A stretch of DNA of 64,000 nt from Gammaproteobacteria bacterium (GTDB taxonomy: Bacteria > Pseudomonadota > Gammaproteobacteria > Thiotrichales > Thiotrichaceae). Location of the stretch: contig JAHJJD010000124.1 of the NCBI GenBank assembly GCA_018822845.1, positions 1 through 64,000 of the forward strand, written 5' to 3'. Made by a program: the position numbers and the translations under genes. Positions within the stretch are counted from its first letter, which is position 1, and the number at the start of each line of letters is the position of its first letter. The notes under the pieces are model-generated. The model saw only the letters and a list, made by a program, of their open reading frames with translations, had not been told where the DNA came from and made no database searches. Shown here piece by piece: positions 1-64,000 of this stretch.

Positions 1-624
1 GATGATGCGTTGCATTTCAGCCGCCAGCTTGTCACGTGGTACGCGATAGCCGGGGATGCCGTAACGCATCATGCCACCCAGTTCAGGGTGTTGTTCAAAT
101 ACAGTAGACGCATGACCCATGCGACGCAGCTGGTAAGCAGCCGCCATGCCAGCAGGACCACCGCCGATGATGGCAACTTTCTTGCCGCTCATTGTTTCTG
201 GCGCTTCAAACTTGAAGCCATTGGCAATAGCGGTATCACCGATGTACTGTTCAACGGAGTTGATGCCTACGAAGTCGTCAACGTCATTACGGTTACAACC
301 ATCCTGACAAGGAGCCGGACAAACACGACCCATCATGGATGGGAACGGGTTGGCATCGGTGGAACGACGGAAAGCATACTCCTGCATGGTAACGCCAACA
401 GGTGGTTTCTCGATGCCGCGCACGATTTGCAGCCAGCCACGGATGTCTTCACCAGATGGGCAGCTACCTTGGCAAGGCGGGGTCTTGTGAATATATGTTG
501 GGCATTTATGAGTAGTATCCTGCACGAAAATCTTGTCGTGCATGCTACCCCATTCGTCATCCCCGTCTTTGAAACGGCGGTACGTATGTCCCTTAAGCTT
601 GCTGTCGTTCGGTGCGGTTGCCAT
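1..624 (-). CDS. dsrL: DsrL, sulfite reductase-associated flavoprotein (partial, N-terminal 208 aa)
   Basis: The frame is open from the ATG at 622-624 to the window edge, so only the N-terminal 208 residues are present. They contain a cysteine-rich FeS region (Cys-rich block near residues 40-60, CPAPCQDGC near 105) and then a dinucleotide-binding IIGGGPAGMAAAYQLRRMG stretch near 150-170, the layout of glutamate-synthase small-subunit-like flavoproteins. In purple sulfur bacteria DsrL is an FeS flavoprotein NAD(P)H oxidoreductase that partners DsrAB in the oxidative direction. A CAGGAG Shine-Dalgarno lies just upstream. It follows dsrK by 83 bp, matching the Allochromatium gene order. The C-terminal part and any dsrJOP genes lie outside the window. 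Confidence 0.93.
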   Translation of the reverse strand, partial: MATAPNDSKLKGHTYRRFKDGDDEWGSMHDKIFVQDTTHKCPTYIHKTPPCQGSCPSGEDIRGWLQIVRGIEKPPVGVTMQEYAFRRSTDANPFPSMMGRVCPAPCQDGCNRNDVDDFVGINSVEQYIGDTAIANGFKFEAPETMSGKKVAIIGGGPAGMAAAYQLRRMGHASTVFEQHPELGGMMRYGIPGYRVPRDKLAAEMQRII

Positions 625-707
625 GCCTATTCTCCTGTCGTTAACCTGGAAAATACCAAGTCAGAAAAATCAATACTTTAAAATCCACTTAAACAGGTGA
701 CGTGCGA

Positions 708-2264
708 TTAATCGTCGTCATCCTCATCCTCGTCGGGACGTGCCTGCACAGACACCTGTCGTTGCAGGATGATCGCGTTGCTCACCAACTGGTGCACACT
801 AACGATCTGATCCATGGTGAAGCCGTAGTAAGGCAACACTTTCGTAAATTGTGACTTGCAGATGGCGCAAATCGCTGCCATGTGCGTTACGCCATAATGG
901 GTCGTGACATGCTTGAGAGCCTCCGCACGCGGCTGGATGCCTTTCACACGCAGTTCCATCAGGTCATCGGTCAACAAACCGCCGCCACCGCCACAACAGA
1001 AGGTTGCGTCATGAATGGTGTCAGCTGGCATGTCCACAAAATGATTACAGACCGCCTTGATAACCTTGCGCGGAATCTCGAACTGACCACCCGGATAGTT
1101 GCCCATACGACTGCCACGAGCAACGTTGCAGGAATCGTGGAAGGTCAGCACCTTGTCGTCATTTTCGCTCTTGTCGATCGTCAACGAACCTTTCTCAAGT
1201 TCACCCACGGTATACTCAAGAATATGCTGAGGGATCGGGTAACGCTGATCGAGGAAATCGAACGGGCCAGCCAGCGTATTCAGGAAGCTGTATGCCACAC
1301 GCCATGCGTGACCACACTCACCGAACACAATGCGCTTGACCTTGAGCTTGATCGCCGCTTCACGGATACGCATGGAAACCCGGCGCATGTTCTCGTAGGA
1401 ACCGATGAACATGCCAAAGTTGGCTGCCTCGGAAGCGTGCGAGCTAAATGTCCAGGTAACGCCGGTTTCATGGAATACCTTGCCATAACCAATCAGACCA
1501 TCGATATGCGGCTCGGCAAAGAAGTCGGCAGATGGCGTAACCAATAGGATTTCGGAACCTTCCTCATCCAGCGGATAGCGCACCTTGATGCCGGTATCCA
1601 TTTCAACGTCTTCTTCCAGACCTTCCAGCGTATCCGCAAGTGCCATCCCCGGCAGGCCAAGGTTGTTACCGATCTTGAAGACCTTGCCGATAATCTCGTT
1701 GTTGTACTTGGAACCGTAACCAATGTGGTCGAGGATTTCCCGCGCTGCCATCGAGATTTCAGCCGTATCAATCCCGTAAGGGCAGAACACGGAACAACGA
1801 CGGCACTGGGAGCACTGGTGATAATAGTTATACCAGTCCTTGATGACCTCTTCGGTCAGGTCAGTTGCGCCCACAAGTTTCGGGAAATATTTACCCGCAA
1901 ACGTGAAGTAACGGCGGTAAACCTTGCGCAGCAGATCCTGCCGCGCTACCGGCATGTTCTTGGCATCACTGGTACCGATGAAGTAATGGCACTTATCGGT
2001 ACACGCGCCACACTTGACACAGATATCCAGATAGACTTGCAACGAGCGGTAACGGCTCTTCAGGTCAGCCATTTTTTCCAGCGCACGTTCTTTCCAGTTA
2101 GGAACCAGATCACCCACTGCGTCAAAGTCAGTCGGGAAACCCATCGCCTTCTGGAAATCCGCCTTGGCGATGAACGGGCCAGAACCCTTCATGGTATCTT
2201 CTTTCACTGCCGGGACTTCGGTATACCCTTCGCCAGTCAGTTTTGGAATTTCGTAATCAGCCAC
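708..2264 (-). CDS. dsrK: DsrK, FeS subunit of the DsrMKJOP membrane complex
   Basis: A 518-residue protein related to heterodisulfide reductase subunit D. It has two ferredoxin-type [4Fe-4S] motifs (CVKCGACTDKC near residue 83 and CSQCRRCSVFC near 151) and CCG-type cysteine clusters towards the C-terminus (CGHAW, CNVARGS, CCGGGGG). It acts on the cytoplasmic face of the DsrMKJOP complex and is thought to exchange electrons with the DsrC trisulfide or disulfide. The C-terminus is a very acidic tail ending DEDEDDDD. Translation starts at a GTG preceded by AGAGG. It lies between dsrM and dsrL in a tightly packed operon. Confidence 0.95.
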   Translation of the reverse strand: MADYEIPKLTGEGYTEVPAVKEDTMKGSGPFIAKADFQKAMGFPTDFDAVGDLVPNWKERALEKMADLKSRYRSLQVYLDICVKCGACTDKCHYFIGTSDAKNMPVARQDLLRKVYRRYFTFAGKYFPKLVGATDLTEEVIKDWYNYYHQCSQCRRCSVFCPYGIDTAEISMAAREILDHIGYGSKYNNEIIGKVFKIGNNLGLPGMALADTLEGLEEDVEMDTGIKVRYPLDEEGSEILLVTPSADFFAEPHIDGLIGYGKVFHETGVTWTFSSHASEAANFGMFIGSYENMRRVSMRIREAAIKLKVKRIVFGECGHAWRVAYSFLNTLAGPFDFLDQRYPIPQHILEYTVGELEKGSLTIDKSENDDKVLTFHDSCNVARGSRMGNYPGGQFEIPRKVIKAVCNHFVDMPADTIHDATFCCGGGGGLLTDDLMELRVKGIQPRAEALKHVTTHYGVTHMAAICAICKSQFTKVLPYYGFTMDQIVSVHQLVSNAIILQRQVSVQARPDEDEDDDD

Positions 2265-2299
2265 GATAGATGCCTCTTAAATCTGATCCGTACACGCAA

Positions 2300-3070
2300 T
2301 TACTTGTTCAGTTCGCTCAGGAAGGTTTTACCCTGGCGTTCCAGTTCCAGTGCCCAAGGGGACACATGGCGTTTTTCACGCGGGTTATCCACCTGATTAC
2401 GGGTCGGGCTGAAAAACACACCCGGCGCGTGTAACAATTTGCTGATTGGGAAAATAATCATCAACACAGCCACCAGCAGCAAATGTACCAATACAATCGG
2501 GTCAGCAGGCAAGCCACCTTCCGCACCAAAGAAGCCGAAGGTCAACATGCCACCAAAGAATGCCTTCACCTGGGTCACATCGGTATGGGAAACAAAGCTC
2601 ATCATCAAGCCACTCATGCCGATACCAATCAGCAAAGCCAACATCAAATGGTCAGAAGGCGCTGAAATATAACGTACACGATCCACCAGGAAGCGGCGTG
2701 CCCACAGGCCAGCCAGTCCCAACACCATGGTGATACCTGCATAACGGCCAAATGGCTGCATAAAGACCAGCAAATCATTCATGCCAACGAAATAGCGGCT
2801 ATGGCGGATCAGCACCAGCCACAGGGACATGTGAAACAGGAAAGCGAAAAGCCACAAAATCTTGTTGGAACGGAACAGGCTTTCAAAGAAAACCACTTCA
2901 CGGAACATGCGCCATACGACACCGCCCTGGGTCACGGGAGCCGGGGTGGTCGGGATTTTCAATGGGGCTGGTGTATTCCAGTATTGGCGAATTTTCATGC
3001 CAACACCAACAACGAGAATTAACGTTGCCGCCCAAAACAACAGTCCGTAAAGGATGCTTACGAATGTCAC
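2300..3070 (-). CDS. dsrM: DsrM, cytochrome b (NarI-like) subunit
   Basis: A 256-residue hydrophobic protein with about six membrane segments and the histidines expected of a NarI-like diheme cytochrome b (for example HMSLWLVLIRHSRYF and HLLLVAVLMIIFPISKLLHAPG). In the Dsr system it carries electrons between the quinone pool and DsrK. The start is GTG with an AGGAG ribosome-binding site. It is followed closely by dsrK and preceded by dsrC, the usual dsrC-M-K order of sulfur oxidisers. Confidence 0.93.
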   Translation of the reverse strand: MTFVSILYGLLFWAATLILVVGVGMKIRQYWNTPAPLKIPTTPAPVTQGGVVWRMFREVVFFESLFRSNKILWLFAFLFHMSLWLVLIRHSRYFVGMNDLLVFMQPFGRYAGITMVLGLAGLWARRFLVDRVRYISAPSDHLMLALLIGIGMSGLMMSFVSHTDVTQVKAFFGGMLTFGFFGAEGGLPADPIVLVHLLLVAVLMIIFPISKLLHAPGVFFSPTRNQVDNPREKRHVSPWALELERQGKTFLSELNK

Positions 3071-3200
3071 TGCGTACTCCTGATTCCAGATTCTCTCTTC
3101 TGAAAATTTGTCTTGCGGAAAAGCAAATCAAAGCTTGAGAAGAGGCTCCGGCGAACCGGAGCAGTCTTCTTTGTCTTGCGACAAACCTGTCGGTATGCGC

Positions 3201-3533
3201 TTACACGCAACCAGTTGGCTTAGGCAGACCAGCATACTTACATGCTTGCTTGCCAGGGCCGTATGGGAACAGGCTGTACAGGTACTTGGAGTTACCTTTG
3301 TCGGCACCCAGACGCTTGCCAACCGCTTTGGTCAGAACGCGCACGGCTGGAGCGATTTGGTACTCTTCATAGTACTCACGCAGGAAATTCAGGATTTCCC
3401 AATGTTCGCCAGTCAGCTTAACGTCTTCTGCGTTAGCCAGCGCTTCAGCAATTTCAGGGGTCCAGTCGCTCAGATTTTCCAAGTAACCTTCTTCGTCCAG
3501 AGGAATGGATTTACCGCCTACTTCAAGTGCCAT
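3201..3533 (-). CDS. dsrC: DsrC, sulfur-carrier protein with both redox cysteines
   Basis: A 110-residue DsrC. Both family cysteines are present: Cys109 as penultimate residue and Cys98 ten residues before it, within KQACKYAGLPKPTGCV. These two cysteines carry sulfur as persulfide or trisulfide between DsrEFH, DsrAB and DsrMKJOP. An AGGAGG site precedes the ATG. This complete protein should be contrasted with the paralogue at 9439-9783, which has no cysteine at all. It lies between dsrH and dsrM. Confidence 0.97.
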   Translation of the reverse strand: MALEVGGKSIPLDEEGYLENLSDWTPEIAEALANAEDVKLTGEHWEILNFLREYYEEYQIAPAVRVLTKAVGKRLGADKGNSKYLYSLFPYGPGKQACKYAGLPKPTGCV

Positions 3534-3565
3534 GATCGGCCTCCTGTCAAAAAATATTTAAAAGA

Positions 3566-3871
3566 TTACAGCCAGCTTTGGGTGCTGTCGTTGTTCGCAG
3601 TCAGATCAACAAACCCGGCATAATCAACGATTGTAACACCTTCCATCGCTTTGCCTTCCAGACCGCGCGCCGCCAGGTCTGCACCCAGCACATACACGGA
3701 CTTGTCAGCCATCGCTGCTTTGACCTTACCAGCAAAGCTTGATCCATCGACTGCACCGACCACGGCATCTTCAATCATCAGGATCGCATCGCCTGCACTT
3801 GCGTGAGCAAGGCAGCTATCAAAAGCCACACGTTCAAACGGGGACTTGTTCACGATATGTAACATGGACAT
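3566..3871 (-). CDS. dsrH: DsrH, sulfurtransferase subunit
   Basis: A 101-residue DsrH/TusB-family protein. Cys20 (in FDSCLAH) matches the conserved DsrH cysteine. DsrE2F2H2 is a hexameric cytoplasmic sulfurtransferase that passes sulfur to DsrC; in enteric bacteria the homologous TusBCD feeds TusE for tRNA thiolation. The start at 3871 has a GGAGG site; a second ATG two codons in (MLHIVN) is possible. It lies between dsrF and dsrC. Confidence 0.93.
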   Translation of the reverse strand: MSMLHIVNKSPFERVAFDSCLAHASAGDAILMIEDAVVGAVDGSSFAGKVKAAMADKSVYVLGADLAARGLEGKAMEGVTIVDYAGFVDLTANNDSTQSWL

Positions 3872-3886
3872 GGTTCAAACCCTCCG

Positions 3887-4291
3887 TTAGAAACTCAGGA
3901 TTACTTCTTGCTCTGCCATCATTGCAGCCATTTCCTCGCGGTTGGCCAGAATGATGGAAGGCTTTTCAGCGTAATCGTCGTCAGCATCTTCGTAAGTCAG
4001 TTCCATCAGGTCATCGACCGTCAGGCCACGTTCAGCCAAAGACTCGCTAGAGACATACAGCTTGGTAATGTCATAGTCACCCAGCGCACGGTAAGTCGGC
4101 GAGAAGTTCTTCATGCCGATACCTTTGCTGTTCTGACCCTTGGTGATCTGGTAAACACCATCATCAATGAAGGCCAGACTAACATTTTGCTCGAATGCAG
4201 CGGAAATCAGTACGACTTCCAGTGATTCCAGCGCGTAAATAGTGCCGTAAGGAGCCTTGCGGTTTACGAACAGAAAATTCTTGGTAGACAT
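3887..4291 (-). CDS. dsrF: DsrF, sulfurtransferase subunit
   Basis: A 134-residue DsrF/TusC-family protein. It contains no cysteine, in keeping with a structural rather than catalytic role in the DsrEFH hexamer. It sits 11 bp after dsrE and 15 bp before dsrH, so the three subunits are almost certainly co-translated. The start ATG is preceded by an AGGAGAACTGCG-type site. Confidence 0.93.
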   Translation of the reverse strand: MSTKNFLFVNRKAPYGTIYALESLEVVLISAAFEQNVSLAFIDDGVYQITKGQNSKGIGMKNFSPTYRALGDYDITKLYVSSESLAERGLTVDDLMELTYEDADDDYAEKPSIILANREEMAAMMAEQEVILSF

Positions 4292-4302
4292 CGCAGTTCT
4301 CC

Positions 4303-4695
4303 TTAATCGCCAAACACGACCAGACGGTCAGACTGGATACCACCTTCCACCAACTGCCCCAGACCGGAAATACGGAAACCGGGAGCAATATTGTTGGCGT
4401 CCAGACCCTGACGCTTGGCTTCGTCCGCATCCATGATGCCGCGACGTTGTGCCGCTGCGATACAGATGACCAGATCCAGACCATGCTTTTCAGCCAGCTC
4501 TGTCCAGGCTTTCTGGATCAGGCGGTCATCAGCAGGCGGAACGGTAAGACGAGTGCCGTTGTTTACGCCGTCGTGGTAGAAGAAGACACGGAAAATCTCG
4601 TGTCCCTTCTCCAGCGCGGCACGGGTGAACTGAAGCGCAGTATCAGCAGACTGGTGCTGATACGGGCCTTCGTTAACCAGAATTGTGTATTTCAT
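4303..4695 (-). CDS. dsrE: DsrE, catalytic subunit of the DsrEFH sulfurtransferase
   Basis: A 130-residue DsrE/TusD-family protein. Cys78, in DLVICIAAAQRRG, is at the position of the active persulfide-carrying cysteine in this family. It receives sulfur, probably from the TusA/rhodanese relay, and passes it to DsrC. It lies directly downstream of dsrB and upstream of dsrF. Confidence 0.95.
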   Translation of the reverse strand: MKYTILVNEGPYQHQSADTALQFTRAALEKGHEIFRVFFYHDGVNNGTRLTVPPADDRLIQKAWTELAEKHGLDLVICIAAAQRRGIMDADEAKRQGLDANNIAPGFRISGLGQLVEGGIQSDRLVVFGD

Positions 4696-4723
4696 TCCGT
4701 GCTATTCCTCGTATCGTTGTCGA

Positions 4724-5800
4724 TCAGAAGCGGATGTGCGTTGAAGAGTTCAGGTTCGCACGCGCACCACGCCAGTTGTCGATATGATACTTGGTGAATG
4801 GCAAACCAGTGACTTCAAAGAAACGCGGCCAGCCGATACGCTCAACCCATTCATTGATACGCTCCCAATCTTTCGCGCCCGCTTTGTAGCACTCCAGAAT
4901 TTTCTTCACAATCGCCGTGGCTTCAGGCCAGCGGGGCGGGTTGTTCGGAATACCGGCAGCAACCAGACGCTGGAAGGTTGGTTTACCACGCGCATTGGAG
5001 TGGTTACCACCGATCCAGACAGCCAACTGGGTAGCTTCATGGTCGTTGATCTGCATTGGCGGGCAAGGCGGGTAGCAAGCACCACAGCAGATACATTTCT
5101 TCTCGTCAACTTCCAGGGAAGGCTTGCCGTCAACCATGGCAGGACGGATAGCCGCTACTGGGCAACGAGCCACAACCGTTGGACGTTCGCACACGTTACC
5201 AACCAGTGCATGGTTGATTTTAGGTGGCTTGGTATGTTGGACGTTGATCGCAATATCACCCTGACCGCCGCAGTTGATCTGGCAGCAAGAAGTAGTGATG
5301 TGTACGCGGTTAGGCATATTCCATGCTTTGAACTCAGGCAGCAATTCATCCATCATGGACTTCACCACACCGGATGCGTCAGTACCTGGGATGTCGCAAT
5401 GCAACCAGCCCTGGGTATGGGACAGTGAAGTCACAGAGTTACGGGTGCCACCGACCGGGAAACCAGCATCTTCCAGCGCTTTAACCAGAGGTGCTACCTG
5501 CTCCTCGGTTGCCACCTGGAATTCAATATTGGAACGGATAGTGAAGTGGACATAGCCGTCACCGTAGGTATCACCGATGTCCATCAGCTTGCGCAGGGTG
5601 AACACATCGAGGATACGCTGGGTACCTGCACGGACTGTCCAGATCTTTTCGCCAGTTTTGGAAACGTGAACCAGCACGCCTGGGCGTGGGTCTTCATGGT
5701 ATGCCCACAGACCGTAGTTGCGGCGCATAACAGGGTGCATGTACTGGAAACCGTCCGGGCATCCAGATTCAATAGGATCGCGCATTTCTGGTGCGGCCAT
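4724..5800 (-). CDS. dsrB: DsrB, reverse dissimilatory sulfite reductase beta subunit
   Basis: A 358-residue DsrB. It has the siroheme/FeS cysteine cluster (TSCCQINCGGQGD near residue 175 and nearby Cys in NVCERPTVVARC) and an inserted ferredoxin domain with CICCGACYPPC followed by CPP. With DsrA it forms the alpha2beta2 siroheme enzyme that oxidises DsrC-bound stored sulfur to sulfite. Gene order and the accompanying dsrEFH and dsrL point to the oxidative (reverse) enzyme rather than a sulfate reducer. It starts 86 bp after dsrA ends. Confidence 0.97.
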   Translation of the reverse strand: MAAPEMRDPIESGCPDGFQYMHPVMRRNYGLWAYHEDPRPGVLVHVSKTGEKIWTVRAGTQRILDVFTLRKLMDIGDTYGDGYVHFTIRSNIEFQVATEEQVAPLVKALEDAGFPVGGTRNSVTSLSHTQGWLHCDIPGTDASGVVKSMMDELLPEFKAWNMPNRVHITTSCCQINCGGQGDIAINVQHTKPPKINHALVGNVCERPTVVARCPVAAIRPAMVDGKPSLEVDEKKCICCGACYPPCPPMQINDHEATQLAVWIGGNHSNARGKPTFQRLVAAGIPNNPPRWPEATAIVKKILECYKAGAKDWERINEWVERIGWPRFFEVTGLPFTKYHIDNWRGARANLNSSTHIRF

Positions 5801-5886
5801 TGCGAAGCCTCCGTCAGAGAATAACTAAAATATCGTAAAAATTCGGGCTGACAGGGTGGGCTATTCCACCCTGCCTGCAACTGCCA

Positions 5887-7179
5887 TTACGCAGCTTTTT
5901 CTTCACGCTTGCGGTTGAACCAGGCTTCAGCAGCCTCATCCCAACCATCAGTACGCACGTAAGAAACGTTGCGTGGCTGCTTGATCATGTTCGGATCCGG
6001 ATCAATGTCGATGCCTTCCAAGAAGTTCACCAGACCGATACGCTCGATCATTTCGCCGCAACGCTCGTGTTCCAGACCGTTTTCAGCCCAGAAGTCGATA
6101 ATGGTTTGCGCCAGTTCAACGATACGCTCGTAATCTTCTTCGGTATCCAGCTTCATGAACGGGACTGTGACGATACCCATCAGGTCGCCGATTTTCAGGG
6201 TACGCTTACCACCGATCAGGATAGTTACGCCCTTGTCGTCGCCCACTTGCAGTGCTTTCGGCATGACATTCAGGCAGTGCATGCAACGCACACAGTTGCT
6301 GTTGTCGACGGTGATGGTGTCATCATCGTTCAGCTTGATAGCTTGCGTTGGGCAACGGCTGATAACGTTGTCAAACATGTATTGGCGGCCTGCGGAACGA
6401 TCACCTTCTTTGCCAATTTCCTTGGCCTTCTTCATGATCATTTCCTTGACTGCTTCCTGGTTGACTTTCATGTCATCACGCCAGGTGCCGATTACGGCGA
6501 AGTCAGCACGCTCGATGGCGTTCTGGCAGTCGTTCGGGCAGCCGGAAACCTTGAATTTGAACTTGTAAGGCAGCGCCGGGCGATGCACGTCATCAGTGAA
6601 GTTATTCATCAGACGGCGATGGATGGCGTGTTCGTTGCAGTTGGACATTTCACAACGGGCCGCACCCACGCAAGACATACCAGTACGCACACAAGGACCA
6701 GCACCACCCAGATCCCAGCCATATTCATTGATTTCATCAAAGAAATGCTGGAAGTTGACGCTGTTCGCACCGATGAACATGATGTTACCGGTTTGGCCGT
6801 GGAAAGTTTGCAGGCCGGAACCCCATTTTTCCCAGCTATCAGCCAGTTGGCGCAGCATGTCAGTGGTGTAGTAGTTGCCAGCAGGTGGCTGTACACGCAG
6901 GGTGTGGAACTCCTTGGATTCAGGGAACATGTGACCGACTTCAGAGAAGCGCGGAATAATGCCGCCGCCGTAACCGAAGACAGAAATAGTACCACCCTTC
7001 CAGTAGCCCATTTTGGTTTCGTAAGAATGCTCCAACTGCCCCATCAGGCCGTTGATCACATTGCGGATGCGCTCATCTGGATGATCATCACGCAATTTCT
7101 TGAAACCGCTGATGAAGCTAGGCCATGGGCCTTCTTCCAGCACGTCAAGCATCGGCGTTGGATAATGTTTCGTTGCCAT
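5887..7179 (-). CDS. dsrA: DsrA, reverse dissimilatory sulfite reductase alpha subunit
   Basis: A 430-residue DsrA. The siroheme-FeS ligands appear as SCVGAARCEMSNC near residue 180 and SGCPNDC near 222, and a ferredoxin domain (CVRCMHCLNVMP) lies near 305. It is the first gene of the operon, with an AGGAGG site in front of its ATG. The 312-bp region upstream is shared with the divergent oxygenase gene and probably holds the main dsr promoter. Confidence 0.97.
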   Translation of the reverse strand: MATKHYPTPMLDVLEEGPWPSFISGFKKLRDDHPDERIRNVINGLMGQLEHSYETKMGYWKGGTISVFGYGGGIIPRFSEVGHMFPESKEFHTLRVQPPAGNYYTTDMLRQLADSWEKWGSGLQTFHGQTGNIMFIGANSVNFQHFFDEINEYGWDLGGAGPCVRTGMSCVGAARCEMSNCNEHAIHRRLMNNFTDDVHRPALPYKFKFKVSGCPNDCQNAIERADFAVIGTWRDDMKVNQEAVKEMIMKKAKEIGKEGDRSAGRQYMFDNVISRCPTQAIKLNDDDTITVDNSNCVRCMHCLNVMPKALQVGDDKGVTILIGGKRTLKIGDLMGIVTVPFMKLDTEEDYERIVELAQTIIDFWAENGLEHERCGEMIERIGLVNFLEGIDIDPDPNMIKQPRNVSYVRTDGWDEAAEAWFNRKREEKAA

Positions 7180-7491
7180 ACCTGCCTCCTCAGTAAACGA
7201 TCTATGGCGTTTCCTCCTGACCAGCTTCTCTAAATGATCTGTCAGGCTGAAAAAAATAAAACAATTGCTGAACCTGGTTTGCTCAAGTCGCGAGTCCGGT
7301 AAGTGTATGCGTCGTCCTTGTCGCGGAGAATCTCACCCATGGGGTGCTACCGGAATTTGAGGCTATCCCTTAGGGGATAGATCAACAAACATAATCGAAA
7401 CAAGCTCTCTTCAAGCGGTACAATAGCATATTCTGATTTTTTAATATTTCAAATAGGCAAGCAATCTTCAGGGATTAGACAGGCACTCATC
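7180..7491. promoter_or_regulatory. Divergent dsrA / oxygenase intergenic region
   Basis: A 312-bp gene-free region between two divergent transcription units. It holds the dsrA Shine-Dalgarno, two dyads (CACCCATGGGGTG at about 7334-7346 and the better one at 7364-7379) and AT-rich stretches before the oxygenase gene, including TACAAT at 7419-7424 as a weak -10 candidate. No coding sequence is evident. It most likely holds the promoters of both units. Confidence 0.55.
7364..7379. promoter_or_regulatory. 16-bp dyad, NarL-like 7-2-7 operator candidate
   Basis: TATCCCTTAGGGGATA is a near-perfect dyad 185-200 bp upstream of dsrA. It resembles the 7-2-7 arrangement of NarL/FixJ-type binding sites. 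A copy with 13 of 16 matches lies at 39370-39385, upstream of the TrpD-like gene. The regulator is not known. Confidence 0.4.
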
Positions 7492-8400
7492 ATGAGCAAT
7501 TCACCTTTTAATATCAAACACCTGGATACTTACCAGCAATGGCGTAAAAAAAAGCTGTCTGCCTACCCGTTAGCCATTGACTCCCTACTGACCCCCATTG
7601 CCAACCCTGAAGCACCTACTAACGATGAACTTGGGCGCATTCTGGAAACATGCAGGCAACACAATCTTGCGCTTTACCGTTTTGAACAGGGAAATCTGCG
7701 CAGCAAGCAGTTGGTACACCGCATGGGTGCTGCCATTGGCCTGCAACGGCTCGACAATAACCTGTGCGCTGACGAAGACAGCCTGACCTCCCTGCACGTC
7801 ACCAGCCATGCGGGACAGCACGATTACATTCCATACACTGACAAGAAGCTGAGCTGGCATACTGACGGATACTACAACCTGCCAGAAGAACAGATTCACG
7901 GCATGGTATTGCACTGCGCCCAGCACGCGACGGAAGGCGGAGAAAGCTGGCTGATGGATCACGAGATCGCCTACATCCTGTTGCGCGACGCCAACCCGGA
8001 TTACATCATGGCATTGATGCACCCGAATGCGTTCACCATCCCGGCCAACATACTGAATGGCTCAGTAGTACGCCCGGAACAATCCGGCCCGGTTTTCAGC
8101 GTGACCGCAGCAGGCAACCTGCACATGCGCTATTCCGCCCGCCAGCACAATGTAATCTGGCGTGACGACCCGCTAACCCACGCAGCCGCGCAATTTCTAT
8201 TGAATGTGTGGGAACAGGACTCACCTTACAAAATAAGGTACACCTTGCAGGCAGGCGAAGGTTTAGTGTGCAATAACGTCCTGCACTGCCGCACTGCATT
8301 TGTGGACAGTAACGAGCCGGAACACAAACGCCTATTGTACCGGGGGCGTTATTATGACCGGATAGCCAAAACCAACCTTGTTCAGGAGACACCATGTTAA
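7492..8400 (+). CDS. TauD/TfdA-family Fe(II)/2-oxoglutarate dioxygenase
   Basis: A 302-residue protein with the TauD/TfdA double-stranded beta-helix signature. The HxD iron motif is in SWHTDGYY near residue 122, and a distal His-Arg segment is in NNVLHCRTAF near 267. Such enzymes use Fe(II), O2 and 2-oxoglutarate to hydroxylate small molecules, but the substrate cannot be read from the sequence. It heads a plus-strand cassette: the next ATG overlaps its last codons at 8394. Its position opposite dsrA and beside Cas6-like and DsrC-like genes suggests a role linked to sulfur metabolism or RNA modification rather than taurine use; this is inference. Confidence 0.82.
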   Translation: MSNSPFNIKHLDTYQQWRKKKLSAYPLAIDSLLTPIANPEAPTNDELGRILETCRQHNLALYRFEQGNLRSKQLVHRMGAAIGLQRLDNNLCADEDSLTSLHVTSHAGQHDYIPYTDKKLSWHTDGYYNLPEEQIHGMVLHCAQHATEGGESWLMDHEIAYILLRDANPDYIMALMHPNAFTIPANILNGSVVRPEQSGPVFSVTAAGNLHMRYSARQHNVIWRDDPLTHAAAQFLLNVWEQDSPYKIRYTLQAGEGLVCNNVLHCRTAFVDSNEPEHKRLLYRGRYYDRIAKTNLVQETPC

Positions 8401-8591
8401 GCTTAAGCCAGATACTGATGACTGAAGGCGAGCAAATCAGCTCCTTCGATGAACTGAAACAGACTGTGCAACAACGCGCGCTGGAAACCGGCAGCATTTT
8501 CTTCCAGATTGACATCGAGCCACCCGGCTATACCGACCGCCCCGAGGACTGGTACGACCAACTGGAAATCGCATTCTCTTCGGCGAGGTAA
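8394..8591 (+). CDS. Hypothetical 65-aa protein between oxygenase and Cas6-like gene
   Basis: A small acidic protein beginning MLSLSQILMTEGEQ. Its ATG overlaps the end of the oxygenase gene, and a CAGGAG site sits 5-6 bp upstream, so translational coupling is likely. No known domain is recognised. The C-terminal half has several aromatic residues and prolines (FFQIDIEPPGYTDRPEDWY). The four-base gap to the Cas6-like gene argues for a shared transcript and related function. Confidence 0.7.
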   Translation: MLSLSQILMTEGEQISSFDELKQTVQQRALETGSIFFQIDIEPPGYTDRPEDWYDQLEIAFSSAR

Positions 8592-8594
8592 ACC

Positions 8595-9284
8595 ATGTTC
8601 TGGCAGGAAGACGAAGATAAAACCCTCCCCTGGCAAGCGCCCAGCGACATCCTTGACCTGAGTTTTGCCATTCAGTGCAAGCAGTTGCCACTGGATCATG
8701 CCTGGGATCTATCGCAAGCCATTCACGCTGCATTACCCTGGTTTCCACAAGAAGATGTGGCAGGCGTCCACACCATTCATGTTGCTGAAAGCGGCAACGG
8801 CTGGCTGCGCCCGGATGACACTGAAAACCAGCTGCTACTGCCCTCGCACCGTACCCGCATGGCGTTACGCATCCCCAGGCACCGACTGGCTGACGCACTG
8901 GCGCTACAAGGCAAAACACTGGATATTGACGGCCACCTCCTGACTGTTGGTGCCGCCAAGGAAAAGCCACTGGTCAACGCATCAGTCATTTTTGCCCGCT
9001 ACGTCCTGTCGGATATTGCCGAAGAAGAACCTGATTTCCTGCAACGTATGGCCAGGGAAGTCCACGAGATTAGCGGTTTCAAGGTCAAAAAAATGATGTG
9101 CGGCAAAAGCAATATCATCAAGACCCCTGATGGCTTGCTGCATACCCGTCACCTGATGATTGCCGACCTGGACAATGACCCTTCCATCCGCGTGCAACAA
9201 TACGGCCTGGGTGGCGGACGCAAACTGGGCTGTGGACTGTTCATACCCCACAAAAGCATCAAAACATTGAAACCCACCGAGTAG
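8595..9284 (+). CDS. cas6: Stand-alone Cas6-family (Cmx6-like) RNA-processing protein
   Basis: A 229-residue protein resembling the Cas6/Cmx6 family. The N-terminal region (LDLSFAIQCKQLPLDHAW near residue 20) matches the first strand-helix of the ferredoxin-like RAMP fold, and the C-terminus carries a glycine-rich loop (GLGGGRKLGCGLFIPHK, about 204-220), the RAMP hallmark. Cas6 proteins bind and cut CRISPR repeat RNA. No CRISPR array, other cas gene or repeat-spacer pattern exists in the window, so a different RNA substrate or a trans-acting role is possible. It is four bases from the upstream gene. Its stop codon lies inside the hairpin at 9281-9307. Confidence 0.75.
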   Translation: MFWQEDEDKTLPWQAPSDILDLSFAIQCKQLPLDHAWDLSQAIHAALPWFPQEDVAGVHTIHVAESGNGWLRPDDTENQLLLPSHRTRMALRIPRHRLADALALQGKTLDIDGHLLTVGAAKEKPLVNASVIFARYVLSDIAEEEPDFLQRMAREVHEISGFKVKKMMCGKSNIIKTPDGLLHTRHLMIADLDNDPSIRVQQYGLGGGRKLGCGLFIPHKSIKTLKPTE

Positions 9285-9307
9285 GGGCGAAAAATTTTTT
9301 ACCCCTA
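9281..9307. repeat. Palindromic hairpin overlapping the cas6-like stop codon
   Basis: GTAGGGGCGAAAAA pairs with TTTTTTACCCCTAC with two mismatches and essentially no loop, and the TAG stop of the Cas6-like gene is in the left arm. The GTAGGGGCG head is shared with the hairpin at 43365-43430, suggesting one repeat family. It could attenuate transcription after the Cas6-like gene, but a normal trailing U-run is missing. Confidence 0.5.
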
Positions 9308-9376
9308 CGCCCATCGGCATACACAGCACCATGTGGAGTATCCCTTTTGAGGAATGGGAGGCATTTTGCCTTGCAG

Positions 9377-9382
9377 TATAAT
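9377..9382 (+). promoter_or_regulatory. Candidate -10 box for the DsrC-like gene
   Basis: A consensus TATAAT lies 57 bp before the DsrC-like start, in the 154-bp gap after the Cas6-like gene. No good -35 hexamer is seen at 16-18 bp, so an activator or weak promoter would be needed. It suggests that the DsrC-like gene can be transcribed separately from the cassette head. Confidence 0.4.
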
Positions 9383-9438
9383 TTTGCGGTCAAGAATTTC
9401 ATCGAATGGCGACATTCACTTGTTATGAGGAATTGCAC

Positions 9439-9783
9439 ATGGCTTACGAAGTAAACGGACAAACCATCGAAACCACTGAAGCTGGCTATCTGGTTGACTT
9501 GAACGATTGGACCAAAGAGGTTGCCCAGGTTATTGCCAACGAAGAAGGCATTGGCGAACTGACCGAAAAGCATTGGGATGTTATCGAGTTCCTGCGCGAT
9601 GAATACATCAACAACAACGGCAACCAGCCGATGGAACGCATCATCCAGAAAGCCATGGCCGAGAAGTGGGGCGAGAAAAAGCTGAGCAGCAAAGACATGT
9701 ACAACCTGTTCCCGCGCGCGCCCAGCAAGCAGGGCCTGAAAGTTGCTGGCCTGCCTGCCACCAACCGCAAAGGCGGCTACTAA
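9439..9783 (+). CDS. DsrC/TusE-family paralogue lacking all cysteines
   Basis: A 114-residue protein aligning end to end with DsrC: MAYEVNGQTIETTEAGYL at the start, EKHWDVIEFLRDEY in the middle and SKQGLKVAGLPA at the end. The position of Cys98 of the true DsrC is Leu100 here, the C-terminal Cys is absent (tail NRKGGY), and there is no Cys anywhere. It therefore cannot carry persulfide sulfur. Family members without the C-terminal cysteines have been proposed to be regulatory (RspA-type). I chose the ATG at 9439 because GAGG lies 8 bp upstream and the N-terminus then matches DsrC; an in-frame ATG at 9406 would add 11 unrelated residues. Confidence 0.9.
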   Translation: MAYEVNGQTIETTEAGYLVDLNDWTKEVAQVIANEEGIGELTEKHWDVIEFLRDEYINNNGNQPMERIIQKAMAEKWGEKKLSSKDMYNLFPRAPSKQGLKVAGLPATNRKGGY

Positions 9784-9870
9784 TTCCTATCCGAAAGGGG
9801 GTATTCCCCCTTTCACCCCAATCCGTTTATCCTGCTAACAGGATTTGGTTATTTTAGAGAGGCATCGGAC

Positions 9871-10062
9871 ATGAGCAAAAAGCAAGAGCTGATCAGCGAA
9901 ATGCTTGAAATGCAGAAAAAATTCATCGCGTATGAGCAATCTGGTCAATTCAACGCAGAAGAGTACTACGTTGGCGAGTGGAAAGCTTACCGTGAGCGTT
10001 ATCAGGAACTGACTAACGAAGTCCGTGAAATTGCTTCCACCGAAGCCAATTTCTGGAAATAG
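9871..10062 (+). CDS. Hypothetical 63-aa charged helical protein
   Basis: A short, highly charged protein (MSKKQELISEMLEMQKKF...) with heptad-like Leu/Met/Ile spacing, probably one or two helices. A GAGAGG site precedes the ATG at a suitable distance. It is 87 bp after the DsrC-like gene and directly before a strong terminator, so it is probably the last gene of that transcript. No family is recognised. Confidence 0.7.
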   Translation: MSKKQELISEMLEMQKKFIAYEQSGQFNAEEYYVGEWKAYRERYQELTNEVREIASTEANFWK

Positions 10063-10093
10063 GCGCACACTGCAAGCACCACTGCTTGCCAAT

Positions 10094-10119
10094 AAAAAGC
10101 CGCTTTTCAGCGGCTTTTT
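10094..10119. terminator. Bidirectional intrinsic terminator
   Basis: A 10-bp stem (AAAAAGCCGC / GCGGCTTTTT) with a 6-base loop, flanked by A and T runs. It ends the plus-strand cassette and can also serve the convergent gene at 10137-11036. Confidence 0.9.
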
Positions 10120-10136
10120 ATTATCTGCGATATAAC

Positions 10137-11036
10137 TCAGTGCCCGACTGAACGAACCTTGCGGACTTTTACCCACACATCATTGTTTGCCTCATGGATA
10201 ACCTCCAGCACAGCCACCGTATCACCCTGCTGGAACCCGCCCATTGCCCGTTGGCCGTGGGGCTGCTCATATAGCCCGTGGATTTTCTGGGTTCGGTAAT
10301 TTTTTCCAACAATCGGCAAACCGGAGTCTGAGGCAACATGCAGTTTCTGCCCATGCCAACCATAGTCACGCAATTCCCCAATATAAACCCAGGTAACCAC
10401 GCCTACAGGCGTGGGCGCACCACCAAATGGCCTCGCCAAATCAGTATCAACCCTGGATAAGGGCGTAACACCAACCGTTTCAGCCACTGCATTCCCTGAC
10501 AGGTCAACGTCAGTCCTGTTGGCTTCGGCAGTACGCTGCGCCTCCAGCGCCCGCTGAAGCACAACCGGCGGGGCTGACCCGACTGGTTTTTCTGCTTTTC
10601 TTGCAGGGGCAGATGAACTCAGGGCTTTACTGGAAACAGTTGCTTCGACAGGCGCACCTACTGGTTCCTGCGCAGCAATCACAATCGGGGCAGCCGGTGC
10701 CGCCACATCGGCAGATGGCGGCACGCCCTTACGCATGGAAAAACCCTCCCCTGCCTGCATCGTACCCTGCGCCAATTGTGCGTCCATTACTGGCTGGAGG
10801 GAGACAGGCTTGGGAACCGGAATGGTCCGGGTAACAGCAGCAGGAGCAACACTAACTAATGAAACTGAGTCAACAGCCAGCTCTGGTCGGGATTTAACAT
10901 CAGCCAGACGACCATAGAAATAGCCCAACCCAGCCAGCGTAGCAGCCTGAAAGCCAGCCACAGGAACCCAGATCATCGCCTGCTTCGCAAAAGGCGTAGA
11001 CCACCAAGATACCCTTTTGACAACCAGTTGCGCCAT
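10137..11036 (-). CDS. Hypothetical single-pass membrane protein with SH3-like C-terminus
   Basis: A 299-residue protein not assigned to a family. After a basic N-terminus there is one hydrophobic segment (about residues 23-41, WVPVAGFQAATLAGLGYFYG). A long Ala/Pro/Val-rich linker covers about 55-210. A compact beta-rich C-terminal region (about 218-297, with VYIGELRDYGWHGQ and DTVAVLEVIHEANNDVWVKVRKV) looks like an SH3-type or FimV/GW-like module. The likely topology is a cytoplasmic N-terminus and a periplasmic wall- or protein-binding domain. It ends at the bidirectional terminator. Confidence 0.75.
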   Translation of the reverse strand: MAQLVVKRVSWWSTPFAKQAMIWVPVAGFQAATLAGLGYFYGRLADVKSRPELAVDSVSLVSVAPAAVTRTIPVPKPVSLQPVMDAQLAQGTMQAGEGFSMRKGVPPSADVAAPAAPIVIAAQEPVGAPVEATVSSKALSSSAPARKAEKPVGSAPPVVLQRALEAQRTAEANRTDVDLSGNAVAETVGVTPLSRVDTDLARPFGGAPTPVGVVTWVYIGELRDYGWHGQKLHVASDSGLPIVGKNYRTQKIHGLYEQPHGQRAMGGFQQGDTVAVLEVIHEANNDVWVKVRKVRSVGH

Positions 11037-11155
11037 GAAAACTCCTTCTATCAGGCACGGGAAATTCAGCCATGCTATTTATTCACGCGAAAGCAGTTTT
11101 ATTCCAGGGTTTTCCTGACAAAAAAAGATGTTTCGCTGCCCAGTGGTAACGGGGG

Positions 11156-11824
11156 TCAGACCTCACTCCACATCCGTAACAGGTTAATATGAACGGTACT
11201 AATAGCAGAGGCTTCTTCCGATTGTGGCAGCTTTTCAAACACACCTTCACGGGCTTTTGCCAACTGGTAGAGCAGCTCGCGCTGGTAAGGGTCTTTCACC
11301 AGGCTTTGCGCCCAGGTAACAGCCACCAGCCGCGTTCCTTTGGTGACTTCCGCGACCTTGTGCCAGCTCCCTGAATCATACACAACTGCATCACCGGCTT
11401 TCCCACGGATTTTTTCTTCACCATAAGCTGTGCGAATAACGATCTCGCCGCCCTCATAGTCATCATTGAGGAAAACAGTGGTGGAAACATCCGTCCGGTA
11501 GCGCCCGGACATCGGCCCCATGACCGGATCATCTACATGGAAGCCGTAAGTCATGCCGGGTGTATAACGGGCGTAAAATGCGGTAGCGACACGCAATGGC
11601 AACACGGCTGCCTGATACTCGGGATGCTGCACCAGTGGCCCCATAACCATCGCATTCAGGCGTCGATGCAGCGGGCTGTTGGGGGAAAGCTCCTGATTGT
11701 TTTTCACCTTGGCGGCTTCCATCCCGGCAGAAAAACGCCCGTCCACGAATTCGCCAGTCGCCAGCATTTCCTGCACTTCCTGCAAGCGCTGTGGGTCAAG
11801 CACGTTTTTGATCCTGAGCAACAT
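11156..11824 (-). CDS. PKHD-type (YbiX/PiuC-like) Fe(II)/2OG hydroxylase
   Basis: A 222-residue protein strongly resembling PKHD-type hydroxylases of the YbiX/PiuC family. Iron ligands are visible as HVDD (in YGFHVDDPVMG near residue 97) and a distal His in GSWHKV near 157; the 2-oxoglutarate-binding Arg is probably in KGTRLVAVTW. Homologues are often linked to iron or siderophore uptake, but none of those genes is seen here. I chose the ATG at 11824 because AGAGG lies just upstream and the family starts with MLLRI; a longer frame reaches 11929. Confidence 0.9.
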   Translation of the reverse strand: MLLRIKNVLDPQRLQEVQEMLATGEFVDGRFSAGMEAAKVKNNQELSPNSPLHRRLNAMVMGPLVQHPEYQAAVLPLRVATAFYARYTPGMTYGFHVDDPVMGPMSGRYRTDVSTTVFLNDDYEGGEIVIRTAYGEEKIRGKAGDAVVYDSGSWHKVAEVTKGTRLVAVTWAQSLVKDPYQRELLYQLAKAREGVFEKLPQSEEASAISTVHINLLRMWSEV

Positions 11825-11923
11825 GTGGTTTCCTCTCGCTATTTCCCGACAGTTTGCCGGAGTGGTTCCGTTACAGGGCTGAATCCGGTAATCTGCCCGC
11901 AAAGCAGCCATAGGTAAAGACTG

Positions 11924-12241
11924 ATGCAATTACGGATACAAATCAACGACACCACACGCGATATTGACGTACCTCAATTTATTCTGGAAGAAGGTGAAGA
12001 TTTTTTTGCCCAGATTGATAGCGACCTGGATCGCGGCTACCAGATGAGCCGTCTTTGGGTCGATAAACCGGATAAGGAACAGCGTTGCCAGATTGTGGCA
12101 GACAAGATTCTCACTGCCCTTTCCAATGGCAACCAGAAAAGTGGTACGTTAATGGCTGCCTATATTCTCAAGCGGATGCCGCATGTGCGCGAGGTGCACA
12201 TGAATACCGAAGGGGATATGACCGGGCACGAGCTTGTCTAA
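11924..12241 (+). CDS. Conserved-looking hypothetical protein, 105 aa
   Basis: An acidic 105-residue soluble protein (MQLRIQINDTTRDIDVPQFILEEGEDFF...) without a recognised domain. It is divergent from the PKHD hydroxylase and converges on soxA with a 4-bp overlap of stop regions (12238-12241). Regular codon use and the lack of a better frame support a real gene; function is unknown. Confidence 0.65.
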   Translation: MQLRIQINDTTRDIDVPQFILEEGEDFFAQIDSDLDRGYQMSRLWVDKPDKEQRCQIVADKILTALSNGNQKSGTLMAAYILKRMPHVREVHMNTEGDMTGHELV

Positions 12242-13014
12242 TACCGCACGGCTGGGGTTTCGATCTTGAGGCCATTGGAACGCGACATGATGTAAGCTTC
12301 CAGCAGTTTGCTTTCCTCGGCGTCAGGCGCAAACGGCTCGGCGCGCATCAGGGTCAGGCACTGCTTGATGCGCAGGTCGAGATTGGCCATTTCACCCGTA
12401 TCCAGACGGTATGCAGGAAAGCCATTACCCTGCCCCTGGCTGATGCGCTGCCCCCGGATGAACTGGCCCGGATACATATCATGGCAATGCGCACAGGACA
12501 TATCGATCAGCCCGTAGCGGATGTGGAAAAGCTCATCCCCCTTTTTCAGCAACGGCTCCATTTCCCCATCTGTCTGCACATTGACTTGCTCACCCTTGGC
12601 CAGATTACGCACGAACGTTTCCAGCGCCAGCAGCTCATGATCGTAATACGCTAAAACGTCCGTTTTGGCCTGCTGTTCCTGGCAGTTGCGAATGCGGTCT
12701 TCAAGACGCACGATAGCGCCCTGCTCCTTGTCGTAAACCGGGTAACGGGCAAGGCTTTTTACATCCAGCTTTTCACCTTGCTCACCATGGCAGCTTGCGC
12801 AGGATTTGCCGGAATCAGGCGTTTTGTTAAACAGCTCGCGCCCCTGTTCGACCGCCAGAAAACCGGGGTTCTCGAAATCGTCGTCCTGCATGGTGCGGGT
12901 TTCGTCCTTGACATATTCGTAGCCGGATTTCACTTCCTTGTCCGCCCATGCCGCACCGGCAAGCAGCAGAATCAGGCTAGCCAGCAATAAGCGTGATGTA
13001 GTCAGCTTGATCAT
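12238..13014 (-). CDS. soxA: SoxA, diheme c-type cytochrome
   Basis: A 258-residue precursor with a signal peptide (cleavage expected after GAAWA, about residue 24) and two CxxCH heme-binding sites, CASCH near 72 and CAHCH near 179. It is therefore the diheme form of SoxA. A later Cys in IKQCLTLMRAEPF (about 222) is placed like the heme-ligating, substrate-carrying cysteine. Periplasmic SoxXA attaches thiosulfate to the SoxY carrier. The ATG overlaps the stop of soxX. No soxYZ or soxB is nearby, as in sulfur oxidisers with scattered sox genes. Confidence 0.93.
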   Translation of the reverse strand: MIKLTTSRLLLASLILLLAGAAWADKEVKSGYEYVKDETRTMQDDDFENPGFLAVEQGRELFNKTPDSGKSCASCHGEQGEKLDVKSLARYPVYDKEQGAIVRLEDRIRNCQEQQAKTDVLAYYDHELLALETFVRNLAKGEQVNVQTDGEMEPLLKKGDELFHIRYGLIDMSCAHCHDMYPGQFIRGQRISQGQGNGFPAYRLDTGEMANLDLRIKQCLTLMRAEPFAPDAEESKLLEAYIMSRSNGLKIETPAVRY

Positions 13015-13481
13015 TTGAGTGTTACCAGATAAGCAATGACATCTTCGACATCCTGCGCTGCGAGGAATGTCCTGCCCGCATAGCCCTTGCCGGGCCGGTT
13101 GATCAGGCTGGGGTCACGGTAGAAACCGGGCATGATCGAGTTGGGGCTAAGGTGGCGCGAATCCACCACCCGCAGCCGCAACTGCGCTTCACTCAGCCGC
13201 TTGGCGATGCCTGACAGCGGTGGAGCAATCGTCCCGTAAGCCTCAACCCCCTTGATCGGCAGTTGGTGGCAAGCCAGACAATTGCCTTTCGCTGCATCAG
13301 AAACGATCAACTCGCCCCGTGCGGCTTCGCCTTGCAGCCCACAGAGGGACTCAGGGATAGCGTAATTGACCATCTCCCATTTGCAGTACGGTTCCGGCGG
13401 GGGTGGAACGCCTTCCGGATCGGCAGCCGATGCAGACAAGGATGCAAACAAAAGTAGCAGCAGGGTATTTACAATTTTCAT
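13011..13481 (-). CDS. soxX: SoxX, monoheme c-type cytochrome
   Basis: A 156-residue precursor with a signal peptide (MKIVNTLLLLLFASLSASAA) and one CLACH heme site near residue 87; a downstream Met in NSIMPGFYR is the likely axial ligand. It pairs with SoxA, and the two genes overlap by ATGA. I chose the ATG at 13481 because it starts a clean signal peptide; a GTG at 13529 would add 16 unlikely residues. Confidence 0.9.
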   Translation of the reverse strand: MKIVNTLLLLLFASLSASAADPEGVPPPPEPYCKWEMVNYAIPESLCGLQGEAARGELIVSDAAKGNCLACHQLPIKGVEAYGTIAPPLSGIAKRLSEAQLRLRVVDSRHLSPNSIMPGFYRDPSLINRPGKGYAGRTFLAAQDVEDVIAYLVTLK

Positions 13482-13559
13482 GCGCCCAATTCTAGACACG
13501 GGGGGCAAGCTAGTATTGATATAAATCACAAAGGATTGATCCTCCGCAAAAATTTGCGA

Positions 13560-14168
13560 TCAGGCAAAAATCACCCAGGTTGTGGCGATGTATTTCGCCC
13601 CCGATTTGATAACCCCGGCACGGTGCTCATGCGTCCAGAATGGCGGGAACAGTACCAACTTGCCTTTTTCCGGTTGTACGCTGAGGTTCTGGAACAGGAA
13701 ATCGGTGGAACCACCCGCTTCGGCTGGCACATCGTTCAGATACCATAGCGCCACCAACTGGCGCATGGCGAACTGGTGGCTGCCGCCATCGATATGCCAG
13801 TGGTAGTACTCACCCGCCTGGTAGCGTTGCAGGTTGTAGCCCATGTCCTTGAACGGCCCCTTGAAATAGGGGAAAGCCTCACGGAATTCGCGGATCGCCA
13901 GCCCCAGCGAACGGTGCAGGTTGTTATCCACATCCTTCCAGTGCGGTTTGTCGTCACCACTGACGAAAATGTCGGTGGTCTTTTTCACATTCTGGTTGAA
14001 GCCCGTATCCTGCCCCAAGCGCCCGGCGTACTGATCGGCAATATTCTGCTCGAACCGCGCCACCATGGCGTCACACAGAAAACCGGGAATGGCCTCTTTC
14101 TTCTCGAAGATGAAGGAATTGGGTGCAAGTTCGCGAAAGGTTTGCAGGGGTTGGCGGGCGTCAGTCAT
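13560..14168 (-). CDS. 2OG-Fe(II) oxygenase
   Basis: A 202-residue prolyl-hydroxylase-like oxygenase. Iron ligands are visible as HIDGGSH (in YYHWHIDGG near residue 123) and a distal His in FWTHEHRAGV near 179. The substrate is unknown. The start at 14168 follows an AGGAAA site. It lies 79 bp upstream of soxX on the same strand, so joint transcription with soxXA is possible. Confidence 0.85.
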   Translation of the reverse strand: MTDARQPLQTFRELAPNSFIFEKKEAIPGFLCDAMVARFEQNIADQYAGRLGQDTGFNQNVKKTTDIFVSGDDKPHWKDVDNNLHRSLGLAIREFREAFPYFKGPFKDMGYNLQRYQAGEYYHWHIDGGSHQFAMRQLVALWYLNDVPAEAGGSTDFLFQNLSVQPEKGKLVLFPPFWTHEHRAGVIKSGAKYIATTWVIFA

Positions 14169-14231
14169 GGCATTTCCTGATACTGTGGGGTGACAGGCCG
14201 CAGTATAACCCGATTTCATCGCCACAAAACC

Positions 14232-14798
14232 TCAAACCTGATACAGAGCCGCATCCTCGTGCAACATCTGGCCGGGCTTTGGCTTGTCCATACCCTGCAA
14301 ATGTTCCAGAGCCTGTAACGGCAGCCATAGGGTCAAGGGCTGGTCTGGCAGGGATTCAAACTCATACCGCGCGTAAAACGCCTTGGCCTTTTCATGCTTG
14401 GCGTCAATGATGACGGCGAAAACACCTGCTTCGTCCGCAATTCGCAGGCAACGCAGCAAGGCATCAACCAGCAAATCCTCGCCCAAACCTTTTCCCTGCA
14501 TGGTGTGGTCAACCGCCAGACGGGCAAGGCGGGCAATGGCAACCGGGAAATTGGGTAGGCGTTTGACGGCATGGGGTGGAAAGTTGGCTTTGTCCAGATT
14601 GCCAACGGTCAGGGAGTAATAGCCCAGTATGCGTTTGGGCTGTTGCGGGTCAACCGCCACAAACGTGCGAGCAACGCCTTGTTCGTGATTTTGCCGGGCA
14701 AACCGCGCCAGATAATCATCCAGGGCAGGCTCACCGCAGCCGAAGGTTTTACGCTCATGTTCGCGCGTAAGCGGAACGATCTCCCATTGCTCAGCCAT
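14232..14798 (-). CDS. GNAT-family acetyltransferase toxin (TacT/AtaT-like)
   Basis: A 188-residue GNAT protein of the type found in DUF1778-linked toxin-antitoxin modules. The acetyl-CoA-binding region reads RLARLAVDHTMQGKGLGEDLL (about residues 90-110), and the catalytic-type Tyr is in AFYARYEFESL near 146. Relatives acetylate aminoacyl-tRNA to stop translation. The start overlaps the antitoxin stop (TGATG), as expected of a coupled pair. Confidence 0.9.
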   Translation of the reverse strand: MAEQWEIVPLTREHERKTFGCGEPALDDYLARFARQNHEQGVARTFVAVDPQQPKRILGYYSLTVGNLDKANFPPHAVKRLPNFPVAIARLARLAVDHTMQGKGLGEDLLVDALLRCLRIADEAGVFAVIIDAKHEKAKAFYARYEFESLPDQPLTLWLPLQALEHLQGMDKPKPGQMLHEDAALYQV

Positions 14799-15082
14799 CA
14801 GTTGCCCCTGCGTGCCTGATAACGCTGGATGGCAGCAGCCAGTTTGGGGCGGGGTTTGTCGGTTTCATCCAGGGCGGTGATGAAAGCTTCCCAATCACGG
14901 GGGGTCAGCGTGAGGGATTCGTGTTCCGCCACCAACTTTTTGGCATGTTCGGCGGCACTGGCGACCAGAAAGCCGGAAAGCGACATCCCCGCATAAGAAG
15001 CTGCACGCGCCAGCAAAACCTTCATGTCGGATGAAAGCCGCAAGTCGATACGTTCATCGTGTTGTTTGGCGGTTGTTTGCAT
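14798..15082 (-). CDS. DUF1778-family antitoxin
   Basis: A 94-residue protein with an N-terminal ribbon-helix-helix region (RIDLRLSSDMKVLLARAASYAGMSLSGFLV), the DUF1778 layout, and a C-terminal toxin-binding tail (LTLTPRDWEAFITALDETDKP). It should bind the GNAT toxin and repress the operon. A perfect AGGAGG precedes the ATG at 15082; an upstream in-frame start at 15139 is less likely. Confidence 0.9.
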   Translation of the reverse strand: MQTTAKQHDERIDLRLSSDMKVLLARAASYAGMSLSGFLVASAAEHAKKLVAEHESLTLTPRDWEAFITALDETDKPRPKLAAAIQRYQARRGN

Positions 15083-15245
15083 CGTGTTCCCTCCTGTTTT
15101 TAGCATTATGTACGGAAGAAGTACGGAGTTGCAATGCACTTAAGGGTAAAGGTTTCCCACAAAGCTTTGACCTATAACCGCGAAGCAAGGGGCTTGCAGC
15201 GTCCTGCACCCCGCCGTGGCGCGTCCCGCCACCCTGAGCAGCGGC

Positions 15246-17792
15246 CTATTGACCAGAGGCCAAACGGAACCCGAGGTTGTTGTACCAACTACCCGGCGAG
15301 TTGTAGTAGCGGTGAGCAGAACGCACGTACCTAGGCGTGCTGTTCCACGAGCCACCGCGCAGCACGTACCCAAACGTGCTGTTCCACAAGCCACCGCTCA
15401 ACACGCGGTAGGCGCTATCTCCAGACTCCCAAGAACTGCCATCAACAGGCGCACCTTTGTAATCATCATAGCTCCAATCCTGCACCCACTCCCAAGCATT
15501 CCCGCTGGTATCATAAAGGCCATAACCATTTGCGGAAAAGCTGCCGACAGAAGCAGTCTGCTTATTGTCCCATTGGCTACCGCATCCATCGCAATTTGCA
15601 TTATTCTTCCCAAGGCTTTTGCCCCAAGGAAAAGCTTTATCCTTGCCTCCCCGTGCTGCGTATTCCCATTCTGCTTCGCTGGGCAGCCGGTAGGTTTTGC
15701 CTGTTTTTTTGTTCAGCCACGGAATGTATTTCTGGGTGATGTCATTCCAACTGACATTGATGACCGGACGCTTGCCCCGCCCCCATCCTTCATCCTCAGC
15801 ATGAGGACAAGCATTGGCCTTTTCACAGGCATCCCATTCATCAAAAGTCACTTCGTATTTCGCCATCTGGAAGGCCATGAGAGTGACTTTATGCGAAGGT
15901 TTTTCATCATTATCACAGCCATCTTTCAGAACATCATCACGACCTGATTTACAACCCATGGTAAATGAACCGGCGGGGATGGAGGCCATTTCGGGTTCAA
16001 TCGGATTTACGTCTACGTTTTCGATAGAAGTTCTTTCGATAGAAGTCCTATTGCCACTGTTTTGTTTCCACACGAATCCGCCAATACCGAGCATCAACAC
16101 CACTCCCACGATGGCTACCGATTTCCCAGCAAAGCGTTTTGCTGGGGTTGGTAATGGCGCAGAAATCGCGTTTATCGCGGGCGGAGGAGAAACTCTCTCT
16201 TCTGTAGGAGCCAGCCCTGCTGGCGATTCCCCACCAGAAGAAGAATCGCCAGCAGGGCTGGCTCCTACAAGGGATTGGGGCTCTTTTGGAGGTAGGAGTT
16301 CTTCTTGGTGTTTGCGTTCCTCTAGCTGCCGCTTCAGTTCGGCTTGGCGCTTGACCTCTTCTGCCTGAAGTTTCAGATCAGCCTGCTGTTTGGCTTCTTC
16401 TTCCTTCTGGCGCTTCAACTCTTGGCGTTTGGATTCTTCTTCCTGCCGTTTCAGTTCGACCTGTTGTTTGGCTTTTTCCTCCTCCGCCTGACGTTTCAAC
16501 TCGGTTTGACGCTTGGCTTCTTCTTGTCGCTTCAGTTCGGCTTGACGGGCAGCTTCTTCCTCTGCTTGCCGTTGCAACTCGGCCTGACGTTTGGCTTCAT
16601 CTTCCTGCTGCTGCCGTTTCAGTTCAGCTTGGCGCTTGGCTTCTTCGCGTTGCTGCCGTTGTTTTTCCAATAACGCCAGCTCTTCGGCGGTTGGTTCGCG
16701 CAGCAGGCTGCCGCTATCGATGCTGGTGTAGAGGACGGGTGTTGCCCATTCCAACTGATTGGCTTCGGCGTAGATCATCTTGCGGGCTTCGGCGACGGCG
16801 GCGTCTATCGAGTAGCCATCGACCAGCGCGGCGTAGAATTCGTGTGAGAAGGTGATGGCGGCTTCGTCGGTGATTTCGAACTGCATGGCGATGACCGCCG
16901 GGATGCCCTTTTGCAGCAGGCTTTGCCCCACGCCCGCGAACGGGTCGGTGACGGATGTCCTGCCGCCGCTACAAGAGTTCAGCAGCACCAACTGGAGGGT
17001 GGTTTCGTCATACAGGATTGTGCCAAGGTATTGCCCGCTGACCAGATGGCCTTTTTTGTTGCGGTCTTCCAGCACCAGTACGCCGTCACTGTTGGTACGG
17101 TCAAAGCCTCCGTGCCCAATGTAGTGGAACACATGGTATTCGCCACGCCGCAACTGCCGCTGCAAAGCCGCCAGCGAAGGTTCCACCCGCGTCAGGATCA
17201 ACCTGCCTTCTTTCTGCAAACTCAGGGTAGCCGTGTTGATGCGCTCCCATTCGCGCTCCACATCCAGTTGCTGGTAATTGGACGGGCTGGAAATCATCAC
17301 CAGCACTTGCAACACGCCCTGCGCCTGCCGCATCTCCGGCAATGTCGCCAGATCAAGCTTGCGGATAATGGGGGTGTTGACCGACAGGCCGATGTAGTTG
17401 TTGTTATCGGCGTCAAACAGCAATTCCCACGGGATGTCGATCAGCTTCGGCGCTCCCGACAAACGCAAGCGGATGCGCAACCCGCAGCCTTCACGCCGCG
17501 CAATCGCCAGACTGGAGCGGAAACGTTCCGCTATTGCGCCACCAAAAAGTGCCTCATACAACGCCCCACCCAGTTTTTGGATGGACGGGACATCAATCCG
17601 CTCAATATGCAAGCTACGCACACTGCCCCGGTTCTGCCCAATCTTGAGGATGAAGTTTTCCAGTTCCACTGCCGAGAAAGGCAGGGTGAACGTGCGGCTG
17701 GCCTGACCTGCGGGGGAGTCGATCACATGCACCTGATAGCTGTCGCCTGCCTCGTTCAGCAACAAATCAAAATTGAGGTAGGATTTACTCAT
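15246..17792 (-). CDS. CHAT protease, coiled coil, TM and FGE-type C-terminal domain
   Basis: An 848-residue multidomain protein. The CHAT caspase-like domain covers about residues 90-365, with the catalytic dyad visible as His227 (YIGHGG) and Cys274 (NSCSGG). A long Glu/Lys/Gln/Arg coiled coil follows (about 366-500), then an in-frame palindromic element (about 508-530), a TM segment (about 555-572) and a formylglycine-generating-enzyme-like domain (about 600-848, RLPSEAEWEYAARGG, YGLYDTSGNAWEW). The FGE tail is rich in Asn, Tyr and Ser and looks like a DGR variable region, with a 13-residue duplication. The likely role is a membrane-tethered sensor-protease of a conflict or programmed-death system; this is inference. 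The FGE domain is paralogous to that of the TIR-NTPase protein. Confidence 0.88.
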   Translation of the reverse strand: MSKSYLNFDLLLNEAGDSYQVHVIDSPAGQASRTFTLPFSAVELENFILKIGQNRGSVRSLHIERIDVPSIQKLGGALYEALFGGAIAERFRSSLAIARREGCGLRIRLRLSGAPKLIDIPWELLFDADNNNYIGLSVNTPIIRKLDLATLPEMRQAQGVLQVLVMISSPSNYQQLDVEREWERINTATLSLQKEGRLILTRVEPSLAALQRQLRRGEYHVFHYIGHGGFDRTNSDGVLVLEDRNKKGHLVSGQYLGTILYDETTLQLVLLNSCSGGRTSVTDPFAGVGQSLLQKGIPAVIAMQFEITDEAAITFSHEFYAALVDGYSIDAAVAEARKMIYAEANQLEWATPVLYTSIDSGSLLREPTAEELALLEKQRQQREEAKRQAELKRQQQEDEAKRQAELQRQAEEEAARQAELKRQEEAKRQTELKRQAEEEKAKQQVELKRQEEESKRQELKRQKEEEAKQQADLKLQAEEVKRQAELKRQLEERKHQEELLPPKEPQSLVGASPAGDSSSGGESPAGLAPTEERVSPPPAINAISAPLPTPAKRFAGKSVAIVGVVLMLGIGGFVWKQNSGNRTSIERTSIENVDVNPIEPEMASIPAGSFTMGCKSGRDDVLKDGCDNDEKPSHKVTLMAFQMAKYEVTFDEWDACEKANACPHAEDEGWGRGKRPVINVSWNDITQKYIPWLNKKTGKTYRLPSEAEWEYAARGGKDKAFPWGKSLGKNNANCDGCGSQWDNKQTASVGSFSANGYGLYDTSGNAWEWVQDWSYDDYKGAPVDGSSWESGDSAYRVLSGGLWNSTFGYVLRGGSWNSTPRYVRSAHRYYNSPGSWYNNLGFRLASGQ
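15325..15402 (-). repeat. Tandem 39-bp duplication in the CHAT-FGE tail
   Basis: Two adjacent 39-bp units, 15325-15363 and 15364-15402, differ at a few bases and encode 13 residues each (GGLWNSTFGYVL- and GGSWNSTPRYVR-like). The AACAGCACG codons at the variable-type positions are identical in both units, so duplication probably happened after that sequence arose. FGE proteins normally carry this GGSWN segment once. Confidence 0.85.
16203..16269. repeat. In-frame REP-like palindrome inside the CHAT-FGE gene
   Basis: Perfect 27-bp inverted arms (16203-16229 and 16243-16269, beginning TGTAGGAGCCAGCCC) around a 13-base loop. It is translated as a Gly/Ser/Pro-rich linker between the coiled coil and the TM segment. 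A related half copy lies near 42999-43021. The GTAGGAGC head is typical of REP elements known from pseudomonads. Confidence 0.85.
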
Positions 17793-17880
17793 CGGGACAA
17801 CTCCAGCTTTCGCCCTGCACTTTTTATAGTTTATTCGCAGCCTGCTGGTAAAAAAATCTTATTAATCAAGTTTTGTGCAG

Positions 17881-18900
17881 TCAGCCAAACACCGGCATCT
17901 TGGCTTTCTCCCCCGCCACTTCCCGCACCAGTTTCGGCACCAGGAAGCCCGGCAAACGTTTACGGATTTCACCCATCAACTGCACCGCCTCAGCTTCCGG
18001 CACTTCAAAATGCGCCGCCCCAGCCACCCGATCCAGCACATGCAGGTAATACGGCAGCACCCGCTGCGCAAACAGGCTTTCGCTCAAGCCCACCTGTGCC
18101 TGCACGCTGTCATTCACCCCGCGCAGCAACACCGCCTGATTCAGCAGTGTAACCCCTGCCCCGTGCAAAGCTGACAATGCTGCGTTTACATCCCCTGCCC
18201 CCAGTTCCCGCTCATGATTGGCATGAATCACCATCACCTTTTGCTGCGGAACCTGTTCCAGCACACGCAGGAAACCCGCATCAATCCGCGACGGCAACAC
18301 CACCGGCAGGCGCGTATGAAACCTTACCCGCGTCACATGCGGAATGTCGCGCAACTGCCGGAACAACACCGCCAGCCGCTCATCCGACAAGGTAAGCGGG
18401 TCGCCCCCACTCAAAATCACTTCCCGCACATCCGCATTGGTGCGGATATACGCCAGCGCGCCTTCCCATTCCCCTTTCACCGGATTGAAATCGCTGTAAG
18501 GAAAATGCCGCCGGAAACAGTAACGGCAATGCACCGCGCACGCCCCCGTCGTCACCAGCAACACCCGCCCGTGGTACTTGTGCAGCACCCCATCCGCCAC
18601 CACCGAATGCTGGTCGCCGACCGGATCGTGGTTGAAACCTTCCACCACCCGCAATTCCTCATCCAGCGGCAACACCTGCCGCAGCAGCGGGTCGCCCCAA
18701 TCCCCTTTTTTCATACGGGCAAGATAACTGTGCGGAACCAGCAGTTTGAACGGGCTTGTTGAAGAAGCCCCTTCCAACCCCAACATCCGCATCAACTCCA
18801 GCGGATCACGCACCGCCCCCGCCAATTCACGCTGCCAAAGCGGGACTTTCACAGGTAAAACATTTTCTACCTGATTTTTTACCTGAATTCCGGTTATCAT
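17881..18900 (-). CDS. epmB: EpmB, EF-P (R)-beta-lysylation aminomutase
   Basis: A 339-residue radical-SAM enzyme of the lysine 2,3-aminomutase family. The [13 protein letters not shown] motif (about residues 121-133) binds the [4Fe-4S]/SAM cluster. EpmB converts alpha-lysine to (R)-beta-lysine, which EpmA attaches to EF-P. It is divergent from efp with only 40 bp between the starts. No clear Shine-Dalgarno precedes its ATG. Confidence 0.95.
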
Positions 18901-18940
18901 AGCGGGCTATTTTGAGTTCAGAAGATTTTGGAGATGGACA

Positions 18941-19510
18941 ATGGCCACCTATGGTAGCAATGATTTAAGAGTTGGTGTGAAGATTATCCTCAATGGCGAC
19001 CCTTACACTGTCGTGGAAAGTGATTTCGTCAAGCCCGGTAAAGGCCAAGCCTTCACCCGCGCCCGCGTCCGCAACCTCAAAACAGGGCGTACCATCGAAC
19101 AAACCTTCAAATCGACTGAAACCCATGAAGGTGCCGACGTTGAAGACCGCGACATGGAATACCTCTATACCGACGGCGAAAACTGGACGTTCATGGATAC
19201 CACCACGTTTGAACAGCTTGATGCCAGCGCAACTGCGATGGCCGATACTGTCAAATGGCTGAAAGGCAACGAAAAGTGCATCGTCACCCTGTGGAACGGC
19301 GTACCGTTACAAGTAACCCCGCCAAACTTTGCCGAGCTGAAAATCACCCAGACCGACCCAGGCTTGCGTGGTGATACCGCAACTGGCGGCACCAAGCCAG
19401 CCACGCTGGAAACCGGCGCAGTGGTCAAGGTTCCGCTCTACATGGAAGAAGGCGAAATCCTCAAGATCGATACCCGCACTGGCGAATACGTTTCCCGCGT
19501 CAAGGCGTGA
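18941..19510 (+). CDS. efp: Elongation factor P
   Basis: A 189-residue EF-P with three beta-barrel domains. Lys34, in KPGKGQAF, is the residue that EpmA modifies with beta-lysine. EF-P relieves ribosome stalling at polyproline stretches. Its stop codon overlaps the GTG start of epmA, and epmB is divergent upstream, so the whole modification module is together. Confidence 0.98.
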
Positions 19511-20427
19511 ACCTGACCGCACTCAAGGAGCGCGCATCCCTGTACCAACAGGTGCGCGTTTTTTTTGCGCGGCGCAATGTGCTGGAAGTCGAAACCCCGG
19601 CACTTTCACAAGCGGGCAACACTGACCCATTCATTGACAGTTTCAGCGCCAACACGGCTGAAGGCTTGCGCTGGTTGCACACTTCGCCCGAATACCCGAT
19701 GAAACGCCTGCTGGCTGCCGGTTGCGGCGATATTTACCAACTTTGCAAAGTCTGGCGGCGCGACGAACGCGGCTCCCGCCACAACCCCGAATTCACCATG
19801 CTGGAATGGTACCGGCTTGGCATCAGCTACCAACAACTGATGCAGGAAGTTGCCGACCTGTTGCACACGCTGGTTCCCCATCTGCAAAAAGCGCCACGCT
19901 TTTTCACCTATCGCGACCTGTTCCTTGAAACGCTCGCTATTGACCCCCATGTTGCCGGGGAAGCAGAGCTTGCCGCCTGCGCCCATGCGCAAGGTATCAA
20001 TATCAACGGAGTTATGCCCGCCCAAGGTTGGCGCGACCTGCTGCTGACCCATTGTGTGGAACCACAATTTCCGTCCGACCAACTCACTTTCGTCTACCAT
20101 TACCCAGCAAGCCAGAGCGCGCTGGCGAAAGTGGAACAAAGCGAAGGGCAATGGGTAGCGCAGCGTTTCGAGGTATACCTGGGCGGTCTGGAACTGGGCA
20201 ACGGCTATCAGGAACAGACTGACGCCGCGCAAAACCGCCGTATACTGGAACAGGATGCAGCGGCGCGGGGCAACGACATCCCTGTCGATGAACGTTTTCT
20301 TGCAGCACTGGAAACCGGCCTGCCAGAATGCGCCGGAGTCGCCATCGGCATAGACCGGGTGCTGATGTGCCGGATGCAGGTGGATGACATTAAACAAGTT
20401 ATCCCTTTTACGTGGGAGGTGGCATAA
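19507..20427 (+). CDS. epmA: EpmA, EF-P lysine ligase
   Basis: A 306-residue class II lysyl-tRNA-synthetase-like protein (also called PoxA/GenX) without an anticodon-binding domain. Class II motifs are visible: [16 protein letters not shown], the [20 protein letters not shown] block, and [12 protein letters not shown] near the end. It attaches beta-lysine to EF-P Lys34. The GTG start overlaps the efp stop (GTGA). Confidence 0.96.
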
Positions 20428-20461
20428 TAGCCACCGAAAATAATATTCAAGGAGATAGAAC

Positions 20462-20791
20462 GTGGACTTTCTGATTTCTAACGCTTACGCAGAAGGCGCA
20501 CCTGCCCCGGCAGGTGGTGGTATCGAAATGATCCTGATGATGGCCGTTTTCTTCGCCATCATGTATTTCATGATCATCCGCCCGCAGCAAAAGCGCGCCA
20601 AGGAACACAAACAAATGCTGGAATCGCTGAGCAAAGGTGATGAAGTCGTCACTGGTGGCGGTGTACTCGGCAAGGTCGCGGGCATCAACGATAACTTTGT
20701 TGAACTGACCATCGCCGACAATGTTACCGTCAAGGTACAGAAGCAGGCTGTCGCTTCCGTCCTGCCCAAAGGCACGATGAAAGGCGCATAA
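20462..20791 (+). CDS. yajC: YajC, Sec translocase accessory subunit
   Basis: A 109-residue protein with one N-terminal membrane segment (MILMMAVFFAIMYFMIIRPQQKR) and a small soluble domain. YajC associates with SecDF. The start is a GTG preceded by AAGGAG. It is followed by secD and secF in the standard order. Confidence 0.95.
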   Translation: MDFLISNAYAEGAPAPAGGGIEMILMMAVFFAIMYFMIIRPQQKRAKEHKQMLESLSKGDEVVTGGGVLGKVAGINDNFVELTIADNVTVKVQKQAVASVLPKGTMKGA

Positions 20792-20850
20792 AAATAGGGC
20801 GGGAGAGGGGCAAACCCTCTCCCAATTCTTATCTACGGAATCATATAACA

Positions 20851-22704
20851 ATGAATCGCTATCCAATCTGGAAGTACCTGTTGATCGGCCTGATCCTGCT
20901 GGTCGCGGTCATCTATGCCGTACCCAATTTCTTCCCTTCCGACCCGTCGGTACAATTGAGCCCAAAACTCGACCGGGCCATCGAACCGGCTGACATGCAG
21001 CGCTTTGAAGAAGCATTACAGGCCAAGGGCTTAAGCTTCCGTGCCAACGAAAACAATGGCCAGCAGGCACTGTTCCGTTTCGACGATACTGAAGTGCAGC
21101 TCAAAGCATCCGAAGCACTGAAGGAAACCGTCGGCGACCAGTTTGTAGTAGCACTGAACCTTGCACCATCCACACCATCATGGCTGCGGGCGCTGAATGC
21201 ACAGCCGATGTACCTTGGCCTCGACCTGCGTGGTGGCGTACATTTCCTGATGGAAGTGGATATGAAAGCAGCGGTCGACAAGGCTATTGACCGCTACGAA
21301 GACGAATTCCGCGACTTCCTGCGCGACAAGGACATCAAGTATCTGGGTATTGCCCGCGAAGGCGATACTGTCATGACCAAATTCCGGGATGCCGCCAGCC
21401 GCGATGCTGCACAGGAAGCCCTGCGCAGCGAATACCGCGATACCCTGCAATTCACCGCACCAGAAGGCAGCACCGACTTGCAGGCCAGCATTTCCCAGGT
21501 GGCATTGACCAACATCCAGAAATTCGCCCTGCAACAAAACATCACCACCCTGCGCAAGCGCGTCAACGAACTGGGCGTGGCGGAACCTGTCATCCAGCAA
21601 CAAGGCGCAAACCGTATCGTGGTACAACTTCCCGGCGTGCAGGACACCGCCCGTGCGAAAGAAATCCTCGGCGCTACCGCCACCCTCGAATTCCGGCTGG
21701 TGGATGAGGAAAATGACCCGTTCCAGGCACAGCAAACCGGTCGCCCTCCGATTGGTTCCCAGCTTTACAAGGAACGCGACGGCAACCCGATCCTGCTCAA
21801 ACGCAAAGTCATGCTGACCGGTGAATACATCACTGACGCCTCTTCCGGCTTCGACCAGAACAACCGCCCGGCAGTACATATTACGCTGGATGGCAAGGGT
21901 GCCAGCCGTTTCGCCAAAGTCACGGGTGAAAACGTGCAAAAGCTGATGGGGGTGGTCTTCATCGAAACCAAAATCGAGACCAAGGAAGTCAACGGCCAGA
22001 TGCAAAAGACCAGCACGACCAAGGAAGAAGTCATCAATGTAGCGCGCATTCAGGAGCAATTGAGCAAGCGCTTCCAGATCACCGGGCTGGATTCCCCCAA
22101 GGAATCGCGTGACCTCGCCCTGCTGCTGCGCGCTGGTGCCTTGGCTGCGCCACTCTATATCGTGGAAGAACGCACCGTTGGCCCTAGCATGGGTGCCGAA
22201 AATATCGCCAAAGGCTTCAACTCCAACATCTGGGGTTTCATAACTGTGGTAGCTTTCATGGTCATTTACTACCGCATGTTCGGCATTACCGCCAGCCTGG
22301 CGCTGGGTGTCAACGGCTTCCTGCTGTTTGCGATCCTTTCCATGTTGCAGGCAACCCTGACCCTGCCCGGCCTGGCCGGTATCGCCCTGACCCTGGGTAT
22401 GGCGATCGACGCCAACGTACTGATCAATGAACGTATCCGTGAGGAGCTGCGCGCTGGCGCGCCCCCGCAAGTGGCCATCAATGAAGGTTACGGACGCGCA
22501 TGGGGCACCATCCTCGACTCCAACCTGACCACCCTGATTGCTGGCGTCGCGCTGTTCCTGCTGGGTTCCGGGCCGATCAAGGGCTTTGCCGTGGTGTTGT
22601 GCCTTGGCATCCTGACCTCCATGTTCAGCGCCGTGACAGTATCACGTGCACTAGTGAACATCGTGTACGGCTACAAACCACGTTTGCAGAAAATTGCCAT
22701 TTAA
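20851..22704 (+). CDS. secD: SecD, protein-export membrane protein
   Basis: A 617-residue SecD. It has an N-terminal TM, a large periplasmic P1 region, the conserved LGLDLRGGVHFLMEVD motif near residue 122, and a six-TM RND-like core near the C-terminus (GMAIDANVLINERIREEL with the functional Asp). With SecF it uses the proton gradient to help pull proteins across the membrane. Confidence 0.97.
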   Translation: MNRYPIWKYLLIGLILLVAVIYAVPNFFPSDPSVQLSPKLDRAIEPADMQRFEEALQAKGLSFRANENNGQQALFRFDDTEVQLKASEALKETVGDQFVVALNLAPSTPSWLRALNAQPMYLGLDLRGGVHFLMEVDMKAAVDKAIDRYEDEFRDFLRDKDIKYLGIAREGDTVMTKFRDAASRDAAQEALRSEYRDTLQFTAPEGSTDLQASISQVALTNIQKFALQQNITTLRKRVNELGVAEPVIQQQGANRIVVQLPGVQDTARAKEILGATATLEFRLVDEENDPFQAQQTGRPPIGSQLYKERDGNPILLKRKVMLTGEYITDASSGFDQNNRPAVHITLDGKGASRFAKVTGENVQKLMGVVFIETKIETKEVNGQMQKTSTTKEEVINVARIQEQLSKRFQITGLDSPKESRDLALLLRAGALAAPLYIVEERTVGPSMGAENIAKGFNSNIWGFITVVAFMVIYYRMFGITASLALGVNGFLLFAILSMLQATLTLPGLAGIALTLGMAIDANVLINERIREELRAGAPPQVAINEGYGRAWGTILDSNLTTLIAGVALFLLGSGPIKGFAVVLCLGILTSMFSAVTVSRALVNIVYGYKPRLQKIAI

Positions 22705-22715
22705 GGGGCTGCATC

Positions 22716-23666
22716 ATGTTCGAATTATTTCCGTTCAAGAAAGCCATCCCCTTCATGCGGTATGGCAAGACCACTACAGCCATTTCACTGGCGACCTTCC
22801 TGTTTTCCGTGTTCGCGCTGTTCTACTACGGCCTGAATCTGGGAGTCGATTTTACCGGCGGTACAGTGATGGAAGTGCGCTACGCGCAGGCCGCCCCACT
22901 GGAAGACATCCGCCAGTCGCTCAAGGGTTCAGGCTTTGAGGAAGTCGCCGTGCAGAACTTTGGCACTTCTCAGGATGTGCTGATCCGTCTACCGGTCAAG
23001 GAAGGCATTTCCGGTGCGCAAGTCAGCGAGCAGGTCATGCAGACCCTCAAGGCAAAAGCACCGGATTTAAGCCTCAGCCGGGTGGAATTCGTCGGCCCGC
23101 AGGTTGGGCAGGAACTGTACGAAAACGGCGGGCTGGCGCTGATTCTGGTCGCTGCCGGTATCATCATCTACTTGGCTTTCCGTTTCGAGTGGCGCTTTGC
23201 GGTCTCCGCCATCATTGCCAACATGCATGACGTGGTAATCATCCTTGGCCTGTTTGCCTTCTTCCAGTGGCAGTTTGACCTGACCGTACTAGCGGGCATA
23301 CTGGCTGTGCTGGGTTACTCGGTAAATGAGTCAGTGGTGGTGTTTGACCGGATTCGGGAAAACATCCGCACCATGCGTGACTCCAGCATTCCCGACATCA
23401 TCGACAGTGCGATTACCAGCACCATGTCACGCACTATCATTACCCACGTATCCACCCAGATCATGGTGCTGGCAATGCTGTGGTTCGGTGGTGAAGCGTT
23501 GCACAACTTCGCGCTGGCACTGACCATCGGCATTATGTTCGGTATCTACTCATCGGTACTGGTTGCTTCCCCGCTGCTGCTGCTGTTCGGCCTCAAACGC
23601 GAGCACATGATCCCGAAGGAAGACGAAAAGATCGAAGGCATGAATGCGGACGGTTCTGTCGTCTAA
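22716..23666 (+). CDS. secF: SecF, protein-export membrane protein
   Basis: A 316-residue SecF with the GVDFTGGTVMEVRY motif near residue 43 and the RND-type core segment YSVNESVVVFDRIREN. The ATG at 22716 lies 11 bp after secD. An in-frame open stretch runs upstream to 22500 inside secD but has no start signal. Confidence 0.96.
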   Translation: MFELFPFKKAIPFMRYGKTTTAISLATFLFSVFALFYYGLNLGVDFTGGTVMEVRYAQAAPLEDIRQSLKGSGFEEVAVQNFGTSQDVLIRLPVKEGISGAQVSEQVMQTLKAKAPDLSLSRVEFVGPQVGQELYENGGLALILVAAGIIIYLAFRFEWRFAVSAIIANMHDVVIILGLFAFFQWQFDLTVLAGILAVLGYSVNESVVVFDRIRENIRTMRDSSIPDIIDSAITSTMSRTIITHVSTQIMVLAMLWFGGEALHNFALALTIGIMFGIYSSVLVASPLLLLFGLKREHMIPKEDEKIEGMNADGSVV

Positions 23667-23683
23667 GCTTCCGCATCAGCCAT

Positions 23684-23714
23684 AAAAAAAGCCCCCAAAC
23701 CGGGGGCTTTTTTT
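23684..23714 (+). terminator. Intrinsic terminator after secF
   Basis: A 13-bp stem (seven A then GCCCCC, pairing with GGGGGC then seven T) around a 5-base loop, 18 bp after the secF stop. Confidence 0.93.
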
Positions 23715-23902
23715 ATGCTGGAAGTGAGTGGATTATCCACTACGCCTGAAGACAAGGCATCCTGCCGCTCGCGCATCCCCGCATAAATAGACCATAATCC
23801 CGAGAAACACCACCCAAGCAACCAGTAGCCGTAAGGGAAACGGCAAACCCCTGATTTCTGTTGTAATCTCTGTAAATACAGCATTGAGAAGGAGGTTTCC
23901 CC

Positions 23903-24712
23903 ATGTCCATGACCGAAGAATCCCGCCAACATCCGGCAGAACTCAAGGAAGATACCCGCCCATTCGTTGCCCCCTGCCGCCAGCTTGATACGACTGCACC
24001 CCTGCGCTGGCTAAAGTTGGGGTTTCAGGATTTCCGCCAGGCACCATTACTGAGCGTCATGTACGGCGCATTGTTCATGTTCATCAGTTGGCTGATCGTC
24101 GCTTGGGCCTGGCAAGTGGGCAGCTTTACCATGGTCATCGTCCTGTTTGCCGCGTTTATCTTTATGGGGCCTGCGCTGGCGATGGGGCTGTATTCCGTCA
24201 GTTGCCAACTTGACCGGGGCAGGAAACCGCAGATTGGCTTTTGCCTGCAACAAAGCAAGAAACGCCTTGGCAACCAGATGATTTTCGCCTTTGCCCTGCT
24301 GATCGTGTTTTTGGTATGGGCGCGGTCAGCCACTGCCATCAATATTTTCCTGCCGATGGGAACAGACCCGACTTTCGTGGAATGGCTGACGTTTCTGGGG
24401 GTTGGTTCATTGGTCGGTGCGGTGTTTGCCACGGTTATCTTTTGCGCCGGGGTGTTTTCCCTGCCGATGATGATGGATCGGGATGTCGATGCCATTACCG
24501 CAATGCTGACCAGTTTCAATGCGGTACTGAAAAACAAACCGGCAATGCTGCTGTGGGCTGCGCTGCTGGTCGCATCGGTCGTGATCGGCTTCCTGACGCT
24601 GTTTGCGGCGTTTCTGGTGACGCTGCCGGTGATTGGTTATGCAAGCTGGCGTGGCTATCGGGAAACCATTATCAGTGATGAATGGAAACAAGACCCGGAT
24701 ACGGTGTCCTGA
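23903..24712 (+). CDS. DUF2189-family membrane protein
   Basis: A 269-residue integral membrane protein with about six hydrophobic segments after a polar N-terminus. It resembles the DUF2189 family, including LRWLKLGFQDFRQAPLLSVMYG at the start of the core and VTLPVIGYASWRGYRE at the end. Function is unknown. It converges on a second DUF2189 gene with a 3-bp gap. A GGAGG site precedes the start. Confidence 0.85.
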   Translation: MSMTEESRQHPAELKEDTRPFVAPCRQLDTTAPLRWLKLGFQDFRQAPLLSVMYGALFMFISWLIVAWAWQVGSFTMVIVLFAAFIFMGPALAMGLYSVSCQLDRGRKPQIGFCLQQSKKRLGNQMIFAFALLIVFLVWARSATAINIFLPMGTDPTFVEWLTFLGVGSLVGAVFATVIFCAGVFSLPMMMDRDVDAITAMLTSFNAVLKNKPAMLLWAALLVASVVIGFLTLFAAFLVTLPVIGYASWRGYRETIISDEWKQDPDTVS

Positions 24713-24715
24713 TCC

Positions 24716-25501
24716 TTATACCGCCTCAACCATATCGCGGTAAGCGTGCCAACTGGCATACGAAATCAGCGGCATGGCAATAATCAACCCAAGGCTGAAT
24801 GGCAATAAACCCACGCCAATAATCAGCGCAATGGTCGCCGCCCACGCCAGCATCACTTTCCAGTTGGCAAAGATGGCGCGAATGCTGGTATTCAATGCCG
24901 TCACCAGACTCACCTTGCGCTCCAGCAACATTGGCACGGTCGCCACGCCCGTCACGAATGACACCAGCGCAAACAACAGCCCCACGGACATAAACGACAG
25001 CGTGAACAGCAAACCCATTTTTGACCCCAGCAACGCTGCCATAAAGCCAATATAACTGTGTAGCTCCGCTGCTGCCGTATCTTGCAGGAAAACATCCAGC
25101 ACGATGGAAGACATGCGCAGCCACAACAACACCAGCACCCCCAGCAAGGCCGAGTACAGGATCAGATTAATCGGGTTACGCTTTAACGCCAGGGTAGATT
25201 GCAAAAAGTTGACCGGATCACCGTGTTCACGACGCAGGCTCAAGTCATATAAACCCAGCGCGAGGAACGGCCCCCACAACATGAAACCCGCCGCTGTCGC
25301 CATAAAAAAGCCGGGGTTGTTGGCTGACAGAATGCTCATACCCATCCCCACCAGCGCGAAGATGATGCCATACAACAGGCTGGACCAAGGGTTGGCTTTG
25401 ATGTCCTCCCACCCTTGGCGTAACCACTTGGGAATATTGGAAAATTCGACCTGACGCACGGGGTACTCAGTGAACGGCTGTTCGGTGCTGATGGATTGCA
25501 T
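24716..25501 (-). CDS. DUF2189-family membrane protein (paralogue)
   Basis: A 261-residue paralogue of the convergent neighbour, with matching landmarks (IPKWLRQGWEDIKANPWSSLLYG and AMPLISYASWHAYRDMV). About six TM segments are present. I prefer the ATG at 25501 because AGGAGG then has a workable spacing of 11 bases; the in-frame ATG at 25510 is only 2 bases from it. It follows mrpG by about 6 bp and may be the tail of the mrp transcript. Confidence 0.83.
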   Translation of the reverse strand: MQSISTEQPFTEYPVRQVEFSNIPKWLRQGWEDIKANPWSSLLYGIIFALVGMGMSILSANNPGFFMATAAGFMLWGPFLALGLYDLSLRREHGDPVNFLQSTLALKRNPINLILYSALLGVLVLLWLRMSSIVLDVFLQDTAAAELHSYIGFMAALLGSKMGLLFTLSFMSVGLLFALVSFVTGVATVPMLLERKVSLVTALNTSIRAIFANWKVMLAWAATIALIIGVGLLPFSLGLIIAMPLISYASWHAYRDMVEAV

Positions 25502-25506
25502 AATTA

Positions 25507-25872
25507 TCATTTCCTCCTTGGTGGATTTTCATCATACGAATTCGCCAGCCCTGATTCAACCACGGCTGAACGAGTCCGCGCCACCTGCTTCACCCGCAAA
25601 TGCAAGGCCGCTTTCGCCATCATGTGCGCACTCACAGGTGCTGTCATGAACAAAAACAGCGTCACCAGCACTTCATGCAAGCTCACCCCATCGGTATTGA
25701 ACGAAAAATACAAGGCCGACGCCACCAATACAGACCCCACCCCAAGCGTCGTCGCCTTGGTCGGCCCGTGCAGGCGCATGAAAAAGTCCGGCATTTTCGC
25801 CAGTCCCCATGAACCCACCAGCGTAAAAAATGCCCCAACCAACACCAAAATCGCTAACACTGCATCCAACAT
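25507..25872 (-). CDS. mrpG: MrpG, Na+/H+ antiporter subunit
   Basis: A 121-residue protein with three TM segments and the PhaG/MnhG signature (GLAKMPDFFMRLHGPTKATTLG near residues 23-44). It is the last subunit of the Mrp complex, which exchanges cytoplasmic Na+ for external protons. Confidence 0.93.
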   Translation of the reverse strand: MLDAVLAILVLVGAFFTLVGSWGLAKMPDFFMRLHGPTKATTLGVGSVLVASALYFSFNTDGVSLHEVLVTLFLFMTAPVSAHMMAKAALHLRVKQVARTRSAVVESGLANSYDENPPRRK

Positions 25873-25876
25873 CGCC

Positions 25877-26146
25877 CTACTCCATAATATCGCCGCGCAG
25901 CAAATACTTGCTCAGCGCAATCGTGCCCACAAAGCCCATCACCGCAATCAGCAAGGCCGCCTCGAAATACAACGCACTGCCTTGCAGCAAGCCGAACAAC
26001 ACCAGCAAGGCAATCGTGTTCAGGTACAACGTATCCAGCGCCAGAATCCGGTCAGGCACATCCGGCCCCACCAGCAAGCGGTACAGGCTCAATAACAAGG
26101 CCAGCGACACCATGCCGAAAGCCCACGGTAACACCATGCTCAACAT
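25877..26146 (-). CDS. mrpF: MrpF, Na+/H+ antiporter subunit
   Basis: An 89-residue protein with three TM segments and the MnhF/PhaF core (LLVGPDVPDRILALDTLYLN). It overlaps mrpE and lies 4 bp before mrpG. Confidence 0.93.
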   Translation of the reverse strand: MLSMVLPWAFGMVSLALLLSLYRLLVGPDVPDRILALDTLYLNTIALLVLFGLLQGSALYFEAALLIAVMGFVGTIALSKYLLRGDIME

Positions 26147-26640
26147 TCGCGTAACACCTCCATCAACGGTTGCTCGTAACGCTGCTTCATTGCCCGAATG
26201 CTCGCCTCCACATCCGTCACATGCAGCGCATGGATCAGCAATTGCCGCCGGTCAGCCGACACCTCACACGAAACCGTCCCCGGTGTCAGTGAAATCGTAT
26301 TCGCCAGCAAACTCACCCCAAGCGGCGAACGGATGTCCAGTTCCAGCAGCATAAACGCAGGCTGGAGTTCGCGGGCAGAACCCAGAATCAACCTCGCCAC
26401 ATGCAGGTTTGCCAGCAGAATGTCCCACAACACTACCGCCATGAATTTCAGCAATACCCACGGGCTGCGTACACACACCCGTTCCGGCCAAAACCCCACG
26501 GTCAAAAACGGAATCAGCAACGCCAAACCCGCCCCCAGCACCACATGCCCCATTGCCACGGTATTGTTCAGCAACAACCAGATCAGCAACAACAACACGC
26601 TCAATAGCGGATGCGGCAACAATCGTTTCAACATGCTCAT
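26140..26640 (-). CDS. mrpE: MrpE, Na+/H+ antiporter subunit
   Basis: A 166-residue MnhE-family protein. Two N-terminal TM segments are followed by a cytoplasmic domain containing the typical NTISLTPGTVSCEV motif near residue 112. It overlaps both mrpD and mrpF. Confidence 0.93.
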   Translation of the reverse strand: MSMLKRLLPHPLLSVLLLLIWLLLNNTVAMGHVVLGAGLALLIPFLTVGFWPERVCVRSPWVLLKFMAVVLWDILLANLHVARLILGSARELQPAFMLLELDIRSPLGVSLLANTISLTPGTVSCEVSADRRQLLIHALHVTDVEASIRAMKQRYEQPLMEVLREC

Positions 26641-28172
26641 TTACCTCCCACCGCAGGGTCGAATACCGCCGCACGATACCCCGCTACATCCAGGGTTTGC
26701 GCGGCGATTTGCTGCATCACTTCAGCAACTGGCTGCGCCAATACCACCAGCAGGGGCACGGCAGCCAACAACCACAACACCGCCACCAGACTCAGCCCAA
26801 ATGCCGGAATCCGTGTCGGCAATACCGGGTCAGCCGCATCAGGCCGATCTTTCACCTTGTAAAACAGCACCGAACCGCTACGCGCCAAGGCAATAAGCAA
26901 CAAGGCACTGCTCAGCAAGACCGTTGCCAGCACCGCCCAACGCCACGGATGTTCCAACGCCGCCTGCAAAATCCACAACTTGCCAAAAAACCCCGACAAC
27001 GGCGGCAAACCCAAGGCCGCCACCGCCGCGAACATAAACAAACCACCCAGCAAGGCATGGTGTGGCAAACTCATACCGGGGTCAAAACGGTCGGCATACG
27101 CCCCGCGCCCGCGCACAATTACATCTGCCAACAAAAACAAACCGCCCGCCAGCAAAGTCGAATGCACCAGATAATACAAAGCCGCCGCCAGACCCGTTTC
27201 AGAATGCAAGCCCACGGCAATCAGCAACATCGCCACCGAAGCCAGCACCAGATACGCCACCTGAAAACGCAAACGGAACGCCGCCAGCACGCCCAATGCC
27301 GCCAACACCAAGGTAATCAGCCCCAAGCCCAGCAACCACGGCGCATAAAAGTACGCCAGATTCCCCGCATCCGCCCCAAACACCGTGCCATGCACCCGAA
27401 TAATCGCGTACACCCCCACCTTGGTCATAACCGCAAACAAGGCCGCCACCGGGGCAGAAGTCCGTGCATACGCCGCAGGCAACCACAAATACAGCGGAAA
27501 CATTGCCGCCTTCAGCCCAAACACCAGCAACAGCAACAAACCCGCCGCCATCACCAGCCCTTCGCGCTCCGCCGGTAATGCCGCCACTTTTGCCGCCATA
27601 TCCGCAATATTCAGCGTCCCCAGTGCGCCGTACAACGCCCCCAACGCAAACAGGAACACCGTCGAACCGACCAGATTCACCACCACATAATGCAGCCCCG
27701 CCACGGTGCGCTGCTTACCACCACCATGCAGCAACAAGCTGTAAGAAGCCAGCAACAACACTTCAAAGAACACAAACAGGTTAAACGCATCCCCGGTCAG
27801 AAACGCCCCGTTCAAGCCAAACAATTGCATCTGGAACAACACATGGAAATGGCTGCCTTGCGCGTCAATCTCGGTGACAATCGCATACCATAACGCGCCG
27901 ACCGCCAGCACTGCCGTTACCAACAGCATCAAGGCCGCAAGCTGGTCAAACACCAGGGTAATGCCGAATGGCGTAGGCCAGTTGCCCAGCGCATACACCT
28001 GCCGCTGCCCCGCCAGCGCAATATCAAACAGCCACACCGCCAGCATCAGCAAGGCAAACGCAGCGGCAAAACCCACCATGCGCTGCACCTGCAAACCCAA
28101 CGGACGCAGTAACAGCAAGAGGATTCCCGCCAGTAGCGGCAACAGGATTGGGAGGATTGGCAAGTGCATCAT
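26637..28172 (-). CDS. mrpD: MrpD, Na+/H+ antiporter subunit
   Basis: A 511-residue proton-pumping-type subunit related to NuoM/NuoN with about 14 TM segments. The conserved acidic and lysine positions lie in the [17 protein letters not shown] and [17 protein letters not shown] regions. It overlaps mrpC (ATGA) and mrpE. Confidence 0.95.
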   Translation of the reverse strand: [511 protein letters not shown]

Positions 28173-28597
28173 GGTGATTCCCCCTCACCCCCCAGCCCCC
28201 TCTCCCTCAAGGGGCGAGGGGGAGCAAGAGATCCTCTTAGCCCCTCTCCCCTTGAGGGAGAGGGGTTGGGGTGAGGGGTTCTTCCATCCACATGATCACT
28301 GCCCGTTTCCCCACGCGCTTTCAACGCCAGCACAATGGCAAACGCCGTCATCCCGAAGGCAATCACAATCGCCGTCAACACCAGCGCTTGCGGCAATGGG
28401 TCGGCATATCCCGCTGCATCCGGGCGCACAATCGCAGGCACACCAATCGCCAGCCGCCCCATTGCAAACAAAAACAAATTGGTGGCATACGACAACAAGG
28501 TCAGCCCCATCACCACCGGAAAGGTACTGGCACGCAACACCAGATATACCCCGCAAGCCACCAGCACCCCGATACTCAAGGCAACCAAACCTTCCAT
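28169..28597 (-). CDS. mrpC: MrpC, Na+/H+ antiporter subunit with palindrome-encoded tail
   Basis: A 142-residue NuoK-like subunit with three TM segments. The family is usually about 115 residues; the last 35 or so here (from about GRTPHPNPSPSRGEG) are encoded by the palindromic element at 28181-28278. The tail would be cytoplasmic, polar and Pro/Arg/Gly-rich. The start overlaps the mrpA stop and the stop overlaps the mrpD start. Confidence 0.93.
   Translation of the reverse strand: MEGLVALSIGVLVACGVYLVLRASTFPVVMGLTLLSYATNLFLFAMGRLAIGVPAIVRPDAAGYADPLPQALVLTAIVIAFGMTAFAIVLALKARGETGSDHVDGRTPHPNPSPSRGEGLRGSLAPPRPLRERGLGGEGESP
28181..28278. repeat. Palindromic element forming the 3' end of mrpC
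   Basis: Inverted arms built of CCCCTCACCCC- and CCCTCTCCCTCAAGGGG-type sequence at both ends (about 28181-28214 and 28246-28278). Near-identical elements lie at 41717-41817 and 60936-61063. Confidence 0.88.
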
Positions 28598-31416
28598 TAC
28601 ACCTCTCCTTGCCGCACAGGTGCGGGCGCATCCAGCCGGTTCAGCTTGCCTAGTTCCACCAGAATCATCACGGTTGCGCCAACCACTACCAGAAACACAC
28701 CGGTATCAAAGAACATCGCGCTCGCCAACTCAAAATCGCCCACCACCGGCCAGTGCACATGCGTATAGGCCGAAGTGAGGAACGGATACCCCAGAGCCAT
28801 TGCCACCAGCCCTGTCCCCGTCGCCACCAGCAAACCCGCCGCCAGCCACGAATGCATGTCACTACGGATACGTTGCGCCGTCCAGCCAATCCCGTTGGCA
28901 AGGTTCTGCAACACAATCGCCAAGGCCGCAATCAACCCGGCAATAAACCCGCCCCCCGGCAAGTTATGCCCGCGCAGGAACACAAACACCGCCACCATCA
29001 ACATCAGCGGGAACAACACCCGGCTAAAGGTTTGCAAAATGAACGGATTCGCCTCCAGCACCCACATCCGCCCGCTGCTATCGGTGGCAGGTGCATACAG
29101 TTTAATCTGCTTCAACAAAGCAAAAATCCCCAAGCCCGCCAACGCCAGCACCGCGATTTCACCCATGGTGTCAAAACCCCGGAAATCCACCAGGATCACG
29201 TTAACCACATTCTTGCCGCCACCACCCGGCACACTTTGCATGACGAAATAATCCGCCAATGTCGCCGTCTCACGGGTCATCACTGCCAACGCCAATACCG
29301 CAGACCCCAAACCCAGCAAGCCAGCCAAAATACCATCACGCCACTTACGCCACACTGCACTGGTACGCGGGGTATATTGCGGCAGGAAATACAAGGCCAG
29401 CATCAGCAATACAATCGTGACGATTTCCACCGACAATTGTGTCAAGGCCAAATCCGGCGCGGAAAATTTCACGAAAGCCAACGACACCACCAGCCCCACT
29501 GCACCCAATACCACCAGCGCAATCAGGCGTTCCCGATGCAATACCACGCTCAACAGGCTGGCAAGAATCAAGGTTGCCCCCACCACCAAACTCACCGCAT
29601 CCAGCGGCAGCAATGCCCGCCCGCCCAACAATGGCGCAGTGCTGGACAAGAAACCTGCCAGTCCCATCAGCAAGGTGAAACCCAATACCCAGAACAAATT
29701 GTCCTGCAACGCCCCCCGGTCAAACCCGCGAGTTACCACACGCGCCACCTGCAACAGTTTGTCGATTTTCCAGTCATACCAGTGCCGCAATTGCTGCCCT
29801 TTTACATGCGATTCATACCAGGCAAACAGCGGCTTGCGCACTGCATACACCGCTGCACCGCCGGTTAGTGCAAGAAAACTCATCAGCAACGGCTCATTAA
29901 ACCCATGCCAAATCGCCAGACTGTATTCCGGTGGGGCAGCCTGCAAGGTGCCTTGCACCGCCACTGCCAACAAAGGTGCTACCGTAAACATCGGCAACAT
30001 TCCCACCGCAATACACAACACCACCAGCACATCCACCGGAATCCGCATAAACGGTGGCGGCTCATGCGGCATTTTCGGCAAATTGATTGGCTCACCGTTG
30101 AAAAACACGTCATGAATAAAGCGCAGCGAATACGCCACCGAAAACACCCCGGCAAGCGTTGCCATCACCGGAATCGCCTGCCCCCACAACGATTCCCCGG
30201 AAGCCACCACCGCTTGGTCAAAAAACATTTCCTTGCTCAAAAAGCCGTTCAGCAACGGCACACCCGCCATTGCCGCCGCCGCAATCATTGCCAGCACCGC
30301 CGTATGCGGCATGTATTTCAGCAAACCATTAATGCGGCGCATGTCGCGCGTGCCGGTTTCATGGTCAATGATCCCCGCCACCATGAACAACGAAGCCTTG
30401 AAGGTGGCGTGATTGATAATGTGGAACAGTGCCGCCACCGCCGCCAGCTCCGTGCCCAACCCGAACAGCAGCGTGATCAGCCCCAGATGGCTAATGGTCG
30501 AATACGCCAGCAAGCCTTTCAGATCATGCTGGAACAAGGCCACGAATGCGCCCACCAGCAAGGTCAGCATCCCCACCGTGCCGATCAGCCACGACCATTC
30601 CGGCGTACCCGCCAACACCGGGAAAAACCGCGCCAACAGGAAAATCCCCGCTTTCACCATGGTGGCGGAGTGCAAATACGCGGAAACAGGGGTCGGTGCT
30701 GACATCGCATTCGGCAGCCAGAAATGGAACGGGAATTGCGCCGACTTGGTAAATACCCCAATGGCAATCAACACCAGTGTCGGCAAATACAAGGCATGGG
30801 CACGGATTTCCTCACCCGCCAGTAACACATCCGACAGGTTGTAACTGCCCACCATCTGCCCCAGCAACAAAATCCCCGCCAGCAAGGCCAGCCCGCCACC
30901 ACCCGTGATTGCCAACGCCATCCGCGCCCCTTGCCGCGCATCTTTGCGATGTTGCCAGTAACTGATCAACATAAAGGAACTCAGCGAGGTCAGTTCCCAG
31001 AACACCATCAATTGCAACAGGTTTTCCGACAACACCACACCCAGCATCGACCCCATAAAAGTCAGCATGTAGGCAAAAAACCGCCCCATCGAATCTTTGG
31101 CAGACAGGTAATAACGTGCGTAGAGGATGACCAACAGGCCAATGACAATGATCATCAGGGCAAACAATGCGCCCAGACCATCCAGTCGGAACGCGAAATC
31201 CAGCCCGATGGACGGCATCCACGCCCACGACTGCACCACCGTTTCCCCGGCAAACACGCTTTGCAGCGCAGGCATCAACATTAATAATGAACCTAATGTC
31301 ACCAGTCCTGCCACCCACGCAGCCGCTACCCGGTGCAGCGCACTAAAACTAGCGGCTAACAATGCCCCCACAAAAGGCAAAAGGACTGCCACCGGCAAAT
31401 CAAAACTTGTTACCAT
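28597..31416 (-). CDS. mrpA: MrpA-MrpB fusion, Na+/H+ antiporter subunit
   Basis: A 939-residue protein. Its first 700 or so residues are the NuoL-like MrpA antiporter module ([56 protein letters not shown]-type segment). The C-terminal part (from about 770, with [26 protein letters not shown]) is the MnhB domain, so A and B are fused as in many proteobacteria. It is the first gene of the six-gene operon A(B)-C-D-E-F-G. Confidence 0.95.
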   Translation of the reverse strand: [939 protein letters not shown]

Positions 31417-31540
31417 ATTTCACCATTGAAAAAAGCGGATATTGGCTAACGGATGATTGCATTCTAACGAAATCCTCCGACAACCACTGCATTACGCCAC
31501 ATTGATGGGGTAAATCCCCCTTACACAGAGGTACAGAACC

Positions 31541-32779
31541 ATGAATACCACCTGCGACACCTTGCCCAGCGGAACATTGACGCAGGAACAGGCGCAAGCC
31601 CGTATCCTCGCCGCCATTCCGGTATTTGACGCCACTGAACGGGTCGGGCTGCGGCAGGCGTTGGGGCGAATGCTGGCGCATACCGTCACTGCTCACATCG
31701 AAGTACCCCCACACCGTAATTCCGCCATGGATGGTTACGCCGTGCGACACGCTGATCTGGCTTCCGGACAGGCACTGCAAGTCATCGGCAGCTCGTTTGC
31801 TGGCCGCCCATTTACCGGCAGCGTCCAGCCGGGCGAATGCGTGCGCATCATGACTGGCGCAACGGTGCCACAAGGTGCTGACAGCATCGTCATGCAGGAA
31901 AACGTCCAGCGCAACGGCGACAGCATCAGCATTTCCGCCAGGGTCGAGCCGGGCGAACATGTGCGCCACCCTGGCGAAGACATGCGTATCGGCGACACCG
32001 TGCTGGAAGCCGGGCGCAAGCTGAATGCTGCCGACCTTGGCCTGCTAGCCTCGCTGAGCATAGGGGAAGTGAATGTCATCCGCCGCCCACGGGTAGCTTT
32101 CTGCTCCACTGGCGACGAACTCAAAAGCATTGGCGAACCCCTGCAAGCGGGCGAGATTTACGACAGCAACCGTTACACCCTGTACGGCATGTTGCAAAAG
32201 CTGGAGGTGGAAATCATCGACATGGGCGTGGTGCGCGACACCCGCAAAGATGTTGAACGAGCCTTTCAGCAGGCCAGCCAGCTTGCCGACGTATTCATTA
32301 CCAGCGGCGGCGTATCCGTCGGCGAGGCAGATTTCGTCGGTGACACCCTGAAGAAGCTCGGGCAGGCCGAGTTCTGGCAAATCGCCGTCAAACCGGGCAA
32401 ACCACTAACCTTCGGCAAAATCGGCAATTGCTTCTTTTTCGGCTTGCCGGGAAACCCTGTGTCCGTAATGGCCGGTTTCCCCTTGTTCGTGCGCCCTGCC
32501 ATCCTCAAAATGCGCGGCGAAAGCGCACCAACCGTAGCGGAATACAGCGCCATTTGTACCACGCCGCTGAAGAAGGCTCCGGGGCGCAAGGATTACCAGC
32601 GCGGCATTTGCGAGCGTGACGCCAACGGCCAGTGGCGAGTGCGCAGTACTGGTGGGCAAGGTTCGCATATCCTGCGTTCCATGAGCCAGGCCAACTGTTT
32701 CATTGTCCTGCCACTGGAATGGGGGAATGTCGAAGCGGGAACTGAAGTCAGTATCATGCCATTCGAAGGCTTGTTGTAA
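31541..32779 (+). CDS. moeA: MoeA, molybdopterin molybdotransferase
   Basis: A 412-residue MoeA with all four domains. Landmarks are NSAMDGYAVRHADL near residue 65, the MPT-binding TGDELKSIGEPLQAGEIYDSN block near 190, SGGVSVGEADFV near 250 and GLPGNPVSVM near 302. It inserts molybdenum into adenylylated molybdopterin. It stands alone, divergent from mrpA, with 124 bp between. Confidence 0.95.
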   Translation: MNTTCDTLPSGTLTQEQAQARILAAIPVFDATERVGLRQALGRMLAHTVTAHIEVPPHRNSAMDGYAVRHADLASGQALQVIGSSFAGRPFTGSVQPGECVRIMTGATVPQGADSIVMQENVQRNGDSISISARVEPGEHVRHPGEDMRIGDTVLEAGRKLNAADLGLLASLSIGEVNVIRRPRVAFCSTGDELKSIGEPLQAGEIYDSNRYTLYGMLQKLEVEIIDMGVVRDTRKDVERAFQQASQLADVFITSGGVSVGEADFVGDTLKKLGQAEFWQIAVKPGKPLTFGKIGNCFFFGLPGNPVSVMAGFPLFVRPAILKMRGESAPTVAEYSAICTTPLKKAPGRKDYQRGICERDANGQWRVRSTGGQGSHILRSMSQANCFIVLPLEWGNVEAGTEVSIMPFEGLL

Positions 32780-32792
32780 GCATTCGTTGCAC

Positions 32793-32824
32793 AAAAAAAG
32801 AGGCGCGATAAATCGCGCCCCTCT
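32793..32824 (-). terminator. Intrinsic terminator of the sulfur-globule-like gene
   Basis: Read on the minus strand, a stem AGAGG..CGCGAT / ATCGCG..CCTCT is followed by seven T. It lies 15 bp past the stop of the minus-strand gene and also just after moeA, but lacks a U-run in the plus direction. Confidence 0.75.
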
Positions 32825-32838
32825 GATACCCGTTGTGA

Positions 32839-33651
32839 TTACTGTGCAGGTGGTGTTGCCGGAGGTGGCGGCGGTGGCGGCATATCTGGAGATGCCGCTG
32901 GCACTGGCTCAACTGCCGCTTGGGCAGGGGCAACCATTCCAGTTGTACTGGCAGCCGCAGCCGCAGGTTTGGCCTCAGCAGCAGGCTGAGCGGCCTTGGC
33001 CCTTTCAGCCGCTGCCTTGCGTTGCTCTTCCACCTTTTTGAAGAAAGCCTCGGCCTGGGCGCGCTGCATCAGCATGCGCTGGTAAACCTGCTCGAAACTT
33101 GGCTGCTGCATCATTGGCATTGGGTAGGGTTGCATCATCATTGGCATCTGGCCTTGCTGCATGGTCATTGATGGCGGCTGCATCATCATCGGAGCCTGAC
33201 CCTGCGGCATAGGCATCTGTGGCATCTGTGGTTGCTGCATCATCGGCATACCGCCGCCGTATCCACCCCACGGATTGCCTTTGCTGGTATTGCTGTAACC
33301 ATACAGGTTGTTGTAACCACTGCCATAGCCATCGCCAGAACCGTACAGGTTGGCCGCTGTGTCACCCCTGCCCTGACCATAGACATCAGAACCCATGTCA
33401 GTCTTGCCCTTGCCTTTCAGGGTAATGGTGAAATCAACCTCGCCATCAGCATCAGCTTGGCCGCGACCCCAACCGCTTGCATCACCTGCGCCGGTTCCAT
33501 AGCCCTGCCCGGAACTGTAGGCGTTGCCTTGACCAGAGCCATAGCCCTGACCTGTGCCGCTGCCGTTGTCAAAGCCATCCATGAATTCCGCCGATGCCAT
33601 GCCTGAAAGCGTCAGCCCTGCAATCAATAATGCGATCCTGGTATGTTTCAT
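32839..33651 (-). CDS. Secreted Gly/Tyr- and Met/Gln/Pro-rich protein, sulfur-globule-like
   Basis: A 270-residue low-complexity protein with a signal peptide (cleavage after GMASA, about residue 21). Residues 25-130 are Gly/Ser/Tyr repeats (GYGSGQG, GYGTGAG, YGSGDGYG). Residues 130-190 are Met/Gln/Pro repeats (MPMMQQPQ, MMMQP). An Ala/Lys coil (about 195-235) and a polyproline end follow. Sulfur globule envelope proteins of purple sulfur bacteria are secreted, small and Gly/Tyr-rich, so a role at the sulfur globule surface is a reasonable guess in this organism; a general outer-surface structural protein is the alternative. Confidence 0.8.
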   Translation of the reverse strand: MKHTRIALLIAGLTLSGMASAEFMDGFDNGSGTGQGYGSGQGNAYSSGQGYGTGAGDASGWGRGQADADGEVDFTITLKGKGKTDMGSDVYGQGRGDTAANLYGSGDGYGSGYNNLYGYSNTSKGNPWGGYGGGMPMMQQPQMPQMPMPQGQAPMMMQPPSMTMQQGQMPMMMQPYPMPMMQQPSFEQVYQRMLMQRAQAEAFFKKVEEQRKAAAERAKAAQPAAEAKPAAAAASTTGMVAPAQAAVEPVPAASPDMPPPPPPPATPPAQ

Positions 33652-33836
33652 TGCTCTATTCTCCTCTCTAACGGTGTGATGTTCTCTGCTTGCGCAGACC
33701 TCTGAAAATCTCCTCTGGCGAAACAGTTACACGTCCCTCACGGGAGGTCAATCGTTCTGCGCAATAACTCGCAAAAATCCGTTTTCCAGCGTATTGTTGT
33801 CACCAATGACAAATAAAATGAAAAAGAGGAATAACA

Positions 33837-34874
33837 GTGGACAAGGATTCCGACTCTGCCCTGCTGCAATGGAAGCGCCCCCGAAGCGCTACGCTATCAG
33901 GCAAGTTTCCACGGCTGGCTAATTTCAGCGCAGCCCCGGTCGTTCTGGTATTGCTGGCCATCATCGCATGGTCATCGTGGTACACCGTACCCAGTGATTC
34001 CGTCGCGGTACTGCAACGTTTCGGCCAATACCAGTCGGAAGTGCCGCCGGGGCTGCATTTCAAGATTCCATTCGGAGTAGATGTCGCCACCATCCTGCCG
34101 GTCAAGCGCCAGCTCAAGCAGGAGTTCGGTTTCTACACCGAAGGTGCAACCAACCCTGACCAGCATTCAGATGCACCGGAAGAAGAATCCCCCATGGTCA
34201 CGGGCGACCTGAACGCAGCACTGGTAGAATGGGTAGTACAATACCGTATCGCCGAACCGTTCAAGTACCTGTTTGCTGTGCGTGAACCGGGCGCGACCCT
34301 GCGTGATGTATCCGAATCCGTCATGCGCGAAGTGGTTGGCGACCGCACCGTTGATGAAGTCATCACCATCGGGCGGCAGGAAATAGAAGCCGAAGCGCTG
34401 CTGAAAATGCAGAAACTTGCCACCCGCTACGCAATGGGCGTCAGCATCGACCAGGTACAACTGAAAAACATCAACCCGCCAGCCCCGGTGCAGGAGTCTT
34501 TCAACGAGGTCAATCAGGCGCAACAGGAAAAGGAACGCCTGATCAACGAAGCCCGCCGCGATTACAACAAGGTGATTCCGTTAGCAGAAGGGGAAAAGGA
34601 TCAGCGCATCCGTGAAGCCGAAGGCTACCGCCTCAAGCGCATCAATGAAGCGGAAGGTGATGTGTCGCGTTTCAACGCCGTTTTCGCCGAATACCAGAAA
34701 GCACCGGAAGTCACCCGCCGCCGCCTGTATCTGGAAACCATGCAGCAAGTCATGCCGGGCGTACAAAACAAGGTCATCGTTGACCAGAACATGCAAGGCA
34801 TCCTGCCGCTACTGAACCTGAAAGAACAAAAAGCCGTGCAAAAACAAGGCAACCCGCAGGAGGCCGCACAATGA
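33837..34874 (+). CDS. hflK: HflK, membrane protease modulator
   Basis: A 345-residue SPFH/band-7 protein with one N-terminal TM (VVLVLLAIIAWSSWYTV near residues 36-52) and the SPFH domain after it. The helical tail has the usual NEARRDYNKVIPLAEGEKDQ segment. HflK and HflC cage the FtsH protease in the inner membrane. The start is a GTG with GAGGA upstream. It overlaps hflC by 4 bp. Confidence 0.93.
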   Translation: MDKDSDSALLQWKRPRSATLSGKFPRLANFSAAPVVLVLLAIIAWSSWYTVPSDSVAVLQRFGQYQSEVPPGLHFKIPFGVDVATILPVKRQLKQEFGFYTEGATNPDQHSDAPEEESPMVTGDLNAALVEWVVQYRIAEPFKYLFAVREPGATLRDVSESVMREVVGDRTVDEVITIGRQEIEAEALLKMQKLATRYAMGVSIDQVQLKNINPPAPVQESFNEVNQAQQEKERLINEARRDYNKVIPLAEGEKDQRIREAEGYRLKRINEAEGDVSRFNAVFAEYQKAPEVTRRRLYLETMQQVMPGVQNKVIVDQNMQGILPLLNLKEQKAVQKQGNPQEAAQ

Positions 34875-35860
34875 ACCGTTTGCTCATTATCGCCACTGGC
34901 CTGCTTGCCTTTGTGCTGTTCAATTCGTTCTACACAGTCGGCGAAGCCCAACAGGTCATTCTTACCCAGTTTGGCAAACCCATTGGCGAACCCGTCACTG
35001 AGGCTGGTTTGAAAATGAAAATCCCGTTCATCCAGGTCGTAAACCGCGTCGACAAACGCATCCTCGAATGGGACGGCAGCCCCTCCGACATGCCCACCAA
35101 GGACAAACTCTACATTGCCGTTGACCTGTTCGCCCGCTGGCGCATCACTGATCCGTTGCAATATTTCCTGCGTTTGCGTGACGAACGCAGCGCCCAGTCA
35201 CGGCTGGACGACATCCTCGGCAGCGAAACCCGCAATGCCGTCGCCAAACACGAACTGATCGAAATCATCCGCACCACCAAAAATCGCGTACCACTCCAGG
35301 ACACCAGCTTGCTGGGTGAAACGGAAAAAGGCCAGCCCCAGGACACCAACAACGTGGTTGGCGCGCTGGTTCCCATCCATAAAGGCAGGGAAATGGTTGA
35401 GCAGGAAATTTTCAAGGCCGCCGCTGACAAGGTAAAAGTGTTTGGCATCGAATTACTCGACATCCGTTTCAAACGCATTAACTACAACGTCAGCGTGGAA
35501 CCCAAAATCTACGACCGGATGATCAGCGAACGCCGCCAGATTGCCGAGCGTTTCCGTTCCGAAGGTAATGGTGAAGCTGCCCGCATTCGCGGCAACATGA
35601 CCCGCGACCTGAACAGGATTCAATCCGAAGCCTACCGTCAGGTGGAGGAAACCCGTGGTGAGGGCGACGCCAAGGCAGCGGAAATCTACGCCAGGGCCTA
35701 CAACCAAAACCCTGACACCGCCAGCTTTTACGAATTCACCCGCACGATGGATGCCTATACATCCATCGTAACCAGGGATTCCACCATGGTGTTATCGACT
35801 GACAGCGACATATTCAAATTCCTCAAGGAAGCAGGCTCCGTACCCGCTGCGCAGCCATGA
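34871..35860 (+). CDS. hflC: HflC, membrane protease modulator
   Basis: A 329-residue band-7 protein with an N-terminal TM and typical HflC motifs: YTVGEAQQVILTQFGKPIGEPVTE-like start, DIRFKRINYNVSVEPKIYDRM-like region near 196 and a GEGDAKAAEIYA helix near 265. It pairs with HflK. Its 3' end overlaps the convergent JmjC-type gene by 38 bp. Confidence 0.94.
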   Translation: MNRLLIIATGLLAFVLFNSFYTVGEAQQVILTQFGKPIGEPVTEAGLKMKIPFIQVVNRVDKRILEWDGSPSDMPTKDKLYIAVDLFARWRITDPLQYFLRLRDERSAQSRLDDILGSETRNAVAKHELIEIIRTTKNRVPLQDTSLLGETEKGQPQDTNNVVGALVPIHKGREMVEQEIFKAAADKVKVFGIELLDIRFKRINYNVSVEPKIYDRMISERRQIAERFRSEGNGEAARIRGNMTRDLNRIQSEAYRQVEETRGEGDAKAAEIYARAYNQNPDTASFYEFTRTMDAYTSIVTRDSTMVLSTDSDIFKFLKEAGSVPAAQP

Positions 35861-36674
35861 TGCCACTGTGCTTGAAGGCATCCATACGTGCTGAATGCCC
35901 TACCGGGGTTGGGTTGATACCCAGCCTGCGGCGCAGCATCCCGTTCAGTTTATAGAGGCGCGCCATCTGGTCGGACTGATCGGAGTGGAAGGTAATGCTG
36001 AACGATACGGATACTTCATTGCCATTCTGCACCCAGTGTGGCGAATTGATCGGCACGAACAGGCCATCCCCCGGATTCAGCGTAAAGGTTTGCGCCTTAC
36101 GCTGGAATTCATCGCGGAATGGCTGATTACGATGGGCTGATCCATCCACATATTTATCCTCAATCGCCGTTTCAGGCAGGATATCCCGGTCAAACTTGTC
36201 GAACTGGTGCATGGTTTTTTCGCCACGAACCTGTAACAGGAAGTTGTGCTCACGATCGAAGTGGAATGGCGTAACACTGCCCGGCGAAGTAATGAAAATA
36301 AACGCCGCCCGATCATGCAGCCCTGTCAGTTTACGGCCAGCATGAGGATAGATTTCATCCAGACAAGCATCCAGCAACGCCCGGTACTGCGGGTCACGTT
36401 CGACATGCTTTAATACCAGCCAGGATTTGCACTGCTCGATCCGCTCAATGGTTTCCTGCACACTCAATCCGTTGCGCGGGGTCTGGTCCGGGTCTTGCCC
36501 CGGAACCACTGTACCGGCATTGTATTCCAGGCAGTCAGCAGGCAACTTCCGGCTCAAGTCCAGCAACTGTGGCAGTTCAAATTCGGGCAAATCCGCCAGG
36601 CGGTGCTGTAGCGTAAAACCGTAATCAGGGAAGCACTGGTCAAATGTTTCGGCAGCAACTGTCAGGCATGTCAT
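35823..36674 (-). CDS. JmjC/cupin-like Fe(II)/2OG oxygenase
   Basis: A 283-residue protein with a JmjC-like cupin. The iron ligands are visible as HFD (PFHFDREHNFLLQ near residue 139) and a distal His in FVPINSPHWV near 211. Related proteins hydroxylate protein side chains or act in small-molecule pathways. Its ATG overlaps the stop of the FemAB-like gene (ATGA), so the two form a translationally coupled pair. Confidence 0.82.
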   Translation of the reverse strand: MTCLTVAAETFDQCFPDYGFTLQHRLADLPEFELPQLLDLSRKLPADCLEYNAGTVVPGQDPDQTPRNGLSVQETIERIEQCKSWLVLKHVERDPQYRALLDACLDEIYPHAGRKLTGLHDRAAFIFITSPGSVTPFHFDREHNFLLQVRGEKTMHQFDKFDRDILPETAIEDKYVDGSAHRNQPFRDEFQRKAQTFTLNPGDGLFVPINSPHWVQNGNEVSVSFSITFHSDQSDQMARLYKLNGMLRRRLGINPTPVGHSARMDAFKHSGIMAAQRVRSLLP

Positions 36675-37792
36675 AAACGGATTCCTTTATAGTAGTGGTA
36701 AGCAGTTTTCAGCAAATGCATGGTATGCAGCAGCGGCTTGCTGAGTGCCTGCCGGGTGCTGATATGGTAATTCACCATAGGGCGACGCCCTGCCCACAAA
36801 CGGTCAATCATCGGATGATTGGGTATGGCGCAGGAATCCATCCAGCCCACATGGGTTTCATCCAGCATGGTGTAGATGTTTTCCAGCTCCAGCAGCACAC
36901 CGGGGGAGAAAGGCGCAAACTGTTCGTCGTAGGCAATCTTGAGCGCAAACGCCCCTTCGGTGGCACTGATGAAATTCAGCTTGACCGCAATGGGTTCACC
37001 ATCCAGCGACATGCGCAGCATCATCAACTGGCCCCGCTCGGCAGCGTTGTGGATCAGGCTTTCGGCAAACAGGCGTTCCCCACCATTGCAGCTCATCGCG
37101 GTCAGTGCCCGACCTTTCCAGCCATTGCCTTCCAGCTTCAGGAAATCGCGCGTCCACTGATGCAGATTACCGTTTTTGCCTGGCCGCAATGTCTGAAACT
37201 CCAGCTCCCCGAGATCCTCCAAGCGACGACGCAAGCGGCTGTATTCCTTTAGCTTTTTCTTGCTGTGATGGGTCGTGACGTACTCCTCGCCGGAAACGCC
37301 ACCCTGCAACAGCGCACGCTCCCAATGATCCCGGTCATCCAGCATCCGCCCCTGGCTTTGCGTAACCGCTTGCAAGCTGCGGGCAAACGCCCCATCTGAC
37401 GGAATCTTGCTGAGGGAAAATACCATGGCACCGGATTCCTCATCCAGCCAGCCAAGCAATGCCTCTAGCGTGGATTCCGCATGATCACGATGGACAAGCG
37501 GTGTCCCCAGCGGACAATGCAAATGCAGCCAGTTAGTCCAGTGAGTAGCAGGGCATTTCTGGTAAGTTCGTTCGTGAGCCAATGGAATCAATCCGGTCAG
37601 GACAGAATGGGATGCATCCGCCCACACCAATAAAACTGAAATCTGCCCGTCGATGGCGAGGGTTTCGAGGGCTGGCAGAAGCGCCCAGCTTTCGTAGAAC
37701 ACGTTAGGTTCCAAAGCATGGCGAGCTAGCGCATCCCATGCAGGAACAATATCACGTAGATCAACTGTTGAAGTTACAAACTGAGGAATCAA
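36671..37792 (-). CDS. GNAT/FemAB-like acyltransferase (CelD/BcsL type)
   Basis: A 373-residue protein resembling the GNAT-fold 'cellulose biosynthesis' acyltransferase group. The C-terminal half has the AERGQLMMLRMSLDGEPIAVKLNF-type strand-loop followed by FSPGVLLELENI, as in FemAB/CelD proteins. The substrate is unknown. The only full-length start is a TTG at 37792, with GGGTAAG as a weak ribosome-binding site. It is the upstream member of a pair with the JmjC-like gene. Confidence 0.78.
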   Translation of the reverse strand: MIPQFVTSTVDLRDIVPAWDALARHALEPNVFYESWALLPALETLAIDGQISVLLVWADASHSVLTGLIPLAHERTYQKCPATHWTNWLHLHCPLGTPLVHRDHAESTLEALLGWLDEESGAMVFSLSKIPSDGAFARSLQAVTQSQGRMLDDRDHWERALLQGGVSGEEYVTTHHSKKKLKEYSRLRRRLEDLGELEFQTLRPGKNGNLHQWTRDFLKLEGNGWKGRALTAMSCNGGERLFAESLIHNAAERGQLMMLRMSLDGEPIAVKLNFISATEGAFALKIAYDEQFAPFSPGVLLELENIYTMLDETHVGWMDSCAIPNHPMIDRLWAGRRPMVNYHISTRQALSKPLLHTMHLLKTAYHYYKGIRL

Positions 37793-37900
37793 GATGACTT
37801 ACCCGTTTTATATTTAATATTGCTGTACGGGTCATTGTGACGGGAATGCTATCTTCGGCCTAGGTGCTACCGGATAAACGCGACTAAATCAGCGATAACG

Positions 37901-37927
37901 AAAAAAGCGGGCATAGCCCGCTTTTTT
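37901..37927 (-). terminator. Intrinsic terminator after the 66-aa gene
   Basis: A 12-bp stem (six A then GCGGGC, pairing with GCCCGC then six T) with a 3-base loop, 26 bp past the stop of the minus-strand gene at 37953-38150. Confidence 0.9.
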
Positions 37928-37952
37928 CATCACTCATTCAAAGTGGAGGGAA

Positions 37953-38150
37953 TTAGCCCTTGATCCACTCTTTGTAAGCTTCCATGTCTTTTTCCTGACC
38001 AGCAGCATAACCTGCTTCATAAGCTTCGGTCAGACGCTGCTCTTCGCGCATGGGGTTCAGCAGGTAGCCACCTTGCCAGCCTTGCAGGAATTCAGGGTCT
38101 ACACCTGCTTTTTCCATTTCTACTACTGCGTTGTAGTACTCCATATTCAT
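37953..38150 (-). CDS. Small acidic Tyr-rich protein of unknown function
   Basis: A 65-residue protein (MNMEYYNAVVEMEKAG...). The C-terminal half, GYLLNPMREEQRLTEAYEAGYAAGQEKD, is faintly like ribosome-modulation-factor-type sequences, but this is not a firm assignment. GAGAGGA lies about 8 bases before the ATG at 38150. It follows the TrpD-like gene by 45 bp and is closed by a strong terminator, so the two are probably an operon. Confidence 0.75.
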   Translation of the reverse strand: MNMEYYNAVVEMEKAGVDPEFLQGWQGGYLLNPMREEQRLTEAYEAGYAAGQEKDMEAYKEWIKG

Positions 38151-38195
38151 TTGCCATGTCCTCTCTATCAAAAACAAAAATAAACGTGGTGCCTC

Positions 38196-39317
38196 TTACG
38201 CCGCAGCACGCAGTGTTTCCAGCGCCTTGCCACTATCCAGTGTGGCGCGAACCGCATCAGCGGCCTCCTGAATTGAACCGAAGCGCCCCAAATGCGCAAG
38301 ACAGATCGAGGCAGAGTATACCAGACTGTCGTACATCAAACCTTTCTCACCCGCCAGAGCGGCTATGCCCAGCTCGGCTGACTTCGCTGCCAGTGCATCG
38401 CTGTCAACCAAAGCAGCAATTTCATCGCCAATCATGGGCGCTGCTGGCAAGTCTTCCGGTAACGGAATAGCCCGTACATCTGCCTGAACCCCGGCGTCTT
38501 TCGGCTCCAGATCGCGTTGCTGTTCCTCACCCGTTGCGTAGTAGTAGAACAGCTTGCCCGATTGTTGCAGGGAAGGAATGATACCGCCTTCCACGCCACG
38601 CACAAACATCGCGCTGTCAAACCCTGCCTGACGCGCCAGTGCGGCATAAATCGGCGGATATGCCTTGTGTACGTAACCACCCATACAATGGGTTTTCTGC
38701 TTCCCACGTATCGGCCCCAACAGGGTTTCGACCGTAGTCAGCACTTGCCGTTTAACCATGCGCTGTCGGATCGGGAGCAAATCATGCAACCCCGGCGCAA
38801 ACTGACGCTGGTCAATATACGTCCAACCGATCCTTTCCAGTTGTGCAACGGCTTCGGCAGGCGTCAGATTGACATTGATGCCTGCCGCTTTCAGTATCTT
38901 GTGATGGGTAGCACCGTATTTCGGCCCCACCTGTTCCAGCCCGTGCAAGACCGCATTCACACCCATGCTTGCCAGCAACGCTGGTATGAATGTTGAAGCA
39001 GGCACGCCGCGTGCATACCCGTCATACGGGTCGGAAACATCCAGCACTTCATCAACATTGGCAGTGCTAATCACGGAACTGTCAATCAGCGCCTGCAAAG
39101 TGCCACGATTTTCTTCATCTGTCTCACGCTTCATGCGCAGGGCAATGAAATAGACAGCCACCTGCACCGGGTCAGCATCACCGCCCAGGATATGGCGCAT
39201 AGCGTAATAGGCATCCTCGTAACTCAGATCCTTACTGTATTCAGGGCCTGTCGCCACTTTCTGGATGCACTGACGCATGTGCAGTTTCAAATTGCGTTCG
39301 GTATTAATATCGTTCAT
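38196..39317 (-). CDS. Anthranilate phosphoribosyltransferase-like (TrpD2/YbiB-type) protein
   Basis: A 373-residue protein of the glycosyltransferase family 3 / TrpD-like fold. The N-terminal helical domain reads LSYEDAYYAMRHILGGDADPVQVAVYFIALRMK, and the phosphoribosyl-type core contains SMGVNAVLHGLEQVGPKYGATH. The usual TrpD glycine-rich GTGGD loop is not evident, so it is probably a TrpD2-like, nucleic-acid-binding relative rather than the tryptophan enzyme. No trp genes are nearby. The start could be 39317 or an ATG five codons earlier (39332). A dyad like the one near dsrA lies about 53 bp upstream. Confidence 0.8.
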   Translation of the reverse strand: MNDINTERNLKLHMRQCIQKVATGPEYSKDLSYEDAYYAMRHILGGDADPVQVAVYFIALRMKRETDEENRGTLQALIDSSVISTANVDEVLDVSDPYDGYARGVPASTFIPALLASMGVNAVLHGLEQVGPKYGATHHKILKAAGINVNLTPAEAVAQLERIGWTYIDQRQFAPGLHDLLPIRQRMVKRQVLTTVETLLGPIRGKQKTHCMGGYVHKAYPPIYAALARQAGFDSAMFVRGVEGGIIPSLQQSGKLFYYYATGEEQQRDLEPKDAGVQADVRAIPLPEDLPAAPMIGDEIAALVDSDALAAKSAELGIAALAGEKGLMYDSLVYSASICLAHLGRFGSIQEAADAVRATLDSGKALETLRAAA

Positions 39318-39369
39318 CGTGGCATTTTCCATGTCGCGAAAGTTTAAGAATCCCCCCCCTGATACTGAA

Positions 39370-39385
39370 TATCCCTATGGGGGTA
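39370..39385. promoter_or_regulatory. 16-bp dyad matching the dsrA-upstream site
   Basis: TATCCCTATGGGGGTA matches the 7364-7379 dyad at 13 of 16 bases, with the same TATCCCT half-site. It is upstream of the TrpD-like gene and also 84 bp before the divergent Sel1 gene. The role as an operator is inferred. Confidence 0.4.
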
Positions 39386-39468
39386 ACACTGACATCCGGG
39401 CGGGCTATTTCGGGAGGTCGCCCCAAATGCGCTAAGATTGGGGGCATTTTACGTACAAGGAGATCACT

Positions 39469-39912
39469 GTGTCACAATCCGATGCTGAATCAATGGATTT
39501 CGCCAGCGGCATGGCCGCTTTCGAAGCCAAACACTTTTCCCGCGCCATGCAAATGCTCTCCCCCTTCGCTGAACAGGGTGACAAGGTGGCCCTGCACTTA
39601 TGCGCAATTATGTGCCAAAACGGACTGGGAGTCGTGCGCAACGAAGCCAGGGCTTTCAAACTGATGAAAGCATCTGCTGAACAAGGCTATGGCCTCGCCC
39701 AGCACGGCCTCGGCTTCATGTATCTGGAAGGCGAATGTGTGGAAAAGAACGGCGAGGAAGCCGCCAAATGGTTTCGTCTCGCGGGCGAGCAGGGCTTGCA
39801 AGGCTCCCTTACCACCTTGGGGATGATGTACCAACAAGGCAACGGCGTCCCGCAAGACGAAGCAGAAGCCAAGCGCCTGTTCAAACTGGCTGGCTTCGAC
39901 GACTTGGGATGA
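39469..39912 (+). CDS. Sel1-repeat (SLR) protein
   Basis: A 147-residue protein with three Sel1-like tetratricopeptide-type repeats (EARAFKLMKASAEQGYGLAQHGLGFMY; GEEAAKWFRLAGEQGLQGSLTTLGMMY; DEAEAKRLFKLAG). Such repeats mediate protein contacts. No signal peptide is visible. The start is a GTG with AAGGAGA upstream. Confidence 0.9.
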   Translation: MSQSDAESMDFASGMAAFEAKHFSRAMQMLSPFAEQGDKVALHLCAIMCQNGLGVVRNEARAFKLMKASAEQGYGLAQHGLGFMYLEGECVEKNGEEAAKWFRLAGEQGLQGSLTTLGMMYQQGNGVPQDEAEAKRLFKLAGFDDLG

Positions 39913-40397
39913 AGCGCTACGACAAGGTGGAAACAGGGCTGAAACTGAACAGGGAATTAAGCTCTATAAGTCTCAAGAATCAGGCAATTAGACATATATG
40001 ATAAGTTTTTTGATTAAGCATCGATTCATGCCTGACCCGTAAGATAGCCTACATGGATAGGGGCGAACACGAATAAAAACAAGTCTGGATACAGACGGAA
40101 CTGGATGGGAAAGCTCCCGGCTCCCTGCCTAAGGCAGGAGAGCCGGACTCTATCGATAACCATCTGTGTTGAATTGTTAAGGGGTTGACAATTCGTAAGG
40201 TGAGCAGACCTGAAACAGATGATAATAATAAAAATAAGCGGCTTTCGCATGTAAGCGCCGGGTGATAACCATAAAAAGAACGGCTCGGGCTTACATCGCT
40301 TTATTTTTCAGAAACACCTACCATTTAACACTACCTGAACCGATCATTCAAGCAGCATTTCACAAACAAGCTCTATTTATCTAAATTTAAAGCCGAA
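39913..40397. other. Gene-free region with several hairpins
   Basis: No convincing ORF in 485 bp. Structures seen: GTCTGGATACAGAC at about 40084-40097; a 13-bp stem with one bulge formed by CCGGCTCCCTGCC and GGCAGGAGAGCCGG at about 40118-40147; and the panD-side terminator-like hairpin at 40229-40308. The clustered stems suggest an ncRNA or a mobile-element remnant, but no family is recognised. Confidence 0.5.
40229..40308 (-). terminator. Probable terminator hairpin of panBCD
   Basis: Outer arms AAAAATAAGCG / CGCTTTATTTTT and inner arms ATGTAAGC / GCTTACAT form a long imperfect stem. On the minus strand it is followed by a T-rich stretch (TTATTTTTATTATTATC), 90 bp past the panD stop. Confidence 0.6.
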
Positions 40398-40778
40398 TCA
40401 GGCAGCTTGTACTGCAATCTGGCTGGAGGTATGCGTCACCCGGTTCTGCTTGTCGAAGTAAACCAGTTGTGGCTTGTAGAGGCTGGCTTCCGCTTCACTG
40501 AAATTGGCGTAAGTGCAGATAATCAGCAAATCACCTGTCCTTGCCTTGTGCGCAGCGGCACCATTGATGGAAATGACACCACTCCCCGCTTCTGCGCGGA
40601 TGGCGTAAGTCGTGAAACGCTCGCCGTTGGTGATGTTGTAAATATGCAATTGTTCGTACTCGCGGATATTGCCAGTACGCAACAGGTTGTCGTCAATCGC
40701 ACAGGAACCCTCATAGTCCAACTCAGCATGAGTGACAGTAACACGGTGCAGTTTGGATTTGAGAAGCGTCAGCTCCAT
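40398..40778 (-). CDS. panD: PanD, aspartate 1-decarboxylase
   Basis: A 126-residue pyruvoyl enzyme precursor. Gly24-Ser25 (in YEGSCAID) is the self-cleavage site that makes the pyruvoyl group. It makes beta-alanine for pantothenate. It follows panC by 75 bp in a panB-panC-panD order. Confidence 0.97.
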
Positions 40779-40853
40779 GGCGATTCCTCCGTAACAACAT
40801 CTCTCCGCACTATTTTGCAGAGCAATACTATTATGATGTCTCTGTTAAATTTT

Positions 40854-41699
40854 TCAATCCTGAACAGGGATATTGTCGATAAGCCGCGCTTTGCCCAGCC
40901 AGGCGGAACCCAGCACAACCAACGCCCCATCCCCACCCTTTGGCGGCTGCAAGTCAATCACCCGGCGGATTTCCACATAATCAGGGCGAAAACCCTGTAA
41001 TTCCAGTGACTTCATTGCAGCTTCCTGTAAGGAGGCGTAATCCTGCCTGCCTTTGTGCAGCGCGTCAACTACCACACGTAAAATCCTGTTGAATTCAGGT
41101 GCAATTTTGCGTTCTTCCGCCGTCAGGTAGCCATTGCGGGAACTCATCGCCAAACCATCGGCTTCGCGCACCGTGGGCAATCCCACGATATTGATGTCCA
41201 TATCCAGTTCGCGCACCATCTGGCGGATCAGCATCAACTGCTGGAAATCCTTTTCGCCGAACACCGCCACATCCGGCTGCACCAGATTGAACAGCTTGCA
41301 CACAACCGTGGAAACACCGGTGAAATGGCCGGGGCGGGAGGCACCTTCCAGCAACTGGCTGATACCCGGCACTTCCACCCTGGTTGCCAGCCCGCCAGCG
41401 GGGTACATGATTGCAGGTGTGGGCGTGAACACCATGTCGGTGCCAATCGCCTGCAATTGGGCGCAATCATCTTCCAGCGTGCGCGGGTAAGCGGCAAGGT
41501 CTTCCTTGCGGTCGAACTGGGTCGGGTTGACGAAGATGGAAACCACTACCTTGCTGCCCAGTTCCTGCGCGCGTTTGACCAACGCCAGATGGCCACTGTG
41601 CAGATTGCCCATGGTGGGCACAAACGCGATGGTTTCCCCCGCCTTGCGCCAGGCTTTGATTTGCGCGCGCAAGGCGTCGATGGGTTCGATGATGATCAT
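40854..41699 (-). CDS. panC: PanC, pantothenate synthetase
   Basis: A 281-residue ATP-dependent ligase joining pantoate and beta-alanine. The nucleotide-binding motif PTMGNLHSGHLALV is at about residues 28-41, and FGEKDFQQLMLIRQM is near 147. It is separated from panB by a palindromic element that fills nearly the whole spacer. Confidence 0.97.
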   Translation of the reverse strand: MIIIEPIDALRAQIKAWRKAGETIAFVPTMGNLHSGHLALVKRAQELGSKVVVSIFVNPTQFDRKEDLAAYPRTLEDDCAQLQAIGTDMVFTPTPAIMYPAGGLATRVEVPGISQLLEGASRPGHFTGVSTVVCKLFNLVQPDVAVFGEKDFQQLMLIRQMVRELDMDINIVGLPTVREADGLAMSSRNGYLTAEERKIAPEFNRILRVVVDALHKGRQDYASLQEAAMKSLELQGFRPDYVEIRRVIDLQPPKGGDGALVVLGSAWLGKARLIDNIPVQD

Positions 41700-41716
41700 G
41701 TTTTGTCCGTGTTTTA

Positions 41717-41817
41717 CCCCTCACCCCCTAGCCCCCTCTCCCTCAAGGGGCGAGGGGGAACAAGAGAAGAGGCTCTTAGCCCCTCTCCCCTTGAGGGAGA
41801 GGGGTTGGGGTGAGGGG
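41717..41817. repeat. Palindromic element between panB and panC
   Basis: A 101-bp element whose ends are CCCCTCACCCCCTAG... and ...GGTTGGGGTGAGGGG, with inner CCCTCTCCCTCAAGGGG / CCCCTTGAGGGAGAGGG arms. It closely resembles the elements in mrpC and in the uracil-DNA glycosylase gene. It leaves six bases to the panB stop. Confidence 0.9.
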
Positions 41818-41823
41818 TACTCT

Positions 41824-42633
41824 TTAAAAGAAACAATGCTGGTCTTCAGGGAACGTCCCTGCTTTCACCGCTTGCACATAAGACGCAACAGCCTGCGCAA
41901 TGGTTGCACCCGAGCCGATAAAGTCGTGGGAAAACTTCGGCGCGCGCGGGGAAATGCCCAGCATGTCGTGCAACACCAGTACCTGCCCGTCGCATTCGCG
42001 GCCTGCGCCGATGCCGATGGTGGGAATTTCCAGCTCCTGGGTAATCTGTTGCGCCAGTGCAACCGGAACGCATTCCAGCACCAGCAGGTCAGCACCGGCA
42101 TCCTGCAAGGCTTTGGCATCGGCAATCATCTGTTTGGCAACGGCTTCGTCACGCCCCTGCACACGGTAGCCACCCAGTTTGTGAACCGATTGCGGTTGCA
42201 GGCCGAGATGCGCGCAAACCGGCACGCCGTGATGGGCAAGCTGGGCGACGGTCGCGACCTGGGGTGCGCCGCCTTCCAGTTTCACCATTTGCGCCCCGCT
42301 TTCCTGCATCAGGCGGGCGCTGTTGCGCAGCGCCATCTCTGGCGAGGTGTAGCTCATGAAAGGCAGGTCGCCGATCACCAGCGCGCGCTGGCAGGTTTTC
42401 GCCACGGCACGGGTGTGGTACACCATGTCGTCCATGGTGACAGGCACGGTGGTGTCATGCCCCTGGATCACCATGCCGAGGGAATCGCCGACCAGCACCA
42501 CATCCACCCCGTTTTCATCCAGCACTTTGCCGAAACTGGCGTCGTAGGCAGTCAGCATGGCAATTTTCTCCCCTTCGCGCTTCATTTTGCGCAGGGTTGT
42601 CACGGTCACGCGCGGGGCGGGTTTGGCGCTCAT
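41824..42633 (-). CDS. panB: PanB, ketopantoate hydroxymethyltransferase
   Basis: A 269-residue enzyme transferring a hydroxymethyl group from 5,10-methylene-THF to ketoisovalerate. Typical motifs are MLTAYDASFGKVLDENGVDVVLVGDSLGMV at about 25-55 and the MVKLEGG segment near 114. It is first in the panBCD order. Confidence 0.97.
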   Translation of the reverse strand: MSAKPAPRVTVTTLRKMKREGEKIAMLTAYDASFGKVLDENGVDVVLVGDSLGMVIQGHDTTVPVTMDDMVYHTRAVAKTCQRALVIGDLPFMSYTSPEMALRNSARLMQESGAQMVKLEGGAPQVATVAQLAHHGVPVCAHLGLQPQSVHKLGGYRVQGRDEAVAKQMIADAKALQDAGADLLVLECVPVALAQQITQELEIPTIGIGAGRECDGQVLVLHDMLGISPRAPKFSHDFIGSGATIAQAVASYVQAVKAGTFPEDQHCFF

Positions 42634-42782
42634 TCAGTCAGACTCCCTAAAGAATTGTTGCAGTGCAGTTTAACACAACGTAATGGGGTGCGAAGTCTTT
42701 GTCAGGGGCAGGAGCAAGAAGAAGGGATTTTGTATACTCAAATGTTGTAGCATTTCAACATGTAATTGACGGGAACAAAACC

Positions 42783-42986
42783 ATGCCTGCTTCCACAACA
42801 CAAACTACCCCAACCGCTCATACCAACTGTTTTGGACTGGCTACTGAGCAGACCTTGCTGAAACAACGCCTGTTCATGGTTTCCGGGCAGCAATGCCGGG
42901 CTTTGCTGGAGTTGCTTGATCAACCGCCGCAAGCCAACGCAGGATTGGAAAGGCTGTTTAGCAAAAATGCCCCGTGGGAACAATAA
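42783..42986 (+). CDS. Short protein like the C-terminal half of a DUF1778 antitoxin
   Basis: A 67-residue ORF. The part from TEQTLLKQRLFMVSGQQCRALLELLDQPPQANAGLERLF resembles the toxin-binding C-terminal half of DUF1778 antitoxins (compare the tail at 14798-15082), but the N-terminal ribbon-helix-helix half is missing and no GNAT toxin follows. GGGA before the ATG is a weak ribosome-binding site. It may be a decayed toxin-antitoxin remnant or a small free-standing gene. Confidence 0.5.
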   Translation: MPASTTQTTPTAHTNCFGLATEQTLLKQRLFMVSGQQCRALLELLDQPPQANAGLERLFSKNAPWEQ

Positions 42987-43202
42987 TACAGCAAGCGATC
43001 GCCAGCATGGCTGGCTCCTACGGCAAAAACAGGCGGGACGTTCGACCATGCTACCAGCCCCGCCTGCCACTTCCTTGCCATCTATTTGGCTTTCCCATCC
43101 TTGCGAAGCCTGGAAAGAAGGTCATGGACACCCCAACGCACGCTCCGGCTGACCGTGGGCAGACGGACTCTGGCGAATGGAGCCTGATACTCCAAGGGTG
43201 GA

Positions 43203-43330
43203 CTGGATGCACGCAAAACACGCAAACCGACGTTGTTGTTACGGTTGTCTGTGTTGTTCCTGTTGCGGGCGGACGGGCGCGAGAAAACACCATTGTTGTT
43301 CCACGAACCGCCCCGCGACACACGACGCGC
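43203..43330 (-). repeat. DGR template repeat (TR)
   Basis: A 128-bp copy of the 3' end of the TIR-FGE gene. Read on the minus strand it encodes GGSWNNNGVFSRPSARNRNN-type sequence with many AAC codons, as template repeats do. Compared with the variable repeat at 43562-43689, 16 bases differ, and all 16 are A on the minus strand of this copy. The flanks diverge immediately (43331 and 43202), which sets the limits. Confidence 0.93.
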
Positions 43331-43364
43331 ACAGCCTTCTTCCCGCTTCTGAACATAGACCGGA

Positions 43365-43430
43365 AAGAGGGCGTATGCAATACGCCCCTACAAAGAATGC
43401 CCTGTAGGGGCGTATTGCATACGCCCTCTT
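43365..43430. repeat. 28-bp inverted-repeat hairpin between VR and TR
   Basis: Perfect 28-bp arms (43365-43392 and 43403-43430; core GGGCGTATGCAATACGCCCC) around a 10-base loop. The GTAGGGGCG motif also begins the hairpin at 9281-9307, so this is probably a dispersed palindromic element rather than a DGR-specific structure. Confidence 0.9.
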
Positions 43431-43551
43431 CCTTCTTCCCCATCCGAAAAATCGACCGCGCTTCGCGCGGTAAGCCCGCCCCACCACCACCATACCCGGC
43501 AAACACCGCAGCATACCAAACGCCGTACCCCCGACGATAAAGGGTAAAGGG

Positions 43552-46530
43552 TTAATGAGTCCTGGATGCACGCAAAACACGCAAACCGACGTAGAGGTGA
43601 CGGTAGACTGAGTCGAACCCGGAGCGGGCGGACGGGCGCGAGAAAACACCATCGTCGTACCACGAACCGCCCCGCGACACACGACGCGCGGAGGCATCAG
43701 GCTGCGCACAACGGCCTTCACTGCCATCAAATTCGGTTTGCCATTCCGAACACGTCCACTCCCAGACATTGCCTGCGGTATCGTACAAGCCGAATGGATT
43801 GGGCTTAAAGCTGCCGACTGGGGCAACAAATTTATTATCCCACTGGCTGCCACAATTCAAGCAGTTAGCGTTGTTTTTCCCAGCATCTTCCCCCCACCAA
43901 TACGGCGTGGTGGTTTTGGCACGGGCGGCATATTCCCATTCCACTTCAGTCGGCAAACGGTATTCATACCTTCCTTTGTATTTACCATTGAGCCATTGCA
44001 CATAGCCTTGGGCATCATCCCACGACACATTCACCACAGCCCGTTGCCCACGTCCGTTTTCATTGGGCGCATTGCCCGGATAAGCTGGCGGGTTTTCTGT
44101 TCCCTGCTGCGACCACACATAATAATCGTACTGCTCGAAGGTTACTTCGTATTTACCCAAGGCAAATGCCTCCGTAATGGTAGCCATGACGGGAGGGACA
44201 CCCATGTTGATTGTATTTTTAGGAACGCCTTGTTGTTCTAGCCAAGGTGCAATGTTCGCGTCGCTATCCCCAACCTGAAATTCGCCTTGCGGCAATGGAA
44301 TATCCACCATCTCCGGCAAGGGTTCAGGCAACAAACCCCAGCTCGCCAACCGAAACTTCTGTTGGGTCAGCATGTAGTTGGGCGGTAGCTCGTTGTTCAG
44401 CGTCCACAGGTAGGATTCGCCGACGAAAGCCAGCAATAGTGCCAGCACACCGCCTTGCGCCCAGCCCATGCGGCGGCTACGGCGCAGGAAGCGGTCATCC
44501 GGGCTACCACGTTCCGGGCGCAGCTTACGGTAGGCGCGTAGCTCACCCCAGCTTGCCAGACCGAACCAGCGTTTCAGCCCTGTGCGGGCATTCCAGGCTT
44601 GTGCCTGCCGTGCCAACTGGTCGCGGTAGAAACCGCGCTCTCGGTTTTTGTCGATGTAGTCGTACAGCGTGCGCCAGTAGCCGACCAGCTTGCCGGTGGC
44701 TTCATCCTTGCCTTTGGCGCGGATCAGGGTTTCGTGGATGAGGTCAACAGCAAGAAACGTGTCATCTGAAGAAGAAACCCCTCCCAACCTCCCCTTATCA
44801 GGGGAGGAGCCAGACGTGCCACCATCACCATTCCGGAGTCGCGGCAAGGCTCCCTTCCCTGACAAGGGAAGGGCTGGGGATGGGTTTCTTTCTGCGGCAT
44901 CCTCCCCAACGACCACCAGTAAACGCAAGCTGCCAGCCGCTTTACGATTACCACCATCCGGAGCCATCCGCCCACTCAGGTAGTCGATAATCTGTTGCCC
45001 ACGCTGCGGGTCGGCCTTTTTACCGCCTGCTGCCAGCCGTGCCTCGCCCAGCGGCAAGCGGCGGCGGGTGTGGCGGCCTTCATCATTGACACGGGTCAGC
45101 GCCAGCAGCAATTCCAGCGCATCCTCCCTGCCTTTGGGCAAGTCGCTTTCCAGCCGTTTGAGCAGCCGGTCGGCTTCGGTTTCCAGCATTCCGGCGATAC
45201 CGCCCTGCTGCGCGTACAGCTCACCGCTCAGGTGGTTGTTTTGGCGTTGCTCCCACAGGACTTTCAGGGCGTTTTCCACCAGTGGCAATACGCCCGGTTC
45301 CTCACGGGCATCACGTAAAATCGCGGCGGTGATTTCGCTGACATCCAGCCCCGCCAGTCGCGCCGGTTGCTCAATGACTTCGCGCAAGCCTTGCTGCGAA
45401 ATGGTTTTCAGCAGATAACGCTCACAGGCACGCTTGCTGTACAGCTCCGACAGGCACGGCAACTGCTCGAAGCCTTCCAGAAAGTCGATGCGCACGGTGC
45501 TGATGATAAACAGCGGGCAGTCCTTGTCCTGCAAGGCGCTGTACAACTGCATGTCGAAACGCAGTTTTTCTGCCTTGTCGGAGAAGGTGAACAGCTCCTC
45601 AAACTGGTCGACCACCAGCAGGAATGCTTTGCCATCCTCACGGAAATCGCGCAGACGCATGGCCAGCGCCTTGTCATTTTCCAGCAGGCTGGCATAACGT
45701 TTGGCGGTATCGCGCAAGGCCGGGTCAGTCACCAGCGAATGCTCCAGCACTTCCGCCAGCTTTTGCAGCGGCTGTTCGCCCGGCATCATCGGGCCGAGAA
45801 TATGCCAGTGTTCGTAGCCGGTACGCGCCCACAGTGCGCCTTGCTTGATCAGCGGCAGCATCCCGGCATTCACCAGCGAAGATTTGCCCGCCCCGCTGTT
45901 GCCCTCGATTTGCAGCCAGCGGCAATAGTGGCCGTCTACCCGCACATGCTCCGGGTTTACCTCGCGCAGCGTGCCCAGATATTGCAAAGCATCCAGCGTT
46001 TCCTTGCGCCGCCCGAAAAACAGGTTGGCATGTTCCGGCTGGAAGGCACTCAACCCCAGATAGGGACAACCGTCAAAGGTATTGCTGTCATCCAGCAATT
46101 CGGACTTGGCGCGGATCGCCTGAATCAGCGTTTCCGGCAGCGCTTCTCCCATCTGCCAACGCTGAATCTGGAACAGGCTCAAAAACGGCGGCAAGCTGCG
46201 CAAATCACCTTCCGCTAACAGGATGGGGAAAATCGGCAGGCGCTGCGCATCATCCTGCGGGGAAAGGTGGCGACTGAGCGCATATTGCACTTCCGCCCCC
46301 ACCCAGCGCCGCACCCCTTCGCGCCCATACAGCAACACGAAGGCGGAACAACCCTGCAAAGCCGTTTGCAAGCGTTCCATCCAGTTATCGCCAGCGCGGA
46401 TCGAATCCTCATCGCGGAATACCGTGAACCCGGCCTTTTCCAGTTCGGTGCGCAGTAAAAGCGCCGCTTCCAGATTGGTGCGGCTGTAGCTGAGGAAGAT
46501 ATGCGGCGTCGAAGGGGTTTGCTCTGCCAT
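43552..46530 (-). CDS. TIR - STAND-like NTPase - TM - FGE protein, DGR target
   Basis: A 992-residue protein. Order: TIR domain (about 8-140, HIFLSYSRTNLEAALLLRTEL, FRDEDSIRAGDNW); STAND-like NTPase (about 155-560) with Walker A GNSGAGKSS at 210-218 and Walker B FLLVVDQFEELFTF near 310; an in-frame palindromic insert (about 547-586); one TM (about 690-706); and an FGE-type C-type-lectin domain (about 735-992). Residues about 948-990 are the DGR variable repeat. TIR domains commonly degrade NAD+ or signal in immunity, so this looks like a ligand-sensing conflict protein with a hypervariable sensor; that is inference. I chose the ATG at 46530; the frame extends to 46608. Confidence 0.92.
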   Translation of the reverse strand: MAEQTPSTPHIFLSYSRTNLEAALLLRTELEKAGFTVFRDEDSIRAGDNWMERLQTALQGCSAFVLLYGREGVRRWVGAEVQYALSRHLSPQDDAQRLPIFPILLAEGDLRSLPPFLSLFQIQRWQMGEALPETLIQAIRAKSELLDDSNTFDGCPYLGLSAFQPEHANLFFGRRKETLDALQYLGTLREVNPEHVRVDGHYCRWLQIEGNSGAGKSSLVNAGMLPLIKQGALWARTGYEHWHILGPMMPGEQPLQKLAEVLEHSLVTDPALRDTAKRYASLLENDKALAMRLRDFREDGKAFLLVVDQFEELFTFSDKAEKLRFDMQLYSALQDKDCPLFIISTVRIDFLEGFEQLPCLSELYSKRACERYLLKTISQQGLREVIEQPARLAGLDVSEITAAILRDAREEPGVLPLVENALKVLWEQRQNNHLSGELYAQQGGIAGMLETEADRLLKRLESDLPKGREDALELLLALTRVNDEGRHTRRRLPLGEARLAAGGKKADPQRGQQIIDYLSGRMAPDGGNRKAAGSLRLLVVVGEDAAERNPSPALPLSGKGALPRLRNGDGGTSGSSPDKGRLGGVSSSDDTFLAVDLIHETLIRAKGKDEATGKLVGYWRTLYDYIDKNRERGFYRDQLARQAQAWNARTGLKRWFGLASWGELRAYRKLRPERGSPDDRFLRRSRRMGWAQGGVLALLLAFVGESYLWTLNNELPPNYMLTQQKFRLASWGLLPEPLPEMVDIPLPQGEFQVGDSDANIAPWLEQQGVPKNTINMGVPPVMATITEAFALGKYEVTFEQYDYYVWSQQGTENPPAYPGNAPNENGRGQRAVVNVSWDDAQGYVQWLNGKYKGRYEYRLPTEVEWEYAARAKTTTPYWWGEDAGKNNANCLNCGSQWDNKFVAPVGSFKPNPFGLYDTAGNVWEWTCSEWQTEFDGSEGRCAQPDASARRVSRGGSWYDDGVFSRPSARSGFDSVYRHLYVGLRVLRASRTH
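43562..43689 (-). repeat. DGR variable repeat (VR)
   Basis: The last 128 bp of homology at the 3' end of the TIR-FGE gene; the stop codon follows 10 bp later. It encodes GGSWYDDGVFSRPSARSGFD-type sequence where the template encodes Asn codons. Changes are Asn to Tyr, Asp, Ser, Phe, His and Leu at surface-type positions of the C-type-lectin fold. Confidence 0.93.
44773..44891. repeat. In-frame palindromic element in the TIR-FGE gene
   Basis: Ends AGAAACCCCTCCC and GGGATGGGTTTCTT are inverted copies, with inner CCTTCCCTGACAAGGGAAGG-type stems. It adds about 40 Pro/Gly/Ser-rich residues between the NTPase and the following helical region. It is of the same kind as the element at 54725-54825. 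Confidence 0.8.
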
Positions 46531-46599
46531 GTCTATTCCAGGGCCAGTGAAAGTTACAGGGATTATGGCACAAAAATTGGGCTGATTAAGCAGAACCCC

Positions 46600-46702
46600 A
46601 TCCCCCAACGCCGAACAACGAATGATGGCACGTCCGGCTCCTCCCCTGACAAGGGGGCGAAGCGCCGCGTTGAAGCGGCTGGGCGGCTGGGAGGGGTTTC
46701 TT
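46600..46702. repeat. Palindromic element upstream of the first RND operon
   Basis: A degenerate copy: CCCATCCCCCAACGCC at the left, CTCCCCTGACAAGGGGG in the middle and GGGAGGGGTTTCTTTATA at the right. It belongs to the same GAAACCCCTCC family as the copies inside the TIR-FGE and RND genes. It ends just before the operator region. Confidence 0.6.
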
Positions 46703-46715
46703 TATACTCGACAAC

Positions 46716-46763
46716 TGACTGACGGTCATTTAAGATTCTCCCCAAACAACTGACTGGCAGTCA
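46716..46763 (+). promoter_or_regulatory. Paired TGAC-N5-GTCA operators before the first RND operon
   Basis: TGACTGACGGTCA (46716-46728) and TGACTGGCAGTCA (46751-46763) are 13-bp dyads spaced 35 bp, each preceded by an ACAAC segment. The second ends five bases before the ATG. The same pair, spaced 34 bp, precedes the TetR gene at 51488, so the TetR protein is the likely repressor of both. Confidence 0.75.
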
Positions 46764-46768
46764 TTAAC

Positions 46769-47914
46769 ATGAAGAACACGTCTACGCTTGCTACCCTCCT
46801 GCTCTCATTGCCATTGGTAATCGCGGTTTCCTTCCCGCTCCACGCCGAAGACAAACCGGCAGATGCACCGCCACCGAAGGCCGCGCTGGCAGTGACAGTT
46901 ACCACCCCATCCGCACAGGAATGGAACACCACCATCACCGCCAGCGGCGCACTCAGTGCCTGGCAGGAAGCCATTATTGCCTCCGAAATCAGCGGCCTGA
47001 AAATCACCGACGTGCTGGTAGACGTAGGCGATGAAGTCCAAAAAGGTCAGGAACTGGCAAAACTGGCACAAACGGCAGTAAAAGCCGATGTCGCCCAGAC
47101 CCAGGCCAAGCTGGACGAAGCTCGCGCCAACGCCGACCGCGCCCGCCGCCTCAAATCCAGCGGCGCGCTGCCTGCCCAGCAAATTGACCAGTACCTCATG
47201 GGCGAAGCTGTGGCAAAAGCTGCTCTCGATGCCCAGCAAATCCGCCTCAGCCAGACCCGCATCCTCGCTCCGGATGATGGCGTGATCGCCTCCCGCACCG
47301 CCACCCTCGGTGCTGTGGTGCAAACCGGCACGGAACTGTTCCGCATGGTGCGCCAGAACAGGATCGAATGGCGGGCGGAAGTCTCCGGGCGCGACGCTTC
47401 CCGTATCCAGCCGGGGCAACAAGCGCACCTGACCCTGCCCGGTGGCGAAAGCGTGAGCGGCGAAGTGCGCATGGTTTCCCCCACCCTTGACCCCAATACC
47501 CGCAACGCCATGGTCTACGTCAGCTTGCCTAACGGCAGCCCCGCCAAGCCGGGCATGTTTGCGGAAGGTGCAATCCTGACCGGCTCTGCCAAAGCCATGA
47601 CCTTGCCGCAATCGGCTGTGATCCTGCGTGACGGCAACTACTACGTGTTTGAAATCGGCGCGGAAAACAAGGTTGCCCAGCGTCTGGTCAAGGTCGGCAG
47701 AACCGCGCAAGGCCAGACCGAAATCACCGATGGCATCGCCGCTGCTGCCCGCGTGGTCGTGACCGGCGGAGGCTTCCTGAATGACGGCGATACCGTAGCG
47801 ATTACCCCCCATCCTAACCTTCCCCCGCCTGCCGCACCCACCTCTTCACTCCCTTCCCCCCCTGCGGGGGAAGGGCCGGGGATGGGGGGTAATACTGGAG
47901 GCGACAAAGCATGA
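46769..47914 (+). CDS. RND efflux periplasmic adaptor (MFP)
   Basis: A 381-residue membrane-fusion protein with a signal peptide (cleavage after FPLHA, about residue 26). It has lipoyl-like halves (SEISGLKITDVLVDVGDEVQKGQELAKL near 73 and RILAPDDGVIASRTATLGAVV near 168), a helical hairpin between them and beta-barrel regions after. The last 35 or so residues (from ITPHPNLPPPAAP) are encoded by a palindromic element. It is coupled to the pump gene by ATGA. No Shine-Dalgarno precedes the start, which lies five bases after an operator. Confidence 0.92.
   Translation: MKNTSTLATLLLSLPLVIAVSFPLHAEDKPADAPPPKAALAVTVTTPSAQEWNTTITASGALSAWQEAIIASEISGLKITDVLVDVGDEVQKGQELAKLAQTAVKADVAQTQAKLDEARANADRARRLKSSGALPAQQIDQYLMGEAVAKAALDAQQIRLSQTRILAPDDGVIASRTATLGAVVQTGTELFRMVRQNRIEWRAEVSGRDASRIQPGQQAHLTLPGGESVSGEVRMVSPTLDPNTRNAMVYVSLPNGSPAKPGMFAEGAILTGSAKAMTLPQSAVILRDGNYYVFEIGAENKVAQRLVKVGRTAQGQTEITDGIAAAARVVVTGGGFLNDGDTVAITPHPNLPPPAAPTSSLPSPPAGEGPGMGGNTGGDKA
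47801..47893. repeat. Palindromic element encoding the adaptor C-terminus
   Basis: Perfect terminal arms ATTACCCCCCATCC (47801-47814) and GGATGGGGGGTAAT (47880-47893), with an inner CCCTTCCCCCCCTGCGGGGGAAGGG-like stem. It codes for the Pro-rich tail of the adaptor and ends 17 bp before the pump start. Confidence 0.88.
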
Positions 47915-50900
47915 ACGTTTCCGCCTGGTCGATCCGCAACCCGGTTCCCTCCATCCTGCTGTTCGCGCTGCTGACCTTCCTTGGCATCAGGGGCTTCAAT
48001 TCGCTCGGTATCCAGAATTTTCCCGACATTGACCTGCCAACCATTATCGTCAATGCCTCGCTGGAAGGCGCAGACCCGGAGCAGCTGGAAAGCGAAGTCG
48101 CCCGCAAGATCGAAAACCAGCTTGCCACCATCAACGGCGTCAAGCACATCCGCACCACGCTGACCGACAGCAGTGCCAGTATTGCCACCGAATTCGACAT
48201 CGAAAAGGATACCGAAGTCGCGCTCAATGAAGTGCGTAACGCTGTTGACACCATCCGCGCCAACCTGCCGCAGCAGATGAACGACCCGATCGTCTCCAAG
48301 GTCACCACCGCAGGCAGCCCGCTGGTAACGTTCACAGTCGCCTCCCCCAATATGGATGAGGAAGCCCTGTCGTGGTTCGTGGACAACGACATCACCCGTA
48401 CCCTGATGGCGGTCAAAGGTGTGGGCAAAGTCGCACGGGTTGGCGGCGTCAACCGTGAAGTACGCATCGACCTTAACCCGGCCTTGATGGCAGGTCTGGG
48501 CGTCACTGCTGCTGATGTATCCAACCGCCTCGGCCAAATGCAGCAGGATGCTCCCGGCGGGCGCGGCGATGTAGGTGGCGGCATCCAGTCCGTGCGCACC
48601 CTGGGGCGAGTACAAACAGCGGCGGAACTAGCCAGCATCGACATTCCCCTCTCCAATGGGCGGCATGTACGGCTCGACCAGATTGCCAGCATCACGGATA
48701 CCGTGGCGGAACGTTCCACCCACGCCCTGCTCAACGGCCAATCGGTGGTCGGTTTCCAGATCACGCGGGTACGCGGCGCAAGTGAAATCGACGTAGTGGC
48801 AGGCGTGCGGGCCGCCGTCGCCAAATTTTCCACCGACCACCCACAAGTGCAGATTGCCGAAGCCTATGACACCATCGAACGCATCCAGGCCAACTACACC
48901 GGCTCCATGCACTTGTTGTACGAAGGTGCGGCACTCGCCATCCTGGTGGTGTTCCTGTTCCTCGGTAATATCCGCGCCACACTGGTATCCGCCGCCGCGC
49001 TGCCATTGGCGATCATCCCCACCTTCATGGCGATGCAATATTTTGGTTTCTCGCTCAACATCCTGACCCTGCTGGCGCTCGCGCTGGTCGTCGGGGTGCT
49101 GGTGGATGACGCCATCGTGGAAGTGGAAAACATCGAACGCCACCTGCGCATGGGCAAAACCCCTTATCAGGCGGCGATGGAAGCCGCAGATGAAATCGGC
49201 CTCGCCGTCATCGCCACCACCTTCACGCTGGTCGCGGTGTTCCTGCCCACTGCCTTCATGGGCGGCGTGCCGGGCAAGTTCTTCAAATCGTTTGGCATTA
49301 CCGCTGCGGTCGCGGTGTTTTTCTCACTGGCGGTAGCACGCTTGCTCACGCCGATGATGGCAGCCTATTTCCTCAAGCCTCACCCGGAAAAAGAGCAAAA
49401 AGACGGCTGGTTTATGCGCACTTACATGAATGCAGCCGCTTGGTGCCTGAAACACCGTTTCATCACCCTGGTTGCCGCCATTGTGATTTTCGTTGCCTCG
49501 CTGCAAATTGTGCCATTGCTGCCGAAAGGTTTCGTACCACCGGCAGACACTGCACTGACTTCCGTTTCGCTGGAAATGCAGCCGGGGACAACCCTGGAAG
49601 AAACCTACGCCGTCGCCGAACAAGCCCGCCAGTTGCTTGTACCTTTGCCTGACGTAAAGAAAGTGTTCAGCGTAGTCGGCGGTGGCGGCGGGGTCAGCAG
49701 CGGCCCGTTTGCGGAAGCCAGCGGCACGGATTCGCGCAAGGCCACCCTGACCCTGCAACTGACCACCCGTGAAGAACGGTCGCGCAAGCAAACCGAAGTG
49801 GAAGCCGACATCCGCGCCGCCCTCAAACCCTTGCCGGGCGTGCGTTTCACCGTTGGCTCTGGCGGCGCGGGCGACAAGATGCAAGTGGTACTGGCCAGTG
49901 ATGACGGCAACCTGTTACTGAAAGCGGCGCAACGCGCGGAACGCGATCTGCGCACCGTGCAGGGCATCGGCAACGTGGTGTCGGGCGCGAGCCTGCAACG
50001 CCCGGAAATCCATATCAAGCCGGATTACACCCGTGCTGCCGAGCTGGGCGTCAGCACCGAAGCCCTGGGACAAGCGGTGCGGGTAGCCACCAGCGGCGAC
50101 TTTTCCACCCGTTTGCCGAAGCTGAACCTGCCACAGCGGCAAATCCCGATCCGGGTGCAGTTCGATGAAACGGTGCGCGCCGACCTCGACACTATCCGCC
50201 AGTTGCGGGTTCCTGGGCGCAACGGCTCCGTACCGCTGGCAGCTGTGGCGGATGTGAGCCTCGGCAGCGGCCCGGCGCGGATCGACCGTTTCGACCGCAA
50301 GCGCAATGTCAGCATTGATGTGGAATTAAACGGCTTGCCAGTGGGCCAGGTAGCGGCGATGGTGGACGTACTGCCTGCGCTGCAAGCCCTGCCGCAGGGT
50401 GTGGAACGGCAAAGTTCCGGCGATGCAGAGCGCATGGCTGAACTGTTCGGCGGTTTCGGCGGAGCAATGCTGATCGGGGTGCTGTTTATCTACATCGTGC
50501 TGGTGCTGCTGTTCCATGACTTCCTGCAACCGATCACGATTCTGGCGGCATTGCCGTTGTCGGTGGGTGGGGCGTTCGTCGCCTTGCTGATTACCGGCAG
50601 CAGTTTCTCGATGCCTGCGGTTATCGGCTTGCTAATGTTGATGGGAATCGTGACCAAGAACTCAATCCTGCTGGTGGATTATGCGGTGATGGCGCGGGAA
50701 CGTGACCAAAGCGGACGGGTGGAAGCATTGCTGGATGCCTGCCACAAGCGGGCGCGGCCTATCGTAATGACCACCATTGCGATGGGCGCGGGGATGATGC
50801 CGACTGCGCTGGGGCTTGCGGCTGACCCCAGCTTCCGCCAACCGATGGCGATTGTGGTGATTGGCGGGTTGATGGCTTCGACCTTCCTGTGCTTGCTGGT

Positions 50901-50988
50901 AATTCCGGTGGTGTTTACGTTTATTGACGACATTCTGGTGGGGTTCCGCAATGTGCGCGGAAAACTGCACCATGCACATCAGACGTAG
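47911..50988 (+). CDS. RND efflux pump (HAE1/MexF-like)
   Basis: A 1025-residue inner-membrane proton-driven transporter with 12 TM segments in the 1+5+1+5 layout and two large periplasmic loops. The proton-relay Asp residues lie in GVLVDDAIVEVENIERH near residue 400. It should export small hydrophobic or toxic compounds with the upstream adaptor; no outer-membrane channel gene is present. Substrate is unknown. Confidence 0.95.
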   Translation: MNVSAWSIRNPVPSILLFALLTFLGIRGFNSLGIQNFPDIDLPTIIVNASLEGADPEQLESEVARKIENQLATINGVKHIRTTLTDSSASIATEFDIEKDTEVALNEVRNAVDTIRANLPQQMNDPIVSKVTTAGSPLVTFTVASPNMDEEALSWFVDNDITRTLMAVKGVGKVARVGGVNREVRIDLNPALMAGLGVTAADVSNRLGQMQQDAPGGRGDVGGGIQSVRTLGRVQTAAELASIDIPLSNGRHVRLDQIASITDTVAERSTHALLNGQSVVGFQITRVRGASEIDVVAGVRAAVAKFSTDHPQVQIAEAYDTIERIQANYTGSMHLLYEGAALAILVVFLFLGNIRATLVSAAALPLAIIPTFMAMQYFGFSLNILTLLALALVVGVLVDDAIVEVENIERHLRMGKTPYQAAMEAADEIGLAVIATTFTLVAVFLPTAFMGGVPGKFFKSFGITAAVAVFFSLAVARLLTPMMAAYFLKPHPEKEQKDGWFMRTYMNAAAWCLKHRFITLVAAIVIFVASLQIVPLLPKGFVPPADTALTSVSLEMQPGTTLEETYAVAEQARQLLVPLPDVKKVFSVVGGGGGVSSGPFAEASGTDSRKATLTLQLTTREERSRKQTEVEADIRAALKPLPGVRFTVGSGGAGDKMQVVLASDDGNLLLKAAQRAERDLRTVQGIGNVVSGASLQRPEIHIKPDYTRAAELGVSTEALGQAVRVATSGDFSTRLPKLNLPQRQIPIRVQFDETVRADLDTIRQLRVPGRNGSVPLAAVADVSLGSGPARIDRFDRKRNVSIDVELNGLPVGQVAAMVDVLPALQALPQGVERQSSGDAERMAELFGGFGGAMLIGVLFIYIVLVLLFHDFLQPITILAALPLSVGGAFVALLITGSSFSMPAVIGLLMLMGIVTKNSILLVDYAVMARERDQSGRVEALLDACHKRARPIVMTTIAMGAGMMPTALGLAADPSFRQPMAIVVIGGLMASTFLCLLVIPVVFTFIDDILVGFRNVRGKLHHAHQT

Positions 50989-50992
50989 ACGG

Positions 50993-51343
50993 TTATTTCT
51001 TTTGCATTTTTGCTTTCAGGTCAGCGAAGGGATTATGCGTGGCGGCGGCAGGGCCTTTTGTCCCCGCTGACCCGCCATAGGCCGCTTCCAGCAATTTCTG
51101 GTGCTCGTAATCGTGGCAATACAGGCACAACAGTTCCCAGTTGCTGCCATCCGGCGGGTTGCAGTCGTGGTCATGGTTGCGGTGATGCACCGTCAGTTCG
51201 CGCAGGTTGGCGTGGGTAAATTCACGCGCACAACGCCCGCATACCCACGGGTACATTTTCAGTGCCTGTTCGCGATAGCCCTTGGCGCGTTCGTCAGCGT
51301 TTTTGCGAGCCTTGATGACGATTTCTGCATGTTCCGGCTTCAT
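50993..51343 (-). CDS. yajD: YajD-family HNH nuclease
   Basis: A 116-residue HNH protein. Zinc-type cysteines are seen in CGRCAREF and CLYCHDYEH, and the HNH histidines in LTVHHRNHDHDCNPPDGSNWELLC. YajD-type proteins are compact nucleases of unclear cellular role. It stands alone, convergent with the RND gene. Confidence 0.9.
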   Translation of the reverse strand: MKPEHAEIVIKARKNADERAKGYREQALKMYPWVCGRCAREFTHANLRELTVHHRNHDHDCNPPDGSNWELLCLYCHDYEHQKLLEAAYGGSAGTKGPAAATHNPFADLKAKMQKK

Positions 51344-51435
51344 TGCTTGCCCCTTGATAGTCTGTGATGAATAAGTCCGACAATAAACGTGATTGGCCAG
51401 TCTGACAAGCCGTCAGGATATTTCCACTCGACAAC

Positions 51436-51482
51436 TGACTGCCGGTCATTTAGAATTATTTCAAACAACTGACCAGCGGTCA
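51436..51482 (+). promoter_or_regulatory. Paired TGAC-N5-GTCA operators before tetR
   Basis: TGACTGCCGGTCA (51436-51448) and TGACCAGCGGTCA (51470-51482), spaced 34 bp. They are within a stretch very similar to 46706-46768 (CTCGACAACTGACTG... and AAACAACTGAC...). The second dyad ends five bases before the tetR ATG, as at the first operon. Confidence 0.75.
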
Positions 51483-51487
51483 TTTAT

Positions 51488-52129
51488 ATGCAAATCCGTG
51501 CCACCAACCCAGAAGACAAGGAACTACGCCGCGAAGCCATCCTTGATGCTGCCGAACAACTGTGGCTATCCCAGCCCGAACGCATGTCCAGCGTTGCTGA
51601 TATTGCTACTGCTGCCGGGCTGGCCAAAGGCACGGTTTACCTGTATTTCCGCAGCAAGGAAGAGCTGTTCCTCGGTATCCATGAGCGCCACGTCACCACC
51701 TTTTTCACCCGCATGAGGGAACGCGCCCAGTCGGAACAAACCATGACGCTGGATGAGATGTTTAACGTCAACCGTCAGTTCCTGCTGGATTTCCCCGCTT
51801 TCCTGCCATTGGCAACCCTGTGCCACGGATTGCTGGAAAGGCAGATTCCGCTGGAAGCTGCGTTCGCATTCGAGGAACGCACTTACGAGCGGCTGGATGA
51901 AATCGTTACAGCCTTACGCCAACATTTTCCACAAGCCACGCAGGCGTTAATGCTGCAAAGCTACGCCCTGTTCCTCGGTTTGTGGCAGTTGATGCGCCCT
52001 TCCCCACTCAAGGATTTGATGAAGGAGCGTGCCCTCATGCCTGTTTGTACCGAAGATTACCTGCATATGCTGGAAGCTGCCCTGAAATCACTGTGGCGCG
52101 GCGCACTGGCACCGGAGGAAAAATCATGA
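51488..52129 (+). CDS. TetR-family transcriptional regulator
   Basis: A 213-residue TetR regulator. The N-terminal helix-turn-helix covers about residues 15-62 (REAILDAAEQLWLS; VADIATAAGLAKGTVYLYFRSKEELF). It heads the operon tetR-adaptor-pump and probably represses itself and both RND operons through the TGAC-N5-GTCA dyads. There is no recognisable Shine-Dalgarno before its ATG. It overlaps the adaptor gene (ATGA). Confidence 0.93.
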   Translation: MQIRATNPEDKELRREAILDAAEQLWLSQPERMSSVADIATAAGLAKGTVYLYFRSKEELFLGIHERHVTTFFTRMRERAQSEQTMTLDEMFNVNRQFLLDFPAFLPLATLCHGLLERQIPLEAAFAFEERTYERLDEIVTALRQHFPQATQALMLQSYALFLGLWQLMRPSPLKDLMKERALMPVCTEDYLHMLEAALKSLWRGALAPEEKS

Positions 52130-53250
52130 AGCTCCCCGCCCTCCTCACCCTCTGCCTGTTTGTGAGCCTGACGGCCTGCAATGAAACGGAAACAGCCACC
52201 GAAGTTATCCGCCCCGCCCAGGTCTGGACAGTCGGGGAGCAGGCAAATGCCAGCACCACCACCTATTCCGGCGAAATCAAAGCGCGTTATGAAGCCGACC
52301 TGTCTTTCCGGGTAGGCGGTAAACTCATGACCCGCAATGCCGAGGTGGGCGATGCCGTCAAAGCCGGGCAAATACTGGCACGGCTCGACACTGCCGACCT
52401 TAATCTCAACATTGCCAGCGCCAAAGCGGGTCTGGCCGCCACCGAGGCCGATTACGCCAACGCCAAAGCTGAACTGGCACGGGTCGCCGAGTTGCGCCGC
52501 AAACAATTCATCGGCCAGTCAGCGCTGGATGCAGCACAAGCTGCCCATGACGCCGCCGCCGCGCGCGTCAGCGCCGCCAAAGCGCAACTCAAACTGAGCG
52601 GCAATCAGGCAGGCTACACCGAATTGAAAGCCGACCAGACCGGCATCATTACCGCTGTTTACGCTGAAGCCGGGCAAGTAGTCGCCGCCGGAACGCCCAT
52701 TGCCCACATCGCCTACGACGGTGAACGTGAAGTGCAAATCCGGGTCGGCGAAAACACAGCGCAAACACTCACCGCAGGCACGCTTGCCAACATCAAGGTC
52801 TGGTCGGAACAGTCCAGCGAATTCCAGGGCAAGGTGCGTGAAATCTCCCCTGCCACTGACATCACCCGTAGCTTTCTCGTCAAAATCAGCCTGCTGAATC
52901 CACCAGAAAAGTTGCGTCTGGGTATCACGGCAGATGTCAGCCTGCCCAGAGCAGTCACCAGTGAGGCAAGCTGGCTCCCGGCTTCTGCCCTTTTCCAGCA
53001 AGACAAACAGACTGCTGTTTGGGTGCTGGGAGCAAACCATCAAGTAAGCATTCAACCCGTCAACGTCGTCGCCTATCACGAAGATGGTATCACCATCAGT
53101 AACCTGGCAGCCGGTACGCAAGTCATTGCCGCTGGCGTCCACAAACTCAGTGCCGGGCAAACCGTCAACCCTGTTCCGTATGACGGTGCTAGCGCTGAGC
53201 GGCCTGCCCAGAGCGGAGTCGAGGGGCGTCGAAGTGAGGCGGGATTATGA
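52126..53250 (+). CDS. RND efflux periplasmic adaptor lipoprotein
   Basis: A 374-residue membrane-fusion protein with a lipoprotein signal (lipobox LTAC, Cys18). The lipoyl region GGKLMTRNAEVGDAVKAGQILARLD is near 65-90, and the helical hairpin follows at about 95-165. It is related to MexP/RND adaptors of the AcrA superfamily. The ATG overlaps the tetR stop and has GGAGGA upstream. It is coupled by ATGA to the pump gene. Confidence 0.92.
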   Translation: MKLPALLTLCLFVSLTACNETETATEVIRPAQVWTVGEQANASTTTYSGEIKARYEADLSFRVGGKLMTRNAEVGDAVKAGQILARLDTADLNLNIASAKAGLAATEADYANAKAELARVAELRRKQFIGQSALDAAQAAHDAAAARVSAAKAQLKLSGNQAGYTELKADQTGIITAVYAEAGQVVAAGTPIAHIAYDGEREVQIRVGENTAQTLTAGTLANIKVWSEQSSEFQGKVREISPATDITRSFLVKISLLNPPEKLRLGITADVSLPRAVTSEASWLPASALFQQDKQTAVWVLGANHQVSIQPVNVVAYHEDGITISNLAAGTQVIAAGVHKLSAGQTVNPVPYDGASAERPAQSGVEGRRSEAGL

Positions 53251-56200
53251 AAGGCTTCAACCTGTCGGAATGGGCGCTGCGGCACCGTAATTTTGTCCTT
53301 TACCTGATGGTGCTGACGCTGGCACTGGGCGTGTTCGGTTACAACAAGCTCGGGCAGTCGGAAGACCCGCCCTTCACCTTCAAGGTAATGCTGGTGCAGG
53401 CTTACTGGCCGGGCGCAACCGCACAGGAAATGGAGTCACAGGTCACCAACCGTATTGAGAAGACCATGATCGAAACTGATTACGTCGATGTTGTGCGCAG
53501 TTTTTCCCGCCCCGGTGAAGCCAATATTTTCGTAATCGCCAAGGACAACGCCCCCTCCAGTGCCATGGACGACATGTTTTATGACATCCGCAAGCGCACC
53601 GAGAACATGGAGCGCAACCTGCCCGAAGGCGTGATGGGGCCGTATTACAACGATGAATTCGGTGAAACTTATGGCAACATCTTCGCCCTGACTGGCGACG
53701 GTTTCAGCTATGCCCAGTTGCGCGATGCAGCAGATAACATCCGCAAGGAACTGCTGCGCGTGCCCGACGTGGCCAAAATCCTGCTGATCGGCGAGCAGGA
53801 CGAACGTGTTTACATCCAGCTTTCCAACAGCAAACTGGCCAATCTCGGCTTCAGCGTGCAGCAACTGGTGGATGTACTACGGGCGCAAAACGCCATCGCC
53901 GCAGTAGGTGCATACAACACGGATTCCGACCGCATTTACGTGCGCCCGGAAGGCGTGTTCAGCGACCTGGAAGACATCCGTAACCTGCCGGTCAACATCG
54001 GCGACCGCACCATACGCCTGCGCGAAGTGGCGGAAGTGAAACGTGGTTACGCTGATCCAGCGCATTCCACTTTCCGTTACCAAGGAATGGATGCGCTGGG
54101 CATTGGCGTTTCCATGCGCAAGGGTGGCGACATCATCGCGTTGGGCAAGGCGCTGGATGAGGCGCTGGTGCGGATCGGCAACCAGCTTCCGATCGGCATG
54201 GAACTGCACCGGGTCAATGACCAGCCTGCCGCCGTCAAACGTTCGGTGGGTGAATTCCTGCAAGTAGTATTTGAAGCGGTGGTAATCGTGCTGGCAGTCA
54301 GCTTTCTCAGCCTGGGGGTACGCGCCGGAACCGTGGTGGCGCTATCCATCCCGCTGGTGCTGGCAGCAACCTTTTTCACCATGCACCTGTTCGGCATCGG
54401 CCTGCACAAGATTTCGCTGGGGTCGCTGGTGCTGGCGCTGGGGCTACTGGTGGATGATGCCATCATCGCCATCGAAATGATGGTGGTGAAAATGGAAGAA
54501 GGCTGGGATCGGGTGAAAGCCGCCAGTTTCGCCTACACCACTACCGCCTTTCCGATGTTGACCGGGACGCTGGTGACGGCTGCCGGGTTCCTGCCGATTG
54601 CCACGGCGCAATCATCGGTAGGGGAATATACCCGCTCGATTTTTGAGGTCGTGACGATTGCACTGGTGATTTCGTGGTTTGCTGCGGTGATCGTGATTCC
54701 CTATCTGGGTTACAAGCTGCTGAAAAGAAACCCCTCCCCAACCCTCCCTTTGTCAGGGGAGGGAGCAAGAGACGAAGCACCTTCTTCTTCCTCCCCTGAC
54801 AAGGGGAGGTTAGGAGGGGTTTCTTCCGCTTTCTACCGCTGGTTCCGAGGCCTAATAAAAGCCTGTGTAACTTACCCCCTCACCGTGATCCTGTTGACGA
54901 TTGCAACTTTTGCCGGATCGCTGTTCCTGTTCCAGTTCGTGCAGCAGCAATTCTTCCCGGATGCCACCCGGCTAGAGCTGATCGTCGACCTGAAACTGCC
55001 GGAAGGCTCTTCCCTGCAAGCCACCCAGCGCGAAACGGCACGGCTGGAAGATTTTCTCAAGACACAGGATCAGCATATCGACAATTTCGTGGCGTATAGC
55101 GGTAATGGTTCGCCGCGCTTTTACCTGCCGCTGGATCAGCAACTGCCTGCCGCCAGTTTTGCGCAATTCGTAATTACCACCAAAAGCATTCCTGACCGTG
55201 AAGCACTGCGCAGCAAGCTGGTCGACGTGCTCGACAATAACCCCGATTTCAGTCTGGCGCGCGGGCGTGTAATCCGGCTGGAAAACGGCCCGCCAGTGGG
55301 CCACCCGGTGCAGTTCCGGGTTTCCGGCGATGATTTCTGGAAACTGCGCGAACTGGCCGAACAGGTGGCAAGCGTGATGCGCGCTAACCCGCATCTGGTC
55401 AATGTACATCTGGACTGGAATGAACGCAGCAAAGCCATCCGCCTCAAGCTGGATACGGCCAAGGCGATCAGTCTGGGCGTGACACAATCCGCCCTGTCGC
55501 AACTGCTGCAAAGCACACTGGATGGCGCGCCGATTGGCGAATTCCGCGAACAGGATCAAACCATCCCCATCCTGCTGCGTGGCACCGAAAGCGAGCGCGA
55601 CAAGCTTTCCCGCCTGGCAGGGCTGAATGTGCCAACCGCGACCGGCAAAACCGTTCCACTCTCACAACTGGCCAAGATCGAATACGTGCAGGAAGAAGGC
55701 ATCATCTGGCACCGTAACCGCACCCCGACCATGACGGTGCGTGGTGACATTTACAGCAAAATTCAGGCCCCAACCGTTACTGCACAAGTGGAAGCACAAC
55801 TGGGCGACATCAAAGCCAATCTGCCACTGGGTTACCGGCTGGAAACCGGTGGCGCGGTGGAGGAAAGTGCCAAGGGCAACGAATCCATCGGTGCCGGTTT
55901 CCCGCTATTCATTGTGGTGGTGCTGACCTTGCTGATGATCCAGTTACAAAGTTTCCAGCGGGTGATCATGGTGGTGCTGACTGCGCCATTCGGCATGATC
56001 GGCGTGGCAGCGTTCCTGCTGCTGTTTGACAAACCGTTTGGCTTCGTGGCGATGCTGGGAACGATTGCGCTTTCCGGCATGATCATGCGCAACTCGGTGA
56101 TTCTGGTGGATCAGATCGAGCGCAACATTGCCGACGGGCAGGTTCCGCGCGAAGCTGTCATCGAAGCTGCCGTGCGTCGTTTCCGCCCCATCATGCTGAC

Positions 56201-56405
56201 TGCAATGGCAGCGATACTGGCGATGATTCCACTGTCGGAAAGCGTGTTTTTCGGGCCGATGGCGATTGCGATCATGGGTGGGCTGCTGGTCGCGACATTG
56301 TTGACACTGCTGTTCCTGCCCGCCGTGTATACAGTGTGGTTCAAGTTGGCGCAGGGGAAGAAGGTGTTTGTGGGCGAAGTCGCTCAGAACCAAAATCCGC
56401 TATAA
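53247..56405 (+). CDS. RND efflux pump with palindrome-encoded loop
   Basis: A 1052-residue RND transporter. The TM4 proton-relay Asp pair is in LLVDDAIIAIEMMVVKMEEG near 410. After the LGYKLLKR segment (about 490) an in-frame palindromic element adds about 35 residues (NPSPTLPLSGEGARDE...GRLGGVSS) in the cytoplasmic link between the two halves, where an insertion is tolerable. The C-terminal half is complete. It probably exports small molecules with the upstream lipoprotein adaptor. Confidence 0.95.
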   Translation: MKGFNLSEWALRHRNFVLYLMVLTLALGVFGYNKLGQSEDPPFTFKVMLVQAYWPGATAQEMESQVTNRIEKTMIETDYVDVVRSFSRPGEANIFVIAKDNAPSSAMDDMFYDIRKRTENMERNLPEGVMGPYYNDEFGETYGNIFALTGDGFSYAQLRDAADNIRKELLRVPDVAKILLIGEQDERVYIQLSNSKLANLGFSVQQLVDVLRAQNAIAAVGAYNTDSDRIYVRPEGVFSDLEDIRNLPVNIGDRTIRLREVAEVKRGYADPAHSTFRYQGMDALGIGVSMRKGGDIIALGKALDEALVRIGNQLPIGMELHRVNDQPAAVKRSVGEFLQVVFEAVVIVLAVSFLSLGVRAGTVVALSIPLVLAATFFTMHLFGIGLHKISLGSLVLALGLLVDDAIIAIEMMVVKMEEGWDRVKAASFAYTTTAFPMLTGTLVTAAGFLPIATAQSSVGEYTRSIFEVVTIALVISWFAAVIVIPYLGYKLLKRNPSPTLPLSGEGARDEAPSSSSPDKGRLGGVSSAFYRWFRGLIKACVTYPLTVILLTIATFAGSLFLFQFVQQQFFPDATRLELIVDLKLPEGSSLQATQRETARLEDFLKTQDQHIDNFVAYSGNGSPRFYLPLDQQLPAASFAQFVITTKSIPDREALRSKLVDVLDNNPDFSLARGRVIRLENGPPVGHPVQFRVSGDDFWKLRELAEQVASVMRANPHLVNVHLDWNERSKAIRLKLDTAKAISLGVTQSALSQLLQSTLDGAPIGEFREQDQTIPILLRGTESERDKLSRLAGLNVPTATGKTVPLSQLAKIEYVQEEGIIWHRNRTPTMTVRGDIYSKIQAPTVTAQVEAQLGDIKANLPLGYRLETGGAVEESAKGNESIGAGFPLFIVVVLTLLMIQLQSFQRVIMVVLTAPFGMIGVAAFLLLFDKPFGFVAMLGTIALSGMIMRNSVILVDQIERNIADGQVPREAVIEAAVRRFRPIMLTAMAAILAMIPLSESVFFGPMAIAIMGGLLVATLLTLLFLPAVYTVWFKLAQGKKVFVGEVAQNQNPL
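54725..54825. repeat. In-frame palindromic element in the second RND pump gene
   Basis: A 101-bp element with ends AAGAAACCCCTCC (54725-54737) and GGAGGGGTTTCTT (54813-54825) and inner CCCTTTGTCAGGGGAGGG / CCTCCCCTGACAAGGGGAGG stems. It is translated through without breaking the frame. Confidence 0.9.
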
Positions 56406-56408
56406 TGG
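56401..56408 (+). promoter_or_regulatory. Candidate -10 box for the AAA/PD-(D/E)XK gene
   Basis: TATAATGG overlaps the stop of the RND gene, 29-36 bp before the ATG at 56437. No clear -35 was found. Confidence 0.35.
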
Positions 56409-56436
56409 GGCGAGCACCTACAAACAGGCAGAGCGC

Positions 56437-57993
56437 ATGAAAAAACTACCCATCGGCATCAGCACCCTTGCAGACATCATCAATGATGGCTATGTGTACG
56501 TGGACAAAACACCCTATGTACAGATGCTGACCGATACCGGTAAATACTATTTCCTCTCACGCCCACGCCGTTTCGGTAAATCCCTGCTGGTGGACACTTT
56601 GCACCAGTTGTTTGCAGGTAATGAACCCCTGTTCCGTGGTCTGCACATCCACCCGCATTGGGACTGGACGATTACTTACCCGGTTATCCGCATCAGTTTC
56701 GGGTCAGGACAGTTGCGCAACCGTGCGGAACTGGATGAAAAAACCGGGGAATTGCTGCGCATTAACCAGCAGGCTCTGGGCATCACCTGCACTGAAACCA
56801 GCCACTCCGGGTGCTTCGCGGAACTGATACGTGCCGCCAAAGCCAAGTATGGGCGTAACGTCGTGGTGCTGGTTGATGAATATGACAAGCCTATCCTCGA
56901 CAACATCCGTAACCCAGCGGTAGCAGCAGAAATGCGTGATGGTTTACGTAACTTTTATTCGGTTATCAAGGACAATGATGCCAGTATCCGCTTTGCCCTG
57001 CTCACTGGCGTCAGCAAGTTTTCCAAAGTGTCACTGTTCAGCGGCCTGAACAACCTTAACGACATCACACTGGATACCCGTTACAGCGCCTTGTGCGGCT
57101 ACACCCAAGGCGAGCTGGAGCACGGGTTCGCTGAGCACCTGCAAGGTGCGGACATGACACTCGTACAGCAGTGGTACAACGGCTACAACTGGCTGGGAGA
57201 AAGCGTTTACAACCCGTTTGATATGTTACTGTTCATTGATGGCGGCAAAAAATTCCTCCCCTATTGGTTTGAAACCGCTACCCCATCATTTTTGCTGGAG
57301 ATTTTACGTCAACGTCCATTTTACCTACCTGATCTTGAAGCATTGCGCATGGACTACAAAAAGCTTGGGGATTTTGATGTAGACAAGATTCATCTGGAAA
57401 CTCTGCTGTTCCAGACCGGCTACCTGACCATAAAACAAGAAGTTATTGATCTGCCGGGCAGCTTGCCGGAATACGTGCTGACTTACCCCAACAACGAAGT
57501 ACGTTACAGCCTGATGGGCTATCTGCTGGATAATTACTTCACCGATACCCGCCCGGAACGCAGCGCGATAAGGCAGGCATTGATCCGCAACGATTTTACC
57601 GTACTGGAACACCACTTTCGCGCCCTGTTTGACAACATAGCCCACCAGAATTACACCAACAACCCCATCGCAGAATACGAGGGTTATTACGCCTCGGTCA
57701 TGTACGCTTTCCTGTGCTCCCTCAGCCTTGATACGCGGGCGGAAGAAAGCAGCAACAAGGGGCGGGTGGATATTACCTTGCGCCTACCGCTGATCAATGG
57801 GGCAAAACGGGTGTATATCTTTGAGTTCAAAATGGTGGAAGGTACTGAAGGTGATGGCAGTGCGCTGGCACAAATCAAGCACAAGGATTACGCCGCACCC
57901 TACCGGGATGGAGAACACCGCATTTTCCTGATTGGCATGGAATTCAATGCGCAGGTGCGGAATTTTGTCAGGTTTGAATGGGAAGAAGCCTGA
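56437..57993 (+). CDS. AAA-ATPase-like protein with PD-(D/E)XK nuclease domain
   Basis: A 518-residue protein of the AAA_ATPase-like/DUF1703 group. The N-terminal part has KLPIGISTLADIINDGYVYVDKT, a Walker A-like LSRPRRFGKSLLVDTL at about 43-58 and Walker B VVVLVDEYDKPILD near 147. The C-terminal part (about 430-518) has the PD-(D/E)XK core: GRVDITLRLP, then YIFEFKMVEG. Genes of this family are abundant, often in many copies, and their role (defence or mobile) is unsettled. The start at 56437 fits the family; an upstream open stretch to 56368 lies in the RND gene. Confidence 0.9.
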   Translation: MKKLPIGISTLADIINDGYVYVDKTPYVQMLTDTGKYYFLSRPRRFGKSLLVDTLHQLFAGNEPLFRGLHIHPHWDWTITYPVIRISFGSGQLRNRAELDEKTGELLRINQQALGITCTETSHSGCFAELIRAAKAKYGRNVVVLVDEYDKPILDNIRNPAVAAEMRDGLRNFYSVIKDNDASIRFALLTGVSKFSKVSLFSGLNNLNDITLDTRYSALCGYTQGELEHGFAEHLQGADMTLVQQWYNGYNWLGESVYNPFDMLLFIDGGKKFLPYWFETATPSFLLEILRQRPFYLPDLEALRMDYKKLGDFDVDKIHLETLLFQTGYLTIKQEVIDLPGSLPEYVLTYPNNEVRYSLMGYLLDNYFTDTRPERSAIRQALIRNDFTVLEHHFRALFDNIAHQNYTNNPIAEYEGYYASVMYAFLCSLSLDTRAEESSNKGRVDITLRLPLINGAKRVYIFEFKMVEGTEGDGSALAQIKHKDYAAPYRDGEHRIFLIGMEFNAQVRNFVRFEWEEA

Positions 57994-58468
57994 GGTCATC
58001 ACAAGGCAAAGAACGTAAGCAACCCTGCAACGTGCGCCCATTTGGCAATACCAGATGCGGCGCAAGATCGGCCAACGGCAAAGCCACGAAGGAACGCTCA
58101 CAAATGCCGGGGTGCGGCACATGCAAATCCGGCGTATCGATGCTTTCCGTACCGTAAAGCAGCAGATCAAGGTCGAGGGTGCGCGGCCCCCAGCGCAAAC
58201 TGGCATCACGCACCCGCCCATGCGCCCGCTCCACCGCAAACAGGGCTTGCAGCAACTCATACGCACTGAGGCTGGTTTGCACGCAAGCAACTGCATTCAC
58301 ATAATCCGGCTGGTCTTGTGGCCCCATCGGTTTGCTGGCGTAGAAGCGGGAAACACCACGCAATTCGATTCCTGGCGCGGCAGCCAGTTGGGCAACGGCA
58401 GAATGCAGGTTAGCGGCAGGATCCCCGAGGTTACTGCCCAAACCGATATAGGCAATAACAGGTGTCAT
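57968..58468 (-). CDS. folK: FolK, HPPK
   Basis: A 166-residue 6-hydroxymethyl-7,8-dihydropterin pyrophosphokinase. Motifs are YIGLGSNLGDP at residues 7-17 and RWGPRTLDLDLLLYG near 91-105. It makes the activated pterin for folate synthesis. It overlaps pcnB by ATGA and its 3' end overlaps the convergent AAA gene. Confidence 0.96.
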   Translation of the reverse strand: MTPVIAYIGLGSNLGDPAANLHSAVAQLAAAPGIELRGVSRFYASKPMGPQDQPDYVNAVACVQTSLSAYELLQALFAVERAHGRVRDASLRWGPRTLDLDLLLYGTESIDTPDLHVPHPGICERSFVALPLADLAPHLVLPNGRTLQGCLRSLPCDDLRLLPIQT

Positions 58469-59784
58469 TCGCTTGGCGGCACTGCGGGCTTGGAATTACT
58501 GCCACTTTTCTTGCGGCGTTTACGGCGGCGCTGGTTGCTGCTGCCTTTGACAGCTTTGCACAAATCTGCACGTTCTTCGGGAGCCGCTTGCTGGAAGTCC
58601 GTCCACCATTCCGCATCTTCCTTTACCGGCTCGCCAGCCTGGGCGCGCAGGCACAGGAAGTCGTAGGCAGCACGAAAACGGGGGTTCCCCAACAAGGTAT
58701 TCGCACGGCGCAGGTCATGATGGCGGAAACGCGCCTGCAAGGCCCAGATTTCACGGGTAATGTTGCTGTAGCGACGTGGTACGGCGGTGAAATCGACCTG
58801 ATCCCGCAGCGCATCCGTTGCTGCCAGATGCAGCGCCTGCATTTCCGGGTAACCTTTCAATTGTGCCGCAACTGACACCAGGTGCACTTTTTGCCACAAC
58901 AGCACTGCATACAGGAAGGCAGGCATGACCGACTTGCCTTCGGCAATGCGCTGGTCGGTATTTTTCAGCGAGGATTCCAGCATCCGGGCGAAAACGCCTT
59001 CCTCGTCCTCGGCAAGGCTTTCTGCCGTCAATGGCAACAAGTGTTGCAGAATCTCGTATTCCTGCAAAAGCTGGAACGTTTTCCAGCCATCGCCGCAATG
59101 TAGCAGCTTGATGATTTCGTCAAACAGACGGGCGGATGATATGCCTTCCAGCAGAATACCCAGTGGCGTCACGAATGCGCGCGTGTGGGGGTCAATCTCG
59201 AAACCCAGTTTCGCCGCGAAACGGATTGCCCGCAGGATACGCACGGGGTCTTCACGGAAACGCTTCTCCGGGTCACCAAGCAGGCGGATTTTTCCCTGAC
59301 GCAAATCATCCAGACCACCGACAAAATCCAGCAACTCACCATTGATTGGGTTGTAGAACAGGGCATTGATCGTAAAATCACGCCGCCAGACATCTTCTTC
59401 CAGCGAGCCGTAAACATTGTCATGGATAATACGGCCTTCGTCGCTGACCTTACCACCTTCATCATTATCGTCATGCGGAGCACGGAAAGTTGCCACTTCA
59501 AGATAATCACGACCGAAGTAAATGTGGGCAAGACGAAAACGGCGGCCAATCAGACGGCAGGAATTAAACAGTTTGCGGATTTCTTCAGGCCTAGCGCTGG
59601 TAGCAATGTCAAAATCCTTGGGGGTACGGTCAAGCAGCAGATCACGCACACAGCCACCTACCAGATAGGCTTCGTAGCCAGCCTTCTGCAACCGCTTTAT
59701 CACATCCTTGGCGCGACCACAGATTTTGTCAGGGGAAATATGGTGCACTGCCGGGGGCACACTAATTGCCTCCCCGCCAGTCAT
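58465..59784 (-). CDS. pcnB: PcnB, poly(A) polymerase I
   Basis: A 439-residue nucleotidyltransferase. The catalytic signature is YLVGGCVRDLLLDRTPKDFDI near residues 38-58, followed by the FRAPHDDNDEGGK and RRDFTINALFYNP segments and a basic C-terminal tail (RRRKRRKKSGS). It adds poly(A) tails that promote RNA decay. The ATG at 59784 follows CAGGAAAC; a longer frame to 59877 lacks such a site. The pcnB-folK order is standard in gammaproteobacteria. Confidence 0.95.
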   Translation of the reverse strand: MTGGEAISVPPAVHHISPDKICGRAKDVIKRLQKAGYEAYLVGGCVRDLLLDRTPKDFDIATSARPEEIRKLFNSCRLIGRRFRLAHIYFGRDYLEVATFRAPHDDNDEGGKVSDEGRIIHDNVYGSLEEDVWRRDFTINALFYNPINGELLDFVGGLDDLRQGKIRLLGDPEKRFREDPVRILRAIRFAAKLGFEIDPHTRAFVTPLGILLEGISSARLFDEIIKLLHCGDGWKTFQLLQEYEILQHLLPLTAESLAEDEEGVFARMLESSLKNTDQRIAEGKSVMPAFLYAVLLWQKVHLVSVAAQLKGYPEMQALHLAATDALRDQVDFTAVPRRYSNITREIWALQARFRHHDLRRANTLLGNPRFRAAYDFLCLRAQAGEPVKEDAEWWTDFQQAAPEERADLCKAVKGSSNQRRRKRRKKSGSNSKPAVPPSE

Positions 59785-59899
59785 GTTTCCTGTTGATTCA
59801 ACAAATTCCGTTTTAGACACAGTATAGCCGCAACTAACATCAGAAAAGTGGTAATAATACCACTGGAACGCCGCCACACCTACCCCATTTGCAACCTTT

Positions 59900-60370
59900 T
59901 TACAACAGCGACATCAATGTTTTCGCCATTACTATGGCATCTTCACGGCCAATCGCGGCAGGATAGTAGCCTTTACGCTGGCCTATTTCATTAAAACCGG
60001 CATTCAGATAAAGGCGGATAGCAGAAAAATTTGACTGGCGCACTTCCAGAAAACAGGTTTCAACCTTGATCCCCTGGGCGATACGCTCCAGTGTTTTGAG
60101 GAGGGCACTGCCCAATCCCCTGCCCTGCTCTTCCGGGCGAATACAGATGTTCAGCAGGTGCATTTCATCCAGCACGAACATGACGATGGCATAGCCAGCA
60201 ATCTCGCCTTCCCGCTCATAAATCCAGCAAGAATAACCTTGCCGGATGCAGTCCCGGAAAATGCCCTCAGTCCAGGGAAACGGGAATGCGCGTTCTTCTA
60301 TCGCCATGACATTGACGACATCCTCTGCTGTCATGGGGCGCAAAGGCAGGAGATCATGTTCAGCGGGCAT
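59900..60370 (-). CDS. rimI: RimI, ribosomal protein bS18 N-acetyltransferase
   Basis: A 156-residue GNAT enzyme. The acetyl-CoA loop is seen in ICIRPEEQGRGLGSALLKTLE near 93-113, and the C-terminal FLEVRQSNFSAIRLYLNAGFNEIGQRKGYY matches RimI closely. It overlaps the uracil-DNA glycosylase gene by 11 bp, a common neighbour. Confidence 0.95.
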   Translation of the reverse strand: MPAEHDLLPLRPMTAEDVVNVMAIEERAFPFPWTEGIFRDCIRQGYSCWIYEREGEIAGYAIVMFVLDEMHLLNICIRPEEQGRGLGSALLKTLERIAQGIKVETCFLEVRQSNFSAIRLYLNAGFNEIGQRKGYYPAAIGREDAIVMAKTLMSLL

Positions 60371-61130
60371 GGCGGGCGGCTACTTCTCGGGCAAACAGCA
60401 AATCCTGCCATGCCTTGCGCTTGTCGGCAGGCTGGCGAAGCAGGTAAGCTGGGTGGTAAGTCACAATGACAGGTGTGCCACTCAACGGGGCACTATGTTC
60501 CTTGCCACGCAAACGCGCCAGCGGCGCATCGGTCTGTAGCAGGTTCTGGGCTGCGATACGGCCTACAACCAGAATCAGGGCCGGGTTAACCAGTTCGATC
60601 TGGCGTTCCAGATAGCCACGGCAATTGGCAGCCTCATCCGGTTTCGGGTCGCGGTTGTTGGGCGGGCGGCATTTAAGCACATTGGCAATGTAGACGGTTT
60701 CACGCGGCATGCCGATCGCTGTCAGCATATTGTTGAGCAGCTTGCCAGCCTTGCCAACGAAAGGCTCACCCTGGCGGTCTTCTTCCGCACCGGGTGCCTC
60801 ACCGATGATCATCCAGCTTGCTTGCTGGTTGCCGACGCCGAACACGGCCTGGATGCGGGTTTGGCTGATGGCGCAGCGGGTGCAGGCAAGGACGGTGGAG
60901 CGGAGTTCGAGCCAGTCCATGTGGGAGCAAGAAGACCCCCTCACCCCCGCCCCCTCTCCCTCAAGGGGAGAGGGGAGTGAAGATGGAGGCGGAGTTAGTG
61001 CAACTGATAGCACCTCTTGCCCCCCCTCTCCCCTTGAGGGAGAGGGGGCTGGGGGGTGAGGGGTATCTTTCGCCCTCCACACCGGGATCCCCATCGCCTG
61101 CATATACCGGCCCCGCAGTTGCGCATCCAC
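60360..61130 (-). CDS. Family 4-type uracil-DNA glycosylase with palindrome-encoded insert
   Basis: A 256-residue FeS uracil-DNA glycosylase. Cluster cysteines are in CTRCAISQTR near 82-91 and CRPPNNRDPKPDEAANC near 158; the catalytic-type motifs are GEAPGAEEDRQGEPFVGKAG and VTYHPAYLLR. The usual N-terminal leader (YMQAMGIPVWR) is separated from the core by about 45 residues encoded by the palindromic element at 60936-61063. An alternative start at 60920 (MDWLELRS) would avoid the element but has no Shine-Dalgarno. Confidence 0.92.
   Translation of the reverse strand: MDAQLRGRYMQAMGIPVWRAKDTPHPPAPSPSRGEGGQEVLSVALTPPPSSLPSPLEGEGAGVRGSSCSHMDWLELRSTVLACTRCAISQTRIQAVFGVGNQQASWMIIGEAPGAEEDRQGEPFVGKAGKLLNNMLTAIGMPRETVYIANVLKCRPPNNRDPKPDEAANCRGYLERQIELVNPALILVVGRIAAQNLLQTDAPLARLRGKEHSAPLSGTPVIVTYHPAYLLRQPADKRKAWQDLLFAREVAARHAR
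60936..61063. repeat. In-frame palindromic element in the uracil-DNA glycosylase gene
   Basis: Outer arms of CCCCTCACCCCCG and GGGGGGTGAGGGG type and inner CCCTCTCCCTCAAGGGGAGAGGG / CCCTCTCCCCTTGAGGGAGAGGG stems. Same family as 28181-28278 and 41717-41817. Confidence 0.9.
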
Positions 61131-61136
61131 TAGCGC

Positions 61137-62687
61137 TTACACCCCTTGATGGTGCTGCGGGTGTTCACGCAATGACTGGCTGGCCAGCTTGTTCCATGCA
61201 TCCACATAGGATTTGGCGGAGGCAATCACGATGTCGGTATCAGCGCCGTGACCGTGGATAATGCGCCCACCTTTTTCCAACCTTACCGTGACTTCACCTT
61301 GTGCATCCGTACCACTGGTGATGTTGCTGACGGAATAAAGCGCGAGAGTAGCGGTTTCGCCGACTATGGATTCGATGGCCTTGAACACCGCGTCAACCGG
61401 ACCACCACCAATGGCAGTCGCGGAGTGTTCCACACCTTCCACTTTCAGGGTAACGCGGGCATTCGGCGACTCACCGGTTTCGGAACAGACATAGGATGAA
61501 ACCAGCTCATACACTGCATTTTCCTCGGCAGCACGCGCATCCATCATCAGCACCATCAGGTCTTCATCGAAAATGTCGTGCTTGCGGTCAGCCAGATCCT
61601 TGAAGCGGGAGAATGCAGCGTTGAGTTCCTCTTCGGACTTCAACTCGATGTTCAATTCCTGCAAACGGGTCTTGAAAGCATTGCGTCCGGAATGCTTGCC
61701 GAGCACGATCTTGTTGTCGCTCCAGCCCACATCCTGTGCGCGCATGATTTCGTAGGTTTCGCGATGTTTCAACACGCCATCCTGATGGATGCCGGATTCG
61801 TGGGCGAAAGCGTTTGCACCAACGATGGCCTTGTTCGGCTGTACCGGGAAGCCAGTGATGCTGGAAACCAGCCGCGAGGTTGGAACGATGTGGGTGGCGT
61901 CGATGCGGGTTTCGACCGGGAATACGTCAGCGCGGGTGCGTACTGCCATGACGATTTCTTCCAGGGAAGCGTTTCCGGCGCGTTCACCCAGACCGTTGAT
62001 GGTGCATTCGACCTGACGTGCACCGCTCAGCACTGCGGACAATGAATTGCCCACTGCCAAACCGAGGTCGTTGTGGCAATGTACCGAGAAAATGGCCTTG
62101 TCGGCATTCGGAATGGTCTGGATCAGCCTGCCCACGATATCGCCAAATACCGATGGAATCTGATAACCGACCGTATCCGGGATGTTGATGGTACGTGCAC
62201 CTGCATCAATCGCCGCCTCAATCACACGACAGAGGAAATCGAACTCGGAACGGCCTGCATCTTCACAGGAAAACTCGACATCATCAGTGTAATTGCGTGC
62301 CCGTTTCACCGCGAACACCGCCTGTTCCACCACCTGATCCGGCGTCATGCGCAACTTGTTCTGCATATGGATGGGGGAGGTGGCGATGAAGGTGTGGATG
62401 CGCCCCGAATTGGCTGGCTTGATGGCTTCCGCCGCCCGGTCAATATCTTTTTCCAGCGCACGGGCAAGGCCGCAGATGGTGCTGTCTTTCACAATACCGG
62501 CAATGGCTTTCACCGACTCGAAGTCGCCGGGACTGGCGATCGGGAAACCACCTTCGATGACATCCACCCGCATTTTTTCCAGCATCAACGCGATGCGGAT
62601 TTTCTCTTCCTGCGTCATGGATGCGCCTGGGCTTTGTTCACCGTCACGCAAAGTGGTGTCGAAAATGATCAAACGTTCTTTTGACAT
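61137..62687 (-). CDS. leuA: LeuA, 2-isopropylmalate synthase
   Basis: A 516-residue enzyme making 2-isopropylmalate from acetyl-CoA and ketoisovalerate. The N-terminal TIM barrel has [16 protein letters not shown] near residue 8-23 and the metal-binding HCHNDLG near 204; the C-terminal regulatory domain for leucine feedback is complete (about 395-516). GGAGCAGGAC precedes the ATG at 62687. A hairpin lies in the 200-bp upstream gap. Confidence 0.97.
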
Positions 62688-62774
62688 GTCCTGCTCCAAT
62701 AACACTGCCGCACGATTTCTGTATGGCATGGCAATGTATCAATCTGAAAGTGGGGGTAATGATAGCGCGTGTAG

Positions 62775-62811
62775 CCCCGCCGGGCACAAGAATTTATACC
62801 GCCCGGCAGGG
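62775..62811. other. Hairpin in the leuA leader region
   Basis: CCCCGCCGGGC pairs with GCCCGGCAGGG (one mismatch) across a 15-base loop, 88 bp upstream of leuA. No leucine-rich leader peptide or U-run was seen, so its role is unclear. Confidence 0.4.
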
Positions 62812-62888
62812 CAGTCGCAGATAGGACAGGAGCAGTGTGTGGCAGATGCTTTTCATGCTGCAAACGCTACAACAAAGTACCGGCAAGT

Positions 62889-63671
62889 TCAAGCACCCGT
62901 ATCTTTTTTGCGTCGCTGATAACGGCGGTAGCGCCGCCACAACCACATGACCGGGCCAGACAAGGCATATACAAGGAAGACGCCAAACAGGACTTTCGGC
63001 GGGTCAATCGTCGTCAAGGCAAAAACCAGCACTATCACCAGCACCGCCACAAACGGTACGCGATTGCGCAGGTCGAAATCCTTGAAACTGTAGAAACTGA
63101 TATTGCTGACCATCAGCAGACCTGCCGCCAGCGTCAGGATAAGGGCGGGAATCTGTACATTACGCCCGGTCACTTCCAGATCGTGAAAAACCCATACCAT
63201 CCCCACCATCAACGCTGCCGAGGCAGGGCTGGGCAAACCGACAAAAAAACGCTTGTCGACCTTGCCAATCTGGGTATTGAAACGCGCCAGACGCAAAGCA
63301 GCGCACGCCACATAAATGAACGCAGCCAACCAACCAGCCTTGCCCCACGCAACACCGAATGATTGCAAGTGCACCAGCGCCCATTGATACATTACCAACC
63401 CTGGTGCCACACCAAAGGAAATCAGATCAGCCAGACTGTCATATTGCGCACCAAATTCAGACTGGGTATTGGTCATGCGGGCAACCCGCCCGTCCAGCCC
63501 ATCCAGGATCATGGCGATGAACACAGCGATAGCCGCTGCTTCAAATTTGCCCTGCATGGCGGCAACAACCGCATAAAAGCCACCGAACATGGCTCCGGTC
63601 GTTAACAGATTGGGTAACAAATAGACGCCCTTACGCGGTGGGGCTTTAACTTCTTTATCCAGTTCTTCCAC
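62889..63671 (-). CDS. pssA: PssA, CDP-diacylglycerol-serine O-phosphatidyltransferase
   Basis: A 260-residue integral membrane enzyme with about six to eight TM segments. The CDP-alcohol phosphatidyltransferase signature is visible as DGLDGRVARMTNTQSEFGAQYDSLAD near residues 57-82. It makes phosphatidylserine. The start is GTG. It is often next to leuA or ilvC in gammaproteobacteria, as here. Confidence 0.95.
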   Translation of the reverse strand: MEELDKEVKAPPRKGVYLLPNLLTTGAMFGGFYAVVAAMQGKFEAAAIAVFIAMILDGLDGRVARMTNTQSEFGAQYDSLADLISFGVAPGLVMYQWALVHLQSFGVAWGKAGWLAAFIYVACAALRLARFNTQIGKVDKRFFVGLPSPASAALMVGMVWVFHDLEVTGRNVQIPALILTLAAGLLMVSNISFYSFKDFDLRNRVPFVAVLVIVLVFALTTIDPPKVLFGVFLVYALSGPVMWLWRRYRRYQRRKKDTGA

Positions 63672-63755
63672 TTTACATAGATTCCCGTTTGCTGGTGTAA
63701 CTGCATATTAGCCAGCATTCCAGCAAAGGGAAATGTATTTTATCCGCCTGATTGG

Positions 63756-63872
63756 CTACTCGCCTGATTTTTTTACAAAAACCCAGCCAAGATATGCCAT
63801 CATTACCAACATGAAGACAATGACGATGATGGTTAGTACACCCATCCAGCTTCCAAACAGTAACTCTGCCAT
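63756..63872 (-). CDS. DUF3149-like single-TM micro-protein, 38 aa
   Basis: A 38-residue ORF (MAELLFGSWMGVLTI...) with one strong TM helix (about residues 10-32) and a positively charged end VFVKKSGE. The layout matches DUF3149 micro-proteins. AGGAG lies 11 bases before the ATG. Function is unknown. It is below the usual ORF length cut-off, and an FNR-type site lies 75 bp upstream. Confidence 0.7.
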   Translation of the reverse strand: MAELLFGSWMGVLTIIVIVFMLVMMAYLGWVFVKKSGE

Positions 63873-63946
63873 GATAGCCTATGCTCCTATACTCAAGACA
63901 ATAAACGTGTACAATGCAGAGTCTAAGTGAACGCTCTTACAGCGCT

Positions 63947-63960
63947 TTGATTTACATCAA
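63947..63960. promoter_or_regulatory. FNR/Anr-type box
   Basis: TTGATTTACATCAA matches the FNR consensus TTGAT-N4-ATCAA exactly. It lies 75 bp upstream of the DUF3149-like gene on the minus strand and could equally serve a plus-strand gene beyond the window edge. Confidence 0.6.
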
Positions 63961-64000
63961 GAAAGCATGGGCTTTAAAGGACTTGTAAAAGCCAGCCGGG

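Follow-up and report, generated by a model that had tools for sequence, protein, structure and literature searches.

A diversity-generating retroelement of a Thiothrix bacterium that has probably lost its reverse transcriptase and kept its template RNA and its TIR-STAND receptor gene

In a stretch of 64,000 nucleotides of contig JAHJJD010000124.1 (hereafter the window), we identified a diversity-generating retroelement (DGR) cassette that, at a probability of roughly 0.8, recently became devoid of its reverse transcriptase (RT). RT and Avd would have been lost in cis, the template RNA and the receptor gene being left intact, and the receptor would now be either frozen or served in trans. The host genome (G000) comprises 4.0 Mb in 130 contigs and is 99.3% complete. 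Its closest named relatives belong to the filamentous genus Thiothrix, and therefore a filamentous habit is likely, as a previous sequence-only reading of this DNA had supposed. The features of the locus are the following.

43552..46530, minus strand: target gene, 992 aa, TIR-nSTAND1-FGE receptor-like protein (ORF and Pfam)
46207..46500, minus strand: TIR domain (TIR_2), residues 11-108 (PF13676, E 2.4e-17)
44584..46065, minus strand: nSTAND1 NTPase domain, residues 156-649 (PF20703, E 1.1e-71)
43570..44316, minus strand: FGE domain (FGE-sulfatase, C-type-lectin-like), residues 739-987 (PF03781, E 3e-43)
43562..43689, minus strand: variable repeat (VR), codons 948-990 of the target, in frame
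43455..43471, minus strand: terminator-like hairpin 3' of the target; one like it stands before avd in L135 and L057
43367..43428, no strand assigned: MITE-like palindrome where avd-rt would be
43331..43358, minus strand: apparent scar of the last RT codons, directly before TR (short match)
43203..43330, minus strand: template repeat (TR)
43024..43175, minus strand: conserved structured template-RNA element (model R1), 152 nt, 27 nt after TR, ending in a GC hairpin and a T-run

The TR/VR pair and its target

The TR/VR pair of the window was made by a DGR. Direct comparison showed TR and VR to be ungapped copies of 128 bp each, both on the minus strand, with TR 231 bp downstream of VR. They differed at 16 positions, all 16 being A in the coding (minus) strand of TR, that is, T on the plus strand, and the non-A positions were the same throughout (102/102). 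With 26 A per 128 nucleotides in the coding-strand TR, the probability of 16/16 changes falling on A under random placement is ~8e-12. On the coding strand, the A residues of TR were replaced in VR by T (nine), G (four) or C (three), and the changes lay at codon positions 1 (12 cases) and 2 (four cases), never at position 3; in all, they alter 13 codons. The coordinates and the adenine specificity proposed from sequence inspection thereby proved exact. No non-A difference was found in any of 12 TR/VR pairs, namely that of the window and 11 more from Thiothrix and the Lamellibrachia symbiont. At AAC codons, the spectrum of bases was not distinctive when set against that of the Bordetella phage system BPP-1 (PMC12875486).

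The VR had been read as the end of an FGE domain in a TIR-NTPase protein, and Pfam bears this out, with TIR_2, nSTAND1 and FGE-sulfatase matches and VR occupying codons 948-990 of 992. VR thus lies in a C-type-lectin-like domain at the C-terminus of the target. The protein has the layout of STAND antiviral receptors, with a TIR_2 effector, an nSTAND1 NTPase and a C-terminal FGE domain, and carries a Walker A motif (GNSGAGKS at 210), a Walker B-like motif (LLVVDQFEE at 304) and the TIR W-x3-E motif (76-80). An AlphaFold model of its last 303 residues (pLDDT 80) matched PvdO, formylglycine-generating enzymes and TvpA in the PDB, and the predicted anatomy fits a DGR target built on an FGE-type C-type-lectin fold. 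Codons 948-990 encode no cysteine, a count made within VR with regard to the active-site cysteine pair of FGE. PADLOC returned weak TIR matches only. Taken from its sequence, the target is likely an immune receptor with a putative FGE sensor. An ortholog is present in T. caldifontis DSM 21228. Within the nSTAND1 part, ~40 in-frame codons (44743-44892, minus strand) resemble a translated palindromic repeat, copies of which occur at 54789-54826, at 46622-46656 and elsewhere in the genome on other contigs. This insertion-like part is absent from the ortholog in G002.

Relatives carrying the cassette

A complete relative was found in the Lamellibrachia barhami endosymbiont (L135), whose orthologous target shares 61% identity with that of the window over its whole length. 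There, VR (8675-8795) is followed by Avd, RT and TR (10347-10467), with 12 A-only differences between the repeats. A GC hairpin follows the target, then comes avd, and the RT ends in ...STVFRREEG immediately before TR. The region 3' of TR is 84% identical to that of the window over 151 nt. A sister species of Thiothrix (G002:C14) has the same target, VR and TR, and is likewise without RT, and in a further Thiothrix (G011) the TR is left beside a gutted target.

Between the window and G002:C14, identity reached 96.1% in TR and 95.1% in the 183 nt after it (297/311 for TR and element together), against 77.5% for the part of the target CDS that precedes VR, 62% at four-fold sites, 60% in the VR-TR gap and 58% beyond the element. 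Thus, the conserved non-coding unit coincides with TR and its 3' element.

A covarying RNA element tied to one RT class

The structured RNA found 3' of TR in DGRs is represented here by the covarying element R1. Five sequences (window, G002, G011, L135 and Marithrix) gave a consensus structure of 45 pairs, 15 of them compensatory, a number reached by 0/500 shuffles. With ten sequences, in an alignment fitted to the model, 28/45 pairs covaried, and refolding the ten sequences yielded 32 pairs, 23 of which showed a compensatory change. It is covariation that carries the structure, because the single-sequence fold of the element was no more stable than shuffles (z 0.04). Rfam had no match over the TR/element stretch; a sub-threshold match to RT-7 seen with a longer stretch (18.8 bits, gathering 116.8) was not reproduced and was dropped.

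The R1 covariance model was run across 369 gammaproteobacterial genomes. It matched four genomes at five new places in all, and also a fragment on contig C70 of the host. All five adjoin an RT and/or Avd of the same class. At four of the five, a TR with A-only differences to its VR ends 12-28 nt upstream; at the fifth (L174), where the contig breaks off within the RT, a TR/VR pair was not found. Neither R1 nor the ten-sequence model R2 matched the TR 3' regions of other Thiothrix DGR classes. Plasmid-borne DGRs of Microcystis and Prosthecochloris also gave weak R2 matches (20-21 bits) immediately 3' of their RT (L176, 4713-4852; L179, 4633-4797), and on such sequence matches the element may be widespread in Avd-type DGRs. 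Element fragments that lack an entire TR lie at G000:C70:31373-31412 and G006:C1:3030755-3030861, and look like remains of lost cassettes. Exact matches to the core of the element were absent from viral contigs.

The spacer that follows TR in BPP-1 is a folded RNA to which bRT-Avd is recruited and which primes cDNA (PMC12875486). By analogy, the element of the window would serve as that spacer does, recruiting RT-Avd and priming cDNA synthesis.

RT and Avd are missing from the locus

No RT was found on the contig of the window, nor any remnant of one past the apparent C-terminal scar, and a search for an Avd or HRDC accessory in cis gave no Avd match at the locus. Searches of the genome were made at the level of family, protein, DNA and RNA model. 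The cognate RT class, defined by the template-RNA 3' element and exemplified by L135, was found neither in the host genome, a draft of 130 contigs in which an RT on an unassembled element is possible, nor in 15 other Thiothrix species. The locus works as the product of a DGR would but does not qualify as a complete one, since it has neither RT nor Avd in cis and the search for a cognate RT in trans found none.

What stands after the target is, in order, the hairpin, the MITE-like palindrome, VYVQKREEG in one frame, and TR. The palindrome has 65 half-sites in the host genome and matches in 14/16 Thiothrix genomes; miRNA matches at 43363-43435 were discarded as this palindrome read as a hairpin. 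VYVQKREEG resembles STVFRREEG, the end of the L135 RT, over ~8 codons only. The simplest reading of these sequences is that avd-rt was deleted, the final RT codons possibly remaining as a scar. A similar state was described in Thiohalocapsa, where the RT genes of DGR 4 and 5 are replaced by MITE-like arrays (PMC10907252). At L057 (G002:C5, ~7046-7297, minus strand), an RT-less target paralog, an avd gene fragment lies directly after VR, which supports an ancestral order target-avd-rt. We had considered that RT loss predated the split from G002, an idea that was dropped: the left gap edges differ between the window and G002, so that one shared loss and two separate ones are indistinguishable.

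RT has been lost at five of the ten element-bearing loci (window, G002:C14, G011, L171 and L172); it is kept at L135, L143, L173 and L175 and partly visible at L174. In two other gammaproteobacteria, TR, element and target are kept, the RT having an internal deletion from residue 133 to 333 (L171) or the loss extending from residue 72 of Avd almost to the end of the RT (L172). Plasmid relatives of the RT are at most 50% identical and phage ones at most 42% among the matches listed; thus, a mobile element that could have supplied a close cognate RT was not found.

Retrohoming was recent on the scale of species divergence

The window TR carries GGTGTT where the TRs of G002 and G011 have ACGGTG, and the same is true of the VRs, with GGTGTT in the window and ACGGTG in G002. 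Each species' VR thus bears the non-A changes of its own TR, which points to retrohoming after the two lineages separated; alternatively, a gene conversion restricted to this stretch would explain it. The 0/102 non-A differences cap TR/VR divergence at 2.9% (95%). Compared with ~0.53 substitutions per four-fold site separating the window from G002, this makes the last transfer a recent one. This comparison of VRs was made across species. On the sequence evidence, the TR/VR pattern proves that retrohoming took place at the locus in the past, recently relative to species divergence. The mutagenic retrohoming put forward in the sequence-only reading therefore stands as past action; its ongoing action here is unproven, with RT and Avd absent in cis and the cognate RT class not found. 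VR persistence by itself is no proof of activity, because VRs persist in G010 and G003, genomes in which no TR was found.

Other DGR loci of the host genome

The host genome holds at least five TRs (window, C39, C3/C20, C16 and C22). DGR RTs do exist elsewhere in it: those of the C39 and C3/C20 DGRs are intact, come with an HRDC protein and are of a class other than the L135 type. The absence of any RT from the genome, which would have spoken against a DGR, was thus not what we found.

Remote VRs lie on C9, C29 and C76, and a degenerate one in the window itself (15292-15361). Several remote VRs of the C39 TR carry one or a few non-A differences, and the one at 15.3 kb carries 13. The latter sits in an 870-codon open frame with an FGE end (15249-17858, minus strand); its 70 bp show 8 A-only differences from the C39 TR, the 13 non-A differences being counted across the full 125 bp. 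The RNA element, the RT scar and this degenerate VR had no place in the sequence-only reading.

A second RT-less pair of the host genome (L119, G000:C22) consists of TR 4194-4319 and VR 7563-7688 with 17 A-only differences, and its TR 3' region is 91% identical to the corresponding region in other Thiothrix species whose Avd-type DGRs are complete (L110, L113). Internal RT deletions that remove part or all of the catalytic core, TR and VRs being kept, were seen at L007 (G000:C16, 6961-9683; Avd intact), L121 (G000:C76, from 9855), L115 (G002:C31, 5506-6219) and L112 (G004, 6228-7105). From these sequences, RT loss looks recurrent in Thiothrix.

Discussion

From BPP-1 we infer the following mechanism. 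The intact form would be target-avd-rt-TR-RNA element, TR and element probably being one transcript. The element would recruit RT-Avd and prime cDNA synthesis, the RT would misread adenines, and the cDNA would then replace VR, altering residues of the ligand-binding FGE domain of the TIR-STAND receptor. For the host Thiothrix, we infer that avd-rt was deleted and gave way to the MITE-like palindrome and the apparent RT C-terminal scar, TR, element, VR and receptor staying intact. The receptor, whose FGE part would be the sensor, would now be frozen at its current specificity, or re-diversified only with a cognate RT supplied in trans by RT-carrying variants in the population or by gene transfer.

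Partial tandem gene copies occur in general, and one might see in TR and VR a chance duplication followed by ordinary divergence, with no DGR. We consider this refuted: random placement would put 16/16 changes on A at ~8e-12, the same A-only pattern without a non-A difference recurs in 11 other pairs, and relatives link the same RNA element to RT-Avd, L135 as a complete DGR. A different possibility is that the locus is active now, a resident intact RT (C39 or C3) using the window TR RNA. The genome does have two intact DGR RTs, and in Thiohalocapsa PB-PSB1 trans action was inferred where TR and VR match at non-A sites, DGR 2 appearing to serve DGR 4 and 5 (PMC10907252); the window pair has zero non-A differences. 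Yet the window 3' element is without similarity to the C39 and C3 elements, R1 misses both, and the L135-class RT is just 33-34% identical to those of C39 and C3 and partners Avd, not an HRDC protein. We hold such resident service to be improbable.

Within the preferred reading, that of a cassette recently deprived of RT, the odds are about even that the locus is a frozen relic, with a static VR and with TR and element as undecayed leftovers. The cognate RT was not found in 16 Thiothrix genomes, VRs persist without any TR in G010 and G003, decayed element pieces occur in G006 and on C70, and RT loss is frequent, all of which favor a relic. Against it, TR and element are 95-96% conserved between two RT-less loci whose neutral sites are near 60%; therefore, constraint until very recently, or a supply of RT, is needed. 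Five intact copies of the pattern would, besides, require separate recent losses. More tentatively, and as a minority view, TR and its 3' element may form a selected stand-alone template-RNA gene that persists without RT and is usable by a trans RT-Avd from a mobile element or RT-bearing kin, the diversification of the Thiothrix receptor being toggled by RT loss and regain.

Dore et al. (PMC10907252) described systems of this kind, in which DGRs of multicellular bacteria diversify the C-terminal CLec/FGE domain of STAND receptors and in which trans targets and degenerate loci devoid of RT also occur. The DGRs of Thiohalocapsa PB-PSB1 (Dore et al. 2024) diversify STAND and ternary conflict proteins, and the closest to ours are the RT-less DGR 4/5 and the STAND targets of DGR 3/6. 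Both genomes have several DGRs, remote VRs, C-terminal CLec/FGE targets with a STAND NTPase and sometimes TIR, and MITE-like repeats in place of RT at some loci. Unlike those of PB-PSB1, the RT-less locus of the window retains its own TR and a conserved RNA element, its RT class not being found in the genome. We found no mention of Thiothrix together with DGRs in the portions of PMC10907252 consulted or in the other literature searched. To this picture our analysis contributes a TIR-nSTAND1-FGE family, complete in one lineage but lacking RT in Thiothrix, a template-RNA element that covaries and is linked to a single RT class, and recurrent RT loss.

Among other systems, L135 has in common with the window the orthologous TIR-nSTAND1-FGE target, an A-only pair and the 84% identical element, and differs in that Avd and RT separate its VR from its TR in cis, where the window has neither. 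BPP-1 shares adenine mutagenesis between TR and VR and a structured RNA 3' of TR, the role of the latter being assigned by analogy (PMC12875486), whereas its target is a phage tail protein, the system is complete in cis, and TR comes before rt instead of after it as in the L135 class. TvpA of Treponema denticola (2y3c) resembles the target in sequence and fold, as a DGR-varied FGE-type C-type lectin, but its solved chain contains neither a TIR nor a STAND domain. Antiviral STAND proteins (Avs, bacterial NACHT) likewise have an N-terminal effector, a central STAND NTPase and a sensor at the C-terminus; the sensor position is taken by FGE in our target, and the likeness is known here from architecture.

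In their DGR-diversified STAND receptors, multicellular bacteria may possess a form of adaptive immunity. To these candidates the locus adds Thiothrix and a TIR-STAND target family whose complete relative resides in a tubeworm symbiont. The RNA element provides a handle for assigning orphan TRs to an RT class and for finding RT-less cassettes that RT-based DGR surveys miss. With RT lost recurrently and template and receptor kept, it becomes testable whether useful receptors are being frozen or RTs are shared in trans.
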